In this document: positions 1 to 64,000 of the stretch, in pieces
Numbering within the stretch: the stretch's first letter is position 1
Layout: each line of letters starts with the position of its first letter
DNA from: Pseudomonas fulva NBRC 16637 = DSM 17717
GTDB taxonomy: Bacteria > Pseudomonadota > Gammaproteobacteria > Pseudomonadales > Pseudomonadaceae
Reading direction: 5' to 3'
Assembly (NCBI RefSeq): GCF_000730565.1
Contig: NZ_BBIQ01000001.1
Span: 124,001-188,000, forward strand
Length of the DNA stretch: 64,000 nucleotides
The notes under the pieces: generated by a model
What the model was told of the DNA's origin: nothing
The model's database searches: none
Seen by the model: the letters and a program-made list of their open reading frames with translations, nothing else
Position numbers and translations under genes: made by a program

Positions 1-475
1 GCTCGTTGATCAGACGGGCCAATTCCTGGCCTTCGCGCTGACGCCCGGCCTTGAGTTCGGCAAGCGCGTCGTTGAACAGCGCCATGGCTTGGGCATTGAG
101 TGCCTGTGGGTCGCTGGCGTCAGCGACCAGTACGCCCGGCCAGGACAGCACTTCCAACGGGTTGAGCGGCGCCGGCTGCTGGATCAGCGCTGCCACTTGC
201 TCGGCGGCGGCCACTAGCTGCGCAGCGCGCTCGCGGTCGACCTGCAACGGCTTGCCGCTGCTGTCCTCGTTCAGGCGCAGGGTGCATTCCACCTTGCCTC
301 GGGAAAGGCCTTGGCGCAGGCCTTCGCGCACGCCACCTTCAAGGTCGCGCAGGGCATCGGGCAGGCGCAGGTGCGGCTCCAGGTAACGGTGATTGACCGA
401 GCGCAGCTCCCAGACCAGGGTGCCTTGGCTGCCGGCGCGCTCGACCCGCGCAAACGCGGTCATGCTGTGCACCAT
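1..475 (-). CDS. yicC: YicC family endoribonuclease, N-terminal part (cut by window edge)
   Basis: YicC/YloC-family protein, a group linked to RNA turnover and stationary-phase growth. The start at 475 gives the typical N-terminus MVHSMTAFARVERAG, and the next Met at 463 is the same frame. About 158 residues are visible, including the conserved LRSVNHRYLEPHLRLP stretch early in the protein. The C-terminal half lies outside the window. It is divergent from rph, an arrangement usual in proteobacteria and consistent with a joint role in RNA metabolism. Family assignment is firm; the biochemical role is family knowledge. Confidence 0.9.
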   Translation of the reverse strand, partial: MVHSMTAFARVERAGSQGTLVWELRSVNHRYLEPHLRLPDALRDLEGGVREGLRQGLSRGKVECTLRLNEDSSGKPLQVDRERAAQLVAAAEQVAALIQQPAPLNPLEVLSWPGVLVADASDPQALNAQAMALFNDALAELKAGRQREGQELARLINE

Positions 476-657
476 GGGGGTACCTCGCGTAAAGATTGGA
501 CATGGCAGCCTGCTGGCTGCGAGGCGCAGGATTGTAGCGCACTGGGGCCTTGCGACCCAATGCGCCAGTGCGCCTGAGCGACGGACAGGACCGTCGCAAA
601 TGCAGGCGCGCACGACCGTCAGCGACGATAGGCGTGTCCTCACTAGGCTACGGGCTC

Positions 658-663
658 TATAAT
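658..663 (+). promoter_or_regulatory. Predicted -10 box of the rph promoter
   Basis: A consensus TATAAT lies 38 bases before the rph ATG. The -35 position (about 635-640) is poor, so this may be an extended or activator-assisted promoter. The rest of the 225-bp yicC-rph gap shows nothing else I can name. Confidence 0.45.
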
Positions 664-700
664 GCCTGCCAGATTCAATGTCCCAGTACAGGTATCCCAG

Positions 701-1423
701 ATGAAACGTCCAAGTGGTCGCGCCGCCGATCAGCTCCGCTCGATCCGCATCACCCGCAACTACACCAAGCACGCCGAAGGGTCGGTACTGGTCGAGTTCG
801 GTGACACGAAAGTCATCTGCACGGTCAGCGTGGAAAACGGCGTGCCGCGCTTTCTCAAAGGCCAGGGCCAAGGTTGGTTGACCGCCGAATACGGCATGCT
901 GCCGCGCTCGACGGGCGAACGTAACCAACGCGAAGCCAGCCGTGGCAAGCAAGGCGGTCGCACGCTGGAGATCCAGCGCCTGATCGGCCGCTCACTGCGC
1001 GCAGCGCTGGACATGAGCAAGCTCGGTGACATTACGCTGTACATCGATTGCGATGTCATCCAGGCCGATGGCGGCACCCGTACAGCCTCCATCACCGGTG
1101 CCATGGTTGCCGTCTGTGATGCCTTGGCCGTGATCAAGAAGCGTGGTGGCCTGAAGGCGGGCAACCCGCTCAAGCACATGATCGCCGCCGTGTCGGTGGG
1201 CATGTATCAGGGTGAAGCGGTGCTCGACCTGGACTACCTGGAGGACTCGGCAGCCGAAACCGACCTGAACGTGGTCATGACCAGCGCTGGCGGTTTCATC
1301 GAGGTGCAGGGTACGGCAGAAGGTGCGCCGTTCCAGCCAGAAGACTTCAACGCCATGCTCGCCCTGGCGCAGAAGGGCATGGACGAGATCTTCCAGCTGC
1401 AGCAAGCCGCGCTGGCAGACTGA
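701..1423 (+). CDS. rph: Ribonuclease PH
   Basis: Phosphate-dependent 3'-to-5' exoribonuclease that trims tRNA 3' ends in the cytoplasm. The product is 240 aa, the normal length for the family. It starts [15 protein letters not shown]; an in-frame Met 13 codons upstream (662) lies inside the promoter -10 region and is rejected. The phosphate-binding signature [10 protein letters not shown] is at residues 124-133, preceded by the CDVIQAD stretch. It is divergent from yicC and followed after 22 bp by a small membrane protein gene. Assignment is essentially certain from full-length similarity to Pseudomonas RNase PH. Confidence 0.97.
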
Positions 1424-1445
1424 ACCTGATCAGGAGGGTGCAGGC

Positions 1446-1814
1446 ATGACCGATCCGAATATTTCGATCATCCCGCCCAGTGCCGAGGTCAGGCAGTGGG
1501 CGATGCTCTGTCACCTTTCCGCGCTCCTTGGCCTGGTGATCCCGCTCGGGCACCTGCTGGGGCCGTTGGTGCTGTGGCACCTCAAGCGCGAGCAGGACCC
1601 GTTCATCGATGCGCAGGGCAAGGAAGCGCTGAATTTCCAGATCAGCGTGACCGTGGCAGGGTTCATCTGCCTGCTGCTGATATTCGTGGTGATCGGGCTG
1701 GTGCTGTTTGCCGTGCTGTCAGTGGCGGTGATGATTCTGATCGTCATCGCTGCGGTACGCGCCAACGAAGGCAAGCCTTACCGCTACCCGATGATCTGGC
1801 GGCCGATCAAATAG
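1446..1814 (+). CDS. DUF4870 domain membrane protein
   Basis: A 122-aa integral membrane protein. An AGGAGG ribosome-binding site ends 9 bp before the ATG. Hydrophobic segments cover about residues 20-45 and 65-105, joined by a polar loop containing WHLKREQDPFIDAQGKEALNFQ, the hallmark of DUF4870/Tic20-like proteins. It follows rph closely and may be co-transcribed. The function of the family is unknown, and I infer only a small inner-membrane protein. It is convergent with crc; a hairpin separates them. Confidence 0.85.
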   Translation: MTDPNISIIPPSAEVRQWAMLCHLSALLGLVIPLGHLLGPLVLWHLKREQDPFIDAQGKEALNFQISVTVAGFICLLLIFVVIGLVLFAVLSVAVMILIVIAAVRANEGKPYRYPMIWRPIK

Positions 1815-1818
1815 CCAA

Positions 1819-1841
1819 GTGGGGCTGCAAGGCAGCCCCAC
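1819..1841. terminator. Hairpin between DUF4870 gene and crc
   Basis: A perfect inverted repeat with arms GTGGGGCTGC and GCAGCCCCAC and a 3-nt loop, placed just after the DUF4870 stop and before the crc stop. It can serve both convergent genes. The T-tract is weak, so intrinsic termination is likely but not proven. Confidence 0.5.
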
Positions 1842-1848
1842 TGGTTGT

Positions 1849-2628
1849 TCAGATAGTCAGCGTCCAGTCGTAGTCGACGATCAATGGCGCATGCTGGGAG
1901 AAGCGCGGCTGACGTGGCAAGCGCGCGTTGCGCACGAAGCGGCGCAGGCCTGGGGTGAGGATCTGGTAGTCGAACCGGTAGCCCAGGTTCAGCATTTCGG
2001 CCTGCTCGTTGTCCGGCCACCAGCTGTACTGGTCACCCTCACGGCTGACTTCGCGCAGGGCATCCACGTAACCCATCTCGCCGGTGATGGCATCCATCCA
2101 GGCACGCTCTGGCGGCAGGAAGCCCGGCGACTGCTGGCTGTCACGCCAGTTCTTGATGTCGAGCTTCTGCTGGGCAACATAGAACGACCCACAGTAGATG
2201 TACTCACGGCGCTTGCGACGCTGCTTGTCCAGGTACTTGGCGAAGTCGTCCATCAACTTGAATTTCTGGTTCAAGTCTTCATCCCCGTTCATGCCCGAAG
2301 GCAGGAGCAGGCTGGCAATACTGACTTTGTCGAAATCTGCTTGCAGGTAACGCCCGTAACGGTCGGCTGTCTCGAAGCCCAGGCCGGTGATGACTGCCTT
2401 GGGCTGCATGCGCGAATAAAGGGCCACACCACCTTGGGCAGGCACCTCCGCGTCGCAGGCATAAAGGAAATAGCCATCGAGCTGGAAAGCTGGGTCATCG
2501 AGTTCAAAGGCCGAGGCGCGGGTATCCTGAAGGCAGATGACGTCGGCATTCTGGGCTTGTAGCCAGCTGAGCAAACCACGCTCGGCCGCAGCCTGAATGC
2601 CATTAACGTTCACACTGATGATCCGCAT
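1849..2628 (-). CDS. crc: Catabolite repression control protein Crc
   Basis: Crc works with Hfq to repress translation of catabolic mRNAs when preferred carbon sources are present, and is titrated by the CrcZ/CrcY small RNAs in Pseudomonas. The 259-aa product has the exonuclease III-like fold: MRIISVNVNGIQAA at the N-terminus, QNADVICLQDTRA near residue 30 and SQHAPLIVDYDW at the C-terminus. I recognise the whole sequence as Pseudomonas Crc rather than an active AP endonuclease. The start at 2628 is chosen over an ATG four codons upstream because it gives the standard N-terminus. It is divergent from pyrE across 80 bp. Confidence 0.96.
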   Translation of the reverse strand: MRIISVNVNGIQAAAERGLLSWLQAQNADVICLQDTRASAFELDDPAFQLDGYFLYACDAEVPAQGGVALYSRMQPKAVITGLGFETADRYGRYLQADFDKVSIASLLLPSGMNGDEDLNQKFKLMDDFAKYLDKQRRKRREYIYCGSFYVAQQKLDIKNWRDSQQSPGFLPPERAWMDAITGEMGYVDALREVSREGDQYSWWPDNEQAEMLNLGYRFDYQILTPGLRRFVRNARLPRQPRFSQHAPLIVDYDWTLTI

Positions 2629-2708
2629 AAATGGCCCCATAAATCTCGTGCGTGTATGATACCCGAGCTCAACCCATTTAGCTAAATCCGTGGTGTCCGG
2701 GACTTTCC

Positions 2709-3350
2709 ATGCAGCCGTATCAGCGCGACTTCATCCGTTTTGCCATCGATCGCGGGGTCCTGCGTTTCGGTGAGTTCACTCTCAAGTCCGGGCGTACCAG
2801 CCCGTACTTCTTCAACGCTGGCCTGTTCAACACAGGTTCGGCACTGGCCGAGCTGGGGCGTTGCTACGCCGCCGCCATCGTCGACAGTAAGATCTCGTTC
2901 GACGTGCTGTTCGGCCCGGCCTACAAGGGTATTCCCCTGGCCGCGACCACTGCCGTCGCGCTGGCTGACCAGCATGGGCAAGATGTGCCCTGGTGCTTCA
3001 ACCGCAAGGAAGCCAAGGATCACGGCGAGGGCGGCAGCCTGGTCGGTGCGCCTCTGGCAGGCGATGTGCTGATCATCGACGACGTGATCACTGCCGGTAC
3101 CGCCATTCGCGAAGTCATGCAAATCATCAAGGCGCAGCAGGCCAACGCCGCTGGCGTGCTGATCGCGTTGAACCGCGAGGAGCGTGGCAATGGCGAGCTG
3201 TCGGCCATCCAGGAAGTGGAGCGCGACTTCGGCATACCGGTGGTCAGCATCGTCTCGCTGACCCAGGTGCTGGAGTTCCTGGCTGACGACCCGCAACTCA
3301 AGCAGCACCTGCCTGCGGTCGAGGCCTACCGGGCGCAGTACGGGATCTGA
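2709..3350 (+). CDS. pyrE: Orotate phosphoribosyltransferase
   Basis: Converts orotate and PRPP to orotidine monophosphate in de novo pyrimidine synthesis. The 213-aa length is standard. The PRPP-binding motif [13 protein letters not shown] is at residues 120-132, and the N-terminal [14 protein letters not shown] substrate loop at residues 26-39. It is divergent from crc, followed by a strong bidirectional terminator and convergent with argB. Assignment is certain. Confidence 0.98.
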
Positions 3351-3368
3351 CCCAGGGTCTGAAAGCGA

Positions 3369-3402
3369 AAAAGGCGACCTCGGTTTGAGGTCGCCTTTTT
3401 TG
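3369..3402. terminator. Bidirectional intrinsic terminator between pyrE and argB
   Basis: Stem GGCGACCT/AGGTCGCC with a 7-nt loop, A-rich on the left and T-rich on the right, so it works for pyrE rightward and for the argB operon leftward. A second GC hairpin (3419-3442, arms CTGTCGCCG/CGGCGACAG) follows on the argB side. Confidence 0.85.
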
Positions 3403-3452
3403 TGCCGCCAGTTCTGGCCTGTCGCCGGCTTGGCGGCGACAGGCCTGGCAGG

Positions 3453-5791
<2,339 letters not shown>

Positions 5792-5901
5792 CTGGAAAAC
5801 CCCATCAGTCAGAAGCGCTCGGTTGCAGGCGCACGCAGAGCGCTTGGACGAAGGTTGCGGCCCGGAGTTCGCCATCCATGGCGAATGTGCTCATGTGCGG
5901 T

Positions 5902-6357
5902 TCAACGGGTGCCGGAGTGACCGAAGCCACCGGCGCCGCGCTGGCTTTGATCGAACGATTCGACGATCTCGAACTGCGCCTGTACCACGGGCACGAGCAC
6001 CAGCTGGGCGATACGCTCACCGACAGCGATGGTGAAGGCGGTGGTGCCGCGGTTCCAGCACGACACCATCAGTTCGCCCTGGTAGTCCGAATCGATCAGC
6101 CCGACCAGGTTGCCCAGCACGATGCCATGCTTGTGGCCCAGGCCCGAGCGCGGCAGCACGAGTGCGGCAAGACCCGGGTCGCTGATATGGATGGACAGGC
6201 CCGTTGGAATCAGGACCGTCTGACCGGGTTCGAGCACCGTGTCCTGCGTGAGCAGCGCGCGCAGGTCAAGGCCGGCGGAGCCCGGAGTGGCGTACTGCGG
6301 CAACGGGAATTCGGTACCCAGGCGTGGGTCGAGGATCTTGGCTTGTAATGCGTGCAT
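5902..6357 (-). CDS. dut: dUTP pyrophosphatase
   Basis: Hydrolyses dUTP to dUMP and PPi, keeping uracil out of DNA and feeding dTMP synthesis. At 151 aa it is a full-length trimeric dUTPase. Motifs in order: GSAGLDLRA (about 27-35), [11 protein letters not shown] (about 68-78), [13 protein letters not shown] (about 85-97) and the C-terminal [11 protein letters not shown] arm that closes over the active site. It starts 5 bp after the coaBC stop, so the two are co-transcribed. Confidence 0.98.
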
Positions 6358-6362
6358 GTAAC

Positions 6363-7574
6363 TTACTGAACCTGATTGAGCCGTTCGGCGATGAAGGCAA
6401 CCAGCTGACGGGCGATCTTGCCCTTGCTGGTCTGCGCGAAGAGGGTCTGGTGCTGCTGGCGATCGATCACGGTCAAGGCGTTCTCTTCACTGTTGAAGCC
6501 GATGCTGGGGTTGGCCACATCGTTGGCGACGATCAGGTCGAGGTTCTTGTCCTTGAGCTTGCGCGTGGCGTAATCGAGCAAGTGTTCGGTCTCGGCGGCG
6601 AAGCCGACACTGAAAGGGCGGTCGGTGCGACCGGCCAGGGTGGCAAGGATATCGGGATTGCGCACCATCTGCAGCAGCATGCCATCGCCAGTCGTAGGAT
6701 CTTTCTTCAGCTTTTGTGGCGCTATGACCTCTGGGCGGTAGTCCGCCACCGCCGCCGAAGCGATGAACAGGTCGCATGGCATGGCCGCCTCACAGGCTGC
6801 CAGCATGTCCCGCGCGCTGACCACGTCGATACGGCTGACCCGGTCGGGGGTAGGCAGGTGGACGGGACCGGTCACGAGGGTCACCCGAGCCCCGGCTTCG
6901 GCGGCCGCCTCGGCCAGGGCGAAGCCCATCTTCCCGGAGCTATGATTGGTGATGTAGCGCACCGGGTCGATGTTCTCCTGAGTGGGGCCGGCGGTGATCA
7001 GCACGTGCTTGCCGGTCAATGCCTGGCGCTTGAAGCTTTCGGCGGCGCACCGGGCCAGGTCCGTGGCCTCGAGCATGCGGCCCAGGCCCACGTCGCCACA
7101 GGCCTGGCTGCCCGAGGCAGGGCCGAACACCTGAATGCCTCGGCTCCTGAGCACTTGGAGGTTGGCCTGGGTGGCAGCGTCACGCCACATGGCCTGGTTC
7201 ATGGCGGGGGCGACGGCGACGGTGGCGTCGGTGGCCAGCACCAGGGTCGTCAAGAGGTCATCGGCCATGCCCTGGGCCAGGCGTGCCATGAGGTCGGCGG
7301 TGGCCGGAGCGATCAGCACCAGATCAGCCCATTTGGCCAGCTCGATATGGCCCATGGCCGCCTCTGCTGCCGGGTCGAGGAGGTCCAGGTGCACCGGATG
7401 GCCGGACAACGCCTGCAAGGTCAGCGGCGTGATGAATTCGGCGCCACCGCGGGTCATGACGACACGCACTTGGGCGCCGTGCTCCAGGAGTCGGCGGATC
7501 AGTTCGGCGCTCTTGTAGGCGGCGATGCCACCACCGACGCCAAGAACGATGCGCTTGCGATACAGCCGCTGCAT
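6363..7574 (-). CDS. coaBC: Bifunctional phosphopantothenoylcysteine decarboxylase/synthase
   Basis: Two consecutive coenzyme A steps: the C-terminal CoaB domain joins 4'-phosphopantothenate with cysteine and the N-terminal flavin-dependent CoaC domain decarboxylates the product. The 403-aa protein starts [22 protein letters not shown]. The CoaC PAMNQAMW substrate-binding motif is present, and the CoaB domain carries [15 protein letters not shown] followed by HSSGKMG. An upstream extension of 29 codons to 7661 overlaps the divergent radC promoter region and is rejected. Confidence 0.97.
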
Positions 7575-7697
7575 AGGGTTGCCTTTTTCCAGTGAAAGCG
7601 GGCGGCGACAGAAACTGCGTGCGGCAGAACGTCGCATGTACGAGGGCAAATAGATTAACACAGGGCCGAAATGGGCCGCAGCAAGGGCAGGGACGCG

Positions 7698-8378
7698 ATG
7701 AACATCAGGGAATGGCCGGTTCAGGATCGGCCAAGGGAAAAGCTGCTGCAGCGTGGGGCGGCGGTGCTGTCTGACGCCGAGCTGCTGGCTGTGCTGCTGG
7801 GGTCAGGCGTTGCAGGGCACAACGTGCTCGACTTGGCGCGCGGCTTGTTGGTGCGTTTTGGCGGCTTACGGCCGTTTCTGGAGGCCGATCGGCGGGCCGT
7901 CTTGCGCGAGCCTGGCATAGGGGAGGTCAAATACGCACAGCTGCAGGCATTGCTGGAAATCGGTCGTCGCTACCTCGATGAGGGGATCACCCGCGCAGCG
8001 GCGTTGGAGGACCCCCAGGCCGTACGACGCTACCTCAAGGCCATGCTGCGCCATGAACCCAGCGAGGTGTTCGGCTGCCTGTTTCTGGACACCAAGCACC
8101 GGCCACTGGCGTTCGAGATTCTGTTCAGGGGTACCATCGACCGAGCCAGTGTCTATCCGCGGGAAGTCGTGCGACGGGCATTGATGCACAATGCCGCGGC
8201 GCTGATCCTGTGTCACAACCACCCTTCGGGGAACAGCGAACCGAGCAAGGAGGATGTGCACCTGACCTTGTCGCTCAAGCGTGGGCTGGCCTTGATCGAT
8301 GTGCGTGTGCTGGATCACATCATCATTGGCGACGGGGAGCCGCTGTCCATGGCCGAGCACGGGTGGGTCGTGGCTTAG
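7698..8378 (+). CDS. radC: RadC family JAMM-type protein (UPF0758)
   Basis: A 226-aa protein with an N-terminal helix-hairpin-helix region ([13 protein letters not shown], then [22 protein letters not shown]) and a C-terminal JAMM/MPN metalloprotease-like domain carrying the metal-binding motif [14 protein letters not shown]. Historically named after a UV-repair mutant that mapped elsewhere; its real biochemical role is unresolved. The start at 7698 (MNIREWP) is preferred over 7671 because it gives the family N-terminus. It is divergent from coaBC and convergent with a solute-binding protein gene. Confidence 0.92.
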
Positions 8379-8416
8379 GGCACGCCGCTGTGGTAGCGGC
8401 GCTGTCCAGGACGACC

Positions 8417-8457
8417 TGTCATGACCGGGGAAGGGGCGCCTTCCCCCGTTCATGACA
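8417..8457. terminator. Long hairpin between radC and the peptide-binding protein gene
   Basis: A 41-bp near-perfect inverted repeat: outer arms TGTCATGA/TCATGACA, inner arms CCGGGGAAGG/CCTTCCCCCG, 4-nt loop GGCG. It lies in the 100-bp gap between convergent genes and most likely ends transcription from both sides, although no long T-tract follows it. Confidence 0.6.
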
Positions 8458-8478
8458 AGGGCGAGGCGTGGCCAGGGC

Positions 8479-10068
8479 TTACTTGGTCACGCTCACCTTG
8501 CTGAAGTCCAGCCGGCCGAACGGGTTGACCTGATAACCCTCGACACCCTGGCGCAGCAGGGCCGCCGCATTCGGATGCGCCAATGGCACCCACAGCGCCT
8601 GCTGCTGGATCAGGGTCTGCGCCTGCTGGTACAGCCGGCTGCGCACGCTCTGATCATTGGTGGTGCGACCGGCACTGATCAGCTGGTCCAGGCGATTGTC
8701 ACAGAACCGCGCGAAATTGGTCCCGGACTTGACCGCTGCACAGGAGAACTGCGGGGTGAGGAAGTTATCCGGGTCACCGTTGTCACCTGCCCAGCCCATG
8801 AACAGCAGGTCGTGCTCGCCGGCCTTGGCGCGGCGGATCAGCTCGCCCCATTCGATCACCCGAATGTCAGCCTTGATGCCCACCTTGGCGAGATCAGCCT
8901 GCAGCATCTGCGCGCCCAGGCTGGGGTTGGGGTTGAGCAGGCTACCCGAAGGACGTGTCCAGATCGTCGTGCTGAAGCCGTCCGCCAGGCCGGCCTTGGC
9001 CAGCAAGGCCTTGGCTTTCTTCACATCCAGTGGGTAACCGGGCAGGTCCTTGGCATAGCTCCAGGTATTGGGCGGGTACGGGCCATTGGCCGCGATGGCC
9101 GAGTCTTCGAAAACAGCCTTCACGTAGGCCTGTTTGTCGAAAGCCAGGTTGATGGCCTGACGCACCTCTGGCTTGTCCAGGGGTGGGTGCTGGCTGTTGA
9201 GCGCGATGAATGCCGTCATGAACGCTGGCGTGCTGGCCACCTTGAGGCTGCTGTCCTGGCTGGCTTCGGCAATGTCCAGTGGCTTGGGCGACAGGGCTAC
9301 CTGGCACTCATTGCGTTTGAGCTTCTGCAGGCGCACGTTCGCATCGGTGGTGATGGCGAAGATCAGCGGGTCGACGGCCGGTTTGCCGGCAAAGTAGTCA
9401 GGATTGGCGCGATAGCGCACCACCGCATCCTTCTGGAATCGCTGGAAGACGAATGGCCCGGTGCCGATGGGTTGGCTGTTGAGCTTCTCGGGAGTGCCTG
9501 CCTTGAGCAACGTGTCGGCGTATTCGGCGGAGTAGATCGAGGCAAAGCCCATGCTCAGGGTAGCCAGGAAGGTCGCATCCGGGTGGGTGAGGGTAAAGCG
9601 CACGGTATTGGGCGCTGGTGCGTCGATCGTTTTGATCAGGCTGCCCAGTTGCAGCGACTGGGCATGGGGGTAGCCGCCGGGTGCCGTCTTGTGCCAGGCG
9701 TGGGCGGGGTAGAGCATGCGCTGGAAGCTGAACAGCACGTCGTCGGCATTGAGCGTACGGCTGGGCTTGAAGTAGCCGGTGGTATGGAATTTCACGTTGT
9801 CGCGCAAGGTGAAATCGTACACCAGGCCATCGGCCGACACCGTCCAGCTGGCGGCCAGGCTCGGCACCACCTTGCCTTTGCCGGCATCGAACTCCACCAG
9901 GCGGTTCATCAGGACATCGGCCGTGGCATTGGTGGTAGTCAGCGAATTGTACTGCACCACGTCGAAGCCTTCGGGGCTGGCTTCGCTGCAAACGCTCAGT
10001 GGCGCTGCCTGGGCTGCACCCACGGCAAGCAGGGAAGTGAACAATAAGGAAAGAGCGGCGGCACGCAT
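8479..10068 (-). CDS. Periplasmic dipeptide/peptide-binding protein of an ABC transporter (DppA/SapA-like)
   Basis: A 529-aa family 5 extracellular solute-binding protein. The Sec signal peptide is about residues 1-21 (MRAAALSLLFTSLLAVGAAQA, cleavage before APLSVCSEAS). Family motifs: GFDVVQYNS near the mature N-terminus, then SWTVSADGLVYDFTLRDNVKFH and PIGTGPFVFQRF, and in the C-terminal lobe a dipeptide-binding region with MGWAGDNGDPDNFL. It binds short peptides in the periplasm for an inner-membrane ABC permease. No permease or ATPase gene is adjacent, so it is either an orphan receptor or shares a remote Dpp-type transporter. The exact ligand cannot be read from sequence. Confidence 0.88.
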   Translation of the reverse strand: MRAAALSLLFTSLLAVGAAQAAPLSVCSEASPEGFDVVQYNSLTTTNATADVLMNRLVEFDAGKGKVVPSLAASWTVSADGLVYDFTLRDNVKFHTTGYFKPSRTLNADDVLFSFQRMLYPAHAWHKTAPGGYPHAQSLQLGSLIKTIDAPAPNTVRFTLTHPDATFLATLSMGFASIYSAEYADTLLKAGTPEKLNSQPIGTGPFVFQRFQKDAVVRYRANPDYFAGKPAVDPLIFAITTDANVRLQKLKRNECQVALSPKPLDIAEASQDSSLKVASTPAFMTAFIALNSQHPPLDKPEVRQAINLAFDKQAYVKAVFEDSAIAANGPYPPNTWSYAKDLPGYPLDVKKAKALLAKAGLADGFSTTIWTRPSGSLLNPNPSLGAQMLQADLAKVGIKADIRVIEWGELIRRAKAGEHDLLFMGWAGDNGDPDNFLTPQFSCAAVKSGTNFARFCDNRLDQLISAGRTTNDQSVRSRLYQQAQTLIQQQALWVPLAHPNAAALLRQGVEGYQVNPFGRLDFSKVSVTK

Positions 10069-10252
10069 GGTGGCTCCTTGGCTGTCAGTGGCCCATCTGC
10101 CAGTGCAGTCTGGAAAAGGCCTACCCTAGTGTGACTGCCGGAAAATGACCACACTCTTTTTTACAATCTTGGCGACGAGCGGTCAGCGTCCGATAGGGCC
10201 TGCGGCCGTGCCGCCCGCGGCGGTTCGCCCCGGCTCGAATGTTGATCAGGTA

Positions 10253-10281
10253 TTGTTGCAATCGAGTCTTTCTGGTATAAA
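10253..10281 (+). promoter_or_regulatory. Predicted sigma-70 promoter of rpmB-rpmG
   Basis: TTGTTG (10253-10258), a 17-bp spacer and TATAAA (10276-10281). Transcription would start near 10288, leaving a leader of about 140 nt. The remainder of the 361-bp gap towards the divergent binding-protein gene (10069-10252) shows nothing else I can name. Confidence 0.65.
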
Positions 10282-10385
10282 GCAGCGCTCTTTTCTAGGG
10301 GCTCGGCCTGTCGCATCAGCGAATCCGGTCGATAAGACCTCCAGAATCACGGCGCCTCGGCGCCAAAGACTGAGAGATTAAGCGG

Positions 10386-10404
10386 CCAACCCATGCCGGG
10401 TTGG
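10386..10404 (+). promoter_or_regulatory. Hairpin in the rpmB leader
   Basis: Arms CCAACCC and GGGTTGG around a 5-nt loop, ending 25 nt before the rpmB start. A second GC hairpin (GGCGCC-TC-GGCGCC) lies near 10350. These could form an autoregulatory leader, but no known ribosomal-protein leader was recognised. Confidence 0.35.
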
Positions 10405-10429
10405 GCATGTGGTTTTAGAGGGCTGAGTC

Positions 10430-10666
10430 ATGTCGAGAGTCTGTCAAGTTACTGGTAAGGGTCCAGTAACCGGGAACAACATTTCCCACGCAAACAACAA
10501 AACCCGTCGTCGTTTCCTGCCAAACCTGCAGCACCACCGTTTCTGGGTTGAATCCGAGAAGCGTTTCGTGCGTCTGCGCGTTTCCGCCAAAGGCATGCGC
10601 ATCATCGACAAGCGCGGCATCGATGCCGTTCTGGTTGACATCCGTAAAGCTGGCGCCAAGGTTTAA
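10430..10666 (+). CDS. rpmB: 50S ribosomal protein L28
   Basis: A 78-aa basic protein of the large ribosomal subunit: [20 protein letters not shown] followed by an [14 protein letters not shown] core. A GAGGG ribosome-binding site lies just upstream. It is followed after 11 bp by rpmG, the universal bacterial pair. Assignment is certain. Confidence 0.98.
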
Positions 10667-10677
10667 GGGAGAGCATC

Positions 10678-10833
10678 ATGCGTGAATTGATCCGTCTGGT
10701 TTCGAGTGCCGGTACCGGCCACTTCTACACCACCGACAAGAACAAGCGCACCACCCCGGACAAAATCGAGATCAAGAAATACGATCCCGTTGTTCGCAAG
10801 CACGTGGTGTACAAGGAAGCCAAGATCAAGTAA
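10678..10833 (+). CDS. rpmG: 50S ribosomal protein L33
   Basis: A 51-aa large-subunit protein starting [19 protein letters not shown] and ending VVYKEAKIK. It lacks the CxxC zinc-ribbon pairs, so it is the zinc-independent (C-minus) form usual in Pseudomonas. A GGGAGAG ribosome-binding site precedes the ATG. It is co-transcribed with rpmB and followed by a strong terminator. Confidence 0.98.
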
Positions 10834-10847
10834 TTGATCGGCGACCT

Positions 10848-10884
10848 GAAAAAAACCCGCCTCTGAACAGAGGCGGGTTTTTTT
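10848..10884 (+). terminator. Intrinsic terminator of rpmB-rpmG
   Basis: Stem AACCCGCCTCT/AGAGGCGGGTT with a 4-nt loop and a run of T on the right (A on the left), so it can also act for the convergent cupin gene. Confidence 0.9.
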
Positions 10885-10916
10885 ATGCCTGGCCGAAAGG
10901 GTGGGCAGGCCAGGGG

Positions 10917-11276
10917 TTACTTCTGCTCGAACAATGCATAGATCTTGCGGCAAGGCTCCAGCACTTCCCATGTCCCTTTGAACCCGGCGGGTATGACGAA
11001 CCGATCACCCGCACGCAGTGTCTTGCTGGCGCCTTTTTCGTCACGCAGCACCGACACGCCCTGCACGATTTCGCAGTACTCATGCTCGGTGTAGTTGACC
11101 TTCCACTGGCCGACTTCCCCCTCCCAGACGCCAGCGGCAAACTGCCCGCAGGGGCTTGCATAGTGGTTGTACACGGCCTGGTCCGGCTCGCCCTTGAGAA
11201 CCTTTTCGGCTGCGGGGCGATAGCGCTCGGCCTCGGTAATGGCCTGGGCGAAGTCGATGATGCTGTCGATGCTCAT
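10917..11276 (-). CDS. Cupin domain protein (DUF861/cupin_3 type)
   Basis: A 119-aa single-domain cupin. The C-terminal half carries the small beta-barrel signature (YTEHEYCEIVQG, then AGDRFVIPAGFKGTWEVLEP). DUF861 cupins often accompany amine or ureide catabolic genes, and this one is divergent from kauB/pauC across 193 bp holding two palindromic sites. I infer a role in polyamine breakdown or its regulation. No catalytic activity can be assigned. Confidence 0.82.
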   Translation of the reverse strand: MSIDSIIDFAQAITEAERYRPAAEKVLKGEPDQAVYNHYASPCGQFAAGVWEGEVGQWKVNYTEHEYCEIVQGVSVLRDEKGASKTLRAGDRFVIPAGFKGTWEVLEPCRKIYALFEQK

Positions 11277-11290
11277 GAGGGGGCTCCTGT

Positions 11291-11347
11291 ATGTTCAATA
11301 AAATTAACATCGCTGGGCGTTTGAGCCGATAGTGTCAAATATATTGA
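11291..11347. promoter_or_regulatory. Palindromic candidate operators in the cupin-kauB divergent region
   Basis: Two AT-rich palindromes stand out. One is a 20-bp site with ATGTT/AACAT ends (11291-11310). The other is the 13-bp TCAA-ATATA-TTGA at 11335-11347. The first shares a TGAACA end and an AT core with the E. coli PuuR operator as I remember it. A PuuR/PauR-like repressor is encoded at 22718-23266, so these are plausible polyamine-responsive sites. This is inference. Confidence 0.4.
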
Positions 11348-11469
11348 TAGTTTGAAAGGGCTGGTTTAGGGTATTGCATGCCTGTGTGCGCCTGTCGCAC
11401 GCCCGGACCCCGACAACGCCTGCAAGTCCTCAGTGCAGCGTTGCACCTAAACAAGAGGAGGAGTTTCGT

Positions 11470-12963
11470 ATGACCACCCTGACTCGTGCAGACTGGGAAC
11501 AACGTGCCCAGCAACTGAAGATCGAAGGCCGCGCCTTCATCAACGGCGAATACACCGATGCCGCATCCGGTGAAACCTTCGAATGCCTGAGCCCGGTCGA
11601 CGGACGCTTCCTGGCCAAGGTTGCCAGCTGCGACCTGGCCGACGCCAACCGCGCGGTCGAAAACGCCCGCGCGACCTTCAATTCGGGCGTATGGTCACAG
11701 CTGGCTCCGGCCAAGCGCAAGGCCATTCTGATCCGCTTCGCCGACCTGCTGCGCAAGAACGTGGAAGAGCTGGCGCTGCTTGAAACGCTGGACATGGGCA
11801 AGCCAATCGGTGACGCCTCCAGCATCGATATCCCAGGCGCTGCCAATGCCATTCACTGGACAGCCGAAGCCATCGACAAGGTGTACGACGAAGTCGCTCC
11901 TACGCCTCACGATCAACTGGGCCTGGTCACCCGCGAGCCGGTAGGCGTGGTGGGTGCCATCGTCCCGTGGAACTTCCCGCTGCTGATGGCGAGCTGGAAG
12001 TTGGGCCCCGCATTGGCTACGGGCAACTCGGTTGTGCTCAAGCCTTCCGAGAAATCGCCGCTGACGGCCATTCGCATCGCTCAGTTGGCGGTGCAAGCCG
12101 GCATCCCGGCAGGTGTGCTGAACGTGCTGCCTGGCTATGGCCACACCGTGGGCAAGGCCCTGGCCCTGCACATGGACGTCGACACCCTGGTATTCACAGG
12201 TTCGACCAAGATCGCCAAGCAGCTGATGGTGTATGCAGGCGAATCGAACATGAAACGCATCTGGCTGGAAGCCGGTGGCAAGAGCCCGAACATCGTCTTT
12301 GCCGACGCGCCCGACCTTGAGGCCGCCGCCCAGGCTGCTGCCAGCGCCATCGCCTTCAACCAGGGTGAAGTGTGCACCGCAGGTTCTCGCTTGCTGGTGG
12401 AGCGCTCGATCAAGGACACCTTCCTGCCCATGGTGGTCGAGGCCCTCAAGGCCTGGAAGCCCGGCAACCCGCTGGACCCGCAGACCACCGTTGGTGCCCT
12501 GGTCGATACCCAGCAGATGAATACCGTGCTGTCGTACATCGAGGCCGGCCACAAGGACGGTGCCAAGCTGCTGACCGGTGGCAAGCGGACGCTGGAAGAT
12601 ACCGGCGGCACCTACGTCGAGCCGACCATCTTCGATGGCGTGACCAATGCCATGAAGATCGCCCAGGAAGAAATCTTCGGCCCCGTCCTGTCCGTGATTG
12701 CTTTCGACACGGCCGAAGAGGCGGTTGCCATCGCCAACGACACACCCTATGGGCTGGCGGCGGGCATCTGGACTTCGGACATTTCCAAGGCGCACAGGAC
12801 GGCCCGCGCCGTGCGCGCCGGCAGTGTCTGGGTCAACCAATATGATGGCGGCGACATGACCGCGCCATTCGGTGGCTTCAAGCAGTCGGGCAACGGCCGT
12901 GACAAGTCGCTGCACGCGCTGGAGAAGTACACCGAGCTCAAGGCCACCTGGATCAAGCTGTAA
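11470..12963 (+). CDS. kauB: Aldehyde dehydrogenase KauB/PauC (gamma-glutamyl-aminobutyraldehyde or 4-guanidinobutyraldehyde)
   Basis: NAD(P)-dependent aldehyde dehydrogenase of 497 aa oxidising the aldehydes made in polyamine, arginine-derived or lysine-derived amine breakdown. Catalytic Cys302 sits in GEVCTAGSR and the general base Glu267 in LEAGGKSPN; IVPWNFPLL lines the cofactor site. The start at 11470 has an AGGAGGAG ribosome-binding site; the frame extends 32 codons upstream without family similarity. It matches the P. putida enzyme called KauB and P. aeruginosa PauC, an enzyme of broad substrate range. It is divergent from a cupin gene. Confidence 0.9.
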   Translation: MTTLTRADWEQRAQQLKIEGRAFINGEYTDAASGETFECLSPVDGRFLAKVASCDLADANRAVENARATFNSGVWSQLAPAKRKAILIRFADLLRKNVEELALLETLDMGKPIGDASSIDIPGAANAIHWTAEAIDKVYDEVAPTPHDQLGLVTREPVGVVGAIVPWNFPLLMASWKLGPALATGNSVVLKPSEKSPLTAIRIAQLAVQAGIPAGVLNVLPGYGHTVGKALALHMDVDTLVFTGSTKIAKQLMVYAGESNMKRIWLEAGGKSPNIVFADAPDLEAAAQAAASAIAFNQGEVCTAGSRLLVERSIKDTFLPMVVEALKAWKPGNPLDPQTTVGALVDTQQMNTVLSYIEAGHKDGAKLLTGGKRTLEDTGGTYVEPTIFDGVTNAMKIAQEEIFGPVLSVIAFDTAEEAVAIANDTPYGLAAGIWTSDISKAHRTARAVRAGSVWVNQYDGGDMTAPFGGFKQSGNGRDKSLHALEKYTELKATWIKL

Positions 12964-13075
12964 TTCCAGCAGCCTGTAGCAGGCAATTCGGCTTCCAAGT
13001 GCCTGGTATCGCTGTTGCGAGCTGAGCAGGGCCTGAGGCAGCTCGATTGCACGCGGGGCGGACACTCCACCACTG

Positions 13076-13101
13076 GCCGGGGCGGCTCATACCGTCCCGG
13101 C
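13076..13101 (+). terminator. Probable terminator after kauB
   Basis: GC-rich inverted repeat with arms GCCGGGGCGG/CCGTCCCGGC, a 6-nt loop and a T-containing tail. It lies between kauB and the MFS gene and separates their transcription at least in part. Confidence 0.5.
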
Positions 13102-13144
13102 TTCGTTGTTTCTGTCATACAACAATGCTGCCTGGGAGGCCGTC

Positions 13145-14284
13145 ATGCGTTGGGGAACCTATTTTGCCGTGCTGGCGTCGGTGCTGAGCGTCGGGCTCGC
13201 ATTGGGTGTGAGCATGCCGTTGGTGTCCTTGCGTCTGGAGGCCTGGGGGTATGGCGGCTTCGCTATTGGCGTCATGGCCGCCATGCCTGCTCTGGGCGTG
13301 CTGGCCGGCGCCAGCCTAGCCAGCCGTCTTGCCGGGTGGGTAGGCGTGCCTGCGGCCATGCGCCTGTGCCTGTGGGGCGGGGCATTGTCCATCGGCCTGT
13401 TGGCCCTGCTGCCAAGCTACCCGCTTTGGTTGGTGCTGCGGCTGTTGATCGGCATGGCGTTGACCGTGGTGTTCGTGCTGGGTGAGAGCTGGATCAACCA
13501 ACTGGTGGTCGAGCAGTGGCGCGGACGGCTGGTAGCCCTGTACGGGAGTAGCTATGCGCTGAGCCAACTGGCAGGGCCGTTGGTGCTGGGCATGCTGGGG
13601 TCGGACGACGACTTCGGCTTCTGGGCGGCGACCGGTCTGCTGCTGGTGTCGCCCTTGCTGTTGCTGGGCCGCGGTGGCGCGCCCTCTACGCAAGCATGCA
13701 ATGTCACCTTTGCCGACCTGTTTGCCTTCTGCAGAAGGCTGCCCGTGATCGCCTGGGCCATCGCATTGTTCGCTTCGTTCGAAGCCATGATCCTGACCCT
13801 GCTGCCGATATACTGCCTGCAACAGGGCCTGAGCACGGAAATCGCGTTGTTCATGGTCAGTACGGTGGTGGTCGGCGATGCGGTGCTGCAGTTGCCCATT
13901 GGCGCACTGGCGGACCACATGTCGCGGCGCGCGCTGTTCACCGGTTGCGCCTCGGCATTGTTGGGGTCGAGCCTTGCCATCCCCCTGCTGTTGCACACCT
14001 GGGCGATCTGGCCTGTGTGGGTATTGTTCGGCGCAAGCGCCGGTGGGTTGTTCACCTTGTCGCTGGTATTGATCGGTGAGCGCTATCGAGACGATGCCCT
14101 GGTGCGGGCCAATGCCCACGTGGCCCAGCTGTGGGGCATCGGTTGCCTGCTGGGGCCGTTGCTGGCCGGCGCAGGTAGCCAGTGGATCAGTGGGCACGCC
14201 TTGCCGCTGCTGATGGCAGCAGGCGCCGCTGGGCTTGTGGTGCTGACCCGGCGGCCCGGAGCGTTCGAGCCTGCGGCGGCGTGA
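13145..14284 (+). CDS. MFS transporter
   Basis: A 379-aa polytopic inner-membrane protein with about 11-12 hydrophobic segments; the first spans residues 2-25 and the first cytoplasmic loop follows near residue 60. The start at 13145 is preceded by GGGAGG at good spacing. An MFS gene next to a kauB/pauC-type gene is conserved in Pseudomonas, hinting at amine or drug export, but the substrate is unknown. It is convergent with the phospholipase D-like gene. Confidence 0.85.
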   Translation: MRWGTYFAVLASVLSVGLALGVSMPLVSLRLEAWGYGGFAIGVMAAMPALGVLAGASLASRLAGWVGVPAAMRLCLWGGALSIGLLALLPSYPLWLVLRLLIGMALTVVFVLGESWINQLVVEQWRGRLVALYGSSYALSQLAGPLVLGMLGSDDDFGFWAATGLLLVSPLLLLGRGGAPSTQACNVTFADLFAFCRRLPVIAWAIALFASFEAMILTLLPIYCLQQGLSTEIALFMVSTVVVGDAVLQLPIGALADHMSRRALFTGCASALLGSSLAIPLLLHTWAIWPVWVLFGASAGGLFTLSLVLIGERYRDDALVRANAHVAQLWGIGCLLGPLLAGAGSQWISGHALPLLMAAGAAGLVVLTRRPGAFEPAAA

Positions 14285-14294
14285 CTGCGCAGCG

Positions 14295-15848
14295 CTAGAG
14301 CATCTTTTCCAGCCCGACCGCCTTGCTGATCCAGGCATTGAACCGCCGCCACAGGCTACCAGGCTCTGACGTGAGCACCCGCCGCTGTCCGTCCTCCTCG
14401 GTCACCCAGACCAGCTTGCCGCCGACGAGCTCAGGCTGGTAGCTCAGGGCCGGTGCCATGCCCTGCACCGCCAGCGCACGGGTGTATTCGGCAAGTTCGG
14501 GGCTGTCGACCAACACGCCGACTTCGGTGTTCCACAACACCGAGCGCGGATCGAAATTGAACGAGCCAATGAACGTCTTGTGACGGTCGAACACGATCGC
14601 CTTGCTGTGCAGGCTGGAATTGGAGCTGCCATGAAAACTCAGCTTGCCCGCGCTGGGGTCCCCGGGTTGGCGGCGCATTTCGTATAGCTTCACCCCGTGC
14701 TCCAGCAATGCCTTGCGGTAAGGGGCATAACCGCCGTGTACGGCAGGCACATCGGTGGCCTCCAGCGAGTTGGTCAACAGCTTTACCGAAATGCCCGCGT
14801 CGGCGCTCTGAGTGAGGTAAAGCAGCCCTGGTTCGCCGGGCACGAAATAAGCCGAGACCAGAATCAGTTCGTGACGCACATCGCGCAGGTCAGGGCCAAG
14901 TTGCCGTGTCAGCAGCAGCTGTGGGTCAGGCTCGTCATCGGCCAGCACCTTGCTGGGTGCGTCCCACAGCGCCTGGGCATGGGCCCATATGAGTTCGTTG
15001 CGCCAGGTGTCCAGCCGCGGCTGGGATTGATAGGCCATCAGGCGGTCATACAAGACCTTGCGCCGAGTTCTGGCTTCGGCCAGCGAGACCTCCAGCCGAT
15101 GGCGGCTGGTGCGCAGGTCGCTGGCATTGGGCTGGTGCCAGAGGAAGTCGGTGATCGGGCGGCTCAGGGCGCTGTTCCAGTACTGATCGAAACTGTGTCC
15201 CAACTGCTCTGCTATAGGGCCCACACCCAGCAGATCGATGTCGGTGAAGTTCAGGTTGGGCTCGGCATCGAAGTACTCGTCGCCCAGGTTTCGCCCGCCG
15301 ACGATGGCCATGCTGTTGTCCACCAGGAACAGCTTGTTGTGCATGCGCCGGTGCTGACGCGACAGGTTGAGCAACCGGCCCATGGCGCGCGTGACCCCGG
15401 TGGCGCGTCCCAGGTGCAGGGGGTTGAACACGCGGATCTGGATGTTCGGGTGGGCGGCGAGGGTGCCCATGATTGCATCCAGGCCGTCACTGGTGGTGTC
15501 GTCCAGCAGGATGCGTACCCGCACCCCCCGGTCTGCCGCCCGCAACAGTTCATGGACCAGGGCGCGGGTGCTGAGCCCGTCATGGACGATGTAGTACTGC
15601 ACGTCGATGCTGGCCTGTGCATTGCGTATCAGCTCGGCGCGCGCCCGGAAAGCCTCGTTGCTGTTGGGGAGCAGGCGAAAGCCGGAACGGCCTTCATAAG
15701 GTGCTGCCTGGCGCAACACCGAGCGGCCGAACGCCGAGCCATCGGCCGGCAGGGCTTGGCTGGTTTGGCGCGGCGTATCGACGCTGGCGCAGCCGCCGAC
15801 GCCGAGCAGCAGCGTCAGCAGCAAGGGTAGGGCTCGCTGGAGTTTCAA
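14295..15848 (-). CDS. Phospholipase D family lipoprotein (cardiolipin synthase-like)
   Basis: A 517-aa protein with two HKD motifs. The first is HNKLFLVDNSMAIVGGRN and the second HSKAIVFDRHKTFIGSFN, the pair that forms the phosphatidyl-transferase/phospholipase active site. I choose a TTG start at 15848, with AGGA upstream. It gives a lipoprotein signal LKLQRALPLLLTLLLGVGGC with a lipobox ending at Cys20. The only upstream ATG (15953) would run into the MocR gene. Likely envelope-anchored. Whether it makes cardiolipin or hydrolyses phospholipid cannot be told from sequence. Confidence 0.85.
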   Translation of the reverse strand: MKLQRALPLLLTLLLGVGGCASVDTPRQTSQALPADGSAFGRSVLRQAAPYEGRSGFRLLPNSNEAFRARAELIRNAQASIDVQYYIVHDGLSTRALVHELLRAADRGVRVRILLDDTTSDGLDAIMGTLAAHPNIQIRVFNPLHLGRATGVTRAMGRLLNLSRQHRRMHNKLFLVDNSMAIVGGRNLGDEYFDAEPNLNFTDIDLLGVGPIAEQLGHSFDQYWNSALSRPITDFLWHQPNASDLRTSRHRLEVSLAEARTRRKVLYDRLMAYQSQPRLDTWRNELIWAHAQALWDAPSKVLADDEPDPQLLLTRQLGPDLRDVRHELILVSAYFVPGEPGLLYLTQSADAGISVKLLTNSLEATDVPAVHGGYAPYRKALLEHGVKLYEMRRQPGDPSAGKLSFHGSSNSSLHSKAIVFDRHKTFIGSFNFDPRSVLWNTEVGVLVDSPELAEYTRALAVQGMAPALSYQPELVGGKLVWVTEEDGQRRVLTSEPGSLWRRFNAWISKAVGLEKML

Positions 15849-15906
15849 CGGTGGATCGTCCTGTGCAGCAGGGCTTTGGGGTTGGACAGTGGCAGGCAAC
15901 GCAAAG

Positions 15907-17337
15907 TTACGTCGCGACGATGTCCTCGTCCAGCAAGCGTTGGGCGGTCTCACCCACCTTGCGCACCGCCGCCTCGATTTGCGCTGTAGGCCTGGCGGCG
16001 AAGTTCATGCGCAGGCAATGACGGAACTTGCCGGAAGCGGAAAAGATGCTGCCCACGGCCACTTGTACGCCCTGTTCCAGTAAGGCGTGATTGAGTTGCA
16101 AGGTATCGAAATGTTCCGGCAATTCCACCCACAGCATAAAGCCGCCTTGCGGACGGCTTACGCGGGTGCCGGGTGGGAAATACCGGGTCACCCAGTCGCT
16201 CATCAACTCACGGCTGCGTTGGTACTGGCTACGCATCCGTCGCACATGGGGCTGGTAGTGCCCGTTGGCGATGAAGTCCGCTACCGCCAATTGAGGCTGA
16301 CTGGCGGTGCTGCCTGTGCTGATGTACTTCATGTGCAGGACCCGCTCCAGGTAGCGTCCGGGCGCTACCCAACCGACACGCAGGCCAGGGGCAAGGGTCT
16401 TTGAAAATGAACTGCACAACAGCACGCGGCCTTGCATATCGAATGACTTGACCGTTCGTGGCCGAGGGTAGGTGTAGGCCAGGTCACCGTAGACATCGTC
16501 CTCGAGAATGGCCACGTCGTAGCGCTGTGCAAGCTTCAACAGGGCCTTTTTACGAGCCTCGGGCATGATGTAGCCCAGCGGGTTGTTGCAACTTGGGGTG
16601 ATCTGGATGAGCTTGATCGGCCACTGCTCGAGGGCCAGTTCGAGCGCCTCGAGGCTGATGCCCGTCACCGGGTCCGTGGGGATCTCCAGCGCCTTCATGC
16701 CCAGGCCCTTGAGCGTCTGCATGGCGCCATGGAAGCTGGGCGAGTCCACCGCAACGATATCGCCAGGCTCGCACACGGCGCGGATGCTGCACGACAGGGC
16801 TTCGTGACAGCCTGTCGTCACCACCAGCTCCGAGGGGGAGAGCCTGCAACCGGAGTCCAGGGCCAGGCGTGCCACCTGTTCACGCAAGGCCAGGTTGCCG
16901 TGGATATTGTCGTAATACAGCCCAGGCATGTCCTGCCGACGGCTGAGTCGGGCGAGGCTGCGCAACAGCGGCTTGAGGGTAGGGCTCTCGATGTCTGGCA
17001 TGCCCCGTCCAAGCTGTATCACCCCTGGCTGCGGAGTACTGCGCACCAGTTCCAGTACCTGCTCCCACTGGGAGATGTCCACGGGGCGCTGGGCGGGTCG
17101 GCTGACCGCAGGCAAGGCCGGCAGGTGGCGGTGATCGCTCACGAAATAGCCGGATTTTGGCCGTGGCGAGACCATGCCACTGTCTTCGAGCATGCGGTAG
17201 GCCTGTTGCACGGTGCTCAGGCTTACCCCGTGCTCCACGCTTAGTGCGCGCACCGATGGCAGCCGCTGGCCGGGGCGATAGAGGCCCTGTTCGATGCGCG
17301 CGCCGAGTACCTCGGCAAGGTTCAGGTAGAGCGTCAC
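15907..17337 (-). CDS. MocR-type regulator (GntR helix-turn-helix fused to aminotransferase-like domain)
   Basis: A 476-aa protein. Residues about 1-70 form a GntR winged helix (ARIEQGLYRPGQRLPSVRALS, then SLSTVQQAYRMLEDSGMV). The remainder is a fold-type I PLP-dependent aminotransferase domain with ITPSCNNPLG, EDDVYGDL and the PLP-lysine motif SSFSKTLAPGLRVGW. Such proteins sense PLP or an amine. It is divergent from a DUF1127 gene, and the shared gap holds three ATCTGTAT sites that look like its operator. The target is probably its own promoter and the amine genes nearby. Confidence 0.92.
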   Translation of the reverse strand: MTLYLNLAEVLGARIEQGLYRPGQRLPSVRALSVEHGVSLSTVQQAYRMLEDSGMVSPRPKSGYFVSDHRHLPALPAVSRPAQRPVDISQWEQVLELVRSTPQPGVIQLGRGMPDIESPTLKPLLRSLARLSRRQDMPGLYYDNIHGNLALREQVARLALDSGCRLSPSELVVTTGCHEALSCSIRAVCEPGDIVAVDSPSFHGAMQTLKGLGMKALEIPTDPVTGISLEALELALEQWPIKLIQITPSCNNPLGYIMPEARKKALLKLAQRYDVAILEDDVYGDLAYTYPRPRTVKSFDMQGRVLLCSSFSKTLAPGLRVGWVAPGRYLERVLHMKYISTGSTASQPQLAVADFIANGHYQPHVRRMRSQYQRSRELMSDWVTRYFPPGTRVSRPQGGFMLWVELPEHFDTLQLNHALLEQGVQVAVGSIFSASGKFRHCLRMNFAARPTAQIEAAVRKVGETAQRLLDEDIVAT

Positions 17338-17370
17338 GTCATACTCCTGGGCTGCGCCGGGTAACGCACC

Positions 17371-17453
17371 ATACAGATTGATTGAAAAGGCTGCATTCAG
17401 TTACCTGGAAGCCCGATCTGTATCCAAATAATAACGCTTTTTTGGATCTGTAT
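17371..17453. promoter_or_regulatory. Predicted MocR operator: three ATCTGTAT boxes
   Basis: The 8-mer ATCTGTAT occurs at 17416-17423 and 17446-17453 as direct repeats 30 bp apart (about three helix turns), and inverted at 17371-17378. Two direct repeats a whole number of turns apart is the known binding layout of GabR-class MocR proteins. The regulator gene starts 34 bp away. Confidence 0.55.
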
Positions 17454-17513
17454 TGTCAGGCCATGCACCCTGCATGCTGTCCCCACATTGTCATCGAAAG
17501 GGAGACAGCAGCG

Positions 17514-17744
17514 ATGGGAAGCTTGAGCGATGTGCGCATTGAACCGTCGGTAGGCGATAAAGAGGCCCTGCAGCGAAGCGAAACCCACGCTACGCCAAAG
17601 GCTTCGAGTCGCTTGCAGTTGATGCTGCGCCGCTGGCACACCCGCAGGGCGCTGCTCCAGTTGAGCGACCATGAATTGCGTGATGTGGGGCTCAGCTGGC
17701 AAGAGGCGCGCTCGGAAGGCCGCAAGCCGTTCTGGAGGCCTTGA
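17514..17744 (+). CDS. DUF1127 domain small protein
   Basis: A 76-aa basic protein. The C-terminal 40 residues are the DUF1127 (YjiS-like) domain: a WHTRRALLQLSDHELRDVGLS core after an arginine-rich stretch. A GGGAGA ribosome-binding site precedes the ATG at 17514. DUF1127 proteins in several bacteria bind RNA or act in phosphate and carbon metabolism; a role here cannot be named. It is divergent from the MocR gene and shares its operator region, so it is probably a target. Confidence 0.8.
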   Translation: MGSLSDVRIEPSVGDKEALQRSETHATPKASSRLQLMLRRWHTRRALLQLSDHELRDVGLSWQEARSEGRKPFWRP

Positions 17745-17750
17745 CCGCTT

Positions 17751-19043
17751 TCAGGCCAGATCCTTGAGCCTGTGCCACAGCATGCCCAATGCCAGTAAAG
17801 GTGAGCGCAAGTGATTGCCGCCTGGGAACGTCATGTGTGGCACCTTGGCGAACAGGTCGAAGCGCCCGCTTTGCTGGCCACTGATGGCCTCCCCGAGCAG
17901 CCGGGCGGCCAGATGGGTCGCGTTCAGCCCGTGGCCTGCGTAGGCCTGGGCGTAGTAGACGTTGGGCTGATCGGGCAGACGGCCTACCTGGGGCAGGCGG
18001 TTGGCGCCGATCCCGATCATGCCACCCCACTGGTAGTCGATGCGGACGTCCGCCAGTTGAGGGAACACCCGCAGCATCTTGGGCCGCATGTAGGCGGCGA
18101 TATCCTTTGGGTCGCGCCCGGAATAATGGCAAGCGCCGCCGAACAGCAACCGGTGATCTGCGCTCAGGCGGTAGTAGTCCAGCGCCACCCGCTGGTCGCA
18201 CACGGCCATGTTCTGTGGCAGCAGCGAACGTGCACGCGCTTCACCCAGCGGCTCGGTAGCGATGAGGTAACTGCCGGCGGGCAATACCTTGCCGCCCAGC
18301 TCACCGTGCAACCCATTGAGGTAGGCGTTGCAGCACAGGACCAGCGTTTGCGCCCGGACCCGGCCTTGGGCAGTGTGTACCTGCACCTGGGGGCCATAGT
18401 CGATGCGGGTCACCTCGGACTGCTCGTGGAGTTTCACGCCCAGGCGCGCGGCTGCCGCGGCTTCGCCCAAGGCCAGGTTGAGGGGGTGCAAGTGGCCAGA
18501 ACCCATGTCCACCAGCCCGCCTGCATAGCGCTGCGAGCCCACCACGTCGTGAATGTCATCCTTTGCGACCAGCCGCAGTTCGTGGGCGTAACCCAGGCTG
18601 CGCAAGTGTTCGGCCTCTTCGGCCAGGCCCGCCATTTGCGCCGGCTTGTTGGCCAGGTCGCAATAGCCCCAGACCAGGTCACAGGCGATGGCGTGCTGCG
18701 CTACACGGTCGCGCACGATCTGCACGGCCTCCAATCCCATCCGTTGCATGTCGCGAACGCCCTGCTCGCCGATGACCGGCAGGAACTGCTCCAGGCCATG
18801 GCCGACCCCGCGGATCAACTGCCCACCGTTGCGCCCACTGGCGCCCCAGCCGATCTTGCGCGCTTCGAGCAGGATCACCGAGAAGCCACGCTCGGCCAAC
18901 TCCAGGGCCGTGTTCAGACCAGAGTAGCCACCGCCGACGATGCACACATCGGCGGTGTGATCACCCTGCAGAAAGGCATGATCAGGGTGAGGCGCGCTGC
19001 TGGCGGCGTAATAAGAAGCGGCGTGCTGCGCGCTGTGGATCAT
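17751..19043 (-). CDS. FAD-dependent oxidase, gamma-glutamylpolyamine oxidase-like (PuuB/PauB type)
   Basis: A 430-aa DAO-family flavoprotein. The FAD dinucleotide-binding motif CIVGGGYSGLNTALELAERG follows a 32-residue head, and GWGASGRNGGQL, the usual second flavin contact, is intact. The C-terminal LPQVGRLPDQPNVYYAQAYAGHGLN block closes the fold. By family it oxidises gamma-glutamylated putrescine or a related amine to the aldehyde that KauB/PauC would then oxidise. A PauB-type gene near pauC and pauR is conserved in Pseudomonas. The exact amine is inferred. Confidence 0.85.
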   Translation of the reverse strand: MIHSAQHAASYYAASSAPHPDHAFLQGDHTADVCIVGGGYSGLNTALELAERGFSVILLEARKIGWGASGRNGGQLIRGVGHGLEQFLPVIGEQGVRDMQRMGLEAVQIVRDRVAQHAIACDLVWGYCDLANKPAQMAGLAEEAEHLRSLGYAHELRLVAKDDIHDVVGSQRYAGGLVDMGSGHLHPLNLALGEAAAAARLGVKLHEQSEVTRIDYGPQVQVHTAQGRVRAQTLVLCCNAYLNGLHGELGGKVLPAGSYLIATEPLGEARARSLLPQNMAVCDQRVALDYYRLSADHRLLFGGACHYSGRDPKDIAAYMRPKMLRVFPQLADVRIDYQWGGMIGIGANRLPQVGRLPDQPNVYYAQAYAGHGLNATHLAARLLGEAISGQQSGRFDLFAKVPHMTFPGGNHLRSPLLALGMLWHRLKDLA

Positions 19044-19145
19044 TGGACGCGTCCTGGTGCATGGGCTGGAACGGGAGGATAAGCCGCAGGCCCAGGGCGG
19101 GCAACCGGCCTATAATGGGCGAACATTTTCAGCCTGTGCCTAGTC

Positions 19146-19499
19146 ATGTCCTGCGATCGCCACAAAATCCACTTCCTGCGCGAACTCATCCCGTCGTTCG
19201 AATGCGAGCCCGGCTGCCATGACTGCTGCGGACCGGTCACTACCTCGGCGCAAGAGATGGCTCGGCTGCCGCGCAAATCCCAGGCCGAACAGGACGCTGC
19301 CCTGGAGCGCCTGGACTGCGTGCATTTGGGGCCCCAGGGCTGCACGGTATATGAAGAGCGGCCAATGATCTGCCGCCTGTTCGGCACCACCCCACGCCTG
19401 GCCTGCCCACGCGGTCGTGGGCCCGAACCCATGATCGACCCTGCGGCCGAGCAGCTGGTGCACCAGTTCATTGCTACCACCCGGCAAGTGCTGGTCTAG
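19146..19499 (+). CDS. YkgJ family cysteine-cluster protein
   Basis: A 117-aa protein with the YkgJ (CxxxCxxCC) metal-binding motif CEPGCHDCCGP near residue 20, then CVHLGPQGCTVYEERPMICRLFG with three further Cys residues. The family is predicted to hold a zinc or iron-sulfur cluster; the function is unknown. It stands alone between the oxidase and the dadR regulator. Confidence 0.88.
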   Translation: MSCDRHKIHFLRELIPSFECEPGCHDCCGPVTTSAQEMARLPRKSQAEQDAALERLDCVHLGPQGCTVYEERPMICRLFGTTPRLACPRGRGPEPMIDPAAEQLVHQFIATTRQVLV

Positions 19500-19521
19500 G
19501 CGTTCGCGGTAGAGCCCGGCG

Positions 19522-20010
19522 TCAGTCCGGGATTGGCAGGCAGAGGCTTTCCTTCACCTCCTCCATCACGATGTAGCTTTTGGACTCACGCACGTGGGGC
19601 AGCTTGAGCAGGATGTCGCCAAGCAGCTTGCGATACGAAGCCATTTCCGAAATGCGCGCCTTGACCAGGTAGTCGAAGTCGCCGGAAACCAGGTGGCATT
19701 CGAGCACGTGCGGCAGCTTGAGCACTGCCCGACGAAACTCCTCGAAGGTATCGCCAGACTTGTAGTCCAGGCTGATTTCCACGAACACCAGCAGGCTGCC
19801 CTTGAGGTGCTGTGGGTTCAGGCGCGCGTTGTAGCCCATGATGATGCCTTCACGTTCCAGCCGACGTACGCGCTCGGTGCACGGCGTGGTGGAGAGGCCG
19901 ACCTTCTCGCCCAATTCGGTGAAGGAGATACGCCCGTCGTTCTGCAGGATGCGCAGGATGTTCCGGTCGATCTTGTCCAGCTCACGCTTACTTTGATGCT
20001 GGGTTCTCAT
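19522..20010 (-). CDS. dadR: Lrp/AsnC family regulator DadR
   Basis: A 162-aa feast-famine regulator. The N-terminal HTH (KIDRNILRILQNDGRISFTELGEKVGLS) is followed by the RAM effector-binding domain. The start at 20010 (MRTQHQSKRELDKID) is standard; the upstream extension is rejected. It is divergent from dadA, the arrangement of the Pseudomonas dadRAX locus, where DadR activates alanine catabolism in response to L-alanine. The name rests on that context. Confidence 0.88.
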   Translation of the reverse strand: MRTQHQSKRELDKIDRNILRILQNDGRISFTELGEKVGLSTTPCTERVRRLEREGIIMGYNARLNPQHLKGSLLVFVEISLDYKSGDTFEEFRRAVLKLPHVLECHLVSGDFDYLVKARISEMASYRKLLGDILLKLPHVRESKSYIVMEEVKESLCLPIPD

Positions 20011-20164
20011 AGGGGATGCCCCTCCGTGAAAGGCCATTGTGCCGAGAATTCTCGCCAATAATAGGCTTTTATATAGTGAATTGCACTGCTCACGAATTCC
20101 TATACTTCGCCCATCAATGGCAGTCCAACAACACACTGCGGCAGTGCGCGAGGGGAAAGAAACG

Positions 20165-21469
20165 ATGCGAGTTCTGGTACTTGGTAGCGGCGTGATTGGA
20201 ACCGCCAGTGCCTATTACCTGGCCCGGCAAGGGTTCGAAGTGACGGTGGTGGACCGCCAGCCAGCGGTGGCCATGGAAACCAGCTTCGCCAACGCCGGCC
20301 AGATCTCGCCCGGCTATGCCTCACCGTGGGCGGCGCCAGGGGTGCCTCTAAAAGCCGTGAAGTGGTTGCTCGAGCGTCACGCTCCGCTTGCCATCAAGCT
20401 GACCGGTGACGTGGACCAGTACCTGTGGATGGCGCAGATGCTGCGTAACTGCACGGCCAACCGCTATGCCGTGAACAAGGAGCGCATGGTGCGGTTGTCC
20501 GAGTACAGCCGCGACTGCCTCGACGAACTGCGCGCCGAAACCGGAATCGCGTACGAGAACCGTAGCCTGGGCACTACCCAGCTGTTCCGTACCCAAGCCC
20601 AGGTCGATGCAGCTGCCAAGGATATCGCCGTGCTCGAGCAATCAGGCGTGCCTTATGAATTGCTCGATCGCGATGGCATCGCCCGGGTCGAACCTGCCCT
20701 GGCCAGTGTGAAGGGCATCCTCGCCGGCGCACTGCGCCTGCCTAACGACCAGACCGGCGATTGCCAGTTGTTCACCACCAAGCTCGCGGAAATGGCCCGG
20801 AACCTGGGCGTGGAGTTCCGCTTCGGGCAGGATATCCAGCGTCTGGATCATGCAGGTGACCGCATCAACGGTGTCTGGATCGATGGCAAGCTCGAAACCG
20901 CCGACCGCTATGTGCTGGCATTGGGCAGCTATTCGCCGCAGATGCTCAAGCCTCTGGGTATCAAGGCGCCGGTCTATCCGTTGAAGGGTTACTCCCTGAC
21001 CGTGCCCATCACCAACGGCGACATGGCGCCTGCCTCGACCATCCTCGACGAGACCTACAAGGTTGCCATCACCCGTTTCGACAACCGTATCCGGGTTGGG
21101 GGCATGGCTGAAATCGCGGGCTTTGACCTGTCGCTCAACCCCCGTCGACGTGAAACGCTGGAGATGATCGTCAACGACCTTTATCCTCGCGGCGGTGATT
21201 TGAGCCAAGCCAGTTTCTGGACCGGGCTGCGTCCCGCGACGCCAGACGGCACCCCCATCGTGGGTGCAACCGCCTTCAGTAACCTGTTCCTCAACACAGG
21301 GCACGGCACGCTGGGCTGGACCATGGCCTGTGGCTCGGGTCGCCTGCTGGCTGACCTGATCGCGCGCAAGAAACCGCAGATCAGTGCACAAGGGCTGGAC
21401 ATCTCGCGCTATGGCAGCAGCCGCGAAGTGGCCCGTCACGGGCATGGTTCGCCTGCCCATCAGCAGTAA
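20165..21469 (+). CDS. dadA: D-amino acid dehydrogenase small subunit
   Basis: A 434-aa membrane-associated FAD enzyme oxidising D-alanine and other D-amino acids to keto acids, passing electrons to the respiratory chain. The N-terminal FAD motif is [19 protein letters not shown], and [20 protein letters not shown] is the DadA signature. The C-terminal [26 protein letters not shown] stretch completes the flavin site. The upstream region of the frame is non-homologous, so 20165 is chosen. It is followed by alr/dadX after 80 bp, so L-Ala to D-Ala to pyruvate can run as one pathway. Confidence 0.96.
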
Positions 21470-21549
21470 ACCATCCATTGGGGTGCTCGCGAATGACCTG
21501 CGCGTGCCCCAGCTTCGATTTCAACCCGTATGACTTTTAAGGCAGCCGC

Positions 21550-22623
21550 ATGCGCCCCGCCCGTGCCCTGATCGACCTCCAGGCCCTGCGCCATAATTAC
21601 CGTCTCGCCCGTGAACTGACCGGCGCCAAGGCGCTTGCCGTGATCAAGGCCGACGCCTACGGTCACGGTGCCGTGCGCTGCGCGTTGGCGCTCGAGCCCG
21701 AGGCGGACGGGTTTGCCGTGGCCTGCATCGAAGAGGCACTGGAGCTGCGTGCGGCCGGCATCAGGAGCCCAGTACTGCTGTTGGAGGGCTTCTTCGAAGC
21801 CAGTGAGCTGCCATTGATCGTCGAACATGACCTGTGGTGCGTCGTGCATTCGGCCTGGCAGTTGGAGGCCATCGAGAAAAGCCCGCTGCACAGCCCACTC
21901 ACCGTCTGGCTCAAGCTCGATACCGGCATGCACCGTGTAGGGCTGCATCCCAAGGATTATCGCGATGCCTATGAACGCCTGCTGGCCAGCGGCAAGGTAG
22001 GGCGCATCGTGCTCATGAGCCATTTCGCCCGTGCCGATGAATTGGATGCTAAGGCCACAAGCGAGCAGATTGCCGTGTTCGAAACCGCGCGCCAGGGCTT
22101 GGCTGCAGAGTGCAGCCTGCGCAACTCCCCAGCCGTGCTGGGTTGGCCCCAGGCAGCCGGTGATTGGGTACGGCCAGGCCTGATGCTCTATGGCGCCACG
22201 CCGTTCGACATGCCTCAAGCACACGCCCAACGCCTGCAGCCGGTCATGACACTGCAGTCGCGGGTCATCAGTGTGCGGGAGCTGCCGGCTGGCGAGCCGG
22301 TGGGTTACGGCGCCACGTTCGTCAGCACGCGGCCCACCCGTGTAGGCGTGGTTGCCATGGGCTACGCCGACGGTTACCCGCGCCAGGCGCCCAACGGCAC
22401 GCCGGTCATCGTTGCCGGCAGTCGAGCCCCGCTCATTGGTCGCGTGTCGATGGACATGCTGAGCATCGACCTGACCGACGTGCCCCAAGCGACGGTCGGC
22501 AGCCCAGTCGAACTGTGGGGCAAGCAGGTCCATGCCACTGAGGTGGCGAGCCAGGCCGGTACTATCCCTTACCAGATCTTCTGCAACCTCAAGCGGGTGC
22601 CCCGGGAATACGTGGGGGACTAA
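21550..22623 (+). CDS. dadX: Alanine racemase (catabolic, DadX type)
   Basis: A 357-aa PLP-dependent racemase interconverting L- and D-alanine. The PLP lysine is Lys33 in [11 protein letters not shown] and the opposing base Tyr253 in VGYGATF. The motif [13 protein letters not shown] lies near residue 300. Placement downstream of dadA marks it as the catabolic copy rather than the cell-wall Alr. The gap to dadA is short and without a terminator, so they are co-transcribed. Confidence 0.95.
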
Positions 22624-22717
22624 GGCGTCAGGGCGGGTGGTGTGTTGTAAATACTGAACGGCGTTGCCATGATATCGTTCACATCCACCCGCATACCCGT
22701 CTCAGGAGGCTCCAGCT

Positions 22718-23266
22718 TTGGACGTCGGCGAACGACTGCAAGCCATCCGCACGCTCAAGGGCCTGTCCCAGCGTGAACTCGCCAAGCGCGCGGGCGTTAC
22801 CAACAGCACCATCTCGATGATCGAGAAGAACAGTGTGAGCCCATCGATCAGTTCGCTGCGCAAGGTACTGAGCGGCATTCCCATGTCCATGGTCGAGTTC
22901 TTTTCCGTCGAGCTCGAACCCGAGAGCCCTGCGCAAATCGTCTACAAGGCCCACGAACTGATCGACATCTCCGATGGTGCGGTGACCATGAAGCTGGTTG
23001 GCAAATCGCACCGTAACCGCGCCATCGCTTTTCTGACCGAGGTGTACCCGCCTGGCGCCGACACCGGCGCCGAAATGCTGACCCATGATGGCGAAGAGAC
23101 CGGCATCCTGCTCGAAGGCCGCCTGGAGTTGGTGGTCGGTACCGAGCTGTTCATTCTCGAAGCAGGCGACAGCTACTACTTCGAAAGCACCCGCCCGCAC
23201 CGTTTTCGCAACCCGTTCGAACAGCCAGCACGCTTGATCAGTGCCGCTACCCCCTCGAACTTTTGA
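22718..23266 (+). CDS. pauR: XRE-cupin transcriptional regulator, PauR/PuuR-like
   Basis: A 182-aa repressor. The N-terminal XRE helix-turn-helix (ERLQAIRTLKGLSQRELAKR, then NSTISMIEKNSVSPSISSLRKV) is joined to a C-terminal cupin sensor (about 110-180). The start is TTG at 22718, supported by an AGGAGG ribosome-binding site 8 bp upstream; no ATG is available nearby. In P. aeruginosa the gene in this place next to dadX is PauR, which controls gamma-glutamyl polyamine catabolism. The symbol therefore rests on family plus synteny. Confidence 0.85.
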   Translation: MDVGERLQAIRTLKGLSQRELAKRAGVTNSTISMIEKNSVSPSISSLRKVLSGIPMSMVEFFSVELEPESPAQIVYKAHELIDISDGAVTMKLVGKSHRNRAIAFLTEVYPPGADTGAEMLTHDGEETGILLEGRLELVVGTELFILEAGDSYYFESTRPHRFRNPFEQPARLISAATPSNF

Positions 23267-23402
23267 TCCAGCGCAGTGCATTGACGCGTCAATACCCCTT
23301 TCCTGTGTAGGGTCGTTTCCCGGCCTCGGGCTTGTCGTTATACTTTTCGGCGCTCGAGGATCCGTGGCCGCGAGCATGATTAGCCACCATGAGGGTGTTC
23401 GC

Positions 23403-23825
23403 GTGAATCAAGTCAAGAAGATGCTGGCCATCCCGGCCGCCGTACTGGCCCTGTGGGCAATCACCGCTACCGCTGCGACCAACGACGATATCGCCAAGCG
23501 CCTGGAGCCGGTCGGCAAGGTGTGTATCCAGGGCCAGGAATGCAAGGGCATGGCCGTGTCCGCCAGCACGGGTGCCGGGTCTGCCAGGACGCCGGATGAC
23601 ATCATCGCCAAGCATTGCACGGCCTGCCATGGCACGGGGCTGCTCGGCGCGCCGAAAGTGGGCGACAACGCAGCCTGGAAGGAGCGTGCCGACCACCAGG
23701 GTGGGTTGGATGGCATCCTGGCCAAGGCCATCACGGGCATCAACGCCATGCCGCCGAAGGGCACCTGCGCGGATTGCTCGGATGATGAGCTCAAGGCCGC
23801 TATTCAGAAGATGTCTGGCCTGTAA
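23403..23825 (+). CDS. cycB: Cytochrome c5
   Basis: A 140-aa periplasmic or membrane-attached monohaem cytochrome c. A GTG start at 23403 with GAGGG seven bases upstream gives a Sec signal (NQVKKMLAIPAAVLALWAITATA). The haem-binding motif is CTACH, with a distal Met in NAMPPKGTC. The extra Cys pair in the C-terminal CADCSDD is characteristic of class I cytochrome c5; two more Cys occur upstream (CIQGQEC). An ATG nine codons earlier (23376) is possible but less well placed. It serves electron transfer to terminal oxidases. Confidence 0.88.
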   Translation: MNQVKKMLAIPAAVLALWAITATAATNDDIAKRLEPVGKVCIQGQECKGMAVSASTGAGSARTPDDIIAKHCTACHGTGLLGAPKVGDNAAWKERADHQGGLDGILAKAITGINAMPPKGTCADCSDDELKAAIQKMSGL

Positions 23826-23877
23826 ATACCGCAATGTGCCGCGTAGCAGTCCCAGTATTCTAGCTTCGCCTCTTGCC

Positions 23878-23926
23878 TTGCCGGGGCCGCTTCGCGGCCC
23901 ATCGCGGCCGGTCCGGCGCCCCGGCG
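23878..23926 (+). repeat. REP-like palindromic element, copy 1
   Basis: GGGGCCGC-GCGGCCCAT-type element with its tail ending CGCCCCGGC. It is alike over about 45 bp to copies at 44857-44903 and 44930-44975. It lies in the 263-bp gap between cycB and the acetyl-CoA hydrolase gene; the rest of that gap shows nothing else I can name. Confidence 0.6.
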
Positions 23927-24088
23927 AGAGCGCTCAGGCACCGCGTACGCGTGGACCTACGCTGTGGCTGAAGACCACCGAGTTATCCAGACCCCAGGTG
24001 GCTGCGGCTTCCTCTTACCGTCCAGGCAACCAACCTGTCTACCTGCCTGTCGAACCTCCTGAACCCAAGCACGAACCAGGAGGCCTCG

Positions 24089-25945
24089 ATGCACCTCAGC
24101 TCCATCGACCAGGCCGTCGAACAGATCCTGTCACGCCTGCCAACCCATATCCACATGGGCCTGCCGCTGGGCCTGGGCAAACCCAATGCTTTCGTCAACG
24201 CCCTCTATGCCCGCATCCGCGAATTGCCCGAACGCCGTCTGACGATCTATACGGCCCTTTCCCTGGGTCGACCGGCGCTCGGGGATGGCTTGCAGCGACG
24301 CTTGCTCGAGCCCTTCGTGGAGCGCGTGTTCGGCGACTACGAAGAGCTTCACTACCTGGCCGACCTGCGCAATGACAGCCTGCCGCCAAACATTCGCGTA
24401 GAACAGTTCTTCATGCAGCCCGGCAGCCTGCTTGCCAGTGAATCGGCCCAACAGGATTACGTCAGCAGCAACTACAGCCATGCCGCGCGAGACATCAATG
24501 CCAAGGGCCTGAACCTGATCGCCCAACTGGTGGCGGCTACGCCGGAGCGGCCCGTTCACCTGAGCCTGGCCTGCAACCCGGACATCACCCTGGACCTGTT
24601 ACCCATGGTCGAACGCCGCCGCGCCGCTGGCGAGACCATTCTGATGCTGGGCCAGGTGCATGCGCAGTTGCCGTACATGCCCGGTGATGCCGAGCTGCCA
24701 ATGGATGCCTTCGACCTGCTGTTGGACGAAGCCGAGCAGCGCCAGTTGTTTTCGACGCCCAACATGCCGGTCACCACGCAGGACCACTGCCTCGGCCTGC
24801 ATGCCAGCAGCCTGGTGCGTGACGGGGGTACCTTGCAGATCGGGATTGGTGCCATGGGCGATGCGGTTGCCGCCGCGCTGCTCGCTCGCCAGAGCGATAA
24901 CGTTGCTTACCGCGCAGCGCTCGACAGCCTTGGCGCGAGTACCGCGCAGGCCCTGATCGAGCGGGAAGGCGGGCTCGCGCCCTTCGAGCATGGGCTATAT
25001 GGCTGTAGCGAGATGTTCGTCAACGGGCTGCTGGCGCTGGCCGAAGCAGGCTTGCTGCGGCGTGCTGTCGATGAGCAGGGGGTAGTCCTGCACGGAGGGT
25101 TCTTCCTCGGCCCGCAAGCGTTCTACCAGCGCCTGCGCGACATGAGCCTGGAGCAGCGTGCGCGGTTTGCCATGACCGGTATCGGCTTCGTCAATGAGCT
25201 CTACGGTGATGAACAGCTCAAGCGTGCTCAGCGACAGGACGCACGCTTCATCAATACGGTGTTCGGCATGACCCTGCTCGGCGCGGGTGTGGCCGATCAG
25301 CTCGAAGACGGGCGCGTGCTGAGCGGGGTAGGTGGGCAGTACAACTTCGTTGCCCAGGGGCACGCGCTGGAAGGTGGCCGCTCGATACTGCTGCTGCGCA
25401 GTTGGCGCGAAGCGGGTGGCGAGGTTTCATCGAACATTTTCTGGAACTACGGCCATTGCACCATTCCCCGCCACCTGCGCGATATCGTGGTGACCGAATA
25501 TGGCATCGCTGACCTCAGGGGGCAGACCGACAGTGAGGTCATTGCGCGATTGCTTGCGGTGTGTGACTCCCGGTTCCAGCAAAGCCTCATCGAGCAGGCC
25601 AGGGACGCTGGCAAGCTGGCGGAAGATTTTCAGCTCGACAGGCGTTTTGCCGATAACACGCCGCAGCGCCTGGCCGCAGCCCGGGCGCAGCATCCACAGC
25701 TGTTCCCGGAGTACCCCATGGGGACCGACTTCACGGCTGAAGAGCAGGACTTGTTACGGGCGCTGAACTGGTTGAAAAGCAAGTTCAAGCTCAGCGAGGC
25801 GCTTGAGCTGGGCAAAGCCGCGCTGGACGCGCCAGGGCCCCAAGGGTATGAGCGGCATCTGGCACGGATGCAGCTTGACCAGCCTCAGGGGCTCAAGGAA
25901 GAGCTGTACCAACGGTTGCTGTTGGCAGGCCTGGCGGCGACCTGA
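24089..25945 (+). CDS. Acetyl-CoA hydrolase/transferase family protein
   Basis: A 618-aa two-domain CoA-transferase/hydrolase. The C-terminal half contains the family landmarks GVGGQYNFVAQ and VVTEYGIADLRGQTD, and a glutamate-bearing segment YGCSEMFVNG. The N-terminal domain (1-200) is the NADH-like Rossmann half. An AGGAGG ribosome-binding site precedes the ATG. Members exchange or hydrolyse acetyl-, propionyl- or succinyl-CoA; the substrate here is unknown. It stands alone, convergent with xpt. Confidence 0.88.
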   Translation: MHLSSIDQAVEQILSRLPTHIHMGLPLGLGKPNAFVNALYARIRELPERRLTIYTALSLGRPALGDGLQRRLLEPFVERVFGDYEELHYLADLRNDSLPPNIRVEQFFMQPGSLLASESAQQDYVSSNYSHAARDINAKGLNLIAQLVAATPERPVHLSLACNPDITLDLLPMVERRRAAGETILMLGQVHAQLPYMPGDAELPMDAFDLLLDEAEQRQLFSTPNMPVTTQDHCLGLHASSLVRDGGTLQIGIGAMGDAVAAALLARQSDNVAYRAALDSLGASTAQALIEREGGLAPFEHGLYGCSEMFVNGLLALAEAGLLRRAVDEQGVVLHGGFFLGPQAFYQRLRDMSLEQRARFAMTGIGFVNELYGDEQLKRAQRQDARFINTVFGMTLLGAGVADQLEDGRVLSGVGGQYNFVAQGHALEGGRSILLLRSWREAGGEVSSNIFWNYGHCTIPRHLRDIVVTEYGIADLRGQTDSEVIARLLAVCDSRFQQSLIEQARDAGKLAEDFQLDRRFADNTPQRLAAARAQHPQLFPEYPMGTDFTAEEQDLLRALNWLKSKFKLSEALELGKAALDAPGPQGYERHLARMQLDQPQGLKEELYQRLLLAGLAAT

Positions 25946-25950
25946 AGACG

Positions 25951-25973
25951 ACAGGGGCTGCCGCGCAGCCCCT
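25951..25973. terminator. Hairpin between the acetyl-CoA hydrolase gene and xpt
   Basis: Perfect arms CAGGGGCTGC/GCAGCCCCTG with a 3-nt loop in the gap between convergent genes. It lacks a long T-run and resembles the hairpin at 1819-1841. Confidence 0.5.
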
Positions 25974-26005
25974 GGTGGCCCGGATGTAAGCGAGCCAGTG
26001 CCGCC

Positions 26006-26623
<618 letters not shown>

Positions 26624-26640
26624 TTAAGAGTAATGGTTGA

Positions 26641-28650
26641 TCAGCGTTTGAGCATCGCCCGGATGTCGGCCAGGGCATTGTTGCCGCGTGCGGCCTTGAC
26701 CTCGACCGGGGCATCGTCCAGTCCTTCCCAGGACAGGTCTTCGGGGGGCAGCTCGTCGAGGAAGCGACTAGGCGTGCAGTCGATGATTTCCCCGTATTGC
26801 TTGCGTTTGGCGGCGAAGGTGAACGCCAGCGTCTGGCGTGCGCGGGTGATGCCCACGTAAGCCAGGCGGCGCTCTTCCTCGATGGTGTCGGCCTCGATGC
26901 TGGAGCGGTGAGGCAGGATCTCCTCCTCCATGCCCATGATGAACACGTAGGGAAATTCCAGGCCCTTGGACGCGTGCAGGGTCATCATCTGCACACCGTC
27001 GGCGTTTTCTTCCTCTTCCTGCTGGCGTTCGAGCATATCGCGCAGCACTAACTTGCCGATGGCGTCCTCGATGGTCATGTCACCCTCTTCGTCCTTCTCG
27101 AGGGTATTCTTCAGCGCTTCGACCAGGAACCAGACGTTGCTGATGCGAAACTCCGCTGCCTTATCGCTGGCGGTCTGCTGGCGGATCCAGTTCTCGTAGT
27201 CGATGTCGCGGATCATTTCATGCAGGGCGGCGATGGGATCATCCAGCGCCACCTTGTGGCGCACGCCGTCCAGCCAATGCTTGAAACGCTGCAGGCGCTC
27301 GGTGTAGCGCGCATCCAGGTGCTCGCCCAGCCCCAGTTCCTCACTGGCGGCATACATCGAGACACCCCGGCCGGTGGCATAGTTGCCGAGCTTTTCCAGG
27401 GTGGTCGAGCCGATTTCCCGGCGCGGCACGTTGATGACCCGCAGGTAGGCGTTGTCGTCGTCAGGGTTTACCAGCAGGCGCAGATAGGCCATGAGGTCTT
27501 TGACTTCCTGACGGCCGAAGAAGCTGTTGCCGCCGGAAAGACGGTAAGGCACTTGGTGGTGCTGCAACTTCAGCTCGATCAGCTTGGCCTGGTAGTTACC
27601 GCGGTACAGGATGGCGAAATCGCTGTAGGGACGGTTGGTGCGCAGGTGCAGCGTGAGGATTTCCATCGCCACGCGTTCGGCCTCGGCGTCCTCGTTCTTG
27701 CAACGGATCACCCGGATCTCGTCACCAACGCCCATCTCGCTCCAGAGCTGTTTCTCGAATGCGTGCGGGTTGTTGGCGATCAACACGTTGGCGCAACGCA
27801 GGATGCGGCTGGTGGAGCGGTAGTTCTGCTCCAGCATGACCACTTTCAGGGAGGGGTAATCCTCCTTGAGCAGCATCAGGTTCTCAGGACGCGCGCCGCG
27901 CCAGGCGTAGATCGACTGGTCGTCGTCGCCCACGACGGTGAACTGGTTGCGCATGCCGATCAGCATCTTCACCAGCAGGTACTGACTGGCGTTGGTGTCC
28001 TGGTATTCGTCGACCAGCAGATAACGCACGCGGTTCTGCCAGCGCTCGAGCACCTCGGGGTTTTCCTGGAACAACTTGACCGGCTGCAGGATCAGGTCGT
28101 CGAAGTCCACGGCGTTGAACGCCTTGAGCGTGCGCTGATAGTGGGTGTAGACGACCGCAGCGGTCTGCTCGCGCGGGTTGCGTGCCTTCTCAAGGGCCTC
28201 GGGAGGCAGGATCAGGTCGTTCTTCCAGGCACCGATCATGTTCTTGATTTCGTCGATGCCGTCGTCGCCGGAGTACTCCTTCTGCATGATGTCCGACAGC
28301 AGGGCCTTGATATCCGATTCGTCGAAGATCGAGAACCCAGGCTTGTAGCCCAGGCGGTCGTGCTCCTTGCGGATGATGTTCAGGCCCAGGTTGTGGAACG
28401 TGCAGACCGTCAGCCCTCGGCCTTCGCCCGGACGCAGCAGGCTGGCAACCCGCTCCTTCATCTCGCGGGCGGCCTTGTTGGTGAAGGTCATGGCCACGAT
28501 GTACTGGGCGCGAATACCGCAGTTCTGGATGAGGTGGGCAATTTTGCGCGTGATGACGCTGGTCTTGCCCGAACCTGCACCGGCGAGCACCAAAAGAGGG
28601 CCGCCGACATAGTCACGGGCTTCCTGCTGCCGGGGATTGAGTCGGGACAT
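26641..28650 (-). CDS. rep: ATP-dependent DNA helicase Rep
   Basis: A 669-aa superfamily 1A 3'-to-5' helicase that helps replication forks pass nucleoprotein blocks. Walker A is AGAGSGKT (residues 23-30). Further motifs: VDEYQDTN (II), GDDDQSIYAWRGA (III), LEQNYRSTSRIL (IV) and MTLHASKGLEF (V). The start MSRLNPRQQEARDYVGGP fits the family. The 290-bp upstream gap is shared with the divergent GGDEF-EAL gene. Confidence 0.97.
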   Translation of the reverse strand: MSRLNPRQQEARDYVGGPLLVLAGAGSGKTSVITRKIAHLIQNCGIRAQYIVAMTFTNKAAREMKERVASLLRPGEGRGLTVCTFHNLGLNIIRKEHDRLGYKPGFSIFDESDIKALLSDIMQKEYSGDDGIDEIKNMIGAWKNDLILPPEALEKARNPREQTAAVVYTHYQRTLKAFNAVDFDDLILQPVKLFQENPEVLERWQNRVRYLLVDEYQDTNASQYLLVKMLIGMRNQFTVVGDDDQSIYAWRGARPENLMLLKEDYPSLKVVMLEQNYRSTSRILRCANVLIANNPHAFEKQLWSEMGVGDEIRVIRCKNEDAEAERVAMEILTLHLRTNRPYSDFAILYRGNYQAKLIELKLQHHQVPYRLSGGNSFFGRQEVKDLMAYLRLLVNPDDDNAYLRVINVPRREIGSTTLEKLGNYATGRGVSMYAASEELGLGEHLDARYTERLQRFKHWLDGVRHKVALDDPIAALHEMIRDIDYENWIRQQTASDKAAEFRISNVWFLVEALKNTLEKDEEGDMTIEDAIGKLVLRDMLERQQEEEENADGVQMMTLHASKGLEFPYVFIMGMEEEILPHRSSIEADTIEEERRLAYVGITRARQTLAFTFAAKRKQYGEIIDCTPSRFLDELPPEDLSWEGLDDAPVEVKAARGNNALADIRAMLKR

Positions 28651-28866
28651 GCTAGAAACCGGGGGTCGCCAGAAAATAGCCGCGCATTCTAACAGGCATG
28701 CGTGTTCGTGGCGTGACCGTCTGACGTTCGAGTCAGACTTTCGAAACGATCATTAGCGTCACTAATACTTGCGCCTGAAAAAATCGTATTTGCCGGTTTG
28801 TCCGCTTTCGCGCAGGATGCACGACAAAATACGTCGGACCAGGCTGTCCAAAACCGCTTTTAAGAG

Positions 28867-28881
28867 TGAAAATCATTTCCA
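28867..28881. promoter_or_regulatory. Candidate Fur box upstream of the GGDEF-EAL gene
   Basis: TGAAAATCATTTCCA matches the 7-1-7 Fur consensus TGATAATNATTATCA at 12 of 15 positions when aligned by eye. It sits about 60 bp before the TTG start. The surrounding 290-bp rep-GGDEF gap is AT-rich compared with its neighbours and shows no other element I can name. Confidence 0.35.
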
Positions 28882-28941
28882 TTAATTGCGTTGGGCTCAT
28901 TATCGGTCAACGTTTGCATCGTCGAGCTTTAAGGAGCCGTC

Positions 28942-30609
28942 TTGTCCGCGCCTGTCGAACCTATGCGTTTGCTGCTGTTGGCCAGTGAGCCCGAGTGGGC
29001 GGCCTTGCTGCACGCGTGCATGCCGGCCTTGAAGGGCACGGCCGTACTGCTCACGGCACCCGACTGGGATGCCGTCGACAGTCTGTTCAGCCGCGACCGG
29101 CAGGCCGTGGTGCTGACCACGCCGGCCTTGCGGCCAGCACCCGGTCGCTGTGACCTGCCGACCATCCTGCTGCTGCACAGCGAACCCGAGGCGGCGCCAG
29201 GCGGCGTCAGTGACTGGCTGGTGAGCGACCAACTCAATGGCGACAGCCTGCGTCGCTGCCTGCGCCACGTGCGCGAGCGAGGTGCACTGGTGGCCACCCT
29301 GCAGCGCTTGGCCGAACAAGACCCTTTGACCGGCATCGCCAACCGCCAGGGCTTTCAGGCCTTGCTGGCCACGCGCCTGGCCGACCATGACGGGCGCGGC
29401 GTTGCCTTGGGGCATCTGGACCTGGACAACTTTCGCCACGTCAATGACGCCTTGGGGCACCAGAGTGGGGATCGCCTCATTCTGCAGGTGGTGCTACGTC
29501 TGAAGCATCAGCTCGAAGCAGGCGACCAGCTGGCACGCCTGGGCAGTGACGAGTTCGCCTTGCTGATCGACACCCGCCGCGACCCAGGGCGGGCCGAGTG
29601 GATGGCGGAGCGCATCGTGGAGGCATTGGCCGAGCCCTACTGGGTCGATGGCGAAAGCCTGCTGCTCGGCTGCAGCCTGGGGCTGGCCCACGCCCGCGCC
29701 CAGGGCGGCGCCGACCCGCTGATGTGGCATGCGCACATCGCCATGCGCCAGGCCAAGGCCATCCAGGGCTGTACCTTCCATGTCTTCAACGAGCGCATCA
29801 ATCGCCACGCACGCAGCCTGGCCGATCTCGAAAGCGAGCTGCGCCGGGCCTTGCGCCGTGACGAGCTGGAACTTCACTATCAGCCGCGCCTGAACCTGGC
29901 GGATGGGCGGGTCGTCGGTCTCGAAGCGCTGGTGCGCTGGCGCCACGCCGAACGGGGCTTGCTGCCGCCCAGTGAGTTCGTGCCGCTGGCCGAGCAGAGC
30001 GGGCTGATCGTGCCGCTGGGTTACTGGGTCATCGCCCGTGCCCTGCGCGACATGCAGGCCCTGAACACCCAAGGGCTTGCGCCATTGCACATGGCGGTCA
30101 ACCTCAGTTTCCGGCAGTTCCAGGACAGCCAGCTGCTGGCGACCTTGAGCAGGCTGATCGCCGAGTACGGTGTCGATGCTCACTGGCTGGAATTCGAGCT
30201 GACCGAAACGGCCGTGATGCGGCGCAATGAGCGGGTGCGTCAGACCATGGATGCACTGGGGCGCCTGGGCGTGCGCTTCTCGCTGGACGACTTTGGCACA
30301 GGGTTTTCTTCGTTCGTGCACCTCAACAGCCTGCCGATCACCTTGCTCAAGGTGGACCGCAGTTTCGTTGCGCAGATGGAAATGCGCGAAGAGAACCGCA
30401 AGCTGGTGCATGCCATGATCAACCTGGCCCACAACCTCAACCTCGAAGTGGTGGCCGAGGGCGTCGAAAGCGAAGCGCAATTGGCGTTGCTGCGCGGGTT
30501 TGGCTGCAACCAGGTACAGGGTTACCTGGTCAGCAAGCCCCTGCCGGTAGACGCGCTGATCCCGTTCCTGCGCCAGGTGTCCCATCGCCAGGTGGGGTTT
30601 GCAGGCTAG
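28942..30609 (+). CDS. GGDEF-EAL cyclic di-GMP protein
   Basis: A 555-aa protein with a TTG start backed by AAGGAG. Residues 8-110 resemble a receiver fold lacking a clear phosphoacceptor Asp. The GGDEF domain (about 120-285) has GSDEF at 201-205 instead of GGDEF and no RxxD inhibitory site. The EAL domain (about 300-548) keeps EALVRW (328-333), NLSFRQF, DDFGTGFSS (449-457), LKVDRSF and VAEGVES, so it looks like an active phosphodiesterase. I infer net c-di-GMP breakdown, with the GGDEF part regulatory or weakly active. An ATG at 28963 is the alternative start. Confidence 0.9.
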   Translation: MSAPVEPMRLLLLASEPEWAALLHACMPALKGTAVLLTAPDWDAVDSLFSRDRQAVVLTTPALRPAPGRCDLPTILLLHSEPEAAPGGVSDWLVSDQLNGDSLRRCLRHVRERGALVATLQRLAEQDPLTGIANRQGFQALLATRLADHDGRGVALGHLDLDNFRHVNDALGHQSGDRLILQVVLRLKHQLEAGDQLARLGSDEFALLIDTRRDPGRAEWMAERIVEALAEPYWVDGESLLLGCSLGLAHARAQGGADPLMWHAHIAMRQAKAIQGCTFHVFNERINRHARSLADLESELRRALRRDELELHYQPRLNLADGRVVGLEALVRWRHAERGLLPPSEFVPLAEQSGLIVPLGYWVIARALRDMQALNTQGLAPLHMAVNLSFRQFQDSQLLATLSRLIAEYGVDAHWLEFELTETAVMRRNERVRQTMDALGRLGVRFSLDDFGTGFSSFVHLNSLPITLLKVDRSFVAQMEMREENRKLVHAMINLAHNLNLEVVAEGVESEAQLALLRGFGCNQVQGYLVSKPLPVDALIPFLRQVSHRQVGFAG

Positions 30610-30659
30610 CCAGCCGCGCCCCCTTGGCCAATGCGCAAATCCACATCAAGTCGTTGACA

Positions 30660-32048
30660 TCAGGCAGGTGTGGCCGTTGCGGCGCTTGTCCCGGCGTGGC
30701 GTAGCAACCGCCGCATCCGCCACTCGAAGCCGAAGGTCAGTGCCACCGAGGCGCACGCCAGCCCCAATGCCAGCCCCCACCAGACGCCCACCGCGCCCCC
30801 GCCGAAGACGAAGGTGAACAACCAGGCGCTGGGTGCCCCGATGAGCCAATAGCACACCAGCCCGATCAGGAACGTGGTCTTGGCGTCCTTCAGCCCGCGA
30901 ATAGAGCCCATGGCGATGGTCTGCACGCCATCGAAGAGCTCGAACCAGGCGGCGACCATCAGCAGCTGGACCGCCAGTTGGAAGATGGCGGCAAACGCCG
31001 GGTCGGCCCGGTCGATGAACAGCCCTACCAGTGCGTCTGGCAGCAACCAGAACAGGGCAGCGAAGGCGAACATCAGCATGGCTCCGAAGCCGATACCCAC
31101 CCGGCCTGCGCTGCGCGCTGCGAGCAAGTTCCCCGCGCCGTAGTAATGGCCCACGCGCATGGTCACGGCATAGGACAGGCCAGTGGGCACCATGAAGGCG
31201 GTCGACACGATCTGCAGGGCGATCTGGTGCGCGCCCAACTCGGTACTGCCCAGCACGCCCATGCACAGCGCCGCAAAGGCGAACAGCCCTACCTCCACCA
31301 TGTAGGTGCCGCCGATCGGCAGGCCCAGCCGCCACAGCTCGCCCAACGCTGGCAGCGATGGCCGTGACAGGCCTTTGCGCAGTGGGTAGGCCGCATAGGC
31401 CGGGTGCCAGCGGATATACAGCGCCAGGGCAATGGCCATGCCCATCGAGACCACCGCAGTGACCAGGCCGATGCCCATCAGGCCAAGCTTGGGCAGGCCG
31501 AACATGCCCTCGATCAGTGCAACGTTCAGCAAGTAGTTGAGTACGGTACCCACCAGGCTGATGACCATCACCGGCGTAGAGCGGCCCAGGGCGCTGGTGA
31601 AGCCGCGCAAGGCCATGAAGGTCAGGTAGCCCGGCAAAGCCAGCGGCAGCAGGGTGAGAAACTCGGCCGCCGAGGCCACGTTGTCAGGCTGTTGCCCGAA
31701 GAGCAGCAGGACAGGTTCGAGGTTCCACAGCACCAGCGCCGCGAACAGGGCCAGGCCCCAGGCCAGCCACAGACCGCTTTGCGCCAGCCGTGTGGCGCCC
31801 TCGATGTCATTGGCGCCCCTGCGGAAGGCTACCAGGGTGCCAACCGCCGCGATGACGCCCAGGCAGAAGATGGACACGAACGAATAGCCCGCCGCGCCCA
31901 ATCCGCCCCCGGCCAGGGCCTGCGGGCTGATGCGTGCCATCATCAGGGTGTCGGTCAGTACCATGAGCATGTGCGCCAGCTGCGAGGCGATCAGTGGGCC
32001 TGCCAAGCGCAGTAATGCCTTGAGCTCGAGCGTAGGTGCGACGTGCAT
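30660..32048 (-). CDS. MATE family efflux transporter (NorM-like)
   Basis: A 462-aa, 12-helix cation-drug antiporter of the inner membrane. The start at 32048 (MHVAPTLELKALLRLAGPL) has AAGGA seven bases upstream; the frame runs open to 32141 but without homology. The two pseudo-repeats are visible: IASQLAHMLMVLTDTLMMAR near the start and GTYMVEVGLFAFAALCMGVLG in the second half. It is divergent from a LysR gene, its likely regulator. Confidence 0.92.
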   Translation of the reverse strand: MHVAPTLELKALLRLAGPLIASQLAHMLMVLTDTLMMARISPQALAGGGLGAAGYSFVSIFCLGVIAAVGTLVAFRRGANDIEGATRLAQSGLWLAWGLALFAALVLWNLEPVLLLFGQQPDNVASAAEFLTLLPLALPGYLTFMALRGFTSALGRSTPVMVISLVGTVLNYLLNVALIEGMFGLPKLGLMGIGLVTAVVSMGMAIALALYIRWHPAYAAYPLRKGLSRPSLPALGELWRLGLPIGGTYMVEVGLFAFAALCMGVLGSTELGAHQIALQIVSTAFMVPTGLSYAVTMRVGHYYGAGNLLAARSAGRVGIGFGAMLMFAFAALFWLLPDALVGLFIDRADPAFAAIFQLAVQLLMVAAWFELFDGVQTIAMGSIRGLKDAKTTFLIGLVCYWLIGAPSAWLFTFVFGGGAVGVWWGLALGLACASVALTFGFEWRMRRLLRHAGTSAATATPA

Positions 32049-32202
32049 GGATGTGATCCTTGGCAAAGACAATGGCGGACGAAGGGCGATTCTGAGGCTT
32101 GGGTCAGCTTTTAACAAAAGGATAAATGCGATCATTGGCATGAGTTTTAATCATGGCGATATGATGCGCAGGTCGCCGCTTCTCCACCGAACAAGGAATC
32201 TC

Positions 32203-33129
32203 ATGACCCGCAAGCTGCCGCCCCTGTATGCGCTGCGTGCATTCGAAGCCGCGGCGAGGTTGAACTCATTCACCCGTGCTGGCGAAGCGTTGTCCATTAC
32301 CCAAAGCGCGGTCAGCCGGCACATTCGCACGCTGGAGGATCACTTTGCCTGCCGCCTGTTCACGCGCAGTGGCCGCAGCCTGCAACTGACCGAAGCGGCG
32401 CGGGTGCTGCTACCGGGTGTGCGCGAAGGCTTTGCCGCGCTTGAGCGTGCCTGTGACACGTTGCGCGGTGAAGACGACATGCTGCGCATGAAGGCGCCAT
32501 CCACCCTGACCATGCGTTGGTTGCTGGCCCGGCTAAGCCGCTTCCGTCGGCTGCAGCCTGGCAATGAAGTGCAACTGACCAGTGCCTGGATGGACGTCGA
32601 CCATGTGGACTTCAACCAGGAACCTTTCGATTGCGCGGTGCTGCTGGGCGATGGGGTGTTCCCGGCGGAGTGGGAGGTGCGCAAGCTGTTCCCCGAACTG
32701 CTGGTGCCGGTGGGCGCACCAGGGCTGCTGGATGACGGGCCTTGGTGCGCGGCGCGCCTTGCGAGCAGCGAACTGCTGCACCCCACAATGGACAAGCGCG
32801 ACTGGCGAGTGTGGCTGGAACGCCTGGGCCTGGGTAGCAGGGTTTCGCTCAAGGGCGGCCAGGTGTTCGACACGCTGGAACTGGGCATGATTGCAGCGGC
32901 CCGTGGCTACGGTGTTTCGATTGGCGACCTGATTATGGTGGCCGAAGATGTGGCGCAGGGGCGCATGAGCCTGCCATGGCCCACGGCGGTCCCCAGCGGC
33001 TTGGACTACTACCTGGTATGGCCGCGGACCCGACCGGGCGGCGAGCGGCTGCGCCGCCTCAGTGCCTTCCTGCAAGCAGAGGTGGCTGCCATGGCGCTAC
33101 CCGAGGTGGTGATCCTGCCAGCCCTTTGA
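32203..33129 (+). CDS. LysR family regulator (GcvA-like)
   Basis: A 308-aa LysR-type regulator. The N-terminal HTH is LPPLYALRAFEAAARLNSF, then SITQSAVSRHIRTLEDHF, followed by a periplasmic-binding-like sensor domain. The N-terminal signature is of the GcvA/AmpR-like branch. The start at 32203 (MTRKLPPL) is preceded by an AAGGA ribosome-binding site. It is divergent from the MATE pump. Its 3' end abuts a chemoreceptor remnant. Confidence 0.9.
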   Translation: MTRKLPPLYALRAFEAAARLNSFTRAGEALSITQSAVSRHIRTLEDHFACRLFTRSGRSLQLTEAARVLLPGVREGFAALERACDTLRGEDDMLRMKAPSTLTMRWLLARLSRFRRLQPGNEVQLTSAWMDVDHVDFNQEPFDCAVLLGDGVFPAEWEVRKLFPELLVPVGAPGLLDDGPWCAARLASSELLHPTMDKRDWRVWLERLGLGSRVSLKGGQVFDTLELGMIAAARGYGVSIGDLIMVAEDVAQGRMSLPWPTAVPSGLDYYLVWPRTRPGGERLRRLSAFLQAEVAAMALPEVVILPAL

Positions 33130-33467
33130 TTGCGAGCGCTATATCCCGGTCCGATACCGGGCACGCCATCACCACACTGGAGCAGAGTAACCAGCTGATG
33201 CAGGACGGCCTTGAGCGTAACGACAAGGTCGCGCAAGCACTTGCCCGCATCGACGAACAAAGCCGTGCGGCGGGTGAGCAGTTTGCCGTGATCAGTACGG
33301 CGACCCAGGAGCAGAGCAGCACAGCGACCGTGCTGAGCCGCAATTTGCAGAGCATCGCCCAGGCCAACGGTGAGCAGCGCGAGGTGGCCAACGAGCTGGC
33401 ACTCACAGCGCGGGAGCTGGAAGGATTGGCTGCGCAGTTGCGTCAGGAAGTGGACCGCTTCCGCTGA
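33130..33467 (+). pseudogene. C-terminal remnant of a methyl-accepting chemotaxis protein
   Basis: The frame ending at 33467 translates from about 33156 to a typical MCP C-terminus. It includes NQLMQDGLERNDKVAQALARI, then ATQEQSSTATVLSRNLQSIA and a final LRQEVDRFR, as in PctA-type receptors. There is no start codon of its own with a ribosome-binding site, no transmembrane or sensor region, and no signalling hairpin tip; only about 100 residues remain. The upstream frame overlaps the LysR gene and is not MCP. It is the scar of a deleted receptor gene. Confidence 0.8.
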
Positions 33468-33505
33468 CACGCTGGGGCACCCACGTGCCCCTTCACTCTG
33501 TCGCC

Positions 33506-34900
33506 TTACACCGATACCAGGTTCAATGCCTGGGCGCAGGCCTGCAGCGAGCGGCGCTCGCTTTGCGCATACAGCGCCAGTTCATCCTGCACCTGCAGCC
33601 CCAGCGCCGCTTCGAAGGCCGCGCGGTTGGCGTTGCTGCCGTACTCGGCCTGGGCATCGTCGCCCAGGTTGGACTGGAAGATCCCTGCGGCGCTTACCGG
33701 CAAGAAATCCTCGTACACCAGCGCCTCGAAATGCACGTGGTCTGCGTCGATCAGCCCTTGCAGGGTAGTTGGCCTGCCTTGCTTATCGCGCGCGGCCAGG
33801 CCTTTCTCGGTGGCGAAGTAGCGAAAATACGCCAGGCCCTGTTCACGCATCTGCGCCAGGTCGTCCGGGAAGGCGGCGAAGGTGTCGGTGAGTATCGCCA
33901 TGTACCGTGCGGCATTGGCCTCGACGGGCGCACCCCCCAATGCGACACGCGTCGTGTCGAGCAGCTTGTCATAGAGCTGGCGCCCCTTCGGTGTCAACGC
34001 CGCGCCACGTTGCTCGATTTCCCCAAAGCGCGCGGTGTGGCTGCCTTCGCTACCGTGCTGACCGCAGAATGCGACCTTTTCCTGCAGGGCCTTGAAGCTG
34101 GTCTGGCGCAGCAGGATTGGGTGGCGGCGGGGAGGGGGGCCTTCGACCACGGCCTTGGGCGTGATGCCCTTGGCTGGCATGCCGAGCTGGATGGCATCGA
34201 TGTCCAGGGTGCGCGGAGTCAGGTGGTTGATGTGCGGACCCCTGAACGCGACCACATCGGCAAGCAGGCGGTGCTGGTCGTGCAGCTGCTGGTATTGCTT
34301 GGCGGTGACGGTGGCGTCGTGGTGCCAGCGGAAGGTCTGCAGGGCTTGCTGTACGAAAGCCTGAGCATCTGCGGCATTCAAGCCGCCATCGCGTTCGTGC
34401 TGCTCGATCAGATGGAGTACGCGAGGGGTGAAGATCTGGCGTTTGGCCAGGATATCCTTGGCCATTTCCCGCAACTGCAGGTTGTCGATCAGCTCCAAGC
34501 GCAACAGCGAGGTGAAGACGCGGAACGGGCTGACGTGCAGCGACTGCTCGTGCACGGCACGGAACGCGGTGGAGTGCACCGGCACCCCAGCACTGCTGAG
34601 GTCGTAGTAGCCCACCGGCTGCATGCCCATGACCGCAAAAAGTCGCGCGATGGTCGCCAGCTCCTGGGCCGTACCTACTCGGATGGCCCCATGGCGTTCA
34701 TGGCCCAGCCGTTCGAGTTCCCCAGTCCAGCGCAGCGCCTGCGTCACTTCTGGCTGCTCGGCCATCACCTGCTGGTTGATTTCGCTCACCAGCGCAAGCA
34801 GCGTGCCGTACAACGGCACTTCCTGTTTGTACATGAGCGACATGGCGGCAGAAAACTGCGCACGGATGCTGTCGGGGCTGACGAAATCATGGGCGGGCAT
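33506..34900 (-). CDS. hglS: 2-oxoadipate dioxygenase/decarboxylase HglS (DUF1338)
   Basis: An Fe(II)-dependent enzyme converting 2-oxoadipate to D-2-hydroxyglutarate in lysine catabolism. The 464-aa length equals the P. putida enzyme. All residues I recall as functional in that enzyme are present at identical numbers: His70, His226 and Glu294 (metal ligands), Arg74, Val402 and Ser403. The start at 34900 (MPAHDFVSPD) is chosen over an ATG 17 codons upstream. Neighbours amaB and amaA supply the upstream steps (pipecolate to 2-aminoadipate), so the cluster covers D-lysine breakdown. Confidence 0.95.
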   Translation of the reverse strand: MPAHDFVSPDSIRAQFSAAMSLMYKQEVPLYGTLLALVSEINQQVMAEQPEVTQALRWTGELERLGHERHGAIRVGTAQELATIARLFAVMGMQPVGYYDLSSAGVPVHSTAFRAVHEQSLHVSPFRVFTSLLRLELIDNLQLREMAKDILAKRQIFTPRVLHLIEQHERDGGLNAADAQAFVQQALQTFRWHHDATVTAKQYQQLHDQHRLLADVVAFRGPHINHLTPRTLDIDAIQLGMPAKGITPKAVVEGPPPRRHPILLRQTSFKALQEKVAFCGQHGSEGSHTARFGEIEQRGAALTPKGRQLYDKLLDTTRVALGGAPVEANAARYMAILTDTFAAFPDDLAQMREQGLAYFRYFATEKGLAARDKQGRPTTLQGLIDADHVHFEALVYEDFLPVSAAGIFQSNLGDDAQAEYGSNANRAAFEAALGLQVQDELALYAQSERRSLQACAQALNLVSV

Positions 34901-35036
34901 CGCTGGATTCCTGGTTGATGGCTGACCTTTACATGAAAGCGGGGAATGCACCCGGTCTACAAGCGAAAAAAAGTAGGTGTGTCATTCCTTTTTTGATCGA
35001 CGTAGGCGGGCTAGGGCGCTACGCCTGTCTAGAGCA

Positions 35037-35927
35037 TCAGGCCTGCAACTGCTCACCGATCCAATCCACCAGCGCCCGCACCTTGGGCACTTCTGCGGCA
35101 TGTTCGGCGTACGCCAGGTAGTGCGCGCCGGCACTGCGCATCGCATGGTTCCAAGGCATGACCAGGCTGCCTTCGGCCAACTCCTTTGCGACCAGGTAGC
35201 GCGGCACCAGCGCTACCCCGCAGCCGGCCTGGGCAGCGCTCAGTGCCATGTAGAAGGTGTCAAAGCGTGGGCCGTGGTAGGCGCTGACGCTTTGCAGGTC
35301 CTGCTCCAGGAACCATTCGTGCCAGGCTTCCGGCCGTGAAGTGCTTTGCAGCAACACCAGGTCGGTCAATGCCTCGGCACTGGCCAGGTCACGGGCGGCC
35401 AGTAACTCTGGCGAGCACACCGGCACCACTTCTTCACCGAACAGCTCGATGCAGCTGGCCCCCGGCCAGGTGCCCTGGCCGTAGAAGAACACGACGTCGG
35501 CCGAGCCCTGCAACAGCGAGAAGGGCTCCATTTCGTTGCGGATGTCCAAGTGAATGTTGCTGTGCCGCCGGCCGAAGCCCTTGAGGTGGGGGATCAGCCA
35601 CCGCACACCAAAGCTCGGCTGCGTTGCGACCTTCAGGATCTCGGTCTGCTCCCCGTAGGTCAGCACATAGCGGCTGGACATATCGACCTGCGTGAGGATC
35701 TTGTTCACCTCGGCCAGATAGAGGCTGCCGGCTGGCGTGAGTTGTAAACGTCGGCGAATGCGCAGGAAAAGATGGTGACGCAACAGGTCTTCAAGCTGCG
35801 CGACCTGCTTGCTGACCGCACTCTGGGTCAAGTGCAGCTCTTCGGCGGCTCGGGTGAAGCTCAAGTGGCGGGCTGCAGCTTCGAAGCACTGCAGGGCGGT
35901 CATGGAAGGCACCAGACGTTTTGACAT
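35037..35927 (-). CDS. LysR family regulator of the ama/hglS lysine cluster
   Basis: A 296-aa LysR-type regulator: HTH with SMTALQCFEAAARHLSFTRAAEELHLTQSAVSKQVAQLEDLL, then a substrate-binding domain. It lies between hglS and the divergent amaB, so it is the natural candidate regulator of lysine/2-aminoadipate catabolism. An in-frame ATG eight codons upstream (35951) is possible; the chosen start gives the usual MSKRLVPSM head. The effector is unknown. Confidence 0.88.
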   Translation of the reverse strand: MSKRLVPSMTALQCFEAAARHLSFTRAAEELHLTQSAVSKQVAQLEDLLRHHLFLRIRRRLQLTPAGSLYLAEVNKILTQVDMSSRYVLTYGEQTEILKVATQPSFGVRWLIPHLKGFGRRHSNIHLDIRNEMEPFSLLQGSADVVFFYGQGTWPGASCIELFGEEVVPVCSPELLAARDLASAEALTDLVLLQSTSRPEAWHEWFLEQDLQSVSAYHGPRFDTFYMALSAAQAGCGVALVPRYLVAKELAEGSLVMPWNHAMRSAGAHYLAYAEHAAEVPKVRALVDWIGEQLQA

Positions 35928-35985
35928 AGCGTTCTCAAGGGCTCGAGTCATTACCTGACGGAATGATATGCGGAATAAAGGTCGT

Positions 35986-36014
35986 TTGTTGCGCTTAACT
36001 GATCGGATTAATAC
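35986..36014 (+). promoter_or_regulatory. Predicted promoter of amaB
   Basis: TTGTTG, a 17-bp spacer and TAATAC. It lies in the 133-bp gap shared with the divergent lysR gene and leaves a leader of about 40 nt before amaB. Confidence 0.45.
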
Positions 36015-36060
36015 TGATCCACATCATATCCAACCTGTCCACCGATGTAGGAGAACACCA

Positions 36061-37551
36061 ATGGTTGCTGGATTGCTCGAGCGCCTGGGGGTTGCTGCCC
36101 AGGCTTACACGCAAGGCGATTACGCTGTACACACGCCCATCGACGGCAGCCAGATCGCTTCGGTGACACTGCTCGGTCAAGCCGAGACTACCGCGCGCAT
36201 CGAGCAGGCTCAGCAGGCCTTCGAGGCATGGCGCAGCGTGCCAGCCCCTCGCCGGGGTGAGCTGGTGCGCCTGTTCGGCGAAGTGCTGCGCGAGCACAAG
36301 GCAGACCTGGGTGAACTGGTTTCGATCGAGGCAGGCAAGATCACCCAGGAAGGTCTGGGCGAAGTGCAGGAAATGATCGACATCTGTGACTTTGCAGTGG
36401 GGCTGTCACGCCAGTTGTACGGCCTGACCATCGCCTCCGAACGCCCGGGTCACCACATGCGCGAAAGCTGGCACCCGCTGGGTGTGGTCGGTGTGATCAG
36501 CGCATTCAACTTCCCGGTGGCGGTCTGGTCCTGGAACACCGCCCTGGCCCTGGTGGCCGGCAACTCGGTGGTGTGGAAGCCCTCCGAGAAAACGCCATTG
36601 ACCGCCCTGGCGTGCCAGGCGTTGTTCGACAAGGCGTTGAAAGCCTTCGGCGATGCGCCGGCAGGTCTCGCGCAGCTGGTCATCGGTGGCCGTGAAGCAG
36701 GCGAAGCCCTGGTCGATGACCCCCGCGTGGCCCTGGTGAGTGCCACCGGCAGCACGCGCATGGGCCGTGAAGTCGGGCCGCGTGTAGCCGCACGTTTCGG
36801 GCGCAGCATCCTGGAACTTGGCGGCAACAATGCCATGATCCTTGCACCCAGCGCCGACCTGGACCTGGCCGTGCGGGGCATTCTCTTCTCGGCAGTCGGC
36901 ACTGCCGGGCAACGCTGTACCACGCTGCGCCGCCTCATCGTGCACCGTTCGATCAAGGACGAAGTGGTGGCTCGGGTCAAGGCCGCCTACGGCAAGGTGC
37001 GCATTGGCGACCCGCGCAAGGACAACCTGGTTGGGCCCCTGATCGACAAGGCCTCATTCGATGCCATGCAAGGCGCCCTGGCCAAGGCTCGCGACGAAGG
37101 GGGCCAAGTGTTCGGGGGCGAGCGTCAGTTGACCGACCAGTATCCCAATGCTTATTACGTGTCGCCTGCCATTGCCGAAATGCCTGGGCAAAGCGAGGTG
37201 GTGCGCCATGAAACGTTCGCGCCGATTCTCTATGTACTGGCTTACGATGACTTCGACGAAGCCTTGCGGCTGAACAACGAAGTCCCGCAGGGCTTGTCGT
37301 CCTGCATCTTTACCACCGATCTACGCGAGGCTGAGCGTTTCCAGAGCGCGGCTGGTAGCGATTGCGGTATCGCCAACGTCAACATCGGCACCAGCGGTGC
37401 CGAAATCGGCGGGGCGTTCGGGGGTGAGAAGGAGACCGGTGGTGGCCGTGAGTCCGGTTCAGATGCCTGGAAAGGCTATATGCGCCGTCAGACCAACACC
37501 GTGAACTACTCCCGTGAGTTGCCACTGGCGCAAGGCATCGTGTTCGACTGA
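36061..37551 (+). CDS. amaB: L-2-aminoadipate semialdehyde/piperideine-6-carboxylate dehydrogenase AmaB
   Basis: An NAD(P)-dependent ALDH7-type (antiquitin-like) dehydrogenase of 496 aa, oxidising the semialdehyde from pipecolate to 2-aminoadipate. The catalytic Cys286 is in AGQRCTTLRR, the base Glu in ILELGGNNAM, and GVISAFNFPVAVWSWN is the cofactor segment. A GTAGGAGAA ribosome-binding site precedes the ATG. It is followed by amaA after 159 bp holding a strong hairpin. The name follows the well-studied P. putida lysine pathway. Confidence 0.94.
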   Translation: MVAGLLERLGVAAQAYTQGDYAVHTPIDGSQIASVTLLGQAETTARIEQAQQAFEAWRSVPAPRRGELVRLFGEVLREHKADLGELVSIEAGKITQEGLGEVQEMIDICDFAVGLSRQLYGLTIASERPGHHMRESWHPLGVVGVISAFNFPVAVWSWNTALALVAGNSVVWKPSEKTPLTALACQALFDKALKAFGDAPAGLAQLVIGGREAGEALVDDPRVALVSATGSTRMGREVGPRVAARFGRSILELGGNNAMILAPSADLDLAVRGILFSAVGTAGQRCTTLRRLIVHRSIKDEVVARVKAAYGKVRIGDPRKDNLVGPLIDKASFDAMQGALAKARDEGGQVFGGERQLTDQYPNAYYVSPAIAEMPGQSEVVRHETFAPILYVLAYDDFDEALRLNNEVPQGLSSCIFTTDLREAERFQSAAGSDCGIANVNIGTSGAEIGGAFGGEKETGGGRESGSDAWKGYMRRQTNTVNYSRELPLAQGIVFD

Positions 37552-37569
37552 TCAGCGTAATGGTGTAGA

Positions 37570-37590
37570 ACCAGGGGCACGGCCCCTGGT
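37570..37590 (+). terminator. Hairpin between amaB and amaA
   Basis: Perfect arms ACCAGGGGC/GCCCCTGGT with a 3-nt loop, 19 bp after the amaB stop. There is no T-tract, so it may be an mRNA-stabilising or partial termination structure that sets amaA expression below amaB. Confidence 0.45.
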
Positions 37591-37710
37591 GGGCGACCAA
37601 GCCCGCGGCCATCAGGATCGGTGTGCTTGCACCGCTATCTGGGCATGCGGGCTTGGCTGCGAAAGGCCGCACGGCGGTCTCGAACAAGAATAAATTGCGG
37701 GAGCCGGGCC

Positions 37711-38997
37711 ATGTCCGAACTGCGTCAAGAATGCTTGTGGGAATGCGTCACCGTGCCGAGCGTGACTGTCCAGGCCGTGGCGGGGGAGTACCACGCCGAT
37801 GTCTGCGTGATCGGCGGCGGCATTACCGGATTGTCAGCAGCCATTCACCTGCTCGAGCAGGGCAAGTCGGTGATCGTACTGGAGGCCTGGAAAGTGGGCC
37901 ACGGCGGCTCCGGCCGTAATGTCGGTCTGGTCAATGCCGGTACCTGGATTCGCCCGGATGATGTCGAGGCCACCCTGGGTCAGAAACAAGGCAGCCGGTT
38001 GAACACGGTGCTGGGTCAGGCCCCGGCCGATGTGTTCGCCATGATCGAACGCCTGGGCATCGACTGTCAGGCGCGGCACCAGGGCACCCTGCACATGGCA
38101 CATAACGCGACCGGCATCGCCGATCTGCAGGCCCGCCACGAGCAATGGCGACGGCGCGGTGCCGATGTCGAACTGCTGACCGGCGCACAGTGCCAGGAAT
38201 ATTGCGGCACCGACAAGATCGCCGCCGCCCTGCTGGACCGGCGCGCCGGCACCATCAACCCGATGGGCTACACCCAGGGCCTGGCAGCTGCCGTGGTGCG
38301 CCTGGGTGGCAAGCTGTTCCAGCAGTCCGCAGTCCAGGGCCTGACGCGCGAAGGTGACAGCTGGCGTGTGCAGACTGCACGCGGTTCGGTTCGCGCCGAG
38401 AAGGTGGTGATCTCCACTGGCGCCTACACCGAAGGGGACTGGAGCAACCTGCAAAAGCAGTTCTTCAAAGGCTATTACTACCAGGTCGCCTCCAAGCCAT
38501 TGCAGGGCGCGCAGGCCGACAAGGTACTCCCTCACGGCCAAGGCTCCTGGGATACCCGCACCGTGCTCAGCAGTATCCGTCGCGATGATCAGGGCCGTTT
38601 GCTGCTCGGTAGCCTGGGCCGGGTCGACAATAAACCCGCGTGGTTCGTGCGCAGCTGGGCCGACCGTATCCAGCGTCACTACTACCCGACGCTTGGCAAG
38701 GTCGAATGGGACATGCACTGGACCGGCTGCATCGACTTTACGCCCGACCACCTGATGCGTTTGTTCGAACCCGCCCCAGGGTTGGTGGCGGTCACCGGCT
38801 ATAACGGGCGCGGCAATACCACTGGCACCGTCATTGGCCGGGCGTTCGCCGAGTTTCTGTCCAAAGGGGAAGCCGCCAGCCTGCCGATACCGTTCTCGAC
38901 CATGAAAGGCGTGAGCGCGACCTCACTGCGCACCGCGTTCTACGAGTCCGGGTTCTCGCTGTACCACGCCGGCCAGTGCCTGCGCGTGGTGCTGTAA
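37711..38997 (+). CDS. amaA: L-pipecolate oxidase AmaA
   Basis: A 428-aa FAD-dependent oxidase converting L-pipecolate to piperideine-6-carboxylate in D-lysine catabolism. The FAD motif CVIGGGITGLSAAIHLLEQG starts near residue 32, with GHGGSGRNVGLVN following. The C-terminal PGLVAVTGYNGRGNTTGTVIGRA completes the flavin fold. The start at 37711 (MSELRQECLWE) has a GGGAG-type site upstream. It pairs with amaB; together with hglS they form the lysine block. Confidence 0.94.
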   Translation: MSELRQECLWECVTVPSVTVQAVAGEYHADVCVIGGGITGLSAAIHLLEQGKSVIVLEAWKVGHGGSGRNVGLVNAGTWIRPDDVEATLGQKQGSRLNTVLGQAPADVFAMIERLGIDCQARHQGTLHMAHNATGIADLQARHEQWRRRGADVELLTGAQCQEYCGTDKIAAALLDRRAGTINPMGYTQGLAAAVVRLGGKLFQQSAVQGLTREGDSWRVQTARGSVRAEKVVISTGAYTEGDWSNLQKQFFKGYYYQVASKPLQGAQADKVLPHGQGSWDTRTVLSSIRRDDQGRLLLGSLGRVDNKPAWFVRSWADRIQRHYYPTLGKVEWDMHWTGCIDFTPDHLMRLFEPAPGLVAVTGYNGRGNTTGTVIGRAFAEFLSKGEAASLPIPFSTMKGVSATSLRTAFYESGFSLYHAGQCLRVVL

Positions 38998-39026
38998 GGC
39001 AACGCTCCGCAACGGCAGGTGACGCG

Positions 39027-40454
39027 TCATTTGTGCAGCCAGCTCAGGAAACCGCCTTTCTTGATGGAAGCAGGCTTGTGCAAGAGCAGCGAATCGCGAC
39101 CCTGACGTCGGACGCGTTGCAGTTTGCCCAAGGCGGTCTGCACATCGCCGTGCTGCTGCAGATACGCTTTGACTCGTTGCTTGTCGATGCGATACAGCAG
39201 GCAACTGGTCAAGGTTCTGAACTCCACCAGCGAGTCGTCTTCATCGACGAGCCCGTCGATACCCAGTACTTCACCTGGGCCCATGCGTCCGGCCTCCAGG
39301 CGCTTGCCATCTTCCAGCACCGCCGCTGATACGACACCTCGCCCTATGACCAGCACGTGTTCGGACTGCTTGCCCACCTCCAGGATCGTTGTGTCAGCCA
39401 GGTACTCAACGGCGATCATGTGTTGGCTCAGTGCGTCGCGCTCTTCATCACTCAGCGCGCGGAACACCCGTACTTCGTCCAGCACCTCCCGTTGACGGCT
39501 ACGCGGCGCCGTCGCCAGGTCCTGGTTCCAGATGACCCCGTTCGCTTCCAGGTGCCGATGGGCCAGGTCGAACAACTGGTTGCGCGTAGCGTTCTTGGCG
39601 CTCATATCGGCGATGAAACCGCTGGCTTCGTATTCCACCGAATCGAGCGTCGCGGTTTTCACGGCCACCTTGGGGGCAGGTGAAGGGAGGAGCGCACGGG
39701 TACCGCGCAGCGCCTTTTCCAGCGCATCGAACACTTTGCCAGGGCGCACGCTTGCAGGCACGACCACGCTGATCGACACGCCATGCACATCAGTTGGACG
39801 GCTATGGTTGAGCAAGCGGGCCTTGGCAGCCACGGAGTTCGGAATGACCGCCAGGCTACCGCTGCTGGTGAGCAGCCGCGTGGCACGCCAGTCGATATCC
39901 AGCACCTTGCCCTCCGTGCCATCGATGGAAACGGCGTCACCGATCTGATAGGGCCGCGTGGTGTTGAGCACGATGCCGCTGAACACGTCCGCCAGGGTGC
40001 TCTGCAAGGCCAGGCCGATGACGATGGCCATCACTCCCGATGTGGCCAGCAGCCCTTTGACGGGCAATTGCAGTACATAGCCGGCCGCCGCCACCACCGC
40101 GGCGATGAAGATCAACGCCCCGAGCACATCCTGCAGCAACCGGCCGCCGTGGCTGCCGCGCGCCACCAACAGCAGGCCGAAAACCACCGTGACGGTGCGC
40201 GCGCCAAACAGCCACCATGCGATGGCAAGCACCGTGGCCAGCAAGTTGCGGGCAACGTCGTCGGCCCAGGGCGCGGGCTGTAGCGGGCTCATCCCTGCCG
40301 CCACCAGCACCAGGCTGAAGAGCAGGAACAGCGTCAGCCGCGCGGCTATTCGCCAGGCATGGCGCTGTGCCGGGATCAGCTGCCAAACGATCAAGTCGAG
40401 CAACAACAAGGTGGTGCCGAGCAGCAGTGGGGAGGACTGGATGAACGCCAGCAT
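39027..40454 (-). CDS. MscS-type mechanosensitive channel with C-terminal cyclic-nucleotide-binding-like domain
   Basis: A 475-aa protein: about four to five N-terminal membrane segments (residues 5-150). The MscS pore helix and beta domain run from about residue 150 to 300 (GVMAIVIGLALQSTLADVFSGIVLN, then FAL-like SIDGTEGKVLDIDWRATRL). From about 335 to 455 a Crp-type cNMP-binding-like domain carries GPGEVLGIDGLV. A canonical phosphate-binding Arg is not obvious, so ligand binding is uncertain. The start at 40454 (MLAFIQSSPLLLG) is chosen over 40589. It stands alone, divergent from the hydrolase operon. Confidence 0.88.
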   Translation of the reverse strand: MLAFIQSSPLLLGTTLLLLDLIVWQLIPAQRHAWRIAARLTLFLLFSLVLVAAGMSPLQPAPWADDVARNLLATVLAIAWWLFGARTVTVVFGLLLVARGSHGGRLLQDVLGALIFIAAVVAAAGYVLQLPVKGLLATSGVMAIVIGLALQSTLADVFSGIVLNTTRPYQIGDAVSIDGTEGKVLDIDWRATRLLTSSGSLAVIPNSVAAKARLLNHSRPTDVHGVSISVVVPASVRPGKVFDALEKALRGTRALLPSPAPKVAVKTATLDSVEYEASGFIADMSAKNATRNQLFDLAHRHLEANGVIWNQDLATAPRSRQREVLDEVRVFRALSDEERDALSQHMIAVEYLADTTILEVGKQSEHVLVIGRGVVSAAVLEDGKRLEAGRMGPGEVLGIDGLVDEDDSLVEFRTLTSCLLYRIDKQRVKAYLQQHGDVQTALGKLQRVRRQGRDSLLLHKPASIKKGGFLSWLHK

Positions 40455-40688
40455 GATGGTCTCGGGACAGGGAAGGGCTGCCGGTAGTAATAGAGCAGGT
40501 TCACGCAGGAGGCAATGGGCATGGCGTTGCATAGAACCGGCCCTACAGGGCGCTGAACCATCGTTCATAAAATAGAACGCTAAAGCCAAAAAACGCTATC
40601 TACCGCCGAAAACTGGATGGTTTTAATCTTCTCCCATCAACGCGAAACACCCCACCTACTGCAAATCACGACTACTGGAGCTACCGCC

Positions 40689-41318
40689 ATGACTCAATTC
40701 AAATACAACCGCCTGAACAAAGACGACGCTGCCGTTCTGCTGGTCGATCACCAGGCTGGGTTGCTGTCGCTGGTGCGCGATATCGAGCCCGACACCTTCA
40801 AGAACAATGTGCTGGCCCTGGCGGACCTGGCCAAGTTCTTCAACCTGCCGACCATCCTGACCACCAGCTTCGAGCAAGGCCCCAACGGCCCATTGGTGCC
40901 AGAGCTCAAGGCCCTGTTCCCGGACGCGCCTTACATTGCGCGTCCTGGCCAGATCAACGCCTGGGACAACGAAGACTTCGTCAAGGCGGTGAAAGCCACT
41001 GGCAAGAAGCAGTTGATCATCGCGGGTGTCGTCACCGAAGTGTGCGTGGCCTTCCCGGCCCTGGCCGCCCTGGAGGAAGAATTCGAGGTGTTCGTGGTGA
41101 CCGACGCGTCCGGCACCTTCAATGCCATGACCCGCGATGCCGCCCACGACCGCATGAGCCGTGCTGGCGCGCAGTTGATGACCTGGTTCGGCGTAGCCTG
41201 CGAACTGCATCGTGACTGGCGCAACGACGTCGAGGGCCTGGCCGCACTGTGCTCCAACCATATCCCTGACTACCGCAACCTGATGACCAGCTACAACGCC
41301 TTCAACGCCAGCAAGTAA
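40689..41318 (+). CDS. Isochorismatase-family hydrolase, YcaC-like
   Basis: A 209-aa cysteine hydrolase. The catalytic Asp20 (LLVDHQAG) and Cys119 (VVTEVCVAF) are in the positions of E. coli YcaC, which forms an octamer; the Lys of the triad is in the preceding strand (about 86-113). The substrate is unknown. It is the first gene of a rightward run with a monooxygenase-like protein, an alpha/beta hydrolase and an amidohydrolase. Confidence 0.88.
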   Translation: MTQFKYNRLNKDDAAVLLVDHQAGLLSLVRDIEPDTFKNNVLALADLAKFFNLPTILTTSFEQGPNGPLVPELKALFPDAPYIARPGQINAWDNEDFVKAVKATGKKQLIIAGVVTEVCVAFPALAALEEEFEVFVVTDASGTFNAMTRDAAHDRMSRAGAQLMTWFGVACELHRDWRNDVEGLAALCSNHIPDYRNLMTSYNAFNASK

Positions 41319-41431
41319 CCCCATCGCCGCGGGCACCCCGGCCGGTGCCCGCCGGGCCGCACACCTCGATAACGTTCAGCCCGTCCACTGTTGCCCAGCG
41401 CAAGCGGGCAGGCTCAGCCCAAGGAATGCAG

Positions 41432-41998
41432 ATGAACACCGCCGCCCAAGACAACCGCGACGTGGTTACCCTGGTGATCCAGCACAAGGTCCGCGCCGCG
41501 TCACTGAACGACTACGAAGTGTGGCTCAAGCATGCGGTAGGCACCGCCCGCCGCCAGGCGGGGCACCTGGACGTCAATGTCATTCGACCCGATGAGGGCG
41601 GTCTACACTTCACCACCGTGGTCCGGTTCGCCAACGCCGACCTGTTGCAGGCGTGGGTCAACTCAGCAGAACGCCAGGCGATGGTCCGGGACGTGCTGCC
41701 GCTGCTCGACGGTGGTGACAGCCCTCAGGTCCATGAGGACCCGGAATTCTGGTTCACCCCACCCGGCACCCGCGCCGTACCACCACCGCGTTGGAAACAG
41801 GCGGTGCTGACGTACCTGGTGATCTGCCCGATGACGTTGGTGGTGCCGCACCTGCTGGCCCCGTTATTCGAACGTTTGCCACAACTGGCTGGCCCGGTCA
41901 GAGGCACCCTGATCGGTAACCTGTTCGTCATCTTGCCTGTGGTGTTCTACATCATGCCCTGGATCACCCGCCGTTGCGCCCATTGGCTGCGCGGCTGA
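41432..41998 (+). CDS. Antibiotic biosynthesis monooxygenase (ABM) domain protein with C-terminal membrane segments
   Basis: A 188-aa protein: residues about 15-110 form an ABM ferredoxin-like domain (VVTLVIQHKVRAASLNDYEVW, then TVVRFANADLLQAWVNS). Residues about 128-185 hold two hydrophobic segments (AVLTYLVICPMTLVVPHLLAPL and LIGNLFVILPVVFYIMPWI), so it is tethered to the inner membrane. An AAGGA ribosome-binding site favours the ATG at 41432; one at 41426 is in the same frame. ABM domains bind small aromatic or haem-like ligands; the catalytic role is unknown. Confidence 0.8.
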   Translation: MNTAAQDNRDVVTLVIQHKVRAASLNDYEVWLKHAVGTARRQAGHLDVNVIRPDEGGLHFTTVVRFANADLLQAWVNSAERQAMVRDVLPLLDGGDSPQVHEDPEFWFTPPGTRAVPPPRWKQAVLTYLVICPMTLVVPHLLAPLFERLPQLAGPVRGTLIGNLFVILPVVFYIMPWITRRCAHWLRG

Positions 41999-42035
41999 AC
42001 AAGCCTTTTTCCACGTACCACTAGGAGATACCGAT

Positions 42036-42854
42036 ATGAGCACGTTCCAAACGCGTGATGGCACTTCGATCTATTTCAAGGACTGGGGTACTGGCAAGCC
42101 GGTACTGTTCAGCCATGGTTGGCCGCTGGATGCCGACATGTGGGACACGCAGATGGAGTACCTGGCCAGCCGCGGCTACCGGACCATCGCCTTTGACCGC
42201 CGTGGCTTCGGGCGGTCGAGCCAGCCGTGGACCGGCTACGACTATGACACCTTCGCCGATGACATCGCGCAGTTGATCGAGCACCTGGACCTGCGTGAGG
42301 TCACCCTGGTGGGCTTTTCGATGGGGGGCGGTGATGTCAGCCGCTATATCGGTCGCCACGGTACCGGGCGGGTGGCTGGGCTGGTGCTGCTGGGGGCCGT
42401 CACGCCTGTATTTGGCAAGCGCGCAGACAATCCGGACGGGGTGGACCTGTCGGTGTTCGAAGGGATCGAGGCCGGGCTGCGGGCCGACCGCGCCCAGTTC
42501 ATCGCCGACTTCGCGGCCCCGTTTTACGGGCTGAACCAGGGGCAGCAGGTGTCCCAGGGCGTGCAGACGCAGACCTTGAACATCGCGCTGCTGGCCTCGC
42601 TCAAGGCCACGCTGGACTGCGTGACGGCGTTCTCGCAGACCGATTTCCGGCAGGACCTGGCCAAGGTCGACGTGCCCACCTTGGTGATTCACGGCGACGC
42701 CGACCAGGTCGTGCCCTTCGAAACCACCGGCAAGCGCGCCGCGCAGTTGATCGCCGGCGCCGAGTTGAAAGTGTATGCCGGTGCGCCGCATGGGTTCGCA
42801 GTGACCCATGCGCAACAGCTGAACGAAGATCTGCTGGCGTTTCTCCAGCGCTGA
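42036..42854 (+). CDS. Alpha/beta hydrolase, arylesterase/non-haem haloperoxidase type
   Basis: A 272-aa esterase of the P. fluorescens aryl esterase class. The nucleophile Ser95 is in GFSMGGG, the Asp in HGDADQVVP and the His in GAPHGFAVTH. The N-terminal SHGWPLDADMW gives the oxyanion hole Trp. Members hydrolyse esters and can make peracids. It follows the ABM gene after 37 bp, so they are co-transcribed. The natural substrate is unknown. Confidence 0.9.
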   Translation: MSTFQTRDGTSIYFKDWGTGKPVLFSHGWPLDADMWDTQMEYLASRGYRTIAFDRRGFGRSSQPWTGYDYDTFADDIAQLIEHLDLREVTLVGFSMGGGDVSRYIGRHGTGRVAGLVLLGAVTPVFGKRADNPDGVDLSVFEGIEAGLRADRAQFIADFAAPFYGLNQGQQVSQGVQTQTLNIALLASLKATLDCVTAFSQTDFRQDLAKVDVPTLVIHGDADQVVPFETTGKRAAQLIAGAELKVYAGAPHGFAVTHAQQLNEDLLAFLQR

Positions 42855-42925
42855 GCCAGACAGGCAAGCGGCGTCGCGACGACGCCGCTGCGCCTGACCT
42901 ATGAACTCCATTCCAAGGAGGCCCT

Positions 42926-44767
42926 ATGGACGCCGATCTGATTCTGTTCAACGGCAAGCTGCACACCGTCGACCGCGAGAACCCCAACGCCACCGCCGTG
43001 GCCATCAAGGATGGCCGTTTTATCGCCGTGGGCAGCGATGCCGAGGCCATGGCCCACAAAGGAACGGCCACTCAGATTGTCGACCTGCGCCGGCGCACCG
43101 TCATTCCCGGGCTCAACGACTCGCACCTGCACCTGATCCGCGGGGGCCTCAACTACAACTTGGAGCTGCGCTGGGAAGGGGTGCCGTCGGTGGCCGATGC
43201 CCTGCGCATGCTCAAGGACCAAGCCGCACGTACGCCGACCCCGCAATGGGTCAGGGTGGTGGGTGGCTGGAACGAGTTCCAGTTCGCCGAAAAGCGCATG
43301 CCCACCCTCGAGGAAATCAACCAGGCTGCCCCGGATACCCCGGTGTTCCTGCTGCACCTGTACGACCGGGCGTTGCTCAATCGTACAGCGCTCAAGGCTG
43401 TGGGCTATGACAAGACCACGCCCAATCCGCCTGGCGGGGAAATCCAGCGTGACACGTTCGGCAACCCCACGGGCATGCTGATCGCGCGGCCGAACGCCAT
43501 GATTCTCTACGCCACGCTGGCAAAAGGCCCCAAGCTGCCACTCGAATACCAGGTCAACTCCACGCGCCAGTTCATGCGCGAACTGAACCGATTGGGGCTG
43601 ACCAGCGCCATCGATGCCGGTGGCGGCTACCAGAATTTCCCGGACGATTATTCGGTGATCCAGGAGCTGGCCGACAAGGGTCAACTGACGGTGCGCATCG
43701 CCTACAACCTGTTTACCCAGAAGCCCAAGGAAGAGCTGGACGATTTCCGCAAGTGGACTGCCAGCGTCAAGCTGCACAGTGGCACCGATTTCCTGCGTCA
43801 CAACGGTGCGGGCGAAATGCTGGTGTTCTCGGCGGCTGACTTCGAAGACTTTCTGGAACCGCGCCCGGACCTGCCGCAGACCATGGAGCAAGAACTGGAG
43901 CCGGTGGTGCGGCACTTGGTCGAGCAACGCTGGCCGTTCCGTCTGCATGCGACCTATGACGAGTCGATCACACGCATGCTCGACGTGTTCGAGAAGGTCA
44001 ACCGCGACGTACCGTTCAACGGCTTGCCGTGGTTCTTCGATCATGCCGAAACCATCACGCCCCGTAACATTGAGCGGGTACGCGCCCTGGGTGGCGGCAT
44101 TGCCATTCAGGACCGCATGGCCTTCCAGGGCGAGTATTTCGTCGACCGCTATGGCGCCCAAGCGGCGCAGCAGACACCACCGATCAAGCGCATGCTGGAG
44201 ATGGGGGTGCCGGTAGGGGCGGGCACCGATGCGACCCGCGTGTCCAGCTACAACCCGTGGACTTCGCTGTACTGGCTGGTCAGCGGCAAGACCGTTGGCG
44301 GCATGGCACTGTATCCCGAAGGGTTGAGCCGGGACACGGCCTTGCAGCTGTTCACCCAAGGCAGTGCCTGGTTTTCCAGTGAGCAGGGCAAGAAGGGGCA
44401 GATCAAGGTCGGTCAGCTCGCCGACCTGGCGGCGCTGTCGCAGGATTTCTTCTCGGTGGAGGAAGAGGCGATCAAGGGTATCGAGTCGGTGCTCACCCTG
44501 GTAGACGGCAAGGTCGTATACGGCGCCGCCGAGTTCGACAAGCTGGGGCCACCGCAGGTGCCTGTGTTGCCTGAGTGGTCACCGGTCGCCAAGGTGCCCG
44601 GCCACTGGCGCGTGGGCACCCCCTCGCTGGCAGCCATGGCACACCAGTGCTCGGGCCCGTGCGGTGTCCATGCCCACAGCCATGAAAAGGCCCGGCATTC
44701 CAGCGTGCCGGTCAATGACTTCCAGGGGTTCTGGGGCGCGTTGGGTTGCTCGTGCTTTGCCTTCTAG
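42926..44767 (+). CDS. Amidohydrolase (YtcJ-like), with Cys/His-rich C-terminal tail
   Basis: A 613-aa metal-dependent hydrolase of the amidohydrolase_3 group. The HxH metal pair is His67 and His69 in NDSHLHLI, further metal His in RLHATYDE and FDHAETIT, and the catalytic Asp435 in GTDATR. It starts with an AAGGAGG ribosome-binding site. The last about 45 residues, after VGTPSLAAMAHQ, are unusual: CSGPCGVHAHSHE and a final GCSCF give four Cys and several His, a possible extra metal site. The substrate is unknown. Last gene of the four-gene operon. Confidence 0.88.
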   Translation: MDADLILFNGKLHTVDRENPNATAVAIKDGRFIAVGSDAEAMAHKGTATQIVDLRRRTVIPGLNDSHLHLIRGGLNYNLELRWEGVPSVADALRMLKDQAARTPTPQWVRVVGGWNEFQFAEKRMPTLEEINQAAPDTPVFLLHLYDRALLNRTALKAVGYDKTTPNPPGGEIQRDTFGNPTGMLIARPNAMILYATLAKGPKLPLEYQVNSTRQFMRELNRLGLTSAIDAGGGYQNFPDDYSVIQELADKGQLTVRIAYNLFTQKPKEELDDFRKWTASVKLHSGTDFLRHNGAGEMLVFSAADFEDFLEPRPDLPQTMEQELEPVVRHLVEQRWPFRLHATYDESITRMLDVFEKVNRDVPFNGLPWFFDHAETITPRNIERVRALGGGIAIQDRMAFQGEYFVDRYGAQAAQQTPPIKRMLEMGVPVGAGTDATRVSSYNPWTSLYWLVSGKTVGGMALYPEGLSRDTALQLFTQGSAWFSSEQGKKGQIKVGQLADLAALSQDFFSVEEEAIKGIESVLTLVDGKVVYGAAEFDKLGPPQVPVLPEWSPVAKVPGHWRVGTPSLAAMAHQCSGPCGVHAHSHEKARHSSVPVNDFQGFWGALGCSCFAF

Positions 44768-44856
44768 GCCGAGATGCTGAGGGCTGTGCAGCAACCCGTC
44801 GCAGCCAGCCTGCAAGTACAGCGCAGGCCTCAACCCGCTTAACTCTGTGAAAGCGG

Positions 44857-44903
44857 CCTTGCCGGGGCGACGAACCGACCGCAATGGGCCGCACAGCGGC
44901 CCC
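44857..44903 (-). repeat. REP-like palindromic element, copy 2 (inverted)
   Basis: On the minus strand it reads GGGGCCGC, then GCGGCCCAT and a CGCCCCGG tail, alike to the copy at 23878-23926. With copy 3 (44930-44975) it forms an inverted pair, a BIME-like layout, in the 285-bp gap between the amidohydrolase and LysR genes. Confidence 0.6.
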
Positions 44904-44929
44904 AAGGTTTCAGCTTGGCAGCTCATTTT

Positions 44930-44975
44930 GCCGGGGCCGCTTTGCAGCCCATCGCGATCAGTGAGCGCCCCCATC
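44930..44975 (+). repeat. REP-like palindromic element, copy 3
   Basis: GCCGGGGCCGC, then GCAGCCCATCGCG and a tail ending GCGCCCCC. It is in the opposite orientation to copy 2. The gap holds nothing else I can name. Confidence 0.6.
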
Positions 44976-45052
44976 ACCAGCCGCCCACTCCCCCTGAAAC
45001 TGTAGCGGCGGGACATTTTGGGCGGTGGCCATGGGCGTTGCAGGCTCGAACC

Positions 45053-45964
45053 TCAAGCCATGTCGCAAAGCGCAAATTCATCCGCCAGGTGATCGATCAA
45101 TGCCCGCACCGAAGGCAGCAAGCCGCGTCGTGAGGGGAAGATCGCGTGCACGATGCCACTGCGCGGGTACCAGCCTGGCAGCAACTCCACCAGGCGGCCC
45201 GCTGCCAGGTCGTCACGCACGGCCACCCGTGGCAGGTGCGCAATGCCGATACCCGCCACTACGAAATGGCGCAGGGCGAACAGGTCGTCGGTGACCATGC
45301 GCGGCATGTGCGGTATGACGATGCTCTGGTTGTTGTCACCGTCTCGGGACAGCTCCCAGTGATACTCCCGCTGGGCACTGCCCCAATGCAGGCTGGGCAG
45401 CGTGCCCAGTAGCTGAGGATCGAAACCGTCGGGCAATTGCGCCAGGTGGTGGGGATGGCCTACCAGGCACTGGGTGCTGTCGCTCAGCACCTTCATCACC
45501 ATGTCCGTGTTTTCCAGCGGCGGAAAACGAACACGCAGGGCAATGTCGAAGCCTTCATCCAAGAGATCGACGCGCCGGTTGGTGCTTTCGATGAACAGCT
45601 CCACCTGCGGGTACTTGAGCATGTAGCGCGTCAACATCGGCCCGACCCAAGCGTTGAGCAGGGTGGTCGGGCAACTGATGCGCACCAGCCCTCGTGGTTC
45701 GCTGCGGTTGCGCTCGATGATCTCGGCCGCACCCTCGGCTTCGACGCGCATGGCCAGGCAGCGGTTGTAATAAGCCTGGCCGATCTCGGTCAGTGCGAAG
45801 CGGCGGCTGGTGCGCTGCAGCAAGCGCACGCCCAGACGCTCTTCGAGCTCGGCAATGCGTCGGCTGAGTTTCGACTTGGGCATGTTCAGCGCCCGACCCG
45901 CCGGGGCGAAGCCACCGTGCTCGACCACCTGCGTGAAGTAGTAGAGCGAGTTGAGGTCTTCCAA
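45053..45964 (-). CDS. LysR family regulator
   Basis: A 303-aa LysR-type regulator of the CrgA/PtrR-like branch: MEDLNSLYYFTQVVEHGGF, then an HTH with NMPKSKLSRRIAELEERLGVRLL. It is oriented towards the hydrolase operon and lies 128 bp downstream of the SDR gene on the same strand. It could control either the ycaC-like operon or the SDR-hydrolase pair. The effector is unknown. Confidence 0.88.
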   Translation of the reverse strand: MEDLNSLYYFTQVVEHGGFAPAGRALNMPKSKLSRRIAELEERLGVRLLQRTSRRFALTEIGQAYYNRCLAMRVEAEGAAEIIERNRSEPRGLVRISCPTTLLNAWVGPMLTRYMLKYPQVELFIESTNRRVDLLDEGFDIALRVRFPPLENTDMVMKVLSDSTQCLVGHPHHLAQLPDGFDPQLLGTLPSLHWGSAQREYHWELSRDGDNNQSIVIPHMPRMVTDDLFALRHFVVAGIGIAHLPRVAVRDDLAAGRLVELLPGWYPRSGIVHAIFPSRRGLLPSVRALIDHLADEFALCDMA

Positions 45965-46092
45965 GAATGCGTCTCCACAGAACCCGCCAAGGGCGGCCTG
46001 CGCAGTTTAACGTTCCTGGAAGCTGGATGCCGCATCTGGCGCTTGGGCCGCAGCGCGTGCGTGCTTGCCCTGGCCCGAGCGCCAGTGCAGGT

Positions 46093-46893
46093 TCAGTTCT
46101 GGACGCTTTGCACCGAGCCGCCATCGACCCGCAGGTTGCTGCCATTGATGAACGAAGCCCGCTCCGAAACCAGCAGCGCGATCGCGGCCGCGACCTCTTC
46201 TGGCTTGCCTCGGCGCTTCTGTACGATGCCGGGTCGTTCCTCTTCCAGGAAGCTTTCGATGGCCTCCTCGAAGCTCACGCCTTTCTCTTCGGCGCGCTGC
46301 TTCATCATGCCATCGGTCATGTTGGTTTCAATAAATGCCGGCGATACCGTGTTGCACAGCACCCCATGCGCCGCTTCCTTGTAGGACAGGTTCTTGATGA
46401 ACGCGGCCAGTGCGGCCTTGGCGACGTTGTACACCGCCTCTTCCCAGTAAGGCTGCACGGCATTCTCGGAGGTGATGCACACCAACCGCCCCCAGCCCCG
46501 TTTGCGCATCGCCGGAACGGTGGCCCGCGCCACGCGCACGGCGGTGAAGAAGTCGGTATCCCAGGCTTCCTGGTAATCCTCGTCCTTCATTTCCAGCGGG
46601 TCGCCTTTGGCGCCTGTTACCCCCGTGGTATGCACCACGATATCCACCTGGCCATAACGCTCTTCGGCTTGCCGGACCAAGTTATCCACCTCGTCCTGAC
46701 TGGTCATGTCCGCCGCGATGAGCAAGGGCGCGCCACCCAGCGCCTTGACGGCATCTTCGAGCTTGTCCTGGTCGATGTCAGTCAACACCAGCTTCACACC
46801 TTCCTCGGCGAGGAGGTGGGCAGTGGCCAGGCCAATGCCGCCAGCTGCACCGCTGATCAGGGCCACACGGTTTTTCAAACCTAAATCCATCAA
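46093..46893 (-). CDS. Short-chain dehydrogenase/reductase
   Basis: A 266-aa classical SDR oxidoreductase. The cofactor motif GAAGGIG is at residues 15-21, with an acidic Asp at 39 favouring NAD(H). The catalytic set is Ser142, Tyr155 and Lys159 (YNVAK). Its start codon overlaps the stop of the upstream alpha/beta hydrolase by four bases, so the two are translationally coupled. The substrate is unknown. Confidence 0.92.
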   Translation of the reverse strand: MMDLGLKNRVALISGAAGGIGLATAHLLAEEGVKLVLTDIDQDKLEDAVKALGGAPLLIAADMTSQDEVDNLVRQAEERYGQVDIVVHTTGVTGAKGDPLEMKDEDYQEAWDTDFFTAVRVARATVPAMRKRGWGRLVCITSENAVQPYWEEAVYNVAKAALAAFIKNLSYKEAAHGVLCNTVSPAFIETNMTDGMMKQRAEEKGVSFEEAIESFLEEERPGIVQKRRGKPEEVAAAIALLVSERASFINGSNLRVDGGSVQSVQN

Positions 46894-47666
46894 CGATCTC
46901 CCAGGGAAAGTTCAGCAGCGATTGGTCTTGCGAAATCAAGCATCGGCTCGGCCAATGCCTGAGGGGTCTGGTAAGGCATCAGGTGGCCCGCACCGGGCAG
47001 GGTAAGCAAGGTGCCGTTGGGGAAGTGCGACAAGGTGGTGCGCCGCTGCTCTTGGGCGTCGGGCACCTGCTGGTCATCGGCGCCGCAGATCAGCAGGGCC
47101 GGATAGGGCAGCAGGCCGATGCGATCGCTCCAGTCCTCGCGACTGCCGTGATCGACCCAGGCACGCCAGGCGTCAAGGTTGACGGCCTGGGCGTCGGCGA
47201 TGGCGACTTCGCGCAGCGCATCGGGCAGCCTGTGGTAGCTCGAGTCGTCGACGAAGGCTTCGGCTTGCTCCCGGCTGGCGGTGTAGGCCCGTTGCTGGTC
47301 GCGGTCTTCATCGCTCATCGGCTGGGGGCCGGGAGGCGATGGGGCCACCAGGATCAGGCCCCGAAGGTAGTCCGGGCGACGAGCGGCCAGCACGACCGCG
47401 ACTTTGCCGGTCATCGAGTGGCCAACGAGGATGCAGTGCTTGAGCCCAAGCTCACGGATGCTCGCATCGACCTGATCGGCCATTTCTTCAACGGTATAGC
47501 CGGTGACGGCATTGGCATCGCCGTACCCGGGTGTGTTCAGGGCGATGCAGGCATGCGCTCGGTCTAGGTAAGGGACCGTGGCGGACCATGTTCGGTGCGA
47601 ACCACCCAAAAAATGCATCAACACGAAGGTAACGGGACCGCGGCCTTGCTGGCTGTGTGGGAGCAT
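46890..47666 (-). CDS. Alpha/beta fold hydrolase
   Basis: A 258-aa alpha/beta hydrolase. The nucleophile Ser84 is in VGHSMTGK, an HFLGGSHRTW oxyanion region lies near residue 18, and the C-terminal His in GAGHLMPYQTP completes the triad. It overlaps the SDR gene by four bases. A perfect 24-bp inverted repeat lies 16 bp upstream of the start. The start at 47666 gives a short N-terminus; a slightly earlier non-ATG start is possible. Confidence 0.85.
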   Translation of the reverse strand: MLPHSQQGRGPVTFVLMHFLGGSHRTWSATVPYLDRAHACIALNTPGYGDANAVTGYTVEEMADQVDASIRELGLKHCILVGHSMTGKVAVVLAARRPDYLRGLILVAPSPPGPQPMSDEDRDQQRAYTASREQAEAFVDDSSYHRLPDALREVAIADAQAVNLDAWRAWVDHGSREDWSDRIGLLPYPALLICGADDQQVPDAQEQRRTTLSHFPNGTLLTLPGAGHLMPYQTPQALAEPMLDFARPIAAELSLGDR

Positions 47667-47682
47667 CGAGCACCTGAAATCG

Positions 47683-47706
47683 TTCGCTTTGTAGATGGAA
47701 AGCGAA
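47683..47706 (-). promoter_or_regulatory. Perfect inverted repeat before the hydrolase-SDR pair
   Basis: Arms TTCGCTTT/AAAGCGAA with an 8-bp spacer, ending 16 bp upstream of the hydrolase start. It could be an operator or an RNA hairpin masking the ribosome-binding site. Confidence 0.4.
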
Positions 47707-47780
47707 GCGGCTGGGGAAGTTCATTCAGGCATTGAGGGCGCTGGACAGCCTTGTTTCTGCCGGGGGGCGGGCACCAGGGT

Positions 47781-47840
47781 TCGCCCCTCAACCACTCCCG
47801 GGACGGTACTGCAGGGCCTCAGCCAGGTGCGTCCGGTCAA
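47781..47840. repeat. Left direct repeat of the island (copy of yifB 3' end, attL-like)
   Basis: Sixty bases matching 49091-49150 at 57 positions, with a perfect 45-bp core (47787-47831). On the minus strand it encodes the last yifB codons, so it is a duplicated gene end at the far side of the inserted toxin-antitoxin segment. Confidence 0.85.
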
Positions 47841-47845
47841 GATGG

Positions 47846-48421
47846 TTAGATCAGCAGCTCGTAGTTCGAGAGGTGCTTGACGGTCTCTGGGAGCCGCTGC
47901 TTGAGGAGGATGTCCAGCAGCTCGCGGGGTGAGTAAACCGGATTGTTAAGGGCTGCGCGCTGCTTCTGGACGGCCTTGAGCACAGCTGCCTGATCAAGGT
48001 CCCAGATGTCGGAGAGGAATACATCGGGATGCAACGCCTCGATCTCAAAACGTTTCAGAATCTCGGCCGGAAAATCTTTGAGGTTGTACGTGACAATCAC
48101 CGAGGCGCCACATTTGATCGCTGCTGCCAAGACGTGTCTATCGTCTTCGTCTGGAAGGTCAAGCCCCTGCACAAGTGGCTCGTAGTCATTTACCAGAGAG
48201 TCAGGAATCGCCCGATTCATGAGTCCGACTGTGCGATAAAGTTGTGTTTCTGACACGTCGGGACGGTTTCTTAACACGTTTCGTGTCCATTCATCGTGGA
48301 TTTGCTCGGACCAGCGCGCGCGATACGCGCCAGTCAGAGCCAGATGCATCAATAGGTCACGCAATGGTGCTGGATAAAGCACGCAGGCGTCGTAGATAAC
48401 TGTAAAAGGTGAGTGCCTCAT
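47846..48421 (-). CDS. PIN domain toxin (VapC50-like)
   Basis: A 191-aa PIN-domain ribonuclease, the toxin of a type II toxin-antitoxin pair. Acidic residues expected in the active site: Asp11 (VIYDACVLYP), Glu44 (IHDEW), Asp94 (DEDDRHVLAAAIK) and Asp116 (NLKDFP). It is longer than a typical VapC (about 130 aa), with a C-terminal extension, as in the VapC50 branch. Its start overlaps the antitoxin stop by four bases. RNA target unknown. Confidence 0.85.
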   Translation of the reverse strand: MRHSPFTVIYDACVLYPAPLRDLLMHLALTGAYRARWSEQIHDEWTRNVLRNRPDVSETQLYRTVGLMNRAIPDSLVNDYEPLVQGLDLPDEDDRHVLAAAIKCGASVIVTYNLKDFPAEILKRFEIEALHPDVFLSDIWDLDQAAVLKAVQKQRAALNNPVYSPRELLDILLKQRLPETVKHLSNYELLI

Positions 48422-48885
48422 TGATAGCCCATATTAAGTTCTTGGGCTTGTGCAGCCAGTTCATCCATGGCGGCCTGGCTTGCTTTATCACGATCGGCCT
48501 TGTAGGCCATTAGGTCAGTAAATTTTACACGGCGGTGGCTGCCGGTTTTGGTGTGTGGGATTAGCCCCTCATCCAGCAGCTTGACCAAGTGAGGACGCGA
48601 GACGTTGAGCATATCGGCGCCCTCCTGGGTGGTCAGTTCCGCATGGATAGGCACCACCTTTACGGTGTTGCCCAAGGCCAGCTCGTTGAGTATGTCGCCA
48701 AGCAATCTGAGCGCGAACGTTGGCAGTTCAACAGTCTGCCGTTGCTGGGCTTCATCTACCAACTCAATGCGCTGAGTATCCAACTTGGTTGAGACGAACG
48801 CGGCAATCTGGCGGCTTGACTCAATAGCCGCGGTGATCGCTTTTTCATCTGGAAGGATGGCTTGAGCGAGATCGGCGGTAGTCAT
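48418..48885 (-). CDS. Excisionase-like HTH antitoxin (VapB50-like)
   Basis: A 155-aa antitoxin. The C-terminal region has an excisionase/MerR-type helix-turn-helix (LTTQEGADMLNVSRPHLVKLL, then GSHRRVKFTDLMAYKADRD). The N-terminal half (PDEKAITAAIESSRQIAAFV) is helical. The start at 48885 has GGAGA upstream; the frame continues to 48981 through the promoter and is rejected there. It should neutralise the PIN toxin and repress its own promoter through the tandem operators upstream. It is the first gene of the operon, translationally coupled to the toxin. Confidence 0.82.
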   Translation of the reverse strand: MTTADLAQAILPDEKAITAAIESSRQIAAFVSTKLDTQRIELVDEAQQRQTVELPTFALRLLGDILNELALGNTVKVVPIHAELTTQEGADMLNVSRPHLVKLLDEGLIPHTKTGSHRRVKFTDLMAYKADRDKASQAAMDELAAQAQELNMGYQ

Positions 48886-48940
48886 GGGTTGTCTCCAGTC
48901 GTTAAACAGAATTCCGGCGCCTAGTACGACAGATAGCCAA

Positions 48941-48987
48941 TTTATATTCGAAACAAACGAAATGCACAATATTCGAAACAAACGAAA
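48941..48987 (-). promoter_or_regulatory. Toxin-antitoxin promoter with two perfect 19-bp operator repeats
   Basis: On the minus strand: -35 TTGTGC (48964-48969), a 17-bp spacer and -10 TATAAA (48941-48946). ATATTCGAAACAAACGAAA occurs at 48944-48962 and 48969-48987, 25 bp apart. Each copy holds the inverted TTCG-N7-CGAA. Copy 1 fills the spacer and touches the -10; copy 2 abuts the -35. This is a layout for autorepression. Confidence 0.7.
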
Positions 48988-49090
48988 CGGCGAGTAGTGC
49001 TTGGGGAGGAGCGTCTACCCACCTGGAGGTTGATGCGATGTACAGGAGGTGAGGTGCTCCGGCCTGGTCAAGTGCTTCCAGCTACCGCGT

Positions 49091-49150
49091 TCGCCTCTCA
49101 ACCACTCCCGGGACGGTACTGCAGGGCCTCAGCCAGGTGCGCCCGGCCAA
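49091..49150. repeat. Right direct repeat of the island (yifB 3' end, attR-like)
   Basis: The partner of 47781-47840. It contains the yifB stop codon (49098-49100) and the last 16-17 codons, differing from the left copy at three positions. Confidence 0.85.
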
Positions 49151-50588
49151 TTGCCGTGCATCCCTCGAGGTCTGCCAGTGTTCTGGCGACCTTGAGCAAT
49201 CGGTGTGCTGCTCGCAGCGACAGCGTCAATCGTTCACAGGCGCCTTCCAACCAAGCTTGATCAGGTGCTGCCAAGCTACAGTGCTGGCGCAGGCCATCGA
49301 GGTTGAGGAATGCATTGGCGCACCCTTGCCGACGTTGTTGCACCTCCCGGGCGTGCGCGACCTGAAGGGCGACGTCGGCGCTGCTTTGCCCGCAAGGCTG
49401 GTTGTTGAGCGTGGTGCTCTCGCGCGCCACGGTCAGGTGCAAGTCGATCCGGTCCAGTAGCGGGCCTGACAGTTTGTTGCGATAACGGGATATCTGCTCG
49501 GTATTGCAGCGGCATCGCCCTGTAGGGTCGCCCAGGTAGCCGCAAGGGCAGGGGTTCATGGCAGCGACGAGCTGAAAGCGGGCGGGAAAGCGCACTTTAT
49601 CCCGCGCCCTGGCGATTACGATCTCGCCAGATTCCAGGGGTTCACGCAGCACTTCCAGTACCCGGCGCTCGAATTCGGGCAACTCGTCCAGAAACAGCAC
49701 CCCGTGGTGGGCCAAGGTGATTTCCCCGGGTTGCGGCCGGCTTCCGCCACCCACCAGCGCAGGTCCGGAGGCGGAATGATGAGGGTGGCGAAACGGCCGT
49801 TGTGGCCAGCTGTTCAGCGGGGTGTGCCCGCTGACCGACTGGATGGCGGCGACCTCCAGCGCTTCATGCTCATCCAGCGGTGGCAGCAGGCCCGGCAGGC
49901 GGCTGGCCAACAAGGTTTTGCCAGTACCTGGCGGCCCGGTGAAAAGCAGGTTGTGCGCCCCGGCAGCGGCCAGTAGCAGCGCGCGTTTGGCCGCCAGTTG
50001 CCCCTGCACCTCGCTCAGGTCGGGATAGGGGCGAGGGTTCAGGAGCAAGCCATTGGCGGCATAGGCAGCTAGCGGTACCTGTCCGTTCAGGTGGGCCACC
50101 AGCTCCAATAGATGGCCTACGGCATACACCACCAGGCCACTGGCAAGGCTGGCTTCCTCGGCATTTTCACGGGGCACTACCAGTGCCCGCCCCGCCTCGC
50201 GTGCGGCAAGCGCTGCGGGCAAGACGCCCTGCACCGGCCGCAACGCGCCCGACAGTGCCAGTTCGCCCAGGCATTCGAGCTCGGCCAGGGTGGCCACGGG
50301 CACCTGGGCATCGGCGGCCAGGATGCCCAGGGCGATGGCCAGGTCGTAGCGGCCACCGTCCTTGGGCAGGTCGGCCGGAGCGAGGTTTTGCGTGATGCGC
50401 CGGGCTGGGTAGTTCAGGCCACTGTTGACGATGGCACTGCGCACGCGGTCCTTGCTTTCCTTGACCGTGGTTTCGGGCAAGCCGACCAGTGTGAGATGAG
50501 GCAAGCCATTGGCCAGGTGGGTTTCAACGCTGACGGCCGGGGCCTGCACGCCTACCTGGGCGCGGCTGTGAACAAGGGCTAAAGACAT
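49098..50588 (-). CDS. comM: YifB/ComM family Mg-chelatase-like AAA+ ATPase
   Basis: A 496-aa AAA+ helicase. ComM aids integration of incoming DNA by branch migration during natural transformation in some bacteria. Order: N-terminal ChlI fold (THLANGLPHLTLVGLPETTVKES), Walker A GPPGTGKT (218-225), Walker B GVLFLDELPEF, and the zinc-like NPCPCGYLGD...RCRC with GPLLDRIDLH. The start at 50588 (MSLALVHSRA) is preferred over 50609. The 3' end coincides with the repeat bounding the toxin-antitoxin island. comM is a known integration hotspot in other genera. Confidence 0.94.
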   Translation of the reverse strand: MSLALVHSRAQVGVQAPAVSVETHLANGLPHLTLVGLPETTVKESKDRVRSAIVNSGLNYPARRITQNLAPADLPKDGGRYDLAIALGILAADAQVPVATLAELECLGELALSGALRPVQGVLPAALAAREAGRALVVPRENAEEASLASGLVVYAVGHLLELVAHLNGQVPLAAYAANGLLLNPRPYPDLSEVQGQLAAKRALLLAAAGAHNLLFTGPPGTGKTLLASRLPGLLPPLDEHEALEVAAIQSVSGHTPLNSWPQRPFRHPHHSASGPALVGGGSRPQPGEITLAHHGVLFLDELPEFERRVLEVLREPLESGEIVIARARDKVRFPARFQLVAAMNPCPCGYLGDPTGRCRCNTEQISRYRNKLSGPLLDRIDLHLTVARESTTLNNQPCGQSSADVALQVAHAREVQQRRQGCANAFLNLDGLRQHCSLAAPDQAWLEGACERLTLSLRAAHRLLKVARTLADLEGCTAIGRAHLAEALQYRPGSG

Positions 50589-50772
50589 GGGCGCTCCATT
50601 CGCTGCCAAGACCGCTTCCTGCGGATGGACCCAGCATAGCGAGCCGAGACGGGGCAGGGGATGCCAGTGTGCTTCTGATCATTTCTACCTGTGCACCGCC
50701 TAGAAATGGATCCAATAGTTTTGCGCAGCGGCCTTCTTTGGCTTAGTGTTGTTCAAGCAAACCACCGATGCC

Positions 50773-52830
50773 ATGGGATGGCACCGCTTCGACCTTGAAA
50801 TGGACTTGAGGTATTGCGCTGTGCAAACGCTCACCCACACCCGTGAGGTTATTCGCGAACTGGTTCAGACCAACGCGTTCGTCGAGCTCAATCGCTATTT
50901 CGATTCCCTGGAGGCTCGCTGGTACCAAGCGCCCCCGGGCGAGTTCCCGGCCTATCTCTCAGCCGTCGAGAGCCATCTGCTGGTCGACCCGGACCAGGGG
51001 GACAGGGCGCTGAGCCAAGTGCTTCGCGCCTGGATCGATGCCTGCCCCAGGGCCTATCACCCGCAGGTCGTCATGGGCTTCTACTGCCTTAGCCGTGCCT
51101 GCCAGGTGGACCACGGCGGCGCCCGCACACCGGCACGCTGGCTGGCGATCGAGCAAATGTGCGAAACCGCCACTGCCCATTTACTCAGAGCCTTGGCCCG
51201 TTCGCAGCGGCCGGTCGCGGCTGCCATAGGCTTGCAGTTGCTCAGTGCCAGGTTTCGCGAGCCGGGCTGGCTGGTCGAGCTGTTCAATGAGCAGCCAGCC
51301 CGCTTCAGGCCCAGTACACATGCGGACGTGGAGGTGCAGGAGGCTGCCGCACCGTATTTGGTCAGGCATGGCGTGATGCCTTTGGCCGAGCTGCCTCGGA
51401 TGTTGCCCGATGGACTTGAGCCGCGCACAGAGCGCCAGGAGCCGCAGGCCTATTGGCTGAGCCAGGCACTGGCCGCACGGCCGGGCTGCTTCGAGGCCAT
51501 CAAGGCCCACGCGTTGTATCTATTGCAGGACCGACGTGGGCAAGTCGAGTCCATAGAACGGTTGGTCAACATGCCGGCTTGCCGGGGCTGGAGCGAGCCG
51601 TTGCGCAACGCGCTGCGATGGATGGCCGTGGAAGCACGCTTGAAACGCCCAAGTGCCGAACGCCCAAGCGCAGTGGCCAAGTACCAGCAATTGTTCGAAG
51701 ACTGGGCCGTGCGCCCACTGCTGCCTAGGGAGACTGCCGTATTGCTGGCATGGCGCGGTGCGTTGCAGGCGAGCGTTTGGGGCGACCATGACAAGGCACT
51801 GGCCGATTTTACCCAAAGCCTTGCATGCCCCGCCGACCTGGGCGGCATCCAGGCGCTGGGACCACCGCTTCGGCATTTGGTCATCACGGCTTTGACACGC
51901 AGCCCTGCGCACGAGCAGGCACTGCTCAATACCGCGATTCTTCGCCTGAGCGATGGCCGCTCCCACGCCGCTGCCTGCGCGCTGCGGGCCGCGGGACATC
52001 ACTTTGGCTTGTGGGGCCTGGCGCGCAGCGGCGATCAAGCCAAACGCTGGCTGACGATTGCGATCAAGCGCCAGCGGGCGGGTCAGGCTCCCGGCCTGAA
52101 AATCCTGGAACTGGCCCGCTTGCTCTGGTCCCATGATCGGCATGAGGTTGCCTACTATTTGCTTCAAGGCGGTGCCGAGCAAGCCCTGTCAGGTGCGGCG
52201 TTGAGCCTGTTCGAGCTTCACCAGGGTGAGTGGAGCGATACCCCTGGGCGATACAGGGACTGTGAAGTGGCTGAGCAATGGTTGCTGCGCGCCGTCCAGA
52301 CAGGGAGTCGCCAGGCCAAATACCGGTTGGCCTGCTTGCAGATGCAAGGGGGGACGAACCTGGGTGATCGAGAAAAAATGCTCGAGGTCAGGCGCCTGTT
52401 GATAGACGCCCTGGGCAATGCTCAGACCAATGCCTGCGCACGGTTGCACCTGGGCATATTGCTGCGCCAGTTTGGCCAGCCGCGTGAGCGAGCCGAGGCG
52501 GTCGCCTACTTGCTGAGCCTGGTGGAGCACCCGGACAGCGCTATTGCAGCACGTGCCAGTGCCGAGCTGGGGCTTGCCTGGATGCAGGGGCAAGGTACAC
52601 GCAGGCAAAGCCGCTATGCAGCCATTGAGTGGGTGACCCATGCGGCGAGCCTGCGACCTGGCGACACAGCCATCGAAGACATTCACGCCGAAGTCCTCAA
52701 TTCGCGCAACAGGGTACGGACGCTGTTCACGCAATACGGCGCCGCGTTGTTCCGGGGCACCCTACGCCCCAGCGAACTGCCGCCCAAACCTGGCCTGGAT
52801 CGACCGGCCAGCAGACGTGAAGCGCGCTGA
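50773..52830 (+). CDS. DUF4034/Sel1-like repeat protein of unknown function
   Basis: A 685-aa soluble, helix-rich protein (start uncertain). The N-terminal part (HTREVIRELVQTNAFVELNRYFDSLEARW) resembles DUF4034-containing Pseudomonas proteins. The C-terminal part (about 480-650) has Sel1/TPR-like repeats (CEVAEQWLLRAVQTGSRQAKYRLA, then ASAELGLAWMQGQGTRRQSRYAAIEWV). No signal peptide or membrane segment is seen. No good ribosome-binding site marks a start: GTG 50746, ATG 50773 and ATG 50800 are in frame. Sel1 repeats usually mediate protein contacts; the partner is unknown. Confidence 0.7.
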   Translation: MGWHRFDLEMDLRYCAVQTLTHTREVIRELVQTNAFVELNRYFDSLEARWYQAPPGEFPAYLSAVESHLLVDPDQGDRALSQVLRAWIDACPRAYHPQVVMGFYCLSRACQVDHGGARTPARWLAIEQMCETATAHLLRALARSQRPVAAAIGLQLLSARFREPGWLVELFNEQPARFRPSTHADVEVQEAAAPYLVRHGVMPLAELPRMLPDGLEPRTERQEPQAYWLSQALAARPGCFEAIKAHALYLLQDRRGQVESIERLVNMPACRGWSEPLRNALRWMAVEARLKRPSAERPSAVAKYQQLFEDWAVRPLLPRETAVLLAWRGALQASVWGDHDKALADFTQSLACPADLGGIQALGPPLRHLVITALTRSPAHEQALLNTAILRLSDGRSHAAACALRAAGHHFGLWGLARSGDQAKRWLTIAIKRQRAGQAPGLKILELARLLWSHDRHEVAYYLLQGGAEQALSGAALSLFELHQGEWSDTPGRYRDCEVAEQWLLRAVQTGSRQAKYRLACLQMQGGTNLGDREKMLEVRRLLIDALGNAQTNACARLHLGILLRQFGQPRERAEAVAYLLSLVEHPDSAIAARASAELGLAWMQGQGTRRQSRYAAIEWVTHAASLRPGDTAIEDIHAEVLNSRNRVRTLFTQYGAALFRGTLRPSELPPKPGLDRPASRREAR

Positions 52831-52865
52831 AAGTCGATAGGAGGCTGGGTCACGCAGCTTTGGTG

Positions 52866-53123
52866 TCAGCGCTTGCCTTCCAGGCGCGCTTCGAGTTCTG
52901 CGACTTGTTCTTCCAGCGCCTCCAGGCGAGCCCGGGTGCGTGCCAGCACCACCATCTGACTGTCGAACTCCTCGCGGCTGACCACGTCGAGCTTGCTCAA
53001 AGCGCCTTGCATCAAGGCCTTGAACTGGCTTTCCAGCTCGGCCCGAGGCTGGGTGTTGTCGCTGCTGAACAGGCGCGAGGCCTGGTCGCTCAGGGCGTCG
53101 AGAAGGGCTTTGGGCGCGAGCAT
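52866..53123 (-). CDS. ubiK: Ubiquinone biosynthesis accessory factor UbiK
   Basis: An 85-aa protein of the YqiC/BMFP family. The C-terminal half is a coiled coil (SQMVVLARTRARLEALEEQVAELEARL). UbiK with UbiJ supports aerobic ubiquinone synthesis. The start at 53123 (MLAPKALLDALSDQ) is standard; the upstream frame is not homologous. It is divergent from glnK across a 363-bp control region. Confidence 0.92.
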   Translation of the reverse strand: MLAPKALLDALSDQASRLFSSDNTQPRAELESQFKALMQGALSKLDVVSREEFDSQMVVLARTRARLEALEEQVAELEARLEGKR

Positions 53124-53232
53124 GAGGGTGTCCACCAGTGTCGAGAAATGGCGGCCAGTGTAGCACGCACCCTTGTGCCTCCCATGACGAGGCGGTGTTG
53201 CACGTTTTTCGCGCAAAGCCTGAACCAGCCTC

Positions 53233-53260
53233 GCACCGTATGGGTGCACAGGTTAAGTGC
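53233..53260 (+). promoter_or_regulatory. Tandem NtrC-binding sites upstream of glnK
   Basis: GCACC-N5-GGTGC, a perfect NtrC palindrome, at 53233-53247; a second GCAC-N7-GTGC overlaps it at 53246-53260. The first is centred about 109 bp upstream of the predicted sigma-54 start, the usual distance for an NtrC enhancer. Apart from this and the promoter, the 363-bp ubiK-glnK gap shows nothing else I can name. Confidence 0.75.
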
Positions 53261-53322
53261 TGGCGATTAGCCAAAGCTGTAACGTCGGGCCAAACCCCTG
53301 ATTTCCCTGGTGTTCACAGACC

Positions 53323-53338
53323 TGGCAAGGTTTCTGCA
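53323..53338 (+). promoter_or_regulatory. Sigma-54 promoter of glnK-amtB
   Basis: TGGCAAGGTTTCTGCA has the invariant GG and GC separated by 10 bp, as in the -24/-12 sigma-54 consensus TGGCAC-N5-TTGC. The predicted start near 53349 leaves a leader of about 138 nt. With the upstream NtrC sites, this predicts induction under nitrogen limitation. Confidence 0.7.
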
Positions 53339-53378
53339 AAGTGCTAAGCGAGCCATGCACTGATGCAGTTCCTTGTGA

Positions 53379-53825
<447 letters not shown>

Positions 53826-53872
53826 GCAGCAACACAAGCCTCACCAAACCCAACGCCCCAGGAGAAAACAAC

Positions 53873-55204
53873 ATGACTCTGCGTAAGATCGCAGGGCTAG
53901 GAGCCCTATTGTCCTTCGTCATGCCAGGGCTCGCCCTTGCAGAGGAGGCCGCGCCAGCACTCAACTCCGGCGACACCGCCTGGATGCTCACCGCCACGGC
54001 GCTCGTGCTGTTCATGACCATCCCAGGCCTGGCGCTGTTCTACGGCGGCATGGTGCGCTCCAAGAACGTGCTGTCGGTGATGATGCAGTGCTTCGCCATC
54101 ACTGGCTTGATGAGCATTCTCTGGGTCGTCTACGGGTACAGCATGGCCTTCGATACCACCGGTATGGAGAAGGGCGTACTCAATTTCAACTCCTTCGTCG
54201 GCGGCTTCTCCAAGGCATTTCTCAGCGGCGTGACGCCTGACAGCCTGACCTCGGCCACGGCGCTGTTCCCTGAAGCGGTGTTCATCACCTTCCAGATGAC
54301 GTTCGCCATCATCACCCCAGCCTTGATCGTGGGTGCCTTCGCCGAACGCATGAAGTTCTCGGCCATGCTGGTGTTCATGGGCATCTGGTTCACCCTCGTC
54401 TATGCTCCGATCGCCCACATGGTATGGAGCGGTGACGGTGCCCTGATGTGGGATTGGGGCGTGCTGGACTTCGCGGGCGGCACCGTCGTGCACATCAACG
54501 CTGGTATCGCAGGCTTGGTCTGCTGCCTGGTACTGGGCAAGCGTAAAGGCTACCCGACCACACCCATGGCACCGCACAACCTGGGCTATACGCTGATGGG
54601 TGCGGCCATGCTGTGGATCGGCTGGTTCGGTTTCAACGCCGGTTCGGCGGCTGCGGCCAACGGCACTGCGGGCATGGCCATGCTGGTCACCCAGATCGCC
54701 ACGGCTGCCGCGGCATTGGGCTGGATGTTCGCCGAATGGATCGGTCACGGTAAGCCCAGTGCGCTGGGTATCGCCTCGGGCGTGGTCGCTGGCCTGGTTG
54801 CCATCACGCCAGCAGCGGGCACGGTGGGGCCGATGGGCGCGCTGGTCATCGGGCTGGCATCGGGCGTGATCTGCTACTTCTGCGCCACCAGCCTCAAGCG
54901 CAAGCTGGGCTACGACGACTCCCTGGATGCGTTTGGCGTACACGGCATCGGCGGCATCGTCGGCGCCATCCTGACCGGCGTGTTCGCAGCCCCGGCGCTG
55001 GGTGGCTTCGGCGCGGTCACCGATATCGGCATGCAGGTCTGGGTGCAGGCCAAAGGCGTGATCTTCACCGTGGCCTACACCGCCATCGTCACCTACATCA
55101 TCCTCAAGGTCCTGGACCTGGTGATGGGGCTTCGGGTCAACGAAGAAGAAGAATCCGTTGGTCTGGATCTGGCGCAGCACAACGAACGCGGCTACAACCT
55201 CTAA
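53873..55204 (+). CDS. amtB: Ammonium transporter AmtB
   Basis: A 443-aa Amt/Rh channel of the inner membrane. A cleavable signal (MTLRKIAGLGALLSFVMPGLALA) precedes the 11-helix domain starting LNSGDTAWMLTATALVLFM. The substrate-gate motif PGLALFYGGMV and the twin-His pore residues (VVHINAG and FGVHGIGG) are present. It is blocked by GlnK under ammonium excess. Second gene of the glnK-amtB operon; terminator at 55225. Confidence 0.97.
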   Translation: MTLRKIAGLGALLSFVMPGLALAEEAAPALNSGDTAWMLTATALVLFMTIPGLALFYGGMVRSKNVLSVMMQCFAITGLMSILWVVYGYSMAFDTTGMEKGVLNFNSFVGGFSKAFLSGVTPDSLTSATALFPEAVFITFQMTFAIITPALIVGAFAERMKFSAMLVFMGIWFTLVYAPIAHMVWSGDGALMWDWGVLDFAGGTVVHINAGIAGLVCCLVLGKRKGYPTTPMAPHNLGYTLMGAAMLWIGWFGFNAGSAAAANGTAGMAMLVTQIATAAAALGWMFAEWIGHGKPSALGIASGVVAGLVAITPAAGTVGPMGALVIGLASGVICYFCATSLKRKLGYDDSLDAFGVHGIGGIVGAILTGVFAAPALGGFGAVTDIGMQVWVQAKGVIFTVAYTAIVTYIILKVLDLVMGLRVNEEEESVGLDLAQHNERGYNL

Positions 55205-55224
55205 CAACGACGCTGCAGAAATGT

Positions 55225-55247
55225 GCCCGGCTCGCCGGGCATTTTTT
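55225..55247 (+). terminator. Intrinsic terminator of glnK-amtB
   Basis: Stem GCCCGGC/GCCGGGC with a 2-base centre and six T residues after it. Confidence 0.9.
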
Positions 55248-55432
55248 CGTCTTGTGTTTAAGGTCGGCCTGATCAAGCGTGCGCGCAGGGGGCTGGCAAG
55301 GCGCTCACAAGCGGCACCTGCTGCCATTTTTTTTGATCACTTGCCCAGCATTTTCACGTGCGAAAACGGTTTATCCCGTCTATTTGTGACACGGGTACAA
55401 AACTTACAAAAGTTGGGGCATTCATGGCGCTT

Positions 55433-55459
55433 TGCTTTTTCTGCGAGCGCGCTAGAATG
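55433..55459 (+). promoter_or_regulatory. Predicted sigma-70 promoter of sutA
   Basis: TTGCTT (55433-55438), a 15-bp spacer and TAGAAT (55454-55459). The spacer is short. If used, the transcript would have a leader of about 255 nt. Confidence 0.4.
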
Positions 55460-55464
55460 CGCGC

Positions 55465-55721
55465 CGAAGGGTGCTGGAACGTACATTCATCACCCCTGCC
55501 GGCCTTTGCCAGGCTGGCTAAAAAGCGCGTGGCCCAGCAGGGGTCACAGGTTTTGTGCGGCACTGCCACGTGCAGGCCCACCCGGGTACAGCCGTCCGTC
55601 AGATGCGTTGGCCCAAAGGCCGTGGTCGAACCCACGGCCAGTGGAATTTTCACCAGAAGCTGCCGGTCTACGGCAGCACTGGTCTCTAACTAACCTGCTT
55701 TTGCACGTCATGAGGTAGAAC
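55465..55721 (+). promoter_or_regulatory. Long structured 5' leader of sutA
   Basis: The leader holds three inverted repeats: ACCCCTGC/GCAGGGGT (55492-55544), GGCCGTGG/CCACGGCC (55617-55638) and GCTGCCG/CGGCAGC (near 55659-55677). A 28-codon open frame starts at ATG 55603 and ends TAA 55689. No strong ribosome-binding site precedes it. The 517-bp amtB-sutA gap otherwise holds the terminator (55225) and the candidate promoter (55433). Confidence 0.45.
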
Positions 55722-56051
55722 ATGAGCGACGACGATCTGGAAAATGATGACCTCGAGGTCGGTGATGAAGACGAGGCTGATGACGGCCTTGAAGCGGCTG
55801 CCGATGATGTTGCAGAAGACGCTGGCGACGACGACAGCAGTCCTGCACCCGCTGCCAAGGGCAAATCCAAGGCGGCTGTCTCGGTAGACGAGATGCCCAG
55901 CCTGGAAGCCAAGCAAAAGGAGCGTGATGCCCTGGCCAAGGCCATGGAAGAGTTCCTGTCGCGTGGTGGCAAGGTTCAGGAAGTCGAGGCCAACGTGGTC
56001 GCCGACCCACCCAAGAAGCCGGACAATAAATACGGCAGTCGCCCTATCTAA
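55722..56051 (+). CDS. sutA: RNA polymerase-associated acidic regulator SutA
   Basis: A 109-aa small acidic protein. The first about 40 residues are rich in Asp and Glu, the central KAAVSVDEMPSLEAKQKERDALAKAMEEFLSRGGKVQEVE is the conserved helix, and the C-terminus ends KKPDNKYGSRPI. In P. aeruginosa SutA binds RNA polymerase and tunes expression in slow growth. Position directly after glnK-amtB matches that genome as I remember it. A GAGGT ribosome-binding site precedes the ATG. Confidence 0.9.
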   Translation: MSDDDLENDDLEVGDEDEADDGLEAAADDVAEDAGDDDSSPAPAAKGKSKAAVSVDEMPSLEAKQKERDALAKAMEEFLSRGGKVQEVEANVVADPPKKPDNKYGSRPI

Positions 56052-56063
56052 GCGATGCCTTCG

Positions 56064-56093
56064 AAAAACCCGCCGTCGCTGCGGGTTTTTTTA
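56064..56093 (+). terminator. Intrinsic terminator of sutA
   Basis: Stem AAACCCGC/GCGGGTTT with a 7-nt loop and a T-run. A-rich on the left, so it can also serve the convergent HAD gene. Confidence 0.85.
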
Positions 56094-56128
56094 TGCCTGG
56101 CTTGCGCAGGGAGGTGCTGTCGGCAAGG

Positions 56129-56824
56129 TCATTGCCAGCGGGCGAGCACCTCGTGCAGGTGCGACAGGCGCTGAATTTCGGCGTCGGGTGCTTGCTCACC
56201 GGGCCACGCCTTGGCCTGGGGGTTGAACCAAACCGCGCGCAGCCCGGCGCGCTGAGCACCGGCAATGTCATCGCGAGGATGATCGCCGACGTGCACCGCT
56301 TCGCTGGCAGGCACGCCGCTGCGGCGCAGGGCCTCTACAAACGGGGCCGGGTCGGGTTTGCCGATGCCCAGGTCCTCCGCGCACAAGGCGAAGCGGAAAT
56401 AATCGGCCAGCCCCAGCCGGCTGACATCGGCATTGCCATTGGTGATGACACCCAGGGCGTAATGCTGGCTCAGCAATTCCAGCATCGGTTGAACTTCCGG
56501 GAATATCTCGACCTTGTGCCTGGCCTGCAAGAACACCTCGAACCCCAGCTCGGCCAGTTGCTGTGCCTGCATCTGGCCGTAGCCGACGTCTTCGAGGGCG
56601 CGGGTCAGCACGCGGCGGCGTAAGGCGCTGATGCGGTGCTTGAGCTCGGGCTCTGCCAGGACGATCCGTTCTCGGATGGCAAACAGATGCTCGACAGGCA
56701 CATCGCCCAGTAACGGGGCATTGGCTTGAAGCCAGTCGCGCAGCACGACTTCGGCACTGGCAATGACCGGCGCAGTATCCCAAAGGGTATCGTCGAGGTC
56801 GAAGGTGATCAGCTTGATGTTCAT
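56129..56824 (-). CDS. HAD-superfamily hydrolase (YigB-like)
   Basis: A 231-aa haloacid dehalogenase-like phosphatase. The catalytic motif FDLDDTLWDT is near the N-terminus, motif II is GVITNGN and motif III/IV is GKPDPAPF with HVGDHPRDD. By family it may be a flavin mononucleotide or sugar phosphate phosphatase. It starts where xerC stops (one shared base), the xerC-yigB order known from gammaproteobacteria. Confidence 0.92.
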   Translation of the reverse strand: MNIKLITFDLDDTLWDTAPVIASAEVVLRDWLQANAPLLGDVPVEHLFAIRERIVLAEPELKHRISALRRRVLTRALEDVGYGQMQAQQLAELGFEVFLQARHKVEIFPEVQPMLELLSQHYALGVITNGNADVSRLGLADYFRFALCAEDLGIGKPDPAPFVEALRRSGVPASEAVHVGDHPRDDIAGAQRAGLRAVWFNPQAKAWPGEQAPDAEIQRLSHLHEVLARWQ

Positions 56825-57720
56825 CAGTCGTTGCCTTTGCTGCGTTTGGCCCTGGGATGGGCGCTGTCGTACACCGTTGCCAGGTGCTGGAAATCCAGGT
56901 GCGTATAGATTTGCGTCGTGCCGATGTCGGCGTGTCCGAGCATTTCCTGTACAGCGCGCAGGTCCTGGGACGATTCCAGCACGTGGCTGGCAAAGGAATG
57001 GCGAAGCATGTGTGGATGCAGGTGCTGGCCCAGCTCGCGTTCCCCGGCCACCTTGACCCGCTGTTGCACGGCGCGTGGGCTGATGCGATTGCCTTGCCGG
57101 GTGATGAAGACGGCGCGATCCCTGGGGTTGCCGGCGCCGCGCAGGCGGTACCACGCCTGCAGTGCCTCCCGCGCCTTGCGCCCTACCGGCAGCACGCGGG
57201 CCTTGCCGCCCTTACCCAGCACCTGTACCAGGCCACCGGCCAGGTCGACATGGTCGAGGTCAAGGTTGGTCAGCTCCGAAAGGCGAAGGCCCGAGGAATA
57301 GAACAATTCGAGAATGGCTTGATCGCGCAGGGCAATGAAATCATCGTCCACGCCGCCATCGAGCAGTTGCAAGGCACGGTCGGTGTCGAGCACCTTGGGC
57401 AATCGACGCTCCCCCTTGGGGGCGCTCAGGCCATTGGCAGGATCGTGCTGGCAAATCTTTTCGCGGTTGAGGTAACGGTACAGGCCCCGCACCGCCGATA
57501 GCAGCCTGGACAGGCTGCGCGAAGACTGGCCCTGGTGATGCTGGCGCGCGATCAGCTGGCGCAGGTGTTGAATCTGCAAGGCTTGCCAGCCACCAATAGC
57601 CTGCTCGCTGCAGTACGCCATGACCTTCTCCAGGTCCCGGCGGTAGCCCACAAGCGTGTGCTCGGAGACCTGGCGCTCATTGCGCAGGTGTGCGCAGTAA
57701 GCTTCCAGCTGGCGCTCCAT
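56824..57720 (-). CDS. xerC: Tyrosine recombinase XerC
   Basis: A 298-aa site-specific recombinase that with XerD resolves chromosome dimers at dif. The catalytic Arg is in [10 protein letters not shown], Lys in [10 protein letters not shown], His and Arg in [10 protein letters not shown], and the nucleophile is Tyr272 in QIYTHLD. The N-terminal SAM-like DNA-binding domain starts [19 protein letters not shown]. Start and stop each share one base with neighbours (DUF484 and HAD), showing tight coupling. Confidence 0.97.
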
Positions 57721-58430
57721 CAGCGCACCGGGCGCAGGCTTTGGCTGACGCGGGGGACCACACGGCCCAGCACCTCGGCGATATAGCTCAGGAACAGCGT
57801 GCCGACACTGCTCTTGTAATGCTGCGGGTCGCGGCTACCAATGGCCAGCACCCCATGCAGCCCCTGGTGCTCCAAGGTCGCCACCGCGCTAGAGCCCACG
57901 TCGCGGCGTTGCTCCTCACCGAACAGAAACGCCAGCTCGTGCTCGCGCAGGCTGCCGCTGACGGTCTTGCCGCTACCGAGCAGCGGGCCGATCGCTTGCT
58001 GGGCTTCGGCGTTGCTGACCCAGCGCCCCACCGGCGCTACGTTGTCGCCAAACAGGATCAGGCTGACGAAAGGTACCTGGAACTCCTGACGCAGGCTGTC
58101 TTCGACGACCATCACCACGTCTTCCAGCGTGGTTGCATCGAGCAGGTCCAGGATCAGGCGTCTGGTCTTGTCGAACAACCGATCGTTGTCGCGGGCCACG
58201 TCCATCAACTGCGAAAGGCGGTGGCGCATCTCGATGTTGCGGTCGCGCAGCAACTTGAGCTGGCGCTCGACCAGCGAAACACTGTCACCGCGCTGGTGGG
58301 GAATGTGCTGCTCGACCAAGAGCTCATCATGCTCGGTGAAAAAGGTTGGATGAGCACGCAGGTAGGCGACCACCGCTTCGGCATCGAGCTCAGCGGCCTG
58401 CTGGGGTATATCCTTGGGGTGATCGGTCAT
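57720..58430 (-). CDS. DUF484 family protein
   Basis: A 236-aa GAF-like protein. The N-terminal [24 protein letters not shown] is the DUF484 signature, followed by a helical linker and a GAF-like domain. The function is unknown. It sits between dapF and xerC in nearly all pseudomonads; overlap with xerC by one base implies co-translation. Confidence 0.92.
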
Positions 58431-58443
58431 GACGGTTACTCGC

Positions 58444-59274
58444 TTAGAATCGAACCTGTCCTTCGTAGACGCGTACGGCCGGGCCGGTCATCACCACCGG
58501 CTTGCCTGGCCCGGCCCACTCGATATGCAAGCGCCCGCCCGGCAGGTCAAGTGCGACGGGCGAGTCCATCCAGCCTTGGCTGATGGCCGCCACGGCAGCT
58601 GCACAGGCGCCAGTGCCACACGCCTGGGTTTCCCCAGCACCGCGCTCCCACACGCGCAAGTTGCCGCGATGGCGGTCAATGACCTGCAGGAAGCCGGCAT
58701 TGACGCGCTGGGGGAAGCGCGGGTGGTGTTCGATCTTCGGCCCCAGCTGATGCACAGGGGCGCTGACCACGTCGTCCACGCGCAGTACGGCGTGAGGGTT
58801 GCCCATGGACACCGCGGCAATCGAATGCACCTGATCGTCTACCTCCAGCGGGTAGCTCACCGACTGCTCGTCGGCGACGAACGGGATGTCGGCAGGGACG
58901 AAGCGTGGCGGACCCATGTCGACACTAACCTGGCCGTCGTTCTGTACGTCCAGCACGATGATGCCGCTCTTGGTTTCCACGCGTATGCGCTTCTTGGCGG
59001 TCAGGCGCTTGTCGAGCACGAACCGCGCAAAGCAGCGTGCCCCGTTGCCGCACTGTTCCACTTCGGAGCCGTCGGCATTGAAGATACGGTAGCGGAAATC
59101 GACTTCCGGGTTATTCGGCGCCTCGACGATCAGCAACTGGTCGAAGCCGATGCCCGTGTGGCGATCGCCCCACTGCTTGGCGTGCTTGGGCTGGATGTGG
59201 GCGTGCTGGCTTACCAGGTCCAGGACCATGAAGTCGTTGCCCAGCCCATGCATCTTGGTAAAACGCAGCAGCAT
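58444..59274 (-). CDS. dapF: Diaminopimelate epimerase
   Basis: A 276-aa cofactor-independent racemase converting LL- to meso-diaminopimelate in lysine and peptidoglycan synthesis. The catalytic cysteines are Cys75 ([10 protein letters not shown]) and Cys219 ([10 protein letters not shown]). The start at 59274 ([15 protein letters not shown]) is universal. It starts 4 bp after the lysA stop. Confidence 0.97.
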
Positions 59275-59278
59275 GGGC

Positions 59279-60526
59279 TTACTCCGGCAGCAGGCTTTCG
59301 CCAGCGTACAATTCGGCGATGGTTTCGCGGCGGCGTACTTCGAAAGCCTGGTCGCCGTCGACCAGTATTTCCGCACAACGGCCACGGGTGTTGTAGTTGG
59401 AGCTCATCACGAAACCATAGGCGCCCGCTGACTGAACGGCCAGCACGTCACCCTCGGCGAGGTTCAGAACCCGGTCCTTGCCCAGGAAGTCGCCGGTTTC
59501 GCAGATCGGGCCGACCAGGTCATACGGGCGACCTTCGCCTTCACGCGGCTTGACTGCACAGATGCCCATCCAGGCCTGGTACAGGGCTGGGCGGATCAAG
59601 TCGTTCATGGCCGCATCGATGATGGCGAAGTCCTTGTGTTCGGTATGCTTGAGGTACTCCACACGGGTCAGCAGTACGCCAGCGTTGGCCACGATGTAGC
59701 GCCCCGGCTCGAATACCAGCGCCAGGTCCCGATCGCCCAGGCGCGCGCGGATGGCCTGAATGTAATCGGCTACCAGCGGTGGTTCTTCGTCGCGGTAGCG
59801 CACGCCGACCCCGCCACCCAGGTCCAGGTGGCGCAGGTGGATGCCGCACTCTGCGAGGCGGTCGACCAGTACCAGCAAGCGGTCCAGCGCATCGAGGAAG
59901 GGCTCCACGGTGGTCAACTGCGAACCGATATGACAATCGACCCCGACTACGTCCAGGTTGGGTAACTGAGCGGCCCGCACGTAGATGGCCTCGGCATCGG
60001 CGATGGCGATGCCGAACTTGTTTTCCTTGAGCCCGGTGGAAATGTACGGGTGGGTACCTGCATCCACGTCCGGGTTGACCCGCAGCGAGACGGGCGCAAC
60101 CTTGCCCATTTCGGCGGCCACCTGCTGCAAACGCTCCAGCTCATCGGTGGACTCGACGTTGAAGCAATGCACGCCCACTTCAAGCGCGCGACGCATGTCT
60201 TCGCGGGTTTTGCCCACGCCGGAAAACACCACGCGGTCAGCGCGCCCGCCGGCAGCCAGTACGCGCTCAAGTTCGCCACCGGAAACGATGTCGAACCCTG
60301 CACCCATGCGCGCCAGTACATTGAGCACGCCCAGGTTCGAGTTGGCTTTCACCGCGAAGCAGACCAGGTGTTCGCAACCTTGCAAGGCATCGGTGTAGCT
60401 ACGGTACTGGGCCTCGATGTGGGCACGCGAGTACACGTAGGTGGGGGTGCCGTGCCGCTCGGCGATTGCCGACAGGGACACCCCTTCCGCGAACAGTTCA
60501 CCGTCGCGGTAATTGAAGACGTTCAT
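59279..60526 (-). CDS. lysA: Diaminopimelate decarboxylase
   Basis: A 415-aa fold-type III PLP enzyme, last step of lysine synthesis. The PLP lysine is Lys60 (FAVKANSN). The active-site Cys is in [11 protein letters not shown] and the C-terminal [16 protein letters not shown] is intact. It follows lptM after 9 bp. Confidence 0.97.
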
Positions 60527-60535
60527 CCGATTCCC

Positions 60536-60751
60536 TTACTGCTCAGGCGACTGCTCAGGCTCGGACTGCAGCGTGTCTTGCTGCTCCTGGGTCTGTGCTG
60601 ACTTGGCTTTGGTCTGGTGCTGGTGCGCCGAGTGGGCGTCTTTGCGGTCCTTGCCGTCATCGGGCAGGTACAACGGGCCTTTCTGGCCGCATGCAGAAAC
60701 GAGGCAGGCAACAGCGACCAGCGCCGCGAGGGAGGAAATCAGGCGCTTCAT
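60536..60751 (-). CDS. lptM: Small lipoprotein LptM (LppL)
   Basis: A 71-aa lipoprotein. The signal peptide [21 protein letters not shown] ends with a lipobox at Cys21, followed by [11 protein letters not shown], the conserved LptM motif that mimics LPS in the LptD-LptE translocon. The rest is Gln/Lys-rich and disordered. First gene of the lptM-lysA-dapF-DUF484-xerC run, divergent from cyaY. Confidence 0.93.
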
Positions 60752-60995
60752 GGATGAAATCCTTAGAAAAATGCAGTATTGAGCCCGAGTATACCGAGCG
60801 ACCGGCGGCTTGCCTATGCAAGTACCGGCCCGCCGGGCAGGCTATTCTGGGTGCCGAGCCGCACCTGTTTGCCGTCAGGGCCGCGTTGCAAGCGAAGTGG
60901 CCTGCAAGGACCCTGGCTAAACCTTTGCATTCATCGGCAAGCGCCCGTATCGTGCCCGGCTTGCCTGTCACGCCGCCAATTTCGAGGTTCCTGCA

Positions 60996-61328
60996 ATGAG
61001 TTTGAGTGAAGCGCGTTTCCATGATCTGGTCGACGCTACCCAGCAGGCGCTGGAAGACCTGTTCGACGAAAGCGGGCTGGATCTGGACATGGAGAACTCC
61101 GCTGGAGTGCTGACCGTGAAGTTCGAAGGTGGAGCCCAGCTGATCTTCAGCCGCCAGGAGCCTCTGCGCCAGCTGTGGCTGGCCGATCGGTCCGGCGGCT
61201 TCCACTTCGACTATGACGAAGAGAGCGGCAAGTGGGTGTGCGAGAAGAGCGAAGAGCTGCTGGGTGAAATGCTTGAGCGCATCGTGTGGGAGCGAGCCGG
61301 CGAAAAGCTGGATTTCGACGACATCTGA
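60996..61328 (+). CDS. cyaY: Iron donor protein CyaY (frataxin)
   Basis: A 110-aa bacterial frataxin that regulates iron-sulfur assembly on IscS/IscU. The acidic ridge in the first helix (EDLFDESGLDLDMENSAG) is followed by the beta sheet with GGFHFDYDEESGKWV. It is followed without a gap by a DUF1289 gene (ATG one base after the stop). Confidence 0.96.
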   Translation: MSLSEARFHDLVDATQQALEDLFDESGLDLDMENSAGVLTVKFEGGAQLIFSRQEPLRQLWLADRSGGFHFDYDEESGKWVCEKSEELLGEMLERIVWERAGEKLDFDDI

Positions 61329-61329
61329 C

Positions 61330-61551
61330 ATGAGCAATGCACCCGTTCGGCCCCCCAAGCCGCTTTACAGCAACGTCAGCCCAGCGGTGCCATCGCCGTG
61401 CATCAGCATCTGCCGCCTTGACGAACAGCGCGTGTGCACCGGCTGTCATCGGCATGTTGAACATATCCGCGAATGGCGCTCTGCCGATGATGAGCGCCGT
61501 CGGCAGATCTGCCGCGAGGCCACTGCGCTTCGCGACCTTAAGGCACACTGA
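61330..61551 (+). CDS. DUF1289 family cysteine-motif protein
   Basis: A 73-aa protein. The motif SPCISICRLDEQRVCTGCHR (C-x3-C-x8-C-x2-C) is the hallmark of DUF1289 and may bind a metal. The ATG lies one base after the cyaY stop, so it is co-translated with cyaY, hinting at iron-sulfur or redox work. The function is unknown. Confidence 0.9.
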   Translation: MSNAPVRPPKPLYSNVSPAVPSPCISICRLDEQRVCTGCHRHVEHIREWRSADDERRRQICREATALRDLKAH

Positions 61552-61561
61552 TAGCAAGGGC

Positions 61562-61589
61562 TTGAGTATTTGCCCCGCTGTGGTAGTGT
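61562..61589 (+). promoter_or_regulatory. Candidate sigma-70 promoter of rnk
   Basis: TTGAGT, a 16-bp spacer and TAGTGT. It lies just after the DUF1289 stop and upstream of the attenuator hairpin. A 6-bp GC stem (GCCCCG/CGGGGC, 61572-61595) overlaps it and may end the cyaY transcript. Confidence 0.35.
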
Positions 61590-61621
61590 CGGGGCTTGCG
61601 TCGATGACGCCAAAGCATTCG

Positions 61622-61718
61622 AAAACCCCGCCTTTGGGCGTAATGCTGGTCACTTAGGGCTGCTCTGCAGCCCAAACACTCTCAAGTGAACAGCACTACG
61701 CGCATAGGGCGGGGTTTT
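61622..61718 (+). promoter_or_regulatory. Large attenuator-like hairpin in the rnk leader
   Basis: Two arms of about 34 nt (61622-61655 and 61684-61718) pair almost throughout, ending AAAACCCCGCC/GGCGGGGTTTT with a T-run. Between them sits the hairpin GGGCTGC-TCT-GCAGCCC (61657-61673). I recall an RNA family of Pseudomonas rnk leaders with terminator-type structure. The fold suggests premature termination control of rnk. Confidence 0.65.
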
Positions 61719-61768
61719 GCTTTATCTGTGCATCGAAAACTGCCTGTTCAAAGGAGTCTGACTGGATC

Positions 61769-62179
61769 ATGAGCACCAAGCCTTCCCTTATCCTCACCCG
61801 TTTGGATGTACAACGTCTGGAGCGTCTGCTCGATAGTCTCGACGAAAGTACCCCTGGCGTGCTCGCGCTCAGCGGCGAGCTCGACCGCGCCGAGCAGGTG
61901 GTGGGGCATGATGAGGTGCCGGCAGGTGTGGTGACCATGAATTCGCGCGTGCATTGCCGCGAGCTAGCCAGTGGCAAGGACTACCATTTGACCTTGGTCT
62001 ACCCCAAGGATGCCGGGCCAGACGGCAAGGTCTCGGTCCTGGCGCCCATCGGCTGTGCCTTGCTCGGGTTGTCGGTGGGTGAGCAGATCGACTGGCCGGC
62101 GCCAGGGGGCAAGACCCTCAGGCTAGAGTTGCTGGAAGTCGAGTATCAGCCGGAAGCGGCGGGCGATTTCGACCTGTAG
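61769..62179 (+). CDS. rnk: Regulator of nucleoside diphosphate kinase Rnk
   Basis: A 136-aa GreA/GreB C-domain-like protein that binds RNA polymerase without the coiled coil of Gre factors. The N-terminal short helical hairpin (LTRLDVQRLERLLDSL) is followed by the FKBP-like C domain (YHLTLVYPKDA, then GCALLGLSVGEQIDWPAPGG). In P. aeruginosa Rnk affects nucleoside diphosphate kinase and alginate. It is preceded by a long leader with an attenuator-like hairpin. An AAGGAG lies 12 bp before the ATG. Confidence 0.93.
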   Translation: MSTKPSLILTRLDVQRLERLLDSLDESTPGVLALSGELDRAEQVVGHDEVPAGVVTMNSRVHCRELASGKDYHLTLVYPKDAGPDGKVSVLAPIGCALLGLSVGEQIDWPAPGGKTLRLELLEVEYQPEAAGDFDL

Positions 62180-62211
62180 TGCTTTCAACGCACCTGTGGC
62201 GTGGCCAGTGC

Positions 62212-64000
62212 CTAAGCCTGGCCAGCCAGCACCTGCTGTAGCCCCTCATTCAAGGCCTGCTCAAGTGTCCGCTTGTAGTTCAGGTAAACCTGCGTCGTGG
62301 CCTGGCGGCCATCGGGTAACCCGGAAACATCCAAGTCGGTGATGTAGCACCGATACAGGCCTGCACTTCGCCGCTGGGCGATGATTTCTCGTGCCACCAC
62401 GCCATACAGGCTCGGCCCATGGTCGAGCTCGGAGAACTCCTGTTGTTCGCAGAACAAGGTCACGTGCGTGGCACCGTCGGTGTCGGCGTGAATCATGGCC
62501 TGGACGTCGTAGTAGGGCTGCACGTTCCCCGCATCCGGTGCCGCCCTCTGCTCCAGGCCCCGTGCCCTGGCTGATCCAGACCCAAGCAGCTGCGCGTACA
62601 CGATGTCCAGGCGTGCTGCTTGCCTTGCACCATAAGGCAACTGCGCCTCGCGTCGGCGCAAGACCGAAGCCAGAAAGCGGTGCAGCGGCAGCAGAAGGTG
62701 AGGTTCGTCCTGCAACGGCACGCGCTGGTGCCACAAAGCGTTGCATTCATCCAGCACGTAGAGCTCGGCCCAGCTGTCGAACAGTCGATAGAAGACCTGG
62801 ACGCAGTCGCGGCGGCCTTGCTCGAGCACAAGGCCCACATCGGTGTCCGGCAGGGCATTGGCATCCAGGCACACGGGGCTGTAGGTACTGCGCTCCTGGC
62901 CCATGAACGTGAGTAGCGCATCATGGTCGTCAAGGCTCGTGAGGACGACCTTGCCCTGGAGCCACTCCAGCACATGAACCTGGTGCGCCACCTGCACCAG
63001 GTAACGGCCAGGAACGTCCTGTGCGTGCAACTGCCGCGCAGTCTGGAAGAGCTCGGCCACACGCTGACTGATGGCCTGCGCCCGGTGCTGGGCAAAGCAG
63101 TGCGCCCGCACATTGGGCCAGCCGCTTGCCTGTTTCGGCAGGTTGATGAAATCGCGCAGGCATCGCATCAGCGCATGCTCGCCGTCGTAGCGATGTACCA
63201 GCACCTCGTTCCAGGAGTTGACCGTGACCTGGTCCACTGTCAATACCAGGTTTTCCCGCAGGCCACCGTAGCTGAGCGAGTCGGTACGCTCGGTGGTCAG
63301 CAGGATATCCAGCTCACGGTGGTGGGGCAGGGGGTCAATGCCCACGTTGATCAGCAGCAGCACATCGTCGGCGACGCTTGGCTGCAACAGGCTCACCTCG
63401 CTGACGGCGGGCAGCGGCAACACGATGAGCTGCTGCAGGCTCGCGAGCAGGCCCTGCAATTCAGGCTCTTTCAGATCGCTGATACCCGGATGAAGCGCCA
63501 GTCGTGTATGCCTGTCTATCACGCCATTGCAATGGGCCCAGACCAACAGCTCCACAAGGTGCCAGCAGCGCTTGATCGGGTTGGCGAGTTCCATTTCATG
63601 GCCATGCAGGTTGCCGCTGTAGAGTGCCCAGGGGTGGCCACCTGGCGCTCTGCGGCTGGGTGACTGGGCCAGCGTCACGGTTTGCTCGGCCAGGTCGCAG
63701 GCACGGTCGCTCTGGAGGATTTCCACCTTGTCCGCACGGCGCTCGAATGCTGCCTGCAATCGCCGTCCCAACAGGTTGAGCTCGCGCAAGTCGGCGCGGC
63801 TGGTCGCGTCATGTGTGCGCGCGAACTGCACCAGGAACCGGTAGCTGCGGCTGAGCTCGGCCACCCGTTCTCGGCGCTCCATGGTAACCTGGTGCACGCC
63901 CCAGCCAGGGCGACCATCGAGCAGGGCCAACTGCGCGCCTCCCCATCCCCACTCGTCGGTCAGGCTGCGCAGCAGGCGGCGTTGCCAGCCTTCGGCGCGG
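62212..64000 (-). CDS. cyaA: Class I adenylate cyclase, C-terminal part (cut by window edge)
   Basis: The frame is open from its stop at 62212 to the window end (about 596 residues seen). Class I cyclase features: the stretch GHPWALYSGNLHGHEMELANPIKRCWHLVELLVW and, later, LCTCVR-like C-terminal regulatory half with VLDECNALWHQRVPL and SLYGVVAREIIAQRRS. The catalytic N-terminal GSD domain lies mostly outside. It makes cAMP for Vfr/Crp. Convergent with rnk. Confidence 0.92.
   Translation of the reverse strand, partial: RAEGWQRRLLRSLTDEWGWGGAQLALLDGRPGWGVHQVTMERRERVAELSRSYRFLVQFARTHDATSRADLRELNLLGRRLQAAFERRADKVEILQSDRACDLAEQTVTLAQSPSRRAPGGHPWALYSGNLHGHEMELANPIKRCWHLVELLVWAHCNGVIDRHTRLALHPGISDLKEPELQGLLASLQQLIVLPLPAVSEVSLLQPSVADDVLLLINVGIDPLPHHRELDILLTTERTDSLSYGGLRENLVLTVDQVTVNSWNEVLVHRYDGEHALMRCLRDFINLPKQASGWPNVRAHCFAQHRAQAISQRVAELFQTARQLHAQDVPGRYLVQVAHQVHVLEWLQGKVVLTSLDDHDALLTFMGQERSTYSPVCLDANALPDTDVGLVLEQGRRDCVQVFYRLFDSWAELYVLDECNALWHQRVPLQDEPHLLLPLHRFLASVLRRREAQLPYGARQAARLDIVYAQLLGSGSARARGLEQRAAPDAGNVQPYYDVQAMIHADTDGATHVTLFCEQQEFSELDHGPSLYGVVAREIIAQRRSAGLYRCYITDLDVSGLPDGRQATTQVYLNYKRTLEQALNEGLQQVLAGQA

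Follow-up and report, generated by a model that had tools for sequence, protein, structure and literature searches.

Gene content and flanks of the cassette

The window, a stretch of 64,000 nucleotides of Pseudomonas fulva DNA, carries on its minus strand a two-gene cassette bracketed by two copies of the 3' end of comM. The genes and flanks are as follows.

48418..48885, minus strand: predicted antitoxin gene, 155 amino acids, HTH_17/excisionase type, with a winged helix-turn-helix (HTH) at residues 84-132
47846..48421, minus strand: predicted PIN_3 toxin gene, 191 amino acids, its start overlapping the antitoxin stop
49089..49150, strand not assigned: 3' end of comM (yifB), the upstream flank of the cassette, placed by open reading frame (ORF) and repeat comparison
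47779..47840, strand not assigned: 62-bp copy of the comM 3' end, the downstream flank, 95% identical to 49089-49150 and lying 5 bp past the toxin stop

The two ORFs are adjacent, co-oriented, and overlapping, as in type II toxin-antitoxin systems, and both products exceed Pfam cut-offs: the antitoxin scored 46.1 bits against HTH_17 (cut-off, 27), and the toxin scored 42.4 bits against PIN_3 (cut-off, 27). The antitoxin also matched the TIGR01764 excisionase model (52 bits; cut-off, 28.8); PHROGs gave it a borderline excisionase match, and PADLOC gave only a weak mad1 match, to its HTH. It consists of an N-terminal alpha-beta-beta-alpha part, the winged HTH, and a C-terminal tail ending near MGY, and its nearest named matches are in the genus Pseudomonas. 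Against NF046100, the RSP_2648 PIN family, the toxin remained below the curated cut-off (153.9 versus 170 bits); its residues D11, E44, D91, D94, and D116 are conserved in 50 to 52 of the 53 ORFs found downstream of homologous antitoxin genes. The operon is thus predicted to encode a type II-like toxin-antitoxin pair, composed of an excisionase-type HTH antitoxin and a PIN_3 toxin.

The two 62-bp comM copies are 1310 bp apart, and the cassette sits between them, leaving the end of comM intact, an arrangement that would fit insertion of DNA at the 3' end of the gene. No third copy of the 23-bp core of this duplication was found in the window. The neighboring hydrolase gene (46890-47666) has close orthologues (72 to 77%) in three of the 12 relatives searched, far from comM in genomes G003 and G023 and, in G001, on a contig separate from it, with weak matches only in the other 9; the position of these orthologues away from comM suggests a junction of acquired DNA beside it. 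Second, partial comM-like matches were seen in two relatives, at G008:C1:1773374-1773751 and G022:C32:2597-3062, one of them about 9 kb from comM, and are perhaps insertions at the same gene. At L006/L055, the homologous cassette has a truncated PIN gene and lies between two copies of a small gene of about 75 amino acids, with a spacing of about 1.76 kb.

A directional array overlapping a candidate promoter

Upstream from the antitoxin gene, the 19-mer ATATTCGAAACAAACGAAA occurs in two perfect copies (48944-48962 and 48969-48987) whose starts are 25 bp apart. A sequence-only reading of this DNA had described exactly these two repeats, and they are borne out to the base; 100 shuffles gave no match at up to 3 mismatches (mean, 0.00), and a search of the 4.77-Mb genome, also at up to 3 mismatches, found none beyond the two copies in the window. 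The same reading had proposed a search for the 19-mer upstream from homologous operons, and the exact sequence proved rare there. Homologous upstream regions were collected from a search of 398 genomes of the genus, of which 85 gave a match, from a scan of named genomes (30 loci), and from 40 further stretches, the last covering part of the genus matches still without a locus. Among the 96 usable regions, the exact 19-mer occurred in just 4, counting the window itself and two loci (L011 and L041) with identical upstream DNA, and it was doubled only in the window, which rules it out as the repeating unit.

What recurs instead is a shorter motif. Of the 96 regions, 95 were long enough for comparison, and 74 were left after those more than 85% identical had been dropped. 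TTTCG strings were present on the coding strand of nearly all homologous upstream regions, L100 being an exception, and in the 74 nonredundant regions they numbered 216 on that strand versus 14 on the other. Same-strand offsets between them clustered at 9 (68 cases), 16 (54), 25 (48), and 34 (11); in 200 shuffles, offset 9 had a mean count of 0.09 and a maximum of 2. Alignment of 57 rows on the proximal TTTCG-N4-TTTCG pair, omitting 17 of the 74 (13 Vibrio-type rows plus L100, L089, L067, and L101), gave the column tally TTTCGNNTR, TTGCGAT, TTTCGNNTR, TTTCGNNTA, in which each column from -16 to +17 holds 0.6 to 2.0 bits and those elsewhere do not exceed 0.60 bits (0.2 to 0.5 in columns 18-20 and similar ones); columns inside the pair owe part of their conservation to the anchoring. 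The T and A at columns +16 and +17, where the last unit ends and the -10 hexamer starts, are outside the anchor and were present in all 57 rows. The pair counts in the 74 regions and the pattern counts in the distant and test sets described below are unanchored.

By this comparison, the element that repeats is TTTCGNNTR, 9 bp long and arranged head-to-tail along the coding strand, rather than the 19-mer or the inverted arms within it. The array and the promoter element that it enters are laid out as follows.

48979..48987, minus strand: candidate operator unit u1, TTTCGTTTG, part of a 19-mer copy and delimited as a 9-bp unit by homologue comparison
48970..48978, minus strand: candidate operator unit u2, TTTCGAATA, 9 bp after u1, corresponding to columns -16 to -8 of the 57-row tally
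48963..48969, minus strand: u3, degenerate unit TTGTGCA, also the candidate -35 hexamer; step to u4, 7 bp
48954..48962, minus strand: candidate operator unit u4, TTTCGTTTG, inside the -35/-10 spacer
48945..48953, minus strand: candidate operator unit u5, TTTCGAATA, its final TA being the start of the -10
48941..48946, minus strand: candidate -10 hexamer TATAAA, read from the sequence and the column tally

Read along the minus strand, u1 and u2 are followed by TTGTGC and an A (48969-48963), then u4, u5, and TAAA: five 9-bp-type units in the same direction, with steps of 9-9-7-9. The 25-bp spacing of the 19-mers follows from the unit steps (9 + 9 + 7). Among 60 Pseudomonas-type upstream regions, 39 have steps of 9-7-9 and 10 have the 9-9-7-9 arrangement of the window. 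The two-unit pattern TTTCGNNTRTTKYGNNT matched nowhere in the genome except at this array (3 overlapping matches; a reversed control gave 4), which rules out a wider regulon for this pattern.

The candidate promoter consists of TTGTGC (48969-48964), a 17-bp spacer, and TATAAA (48946-48941). The hexamers and spacer are present as the sequence-only reading had them, interleaved with the repeats, but its wording that one copy abuts the -35 and the other fills the spacer is inexact: one copy shares 1 bp with the -35, and the other shares 3 bp with the -10. The spacer is made up of one base, the whole of u4, and seven bases of u5, and this composition may account for the step of 7 bp, rather than 9 bp, from the -35 unit to u4. 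A consensus promoter scan with a threshold of 9 of 12 matches found no promoter and left the candidate unscored, because TTGTGC agrees with TTGACA at only 3 of 6 positions. The counterpart of u3 is mostly TTGCGA(T) in Pseudomonas relatives and is TTGACT in several Vibrio and Shewanella relatives, and u3 thus reads as an array unit merged with a -35.

The inverted arms TTCG-N7-CGAA, which the sequence-only reading had placed in each 19-mer, are indeed there in both copies, but they are not the best-conserved feature: an inverted pair is found in 52 of the 74 nonredundant regions and a direct pair in 71. A symmetric operator, in which an antitoxin dimer would sit on each 19-mer through these arms and two dimers would be 25 bp apart, could draw on the 52 regions with arms, on an inverted form of the unit at a Dietzia locus (below), and on the palindromic operators described in a review of Pseudomonas aeruginosa toxin-antitoxin systems (PMC9966142). 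We nevertheless consider it improbable. Of the 55 inverted sites, all but 2 are simply direct pairs with AA after them, and 32 of the 85 direct pairs have something else next, so that the arms exist mainly because AA follows a second direct unit; this rules out the inverted repeat as the unit. Moreover, TTTCG-N(0-15)-CGAAA, a fully inverted pair, was found in 0 of 60 Pseudomonas-type and 0 of 25 distant upstream regions (the 13 Vibrio-type regions lying outside this comparison).

The array keeps company with the gene pair. DNA similarity to the closest relatives begins at the array (about -104) and extends no farther than the toxin stop (about +1037); where the toxin is truncated or identity is lower, the shared stretch is shorter. 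With the array kept alongside the pair and the similarity bounded in this way, the earlier view of the site as an operator woven into a toxin-antitoxin promoter is supported, but its choice of repeating element, whether 19-mer or inverted repeat, does not.

The array in distant hosts and its candidate readers

Among 398 genomes of the phylum, a profile search matched 27, and 25 loci were used after omission of the window's own copy and L135. Across these 25, mean self-match peaked at lag 9 (8.6 versus 3.7 in shuffles); individually, lag 9 was best at 9 loci and lag 18 at 4, and L148, L149, and L150 each show four 9-bp units in a row. The pattern TT[TGA]C[GA]-N4-[TA]T[TGA]C[GA], which was used on this set, is present at 18 of the 25 loci (0.50 expected) and missed at 7.

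The pattern was then applied unchanged to 20 loci fetched later, from 19 of 313 plasmid records and 1 of 3 phage records, chosen for taxon spread before their upstream DNA was seen; annotated gene starts were taken, except that the match start served for L163, L164, and L166 (unannotated) and for L182. Within 150 nt upstream, 17 of the 20 test loci carry the pattern, versus 0.53 expected from shuffles. L164 has the same upstream DNA as L075 and was removed for a count independent of the earlier sets, which stands at 16 of 19, the other 19 test loci having no alignment of at least 60 nt to earlier upstream regions or to each other. Loci with the pattern belong to Pseudomonadota, Cyanobacteriota, Bacteroidota, Actinomycetota, and Deinococcota (among them a cyanobacterium, a Bacteroidota, an actinobacterium, and two Deinococcota) and to phage AcaML1. 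At 13 of the 17 annotated test loci, the antitoxin gene has a co-oriented PIN gene next to it; at the Meiothermus locus (L178), a PIN gene lies upstream, and the array fits within the 49-bp gap before the antitoxin gene. No such array was seen at the Pantoea test locus (L165). The Dietzia plasmid locus (L180) misses the pattern and has the unit as a perfect inverted repeat, TTGCACTTATAAGTGCAA, with no direct array, and the Rhizobium locus (L182) misses it with only a looser pair, TTGCGTTTATAGCGTTTG, farther upstream.

Two further observations concern individual loci. At L142, L157-L159, L170, and L179, the half-site TTKCA or TTACA replaces TTKCG (TTTCG) with the 9-bp period kept, and a comparison by eye of such half-site variants with the recognition helix revealed no evident matching change. 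The identity between L164 (Tistrella plasmid pTM3) and L075 (G004, a genome placed in the window's genus) extends over 150 nt and, linking an alphaproteobacterial plasmid with the window's genus, would reflect either recent transfer or contamination.

In these comparisons, the array stays with the gene pair in different species, on plasmids, in a phage, and through five phyla. Since unrelated hosts have array and pair together, the simplest view is that the pair itself encodes the reader of the array, and because that reader must be available in all of these hosts, the antitoxin would be the obvious candidate. It might be supposed that a host protein, such as a nucleoid protein or a global regulator, reads the array in place of the antitoxin, since an AT-rich unit could attract general AT-binding proteins. 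Two observations argue against this: a similar unit accompanies antitoxin genes in five host phyla and a phage, and the two-unit pattern is absent from the rest of the P. fulva genome. We regard a host reader as very improbable. A role in excision deserves consideration on account of the TIGR01764 match, the annotation of the AcaML1 copy as an excisionase, and the comM duplication that flanks the cassette: the repeats would then serve as arm sites when a mobile element is excised, with the HTH protein acting as its recombination directionality factor. The repeats are, however, centered on the promoter and absent from the 62-bp flanks, no integrase was recognized by eye among the ORFs at 45.5-52.5 kb, and the antitoxin gene usually has the co-oriented PIN neighbor counted above for the test loci; such a role seems to us extremely improbable.

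A proposed autoregulatory operator and its relation to known systems

Conserved and running in one direction with a 9-bp period, the array overlaps both promoter hexamers. We infer that the antitoxin, alone or with the toxin, is the binder, that it binds cooperatively head-to-tail, and that binding represses. In the explanation that we favor, with a probability of roughly 0.73, the site is an autoregulatory operator on which antitoxin protomers line up head-to-tail and hide the promoter, a reading built from sequence comparison, a structural model, and analogy with the Streptomyces regulator BldC. The array of TTTCGNNTR units would be laid over the promoter such that one unit doubles as the -35 and another enters the -10; each unit would be bound by one winged-HTH protomer of the antitoxin, in the same orientation and touching its neighbor, like BldC; a filled array would hide the -35 and -10 from RNA polymerase; and loss of the antitoxin would free the promoter. 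Some points count against this model: 3 of the 20 test loci and 7 of the 25 distant loci miss the pattern, and the 7-bp step in Pseudomonas arrays breaks a strict 9-bp filament. The analogy with BldC has its own weak points, in that the fold matches are not unique, Arg30 of BldC is replaced by Lys102, and the antitoxin has extra domains.

Conditional cooperativity with the toxin is common in type II systems. In a variant of the favored explanation, the antitoxin would bind exclusively or chiefly in complex with the PIN toxin, the toxin bridging protomers, and the conserved C-terminal tail that follows the HTH could keep the toxin attached during contact of the HTH with DNA. A crude test found no downstream ORF of at least 150 amino acids at 21 of the 74 antitoxin loci, with locus ends or start choice perhaps behind some of them, and toxin decay with retention of the antitoxin may be common among the 74. 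Many of the 21 keep the array, so that the toxin may not be needed, and we consider this variant rather unlikely.

The predicted antitoxin model is of moderate confidence (pLDDT, 79.6; pTM, 0.47), with the winged HTH at about residues 84-133 and a long helix with a poorly ordered terminus at its end. Residues 82-131 superimpose on BldC (6amk_B) at 1.1 A over 50 residues (28% identity; Z, 7.2), the lowest root mean square deviation for the DNA-binding domain among the matches listed. Ranked by Z, an unrelated-looking chain, 6hn7_B, comes first (7.8; 2.9 A over 69 residues); BldC (7.5 and 7.2) and Pukovnik Xis (7.2) are tied, RdfS is also close, and classical MerR proteins, which bind palindromes, score about 1 Z lower. 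Foldseek with the model returned no E value below 0.001, hhalign against BldC was weak (probability, 31%), no relative in the PDB was found by sequence with the antitoxin or its profile, and the N-terminal domain model had no clear fold match (best Z, 5.0), a known fold still being possible for it. In the model, then, the DNA-binding domain is a MerR-like winged HTH of BldC-like fold, with BldC among its closest counterparts.

The published account of BldC describes one protomer per 9-bp direct repeat, bound head-to-tail, with a variable number of repeats, a site consensus of AATTXXXX(C), interface residues Glu16 and Gly44, and an Arg30 that reads a C-G pair (PMC5859096). The array described here likewise consists of 9-bp direct repeats of variable number, its sites being deduced from conservation, and the whiI opt repeat of BldC, CAATTCGGA, as given there, shares TTCG with the array unit, which has a conserved CG and a T in place of the consensus C of BldC. 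Glu16 and Gly44 align with E88 and G115 of the antitoxin, both invariant in 30 aligned antitoxins. The position of Arg30 is occupied by Lys102, invariant in 30 sequences, and by Arg in some distant relatives, e.g., L144, L147, and L149. BldC is a lone 68-residue developmental regulator of Streptomyces without an extra N-terminal domain or tail, whereas the antitoxin has about 80 residues before its winged HTH, a tail after it, and a toxin partner; with these extra domains and Lys at the place of Arg30, it departs from the BldC family, and we do not place it there. The array itself would work in the manner of a BldC site.

The Xis/RdfS recombination directionality factors also share the HTH_17 domain and form head-to-tail oligomers on DNA (PMC11963761); they differ in acting in excision, whereas the antitoxin belongs to a two-gene operon with a PIN toxin, with no integrase recognized in the stretch read. 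The same two domains occur in TA 11, an Excise/PIN_3 pair of Acidithiobacillus ferrooxidans that a report on that organism lists as a predicted type II pair, predicted only, the pairs tested there belonging to another element, ICEAfe1; a term search of that report found no mention of a direct repeat or palindrome (PMC4226512). A term search of an antitoxin review (PMC4803016) found MerR, direct repeats, and excisionase unmentioned, which is weak evidence because "inverted repeat" is absent there too. In the open-access literature, we found no account of such an operator for excisionase-type/PIN pairs. Control of a toxin-antitoxin-type cassette through several short repeats has a parallel in the omega-epsilon-zeta system. 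There, the omega repressor is a ribbon-helix-helix protein separate from the antitoxin. As given by titles cited in PMC3874152, its repeats are heptads, both direct and inverted, with units of 7 bp.

The gene pair is thus of a familiar type, and the operator type apparently is undescribed for toxin-antitoxin pairs. A little-studied antitoxin family, often labeled "excisionase" or "helix-turn-helix protein," would gain a defined operator and a testable binding mode, together with a sequence signature for finding and naming such pairs. A broader proposal, which we put forward tentatively, is that this family controls itself over at least five phyla by a filament of antitoxin growing head-to-tail along a row of 9-bp units, its length being set by the toxin. 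If so, evolution could tune promoter sensitivity through the number of units (2 to 5), and autoregulation would be unlike that by the palindrome-bound dimers of textbook systems. If binding is indeed head-to-tail, unit number would also offer a simple experimental variable for cooperativity, and DNA coating of the BldC kind would extend from development and excision to toxin-antitoxin autoregulation.
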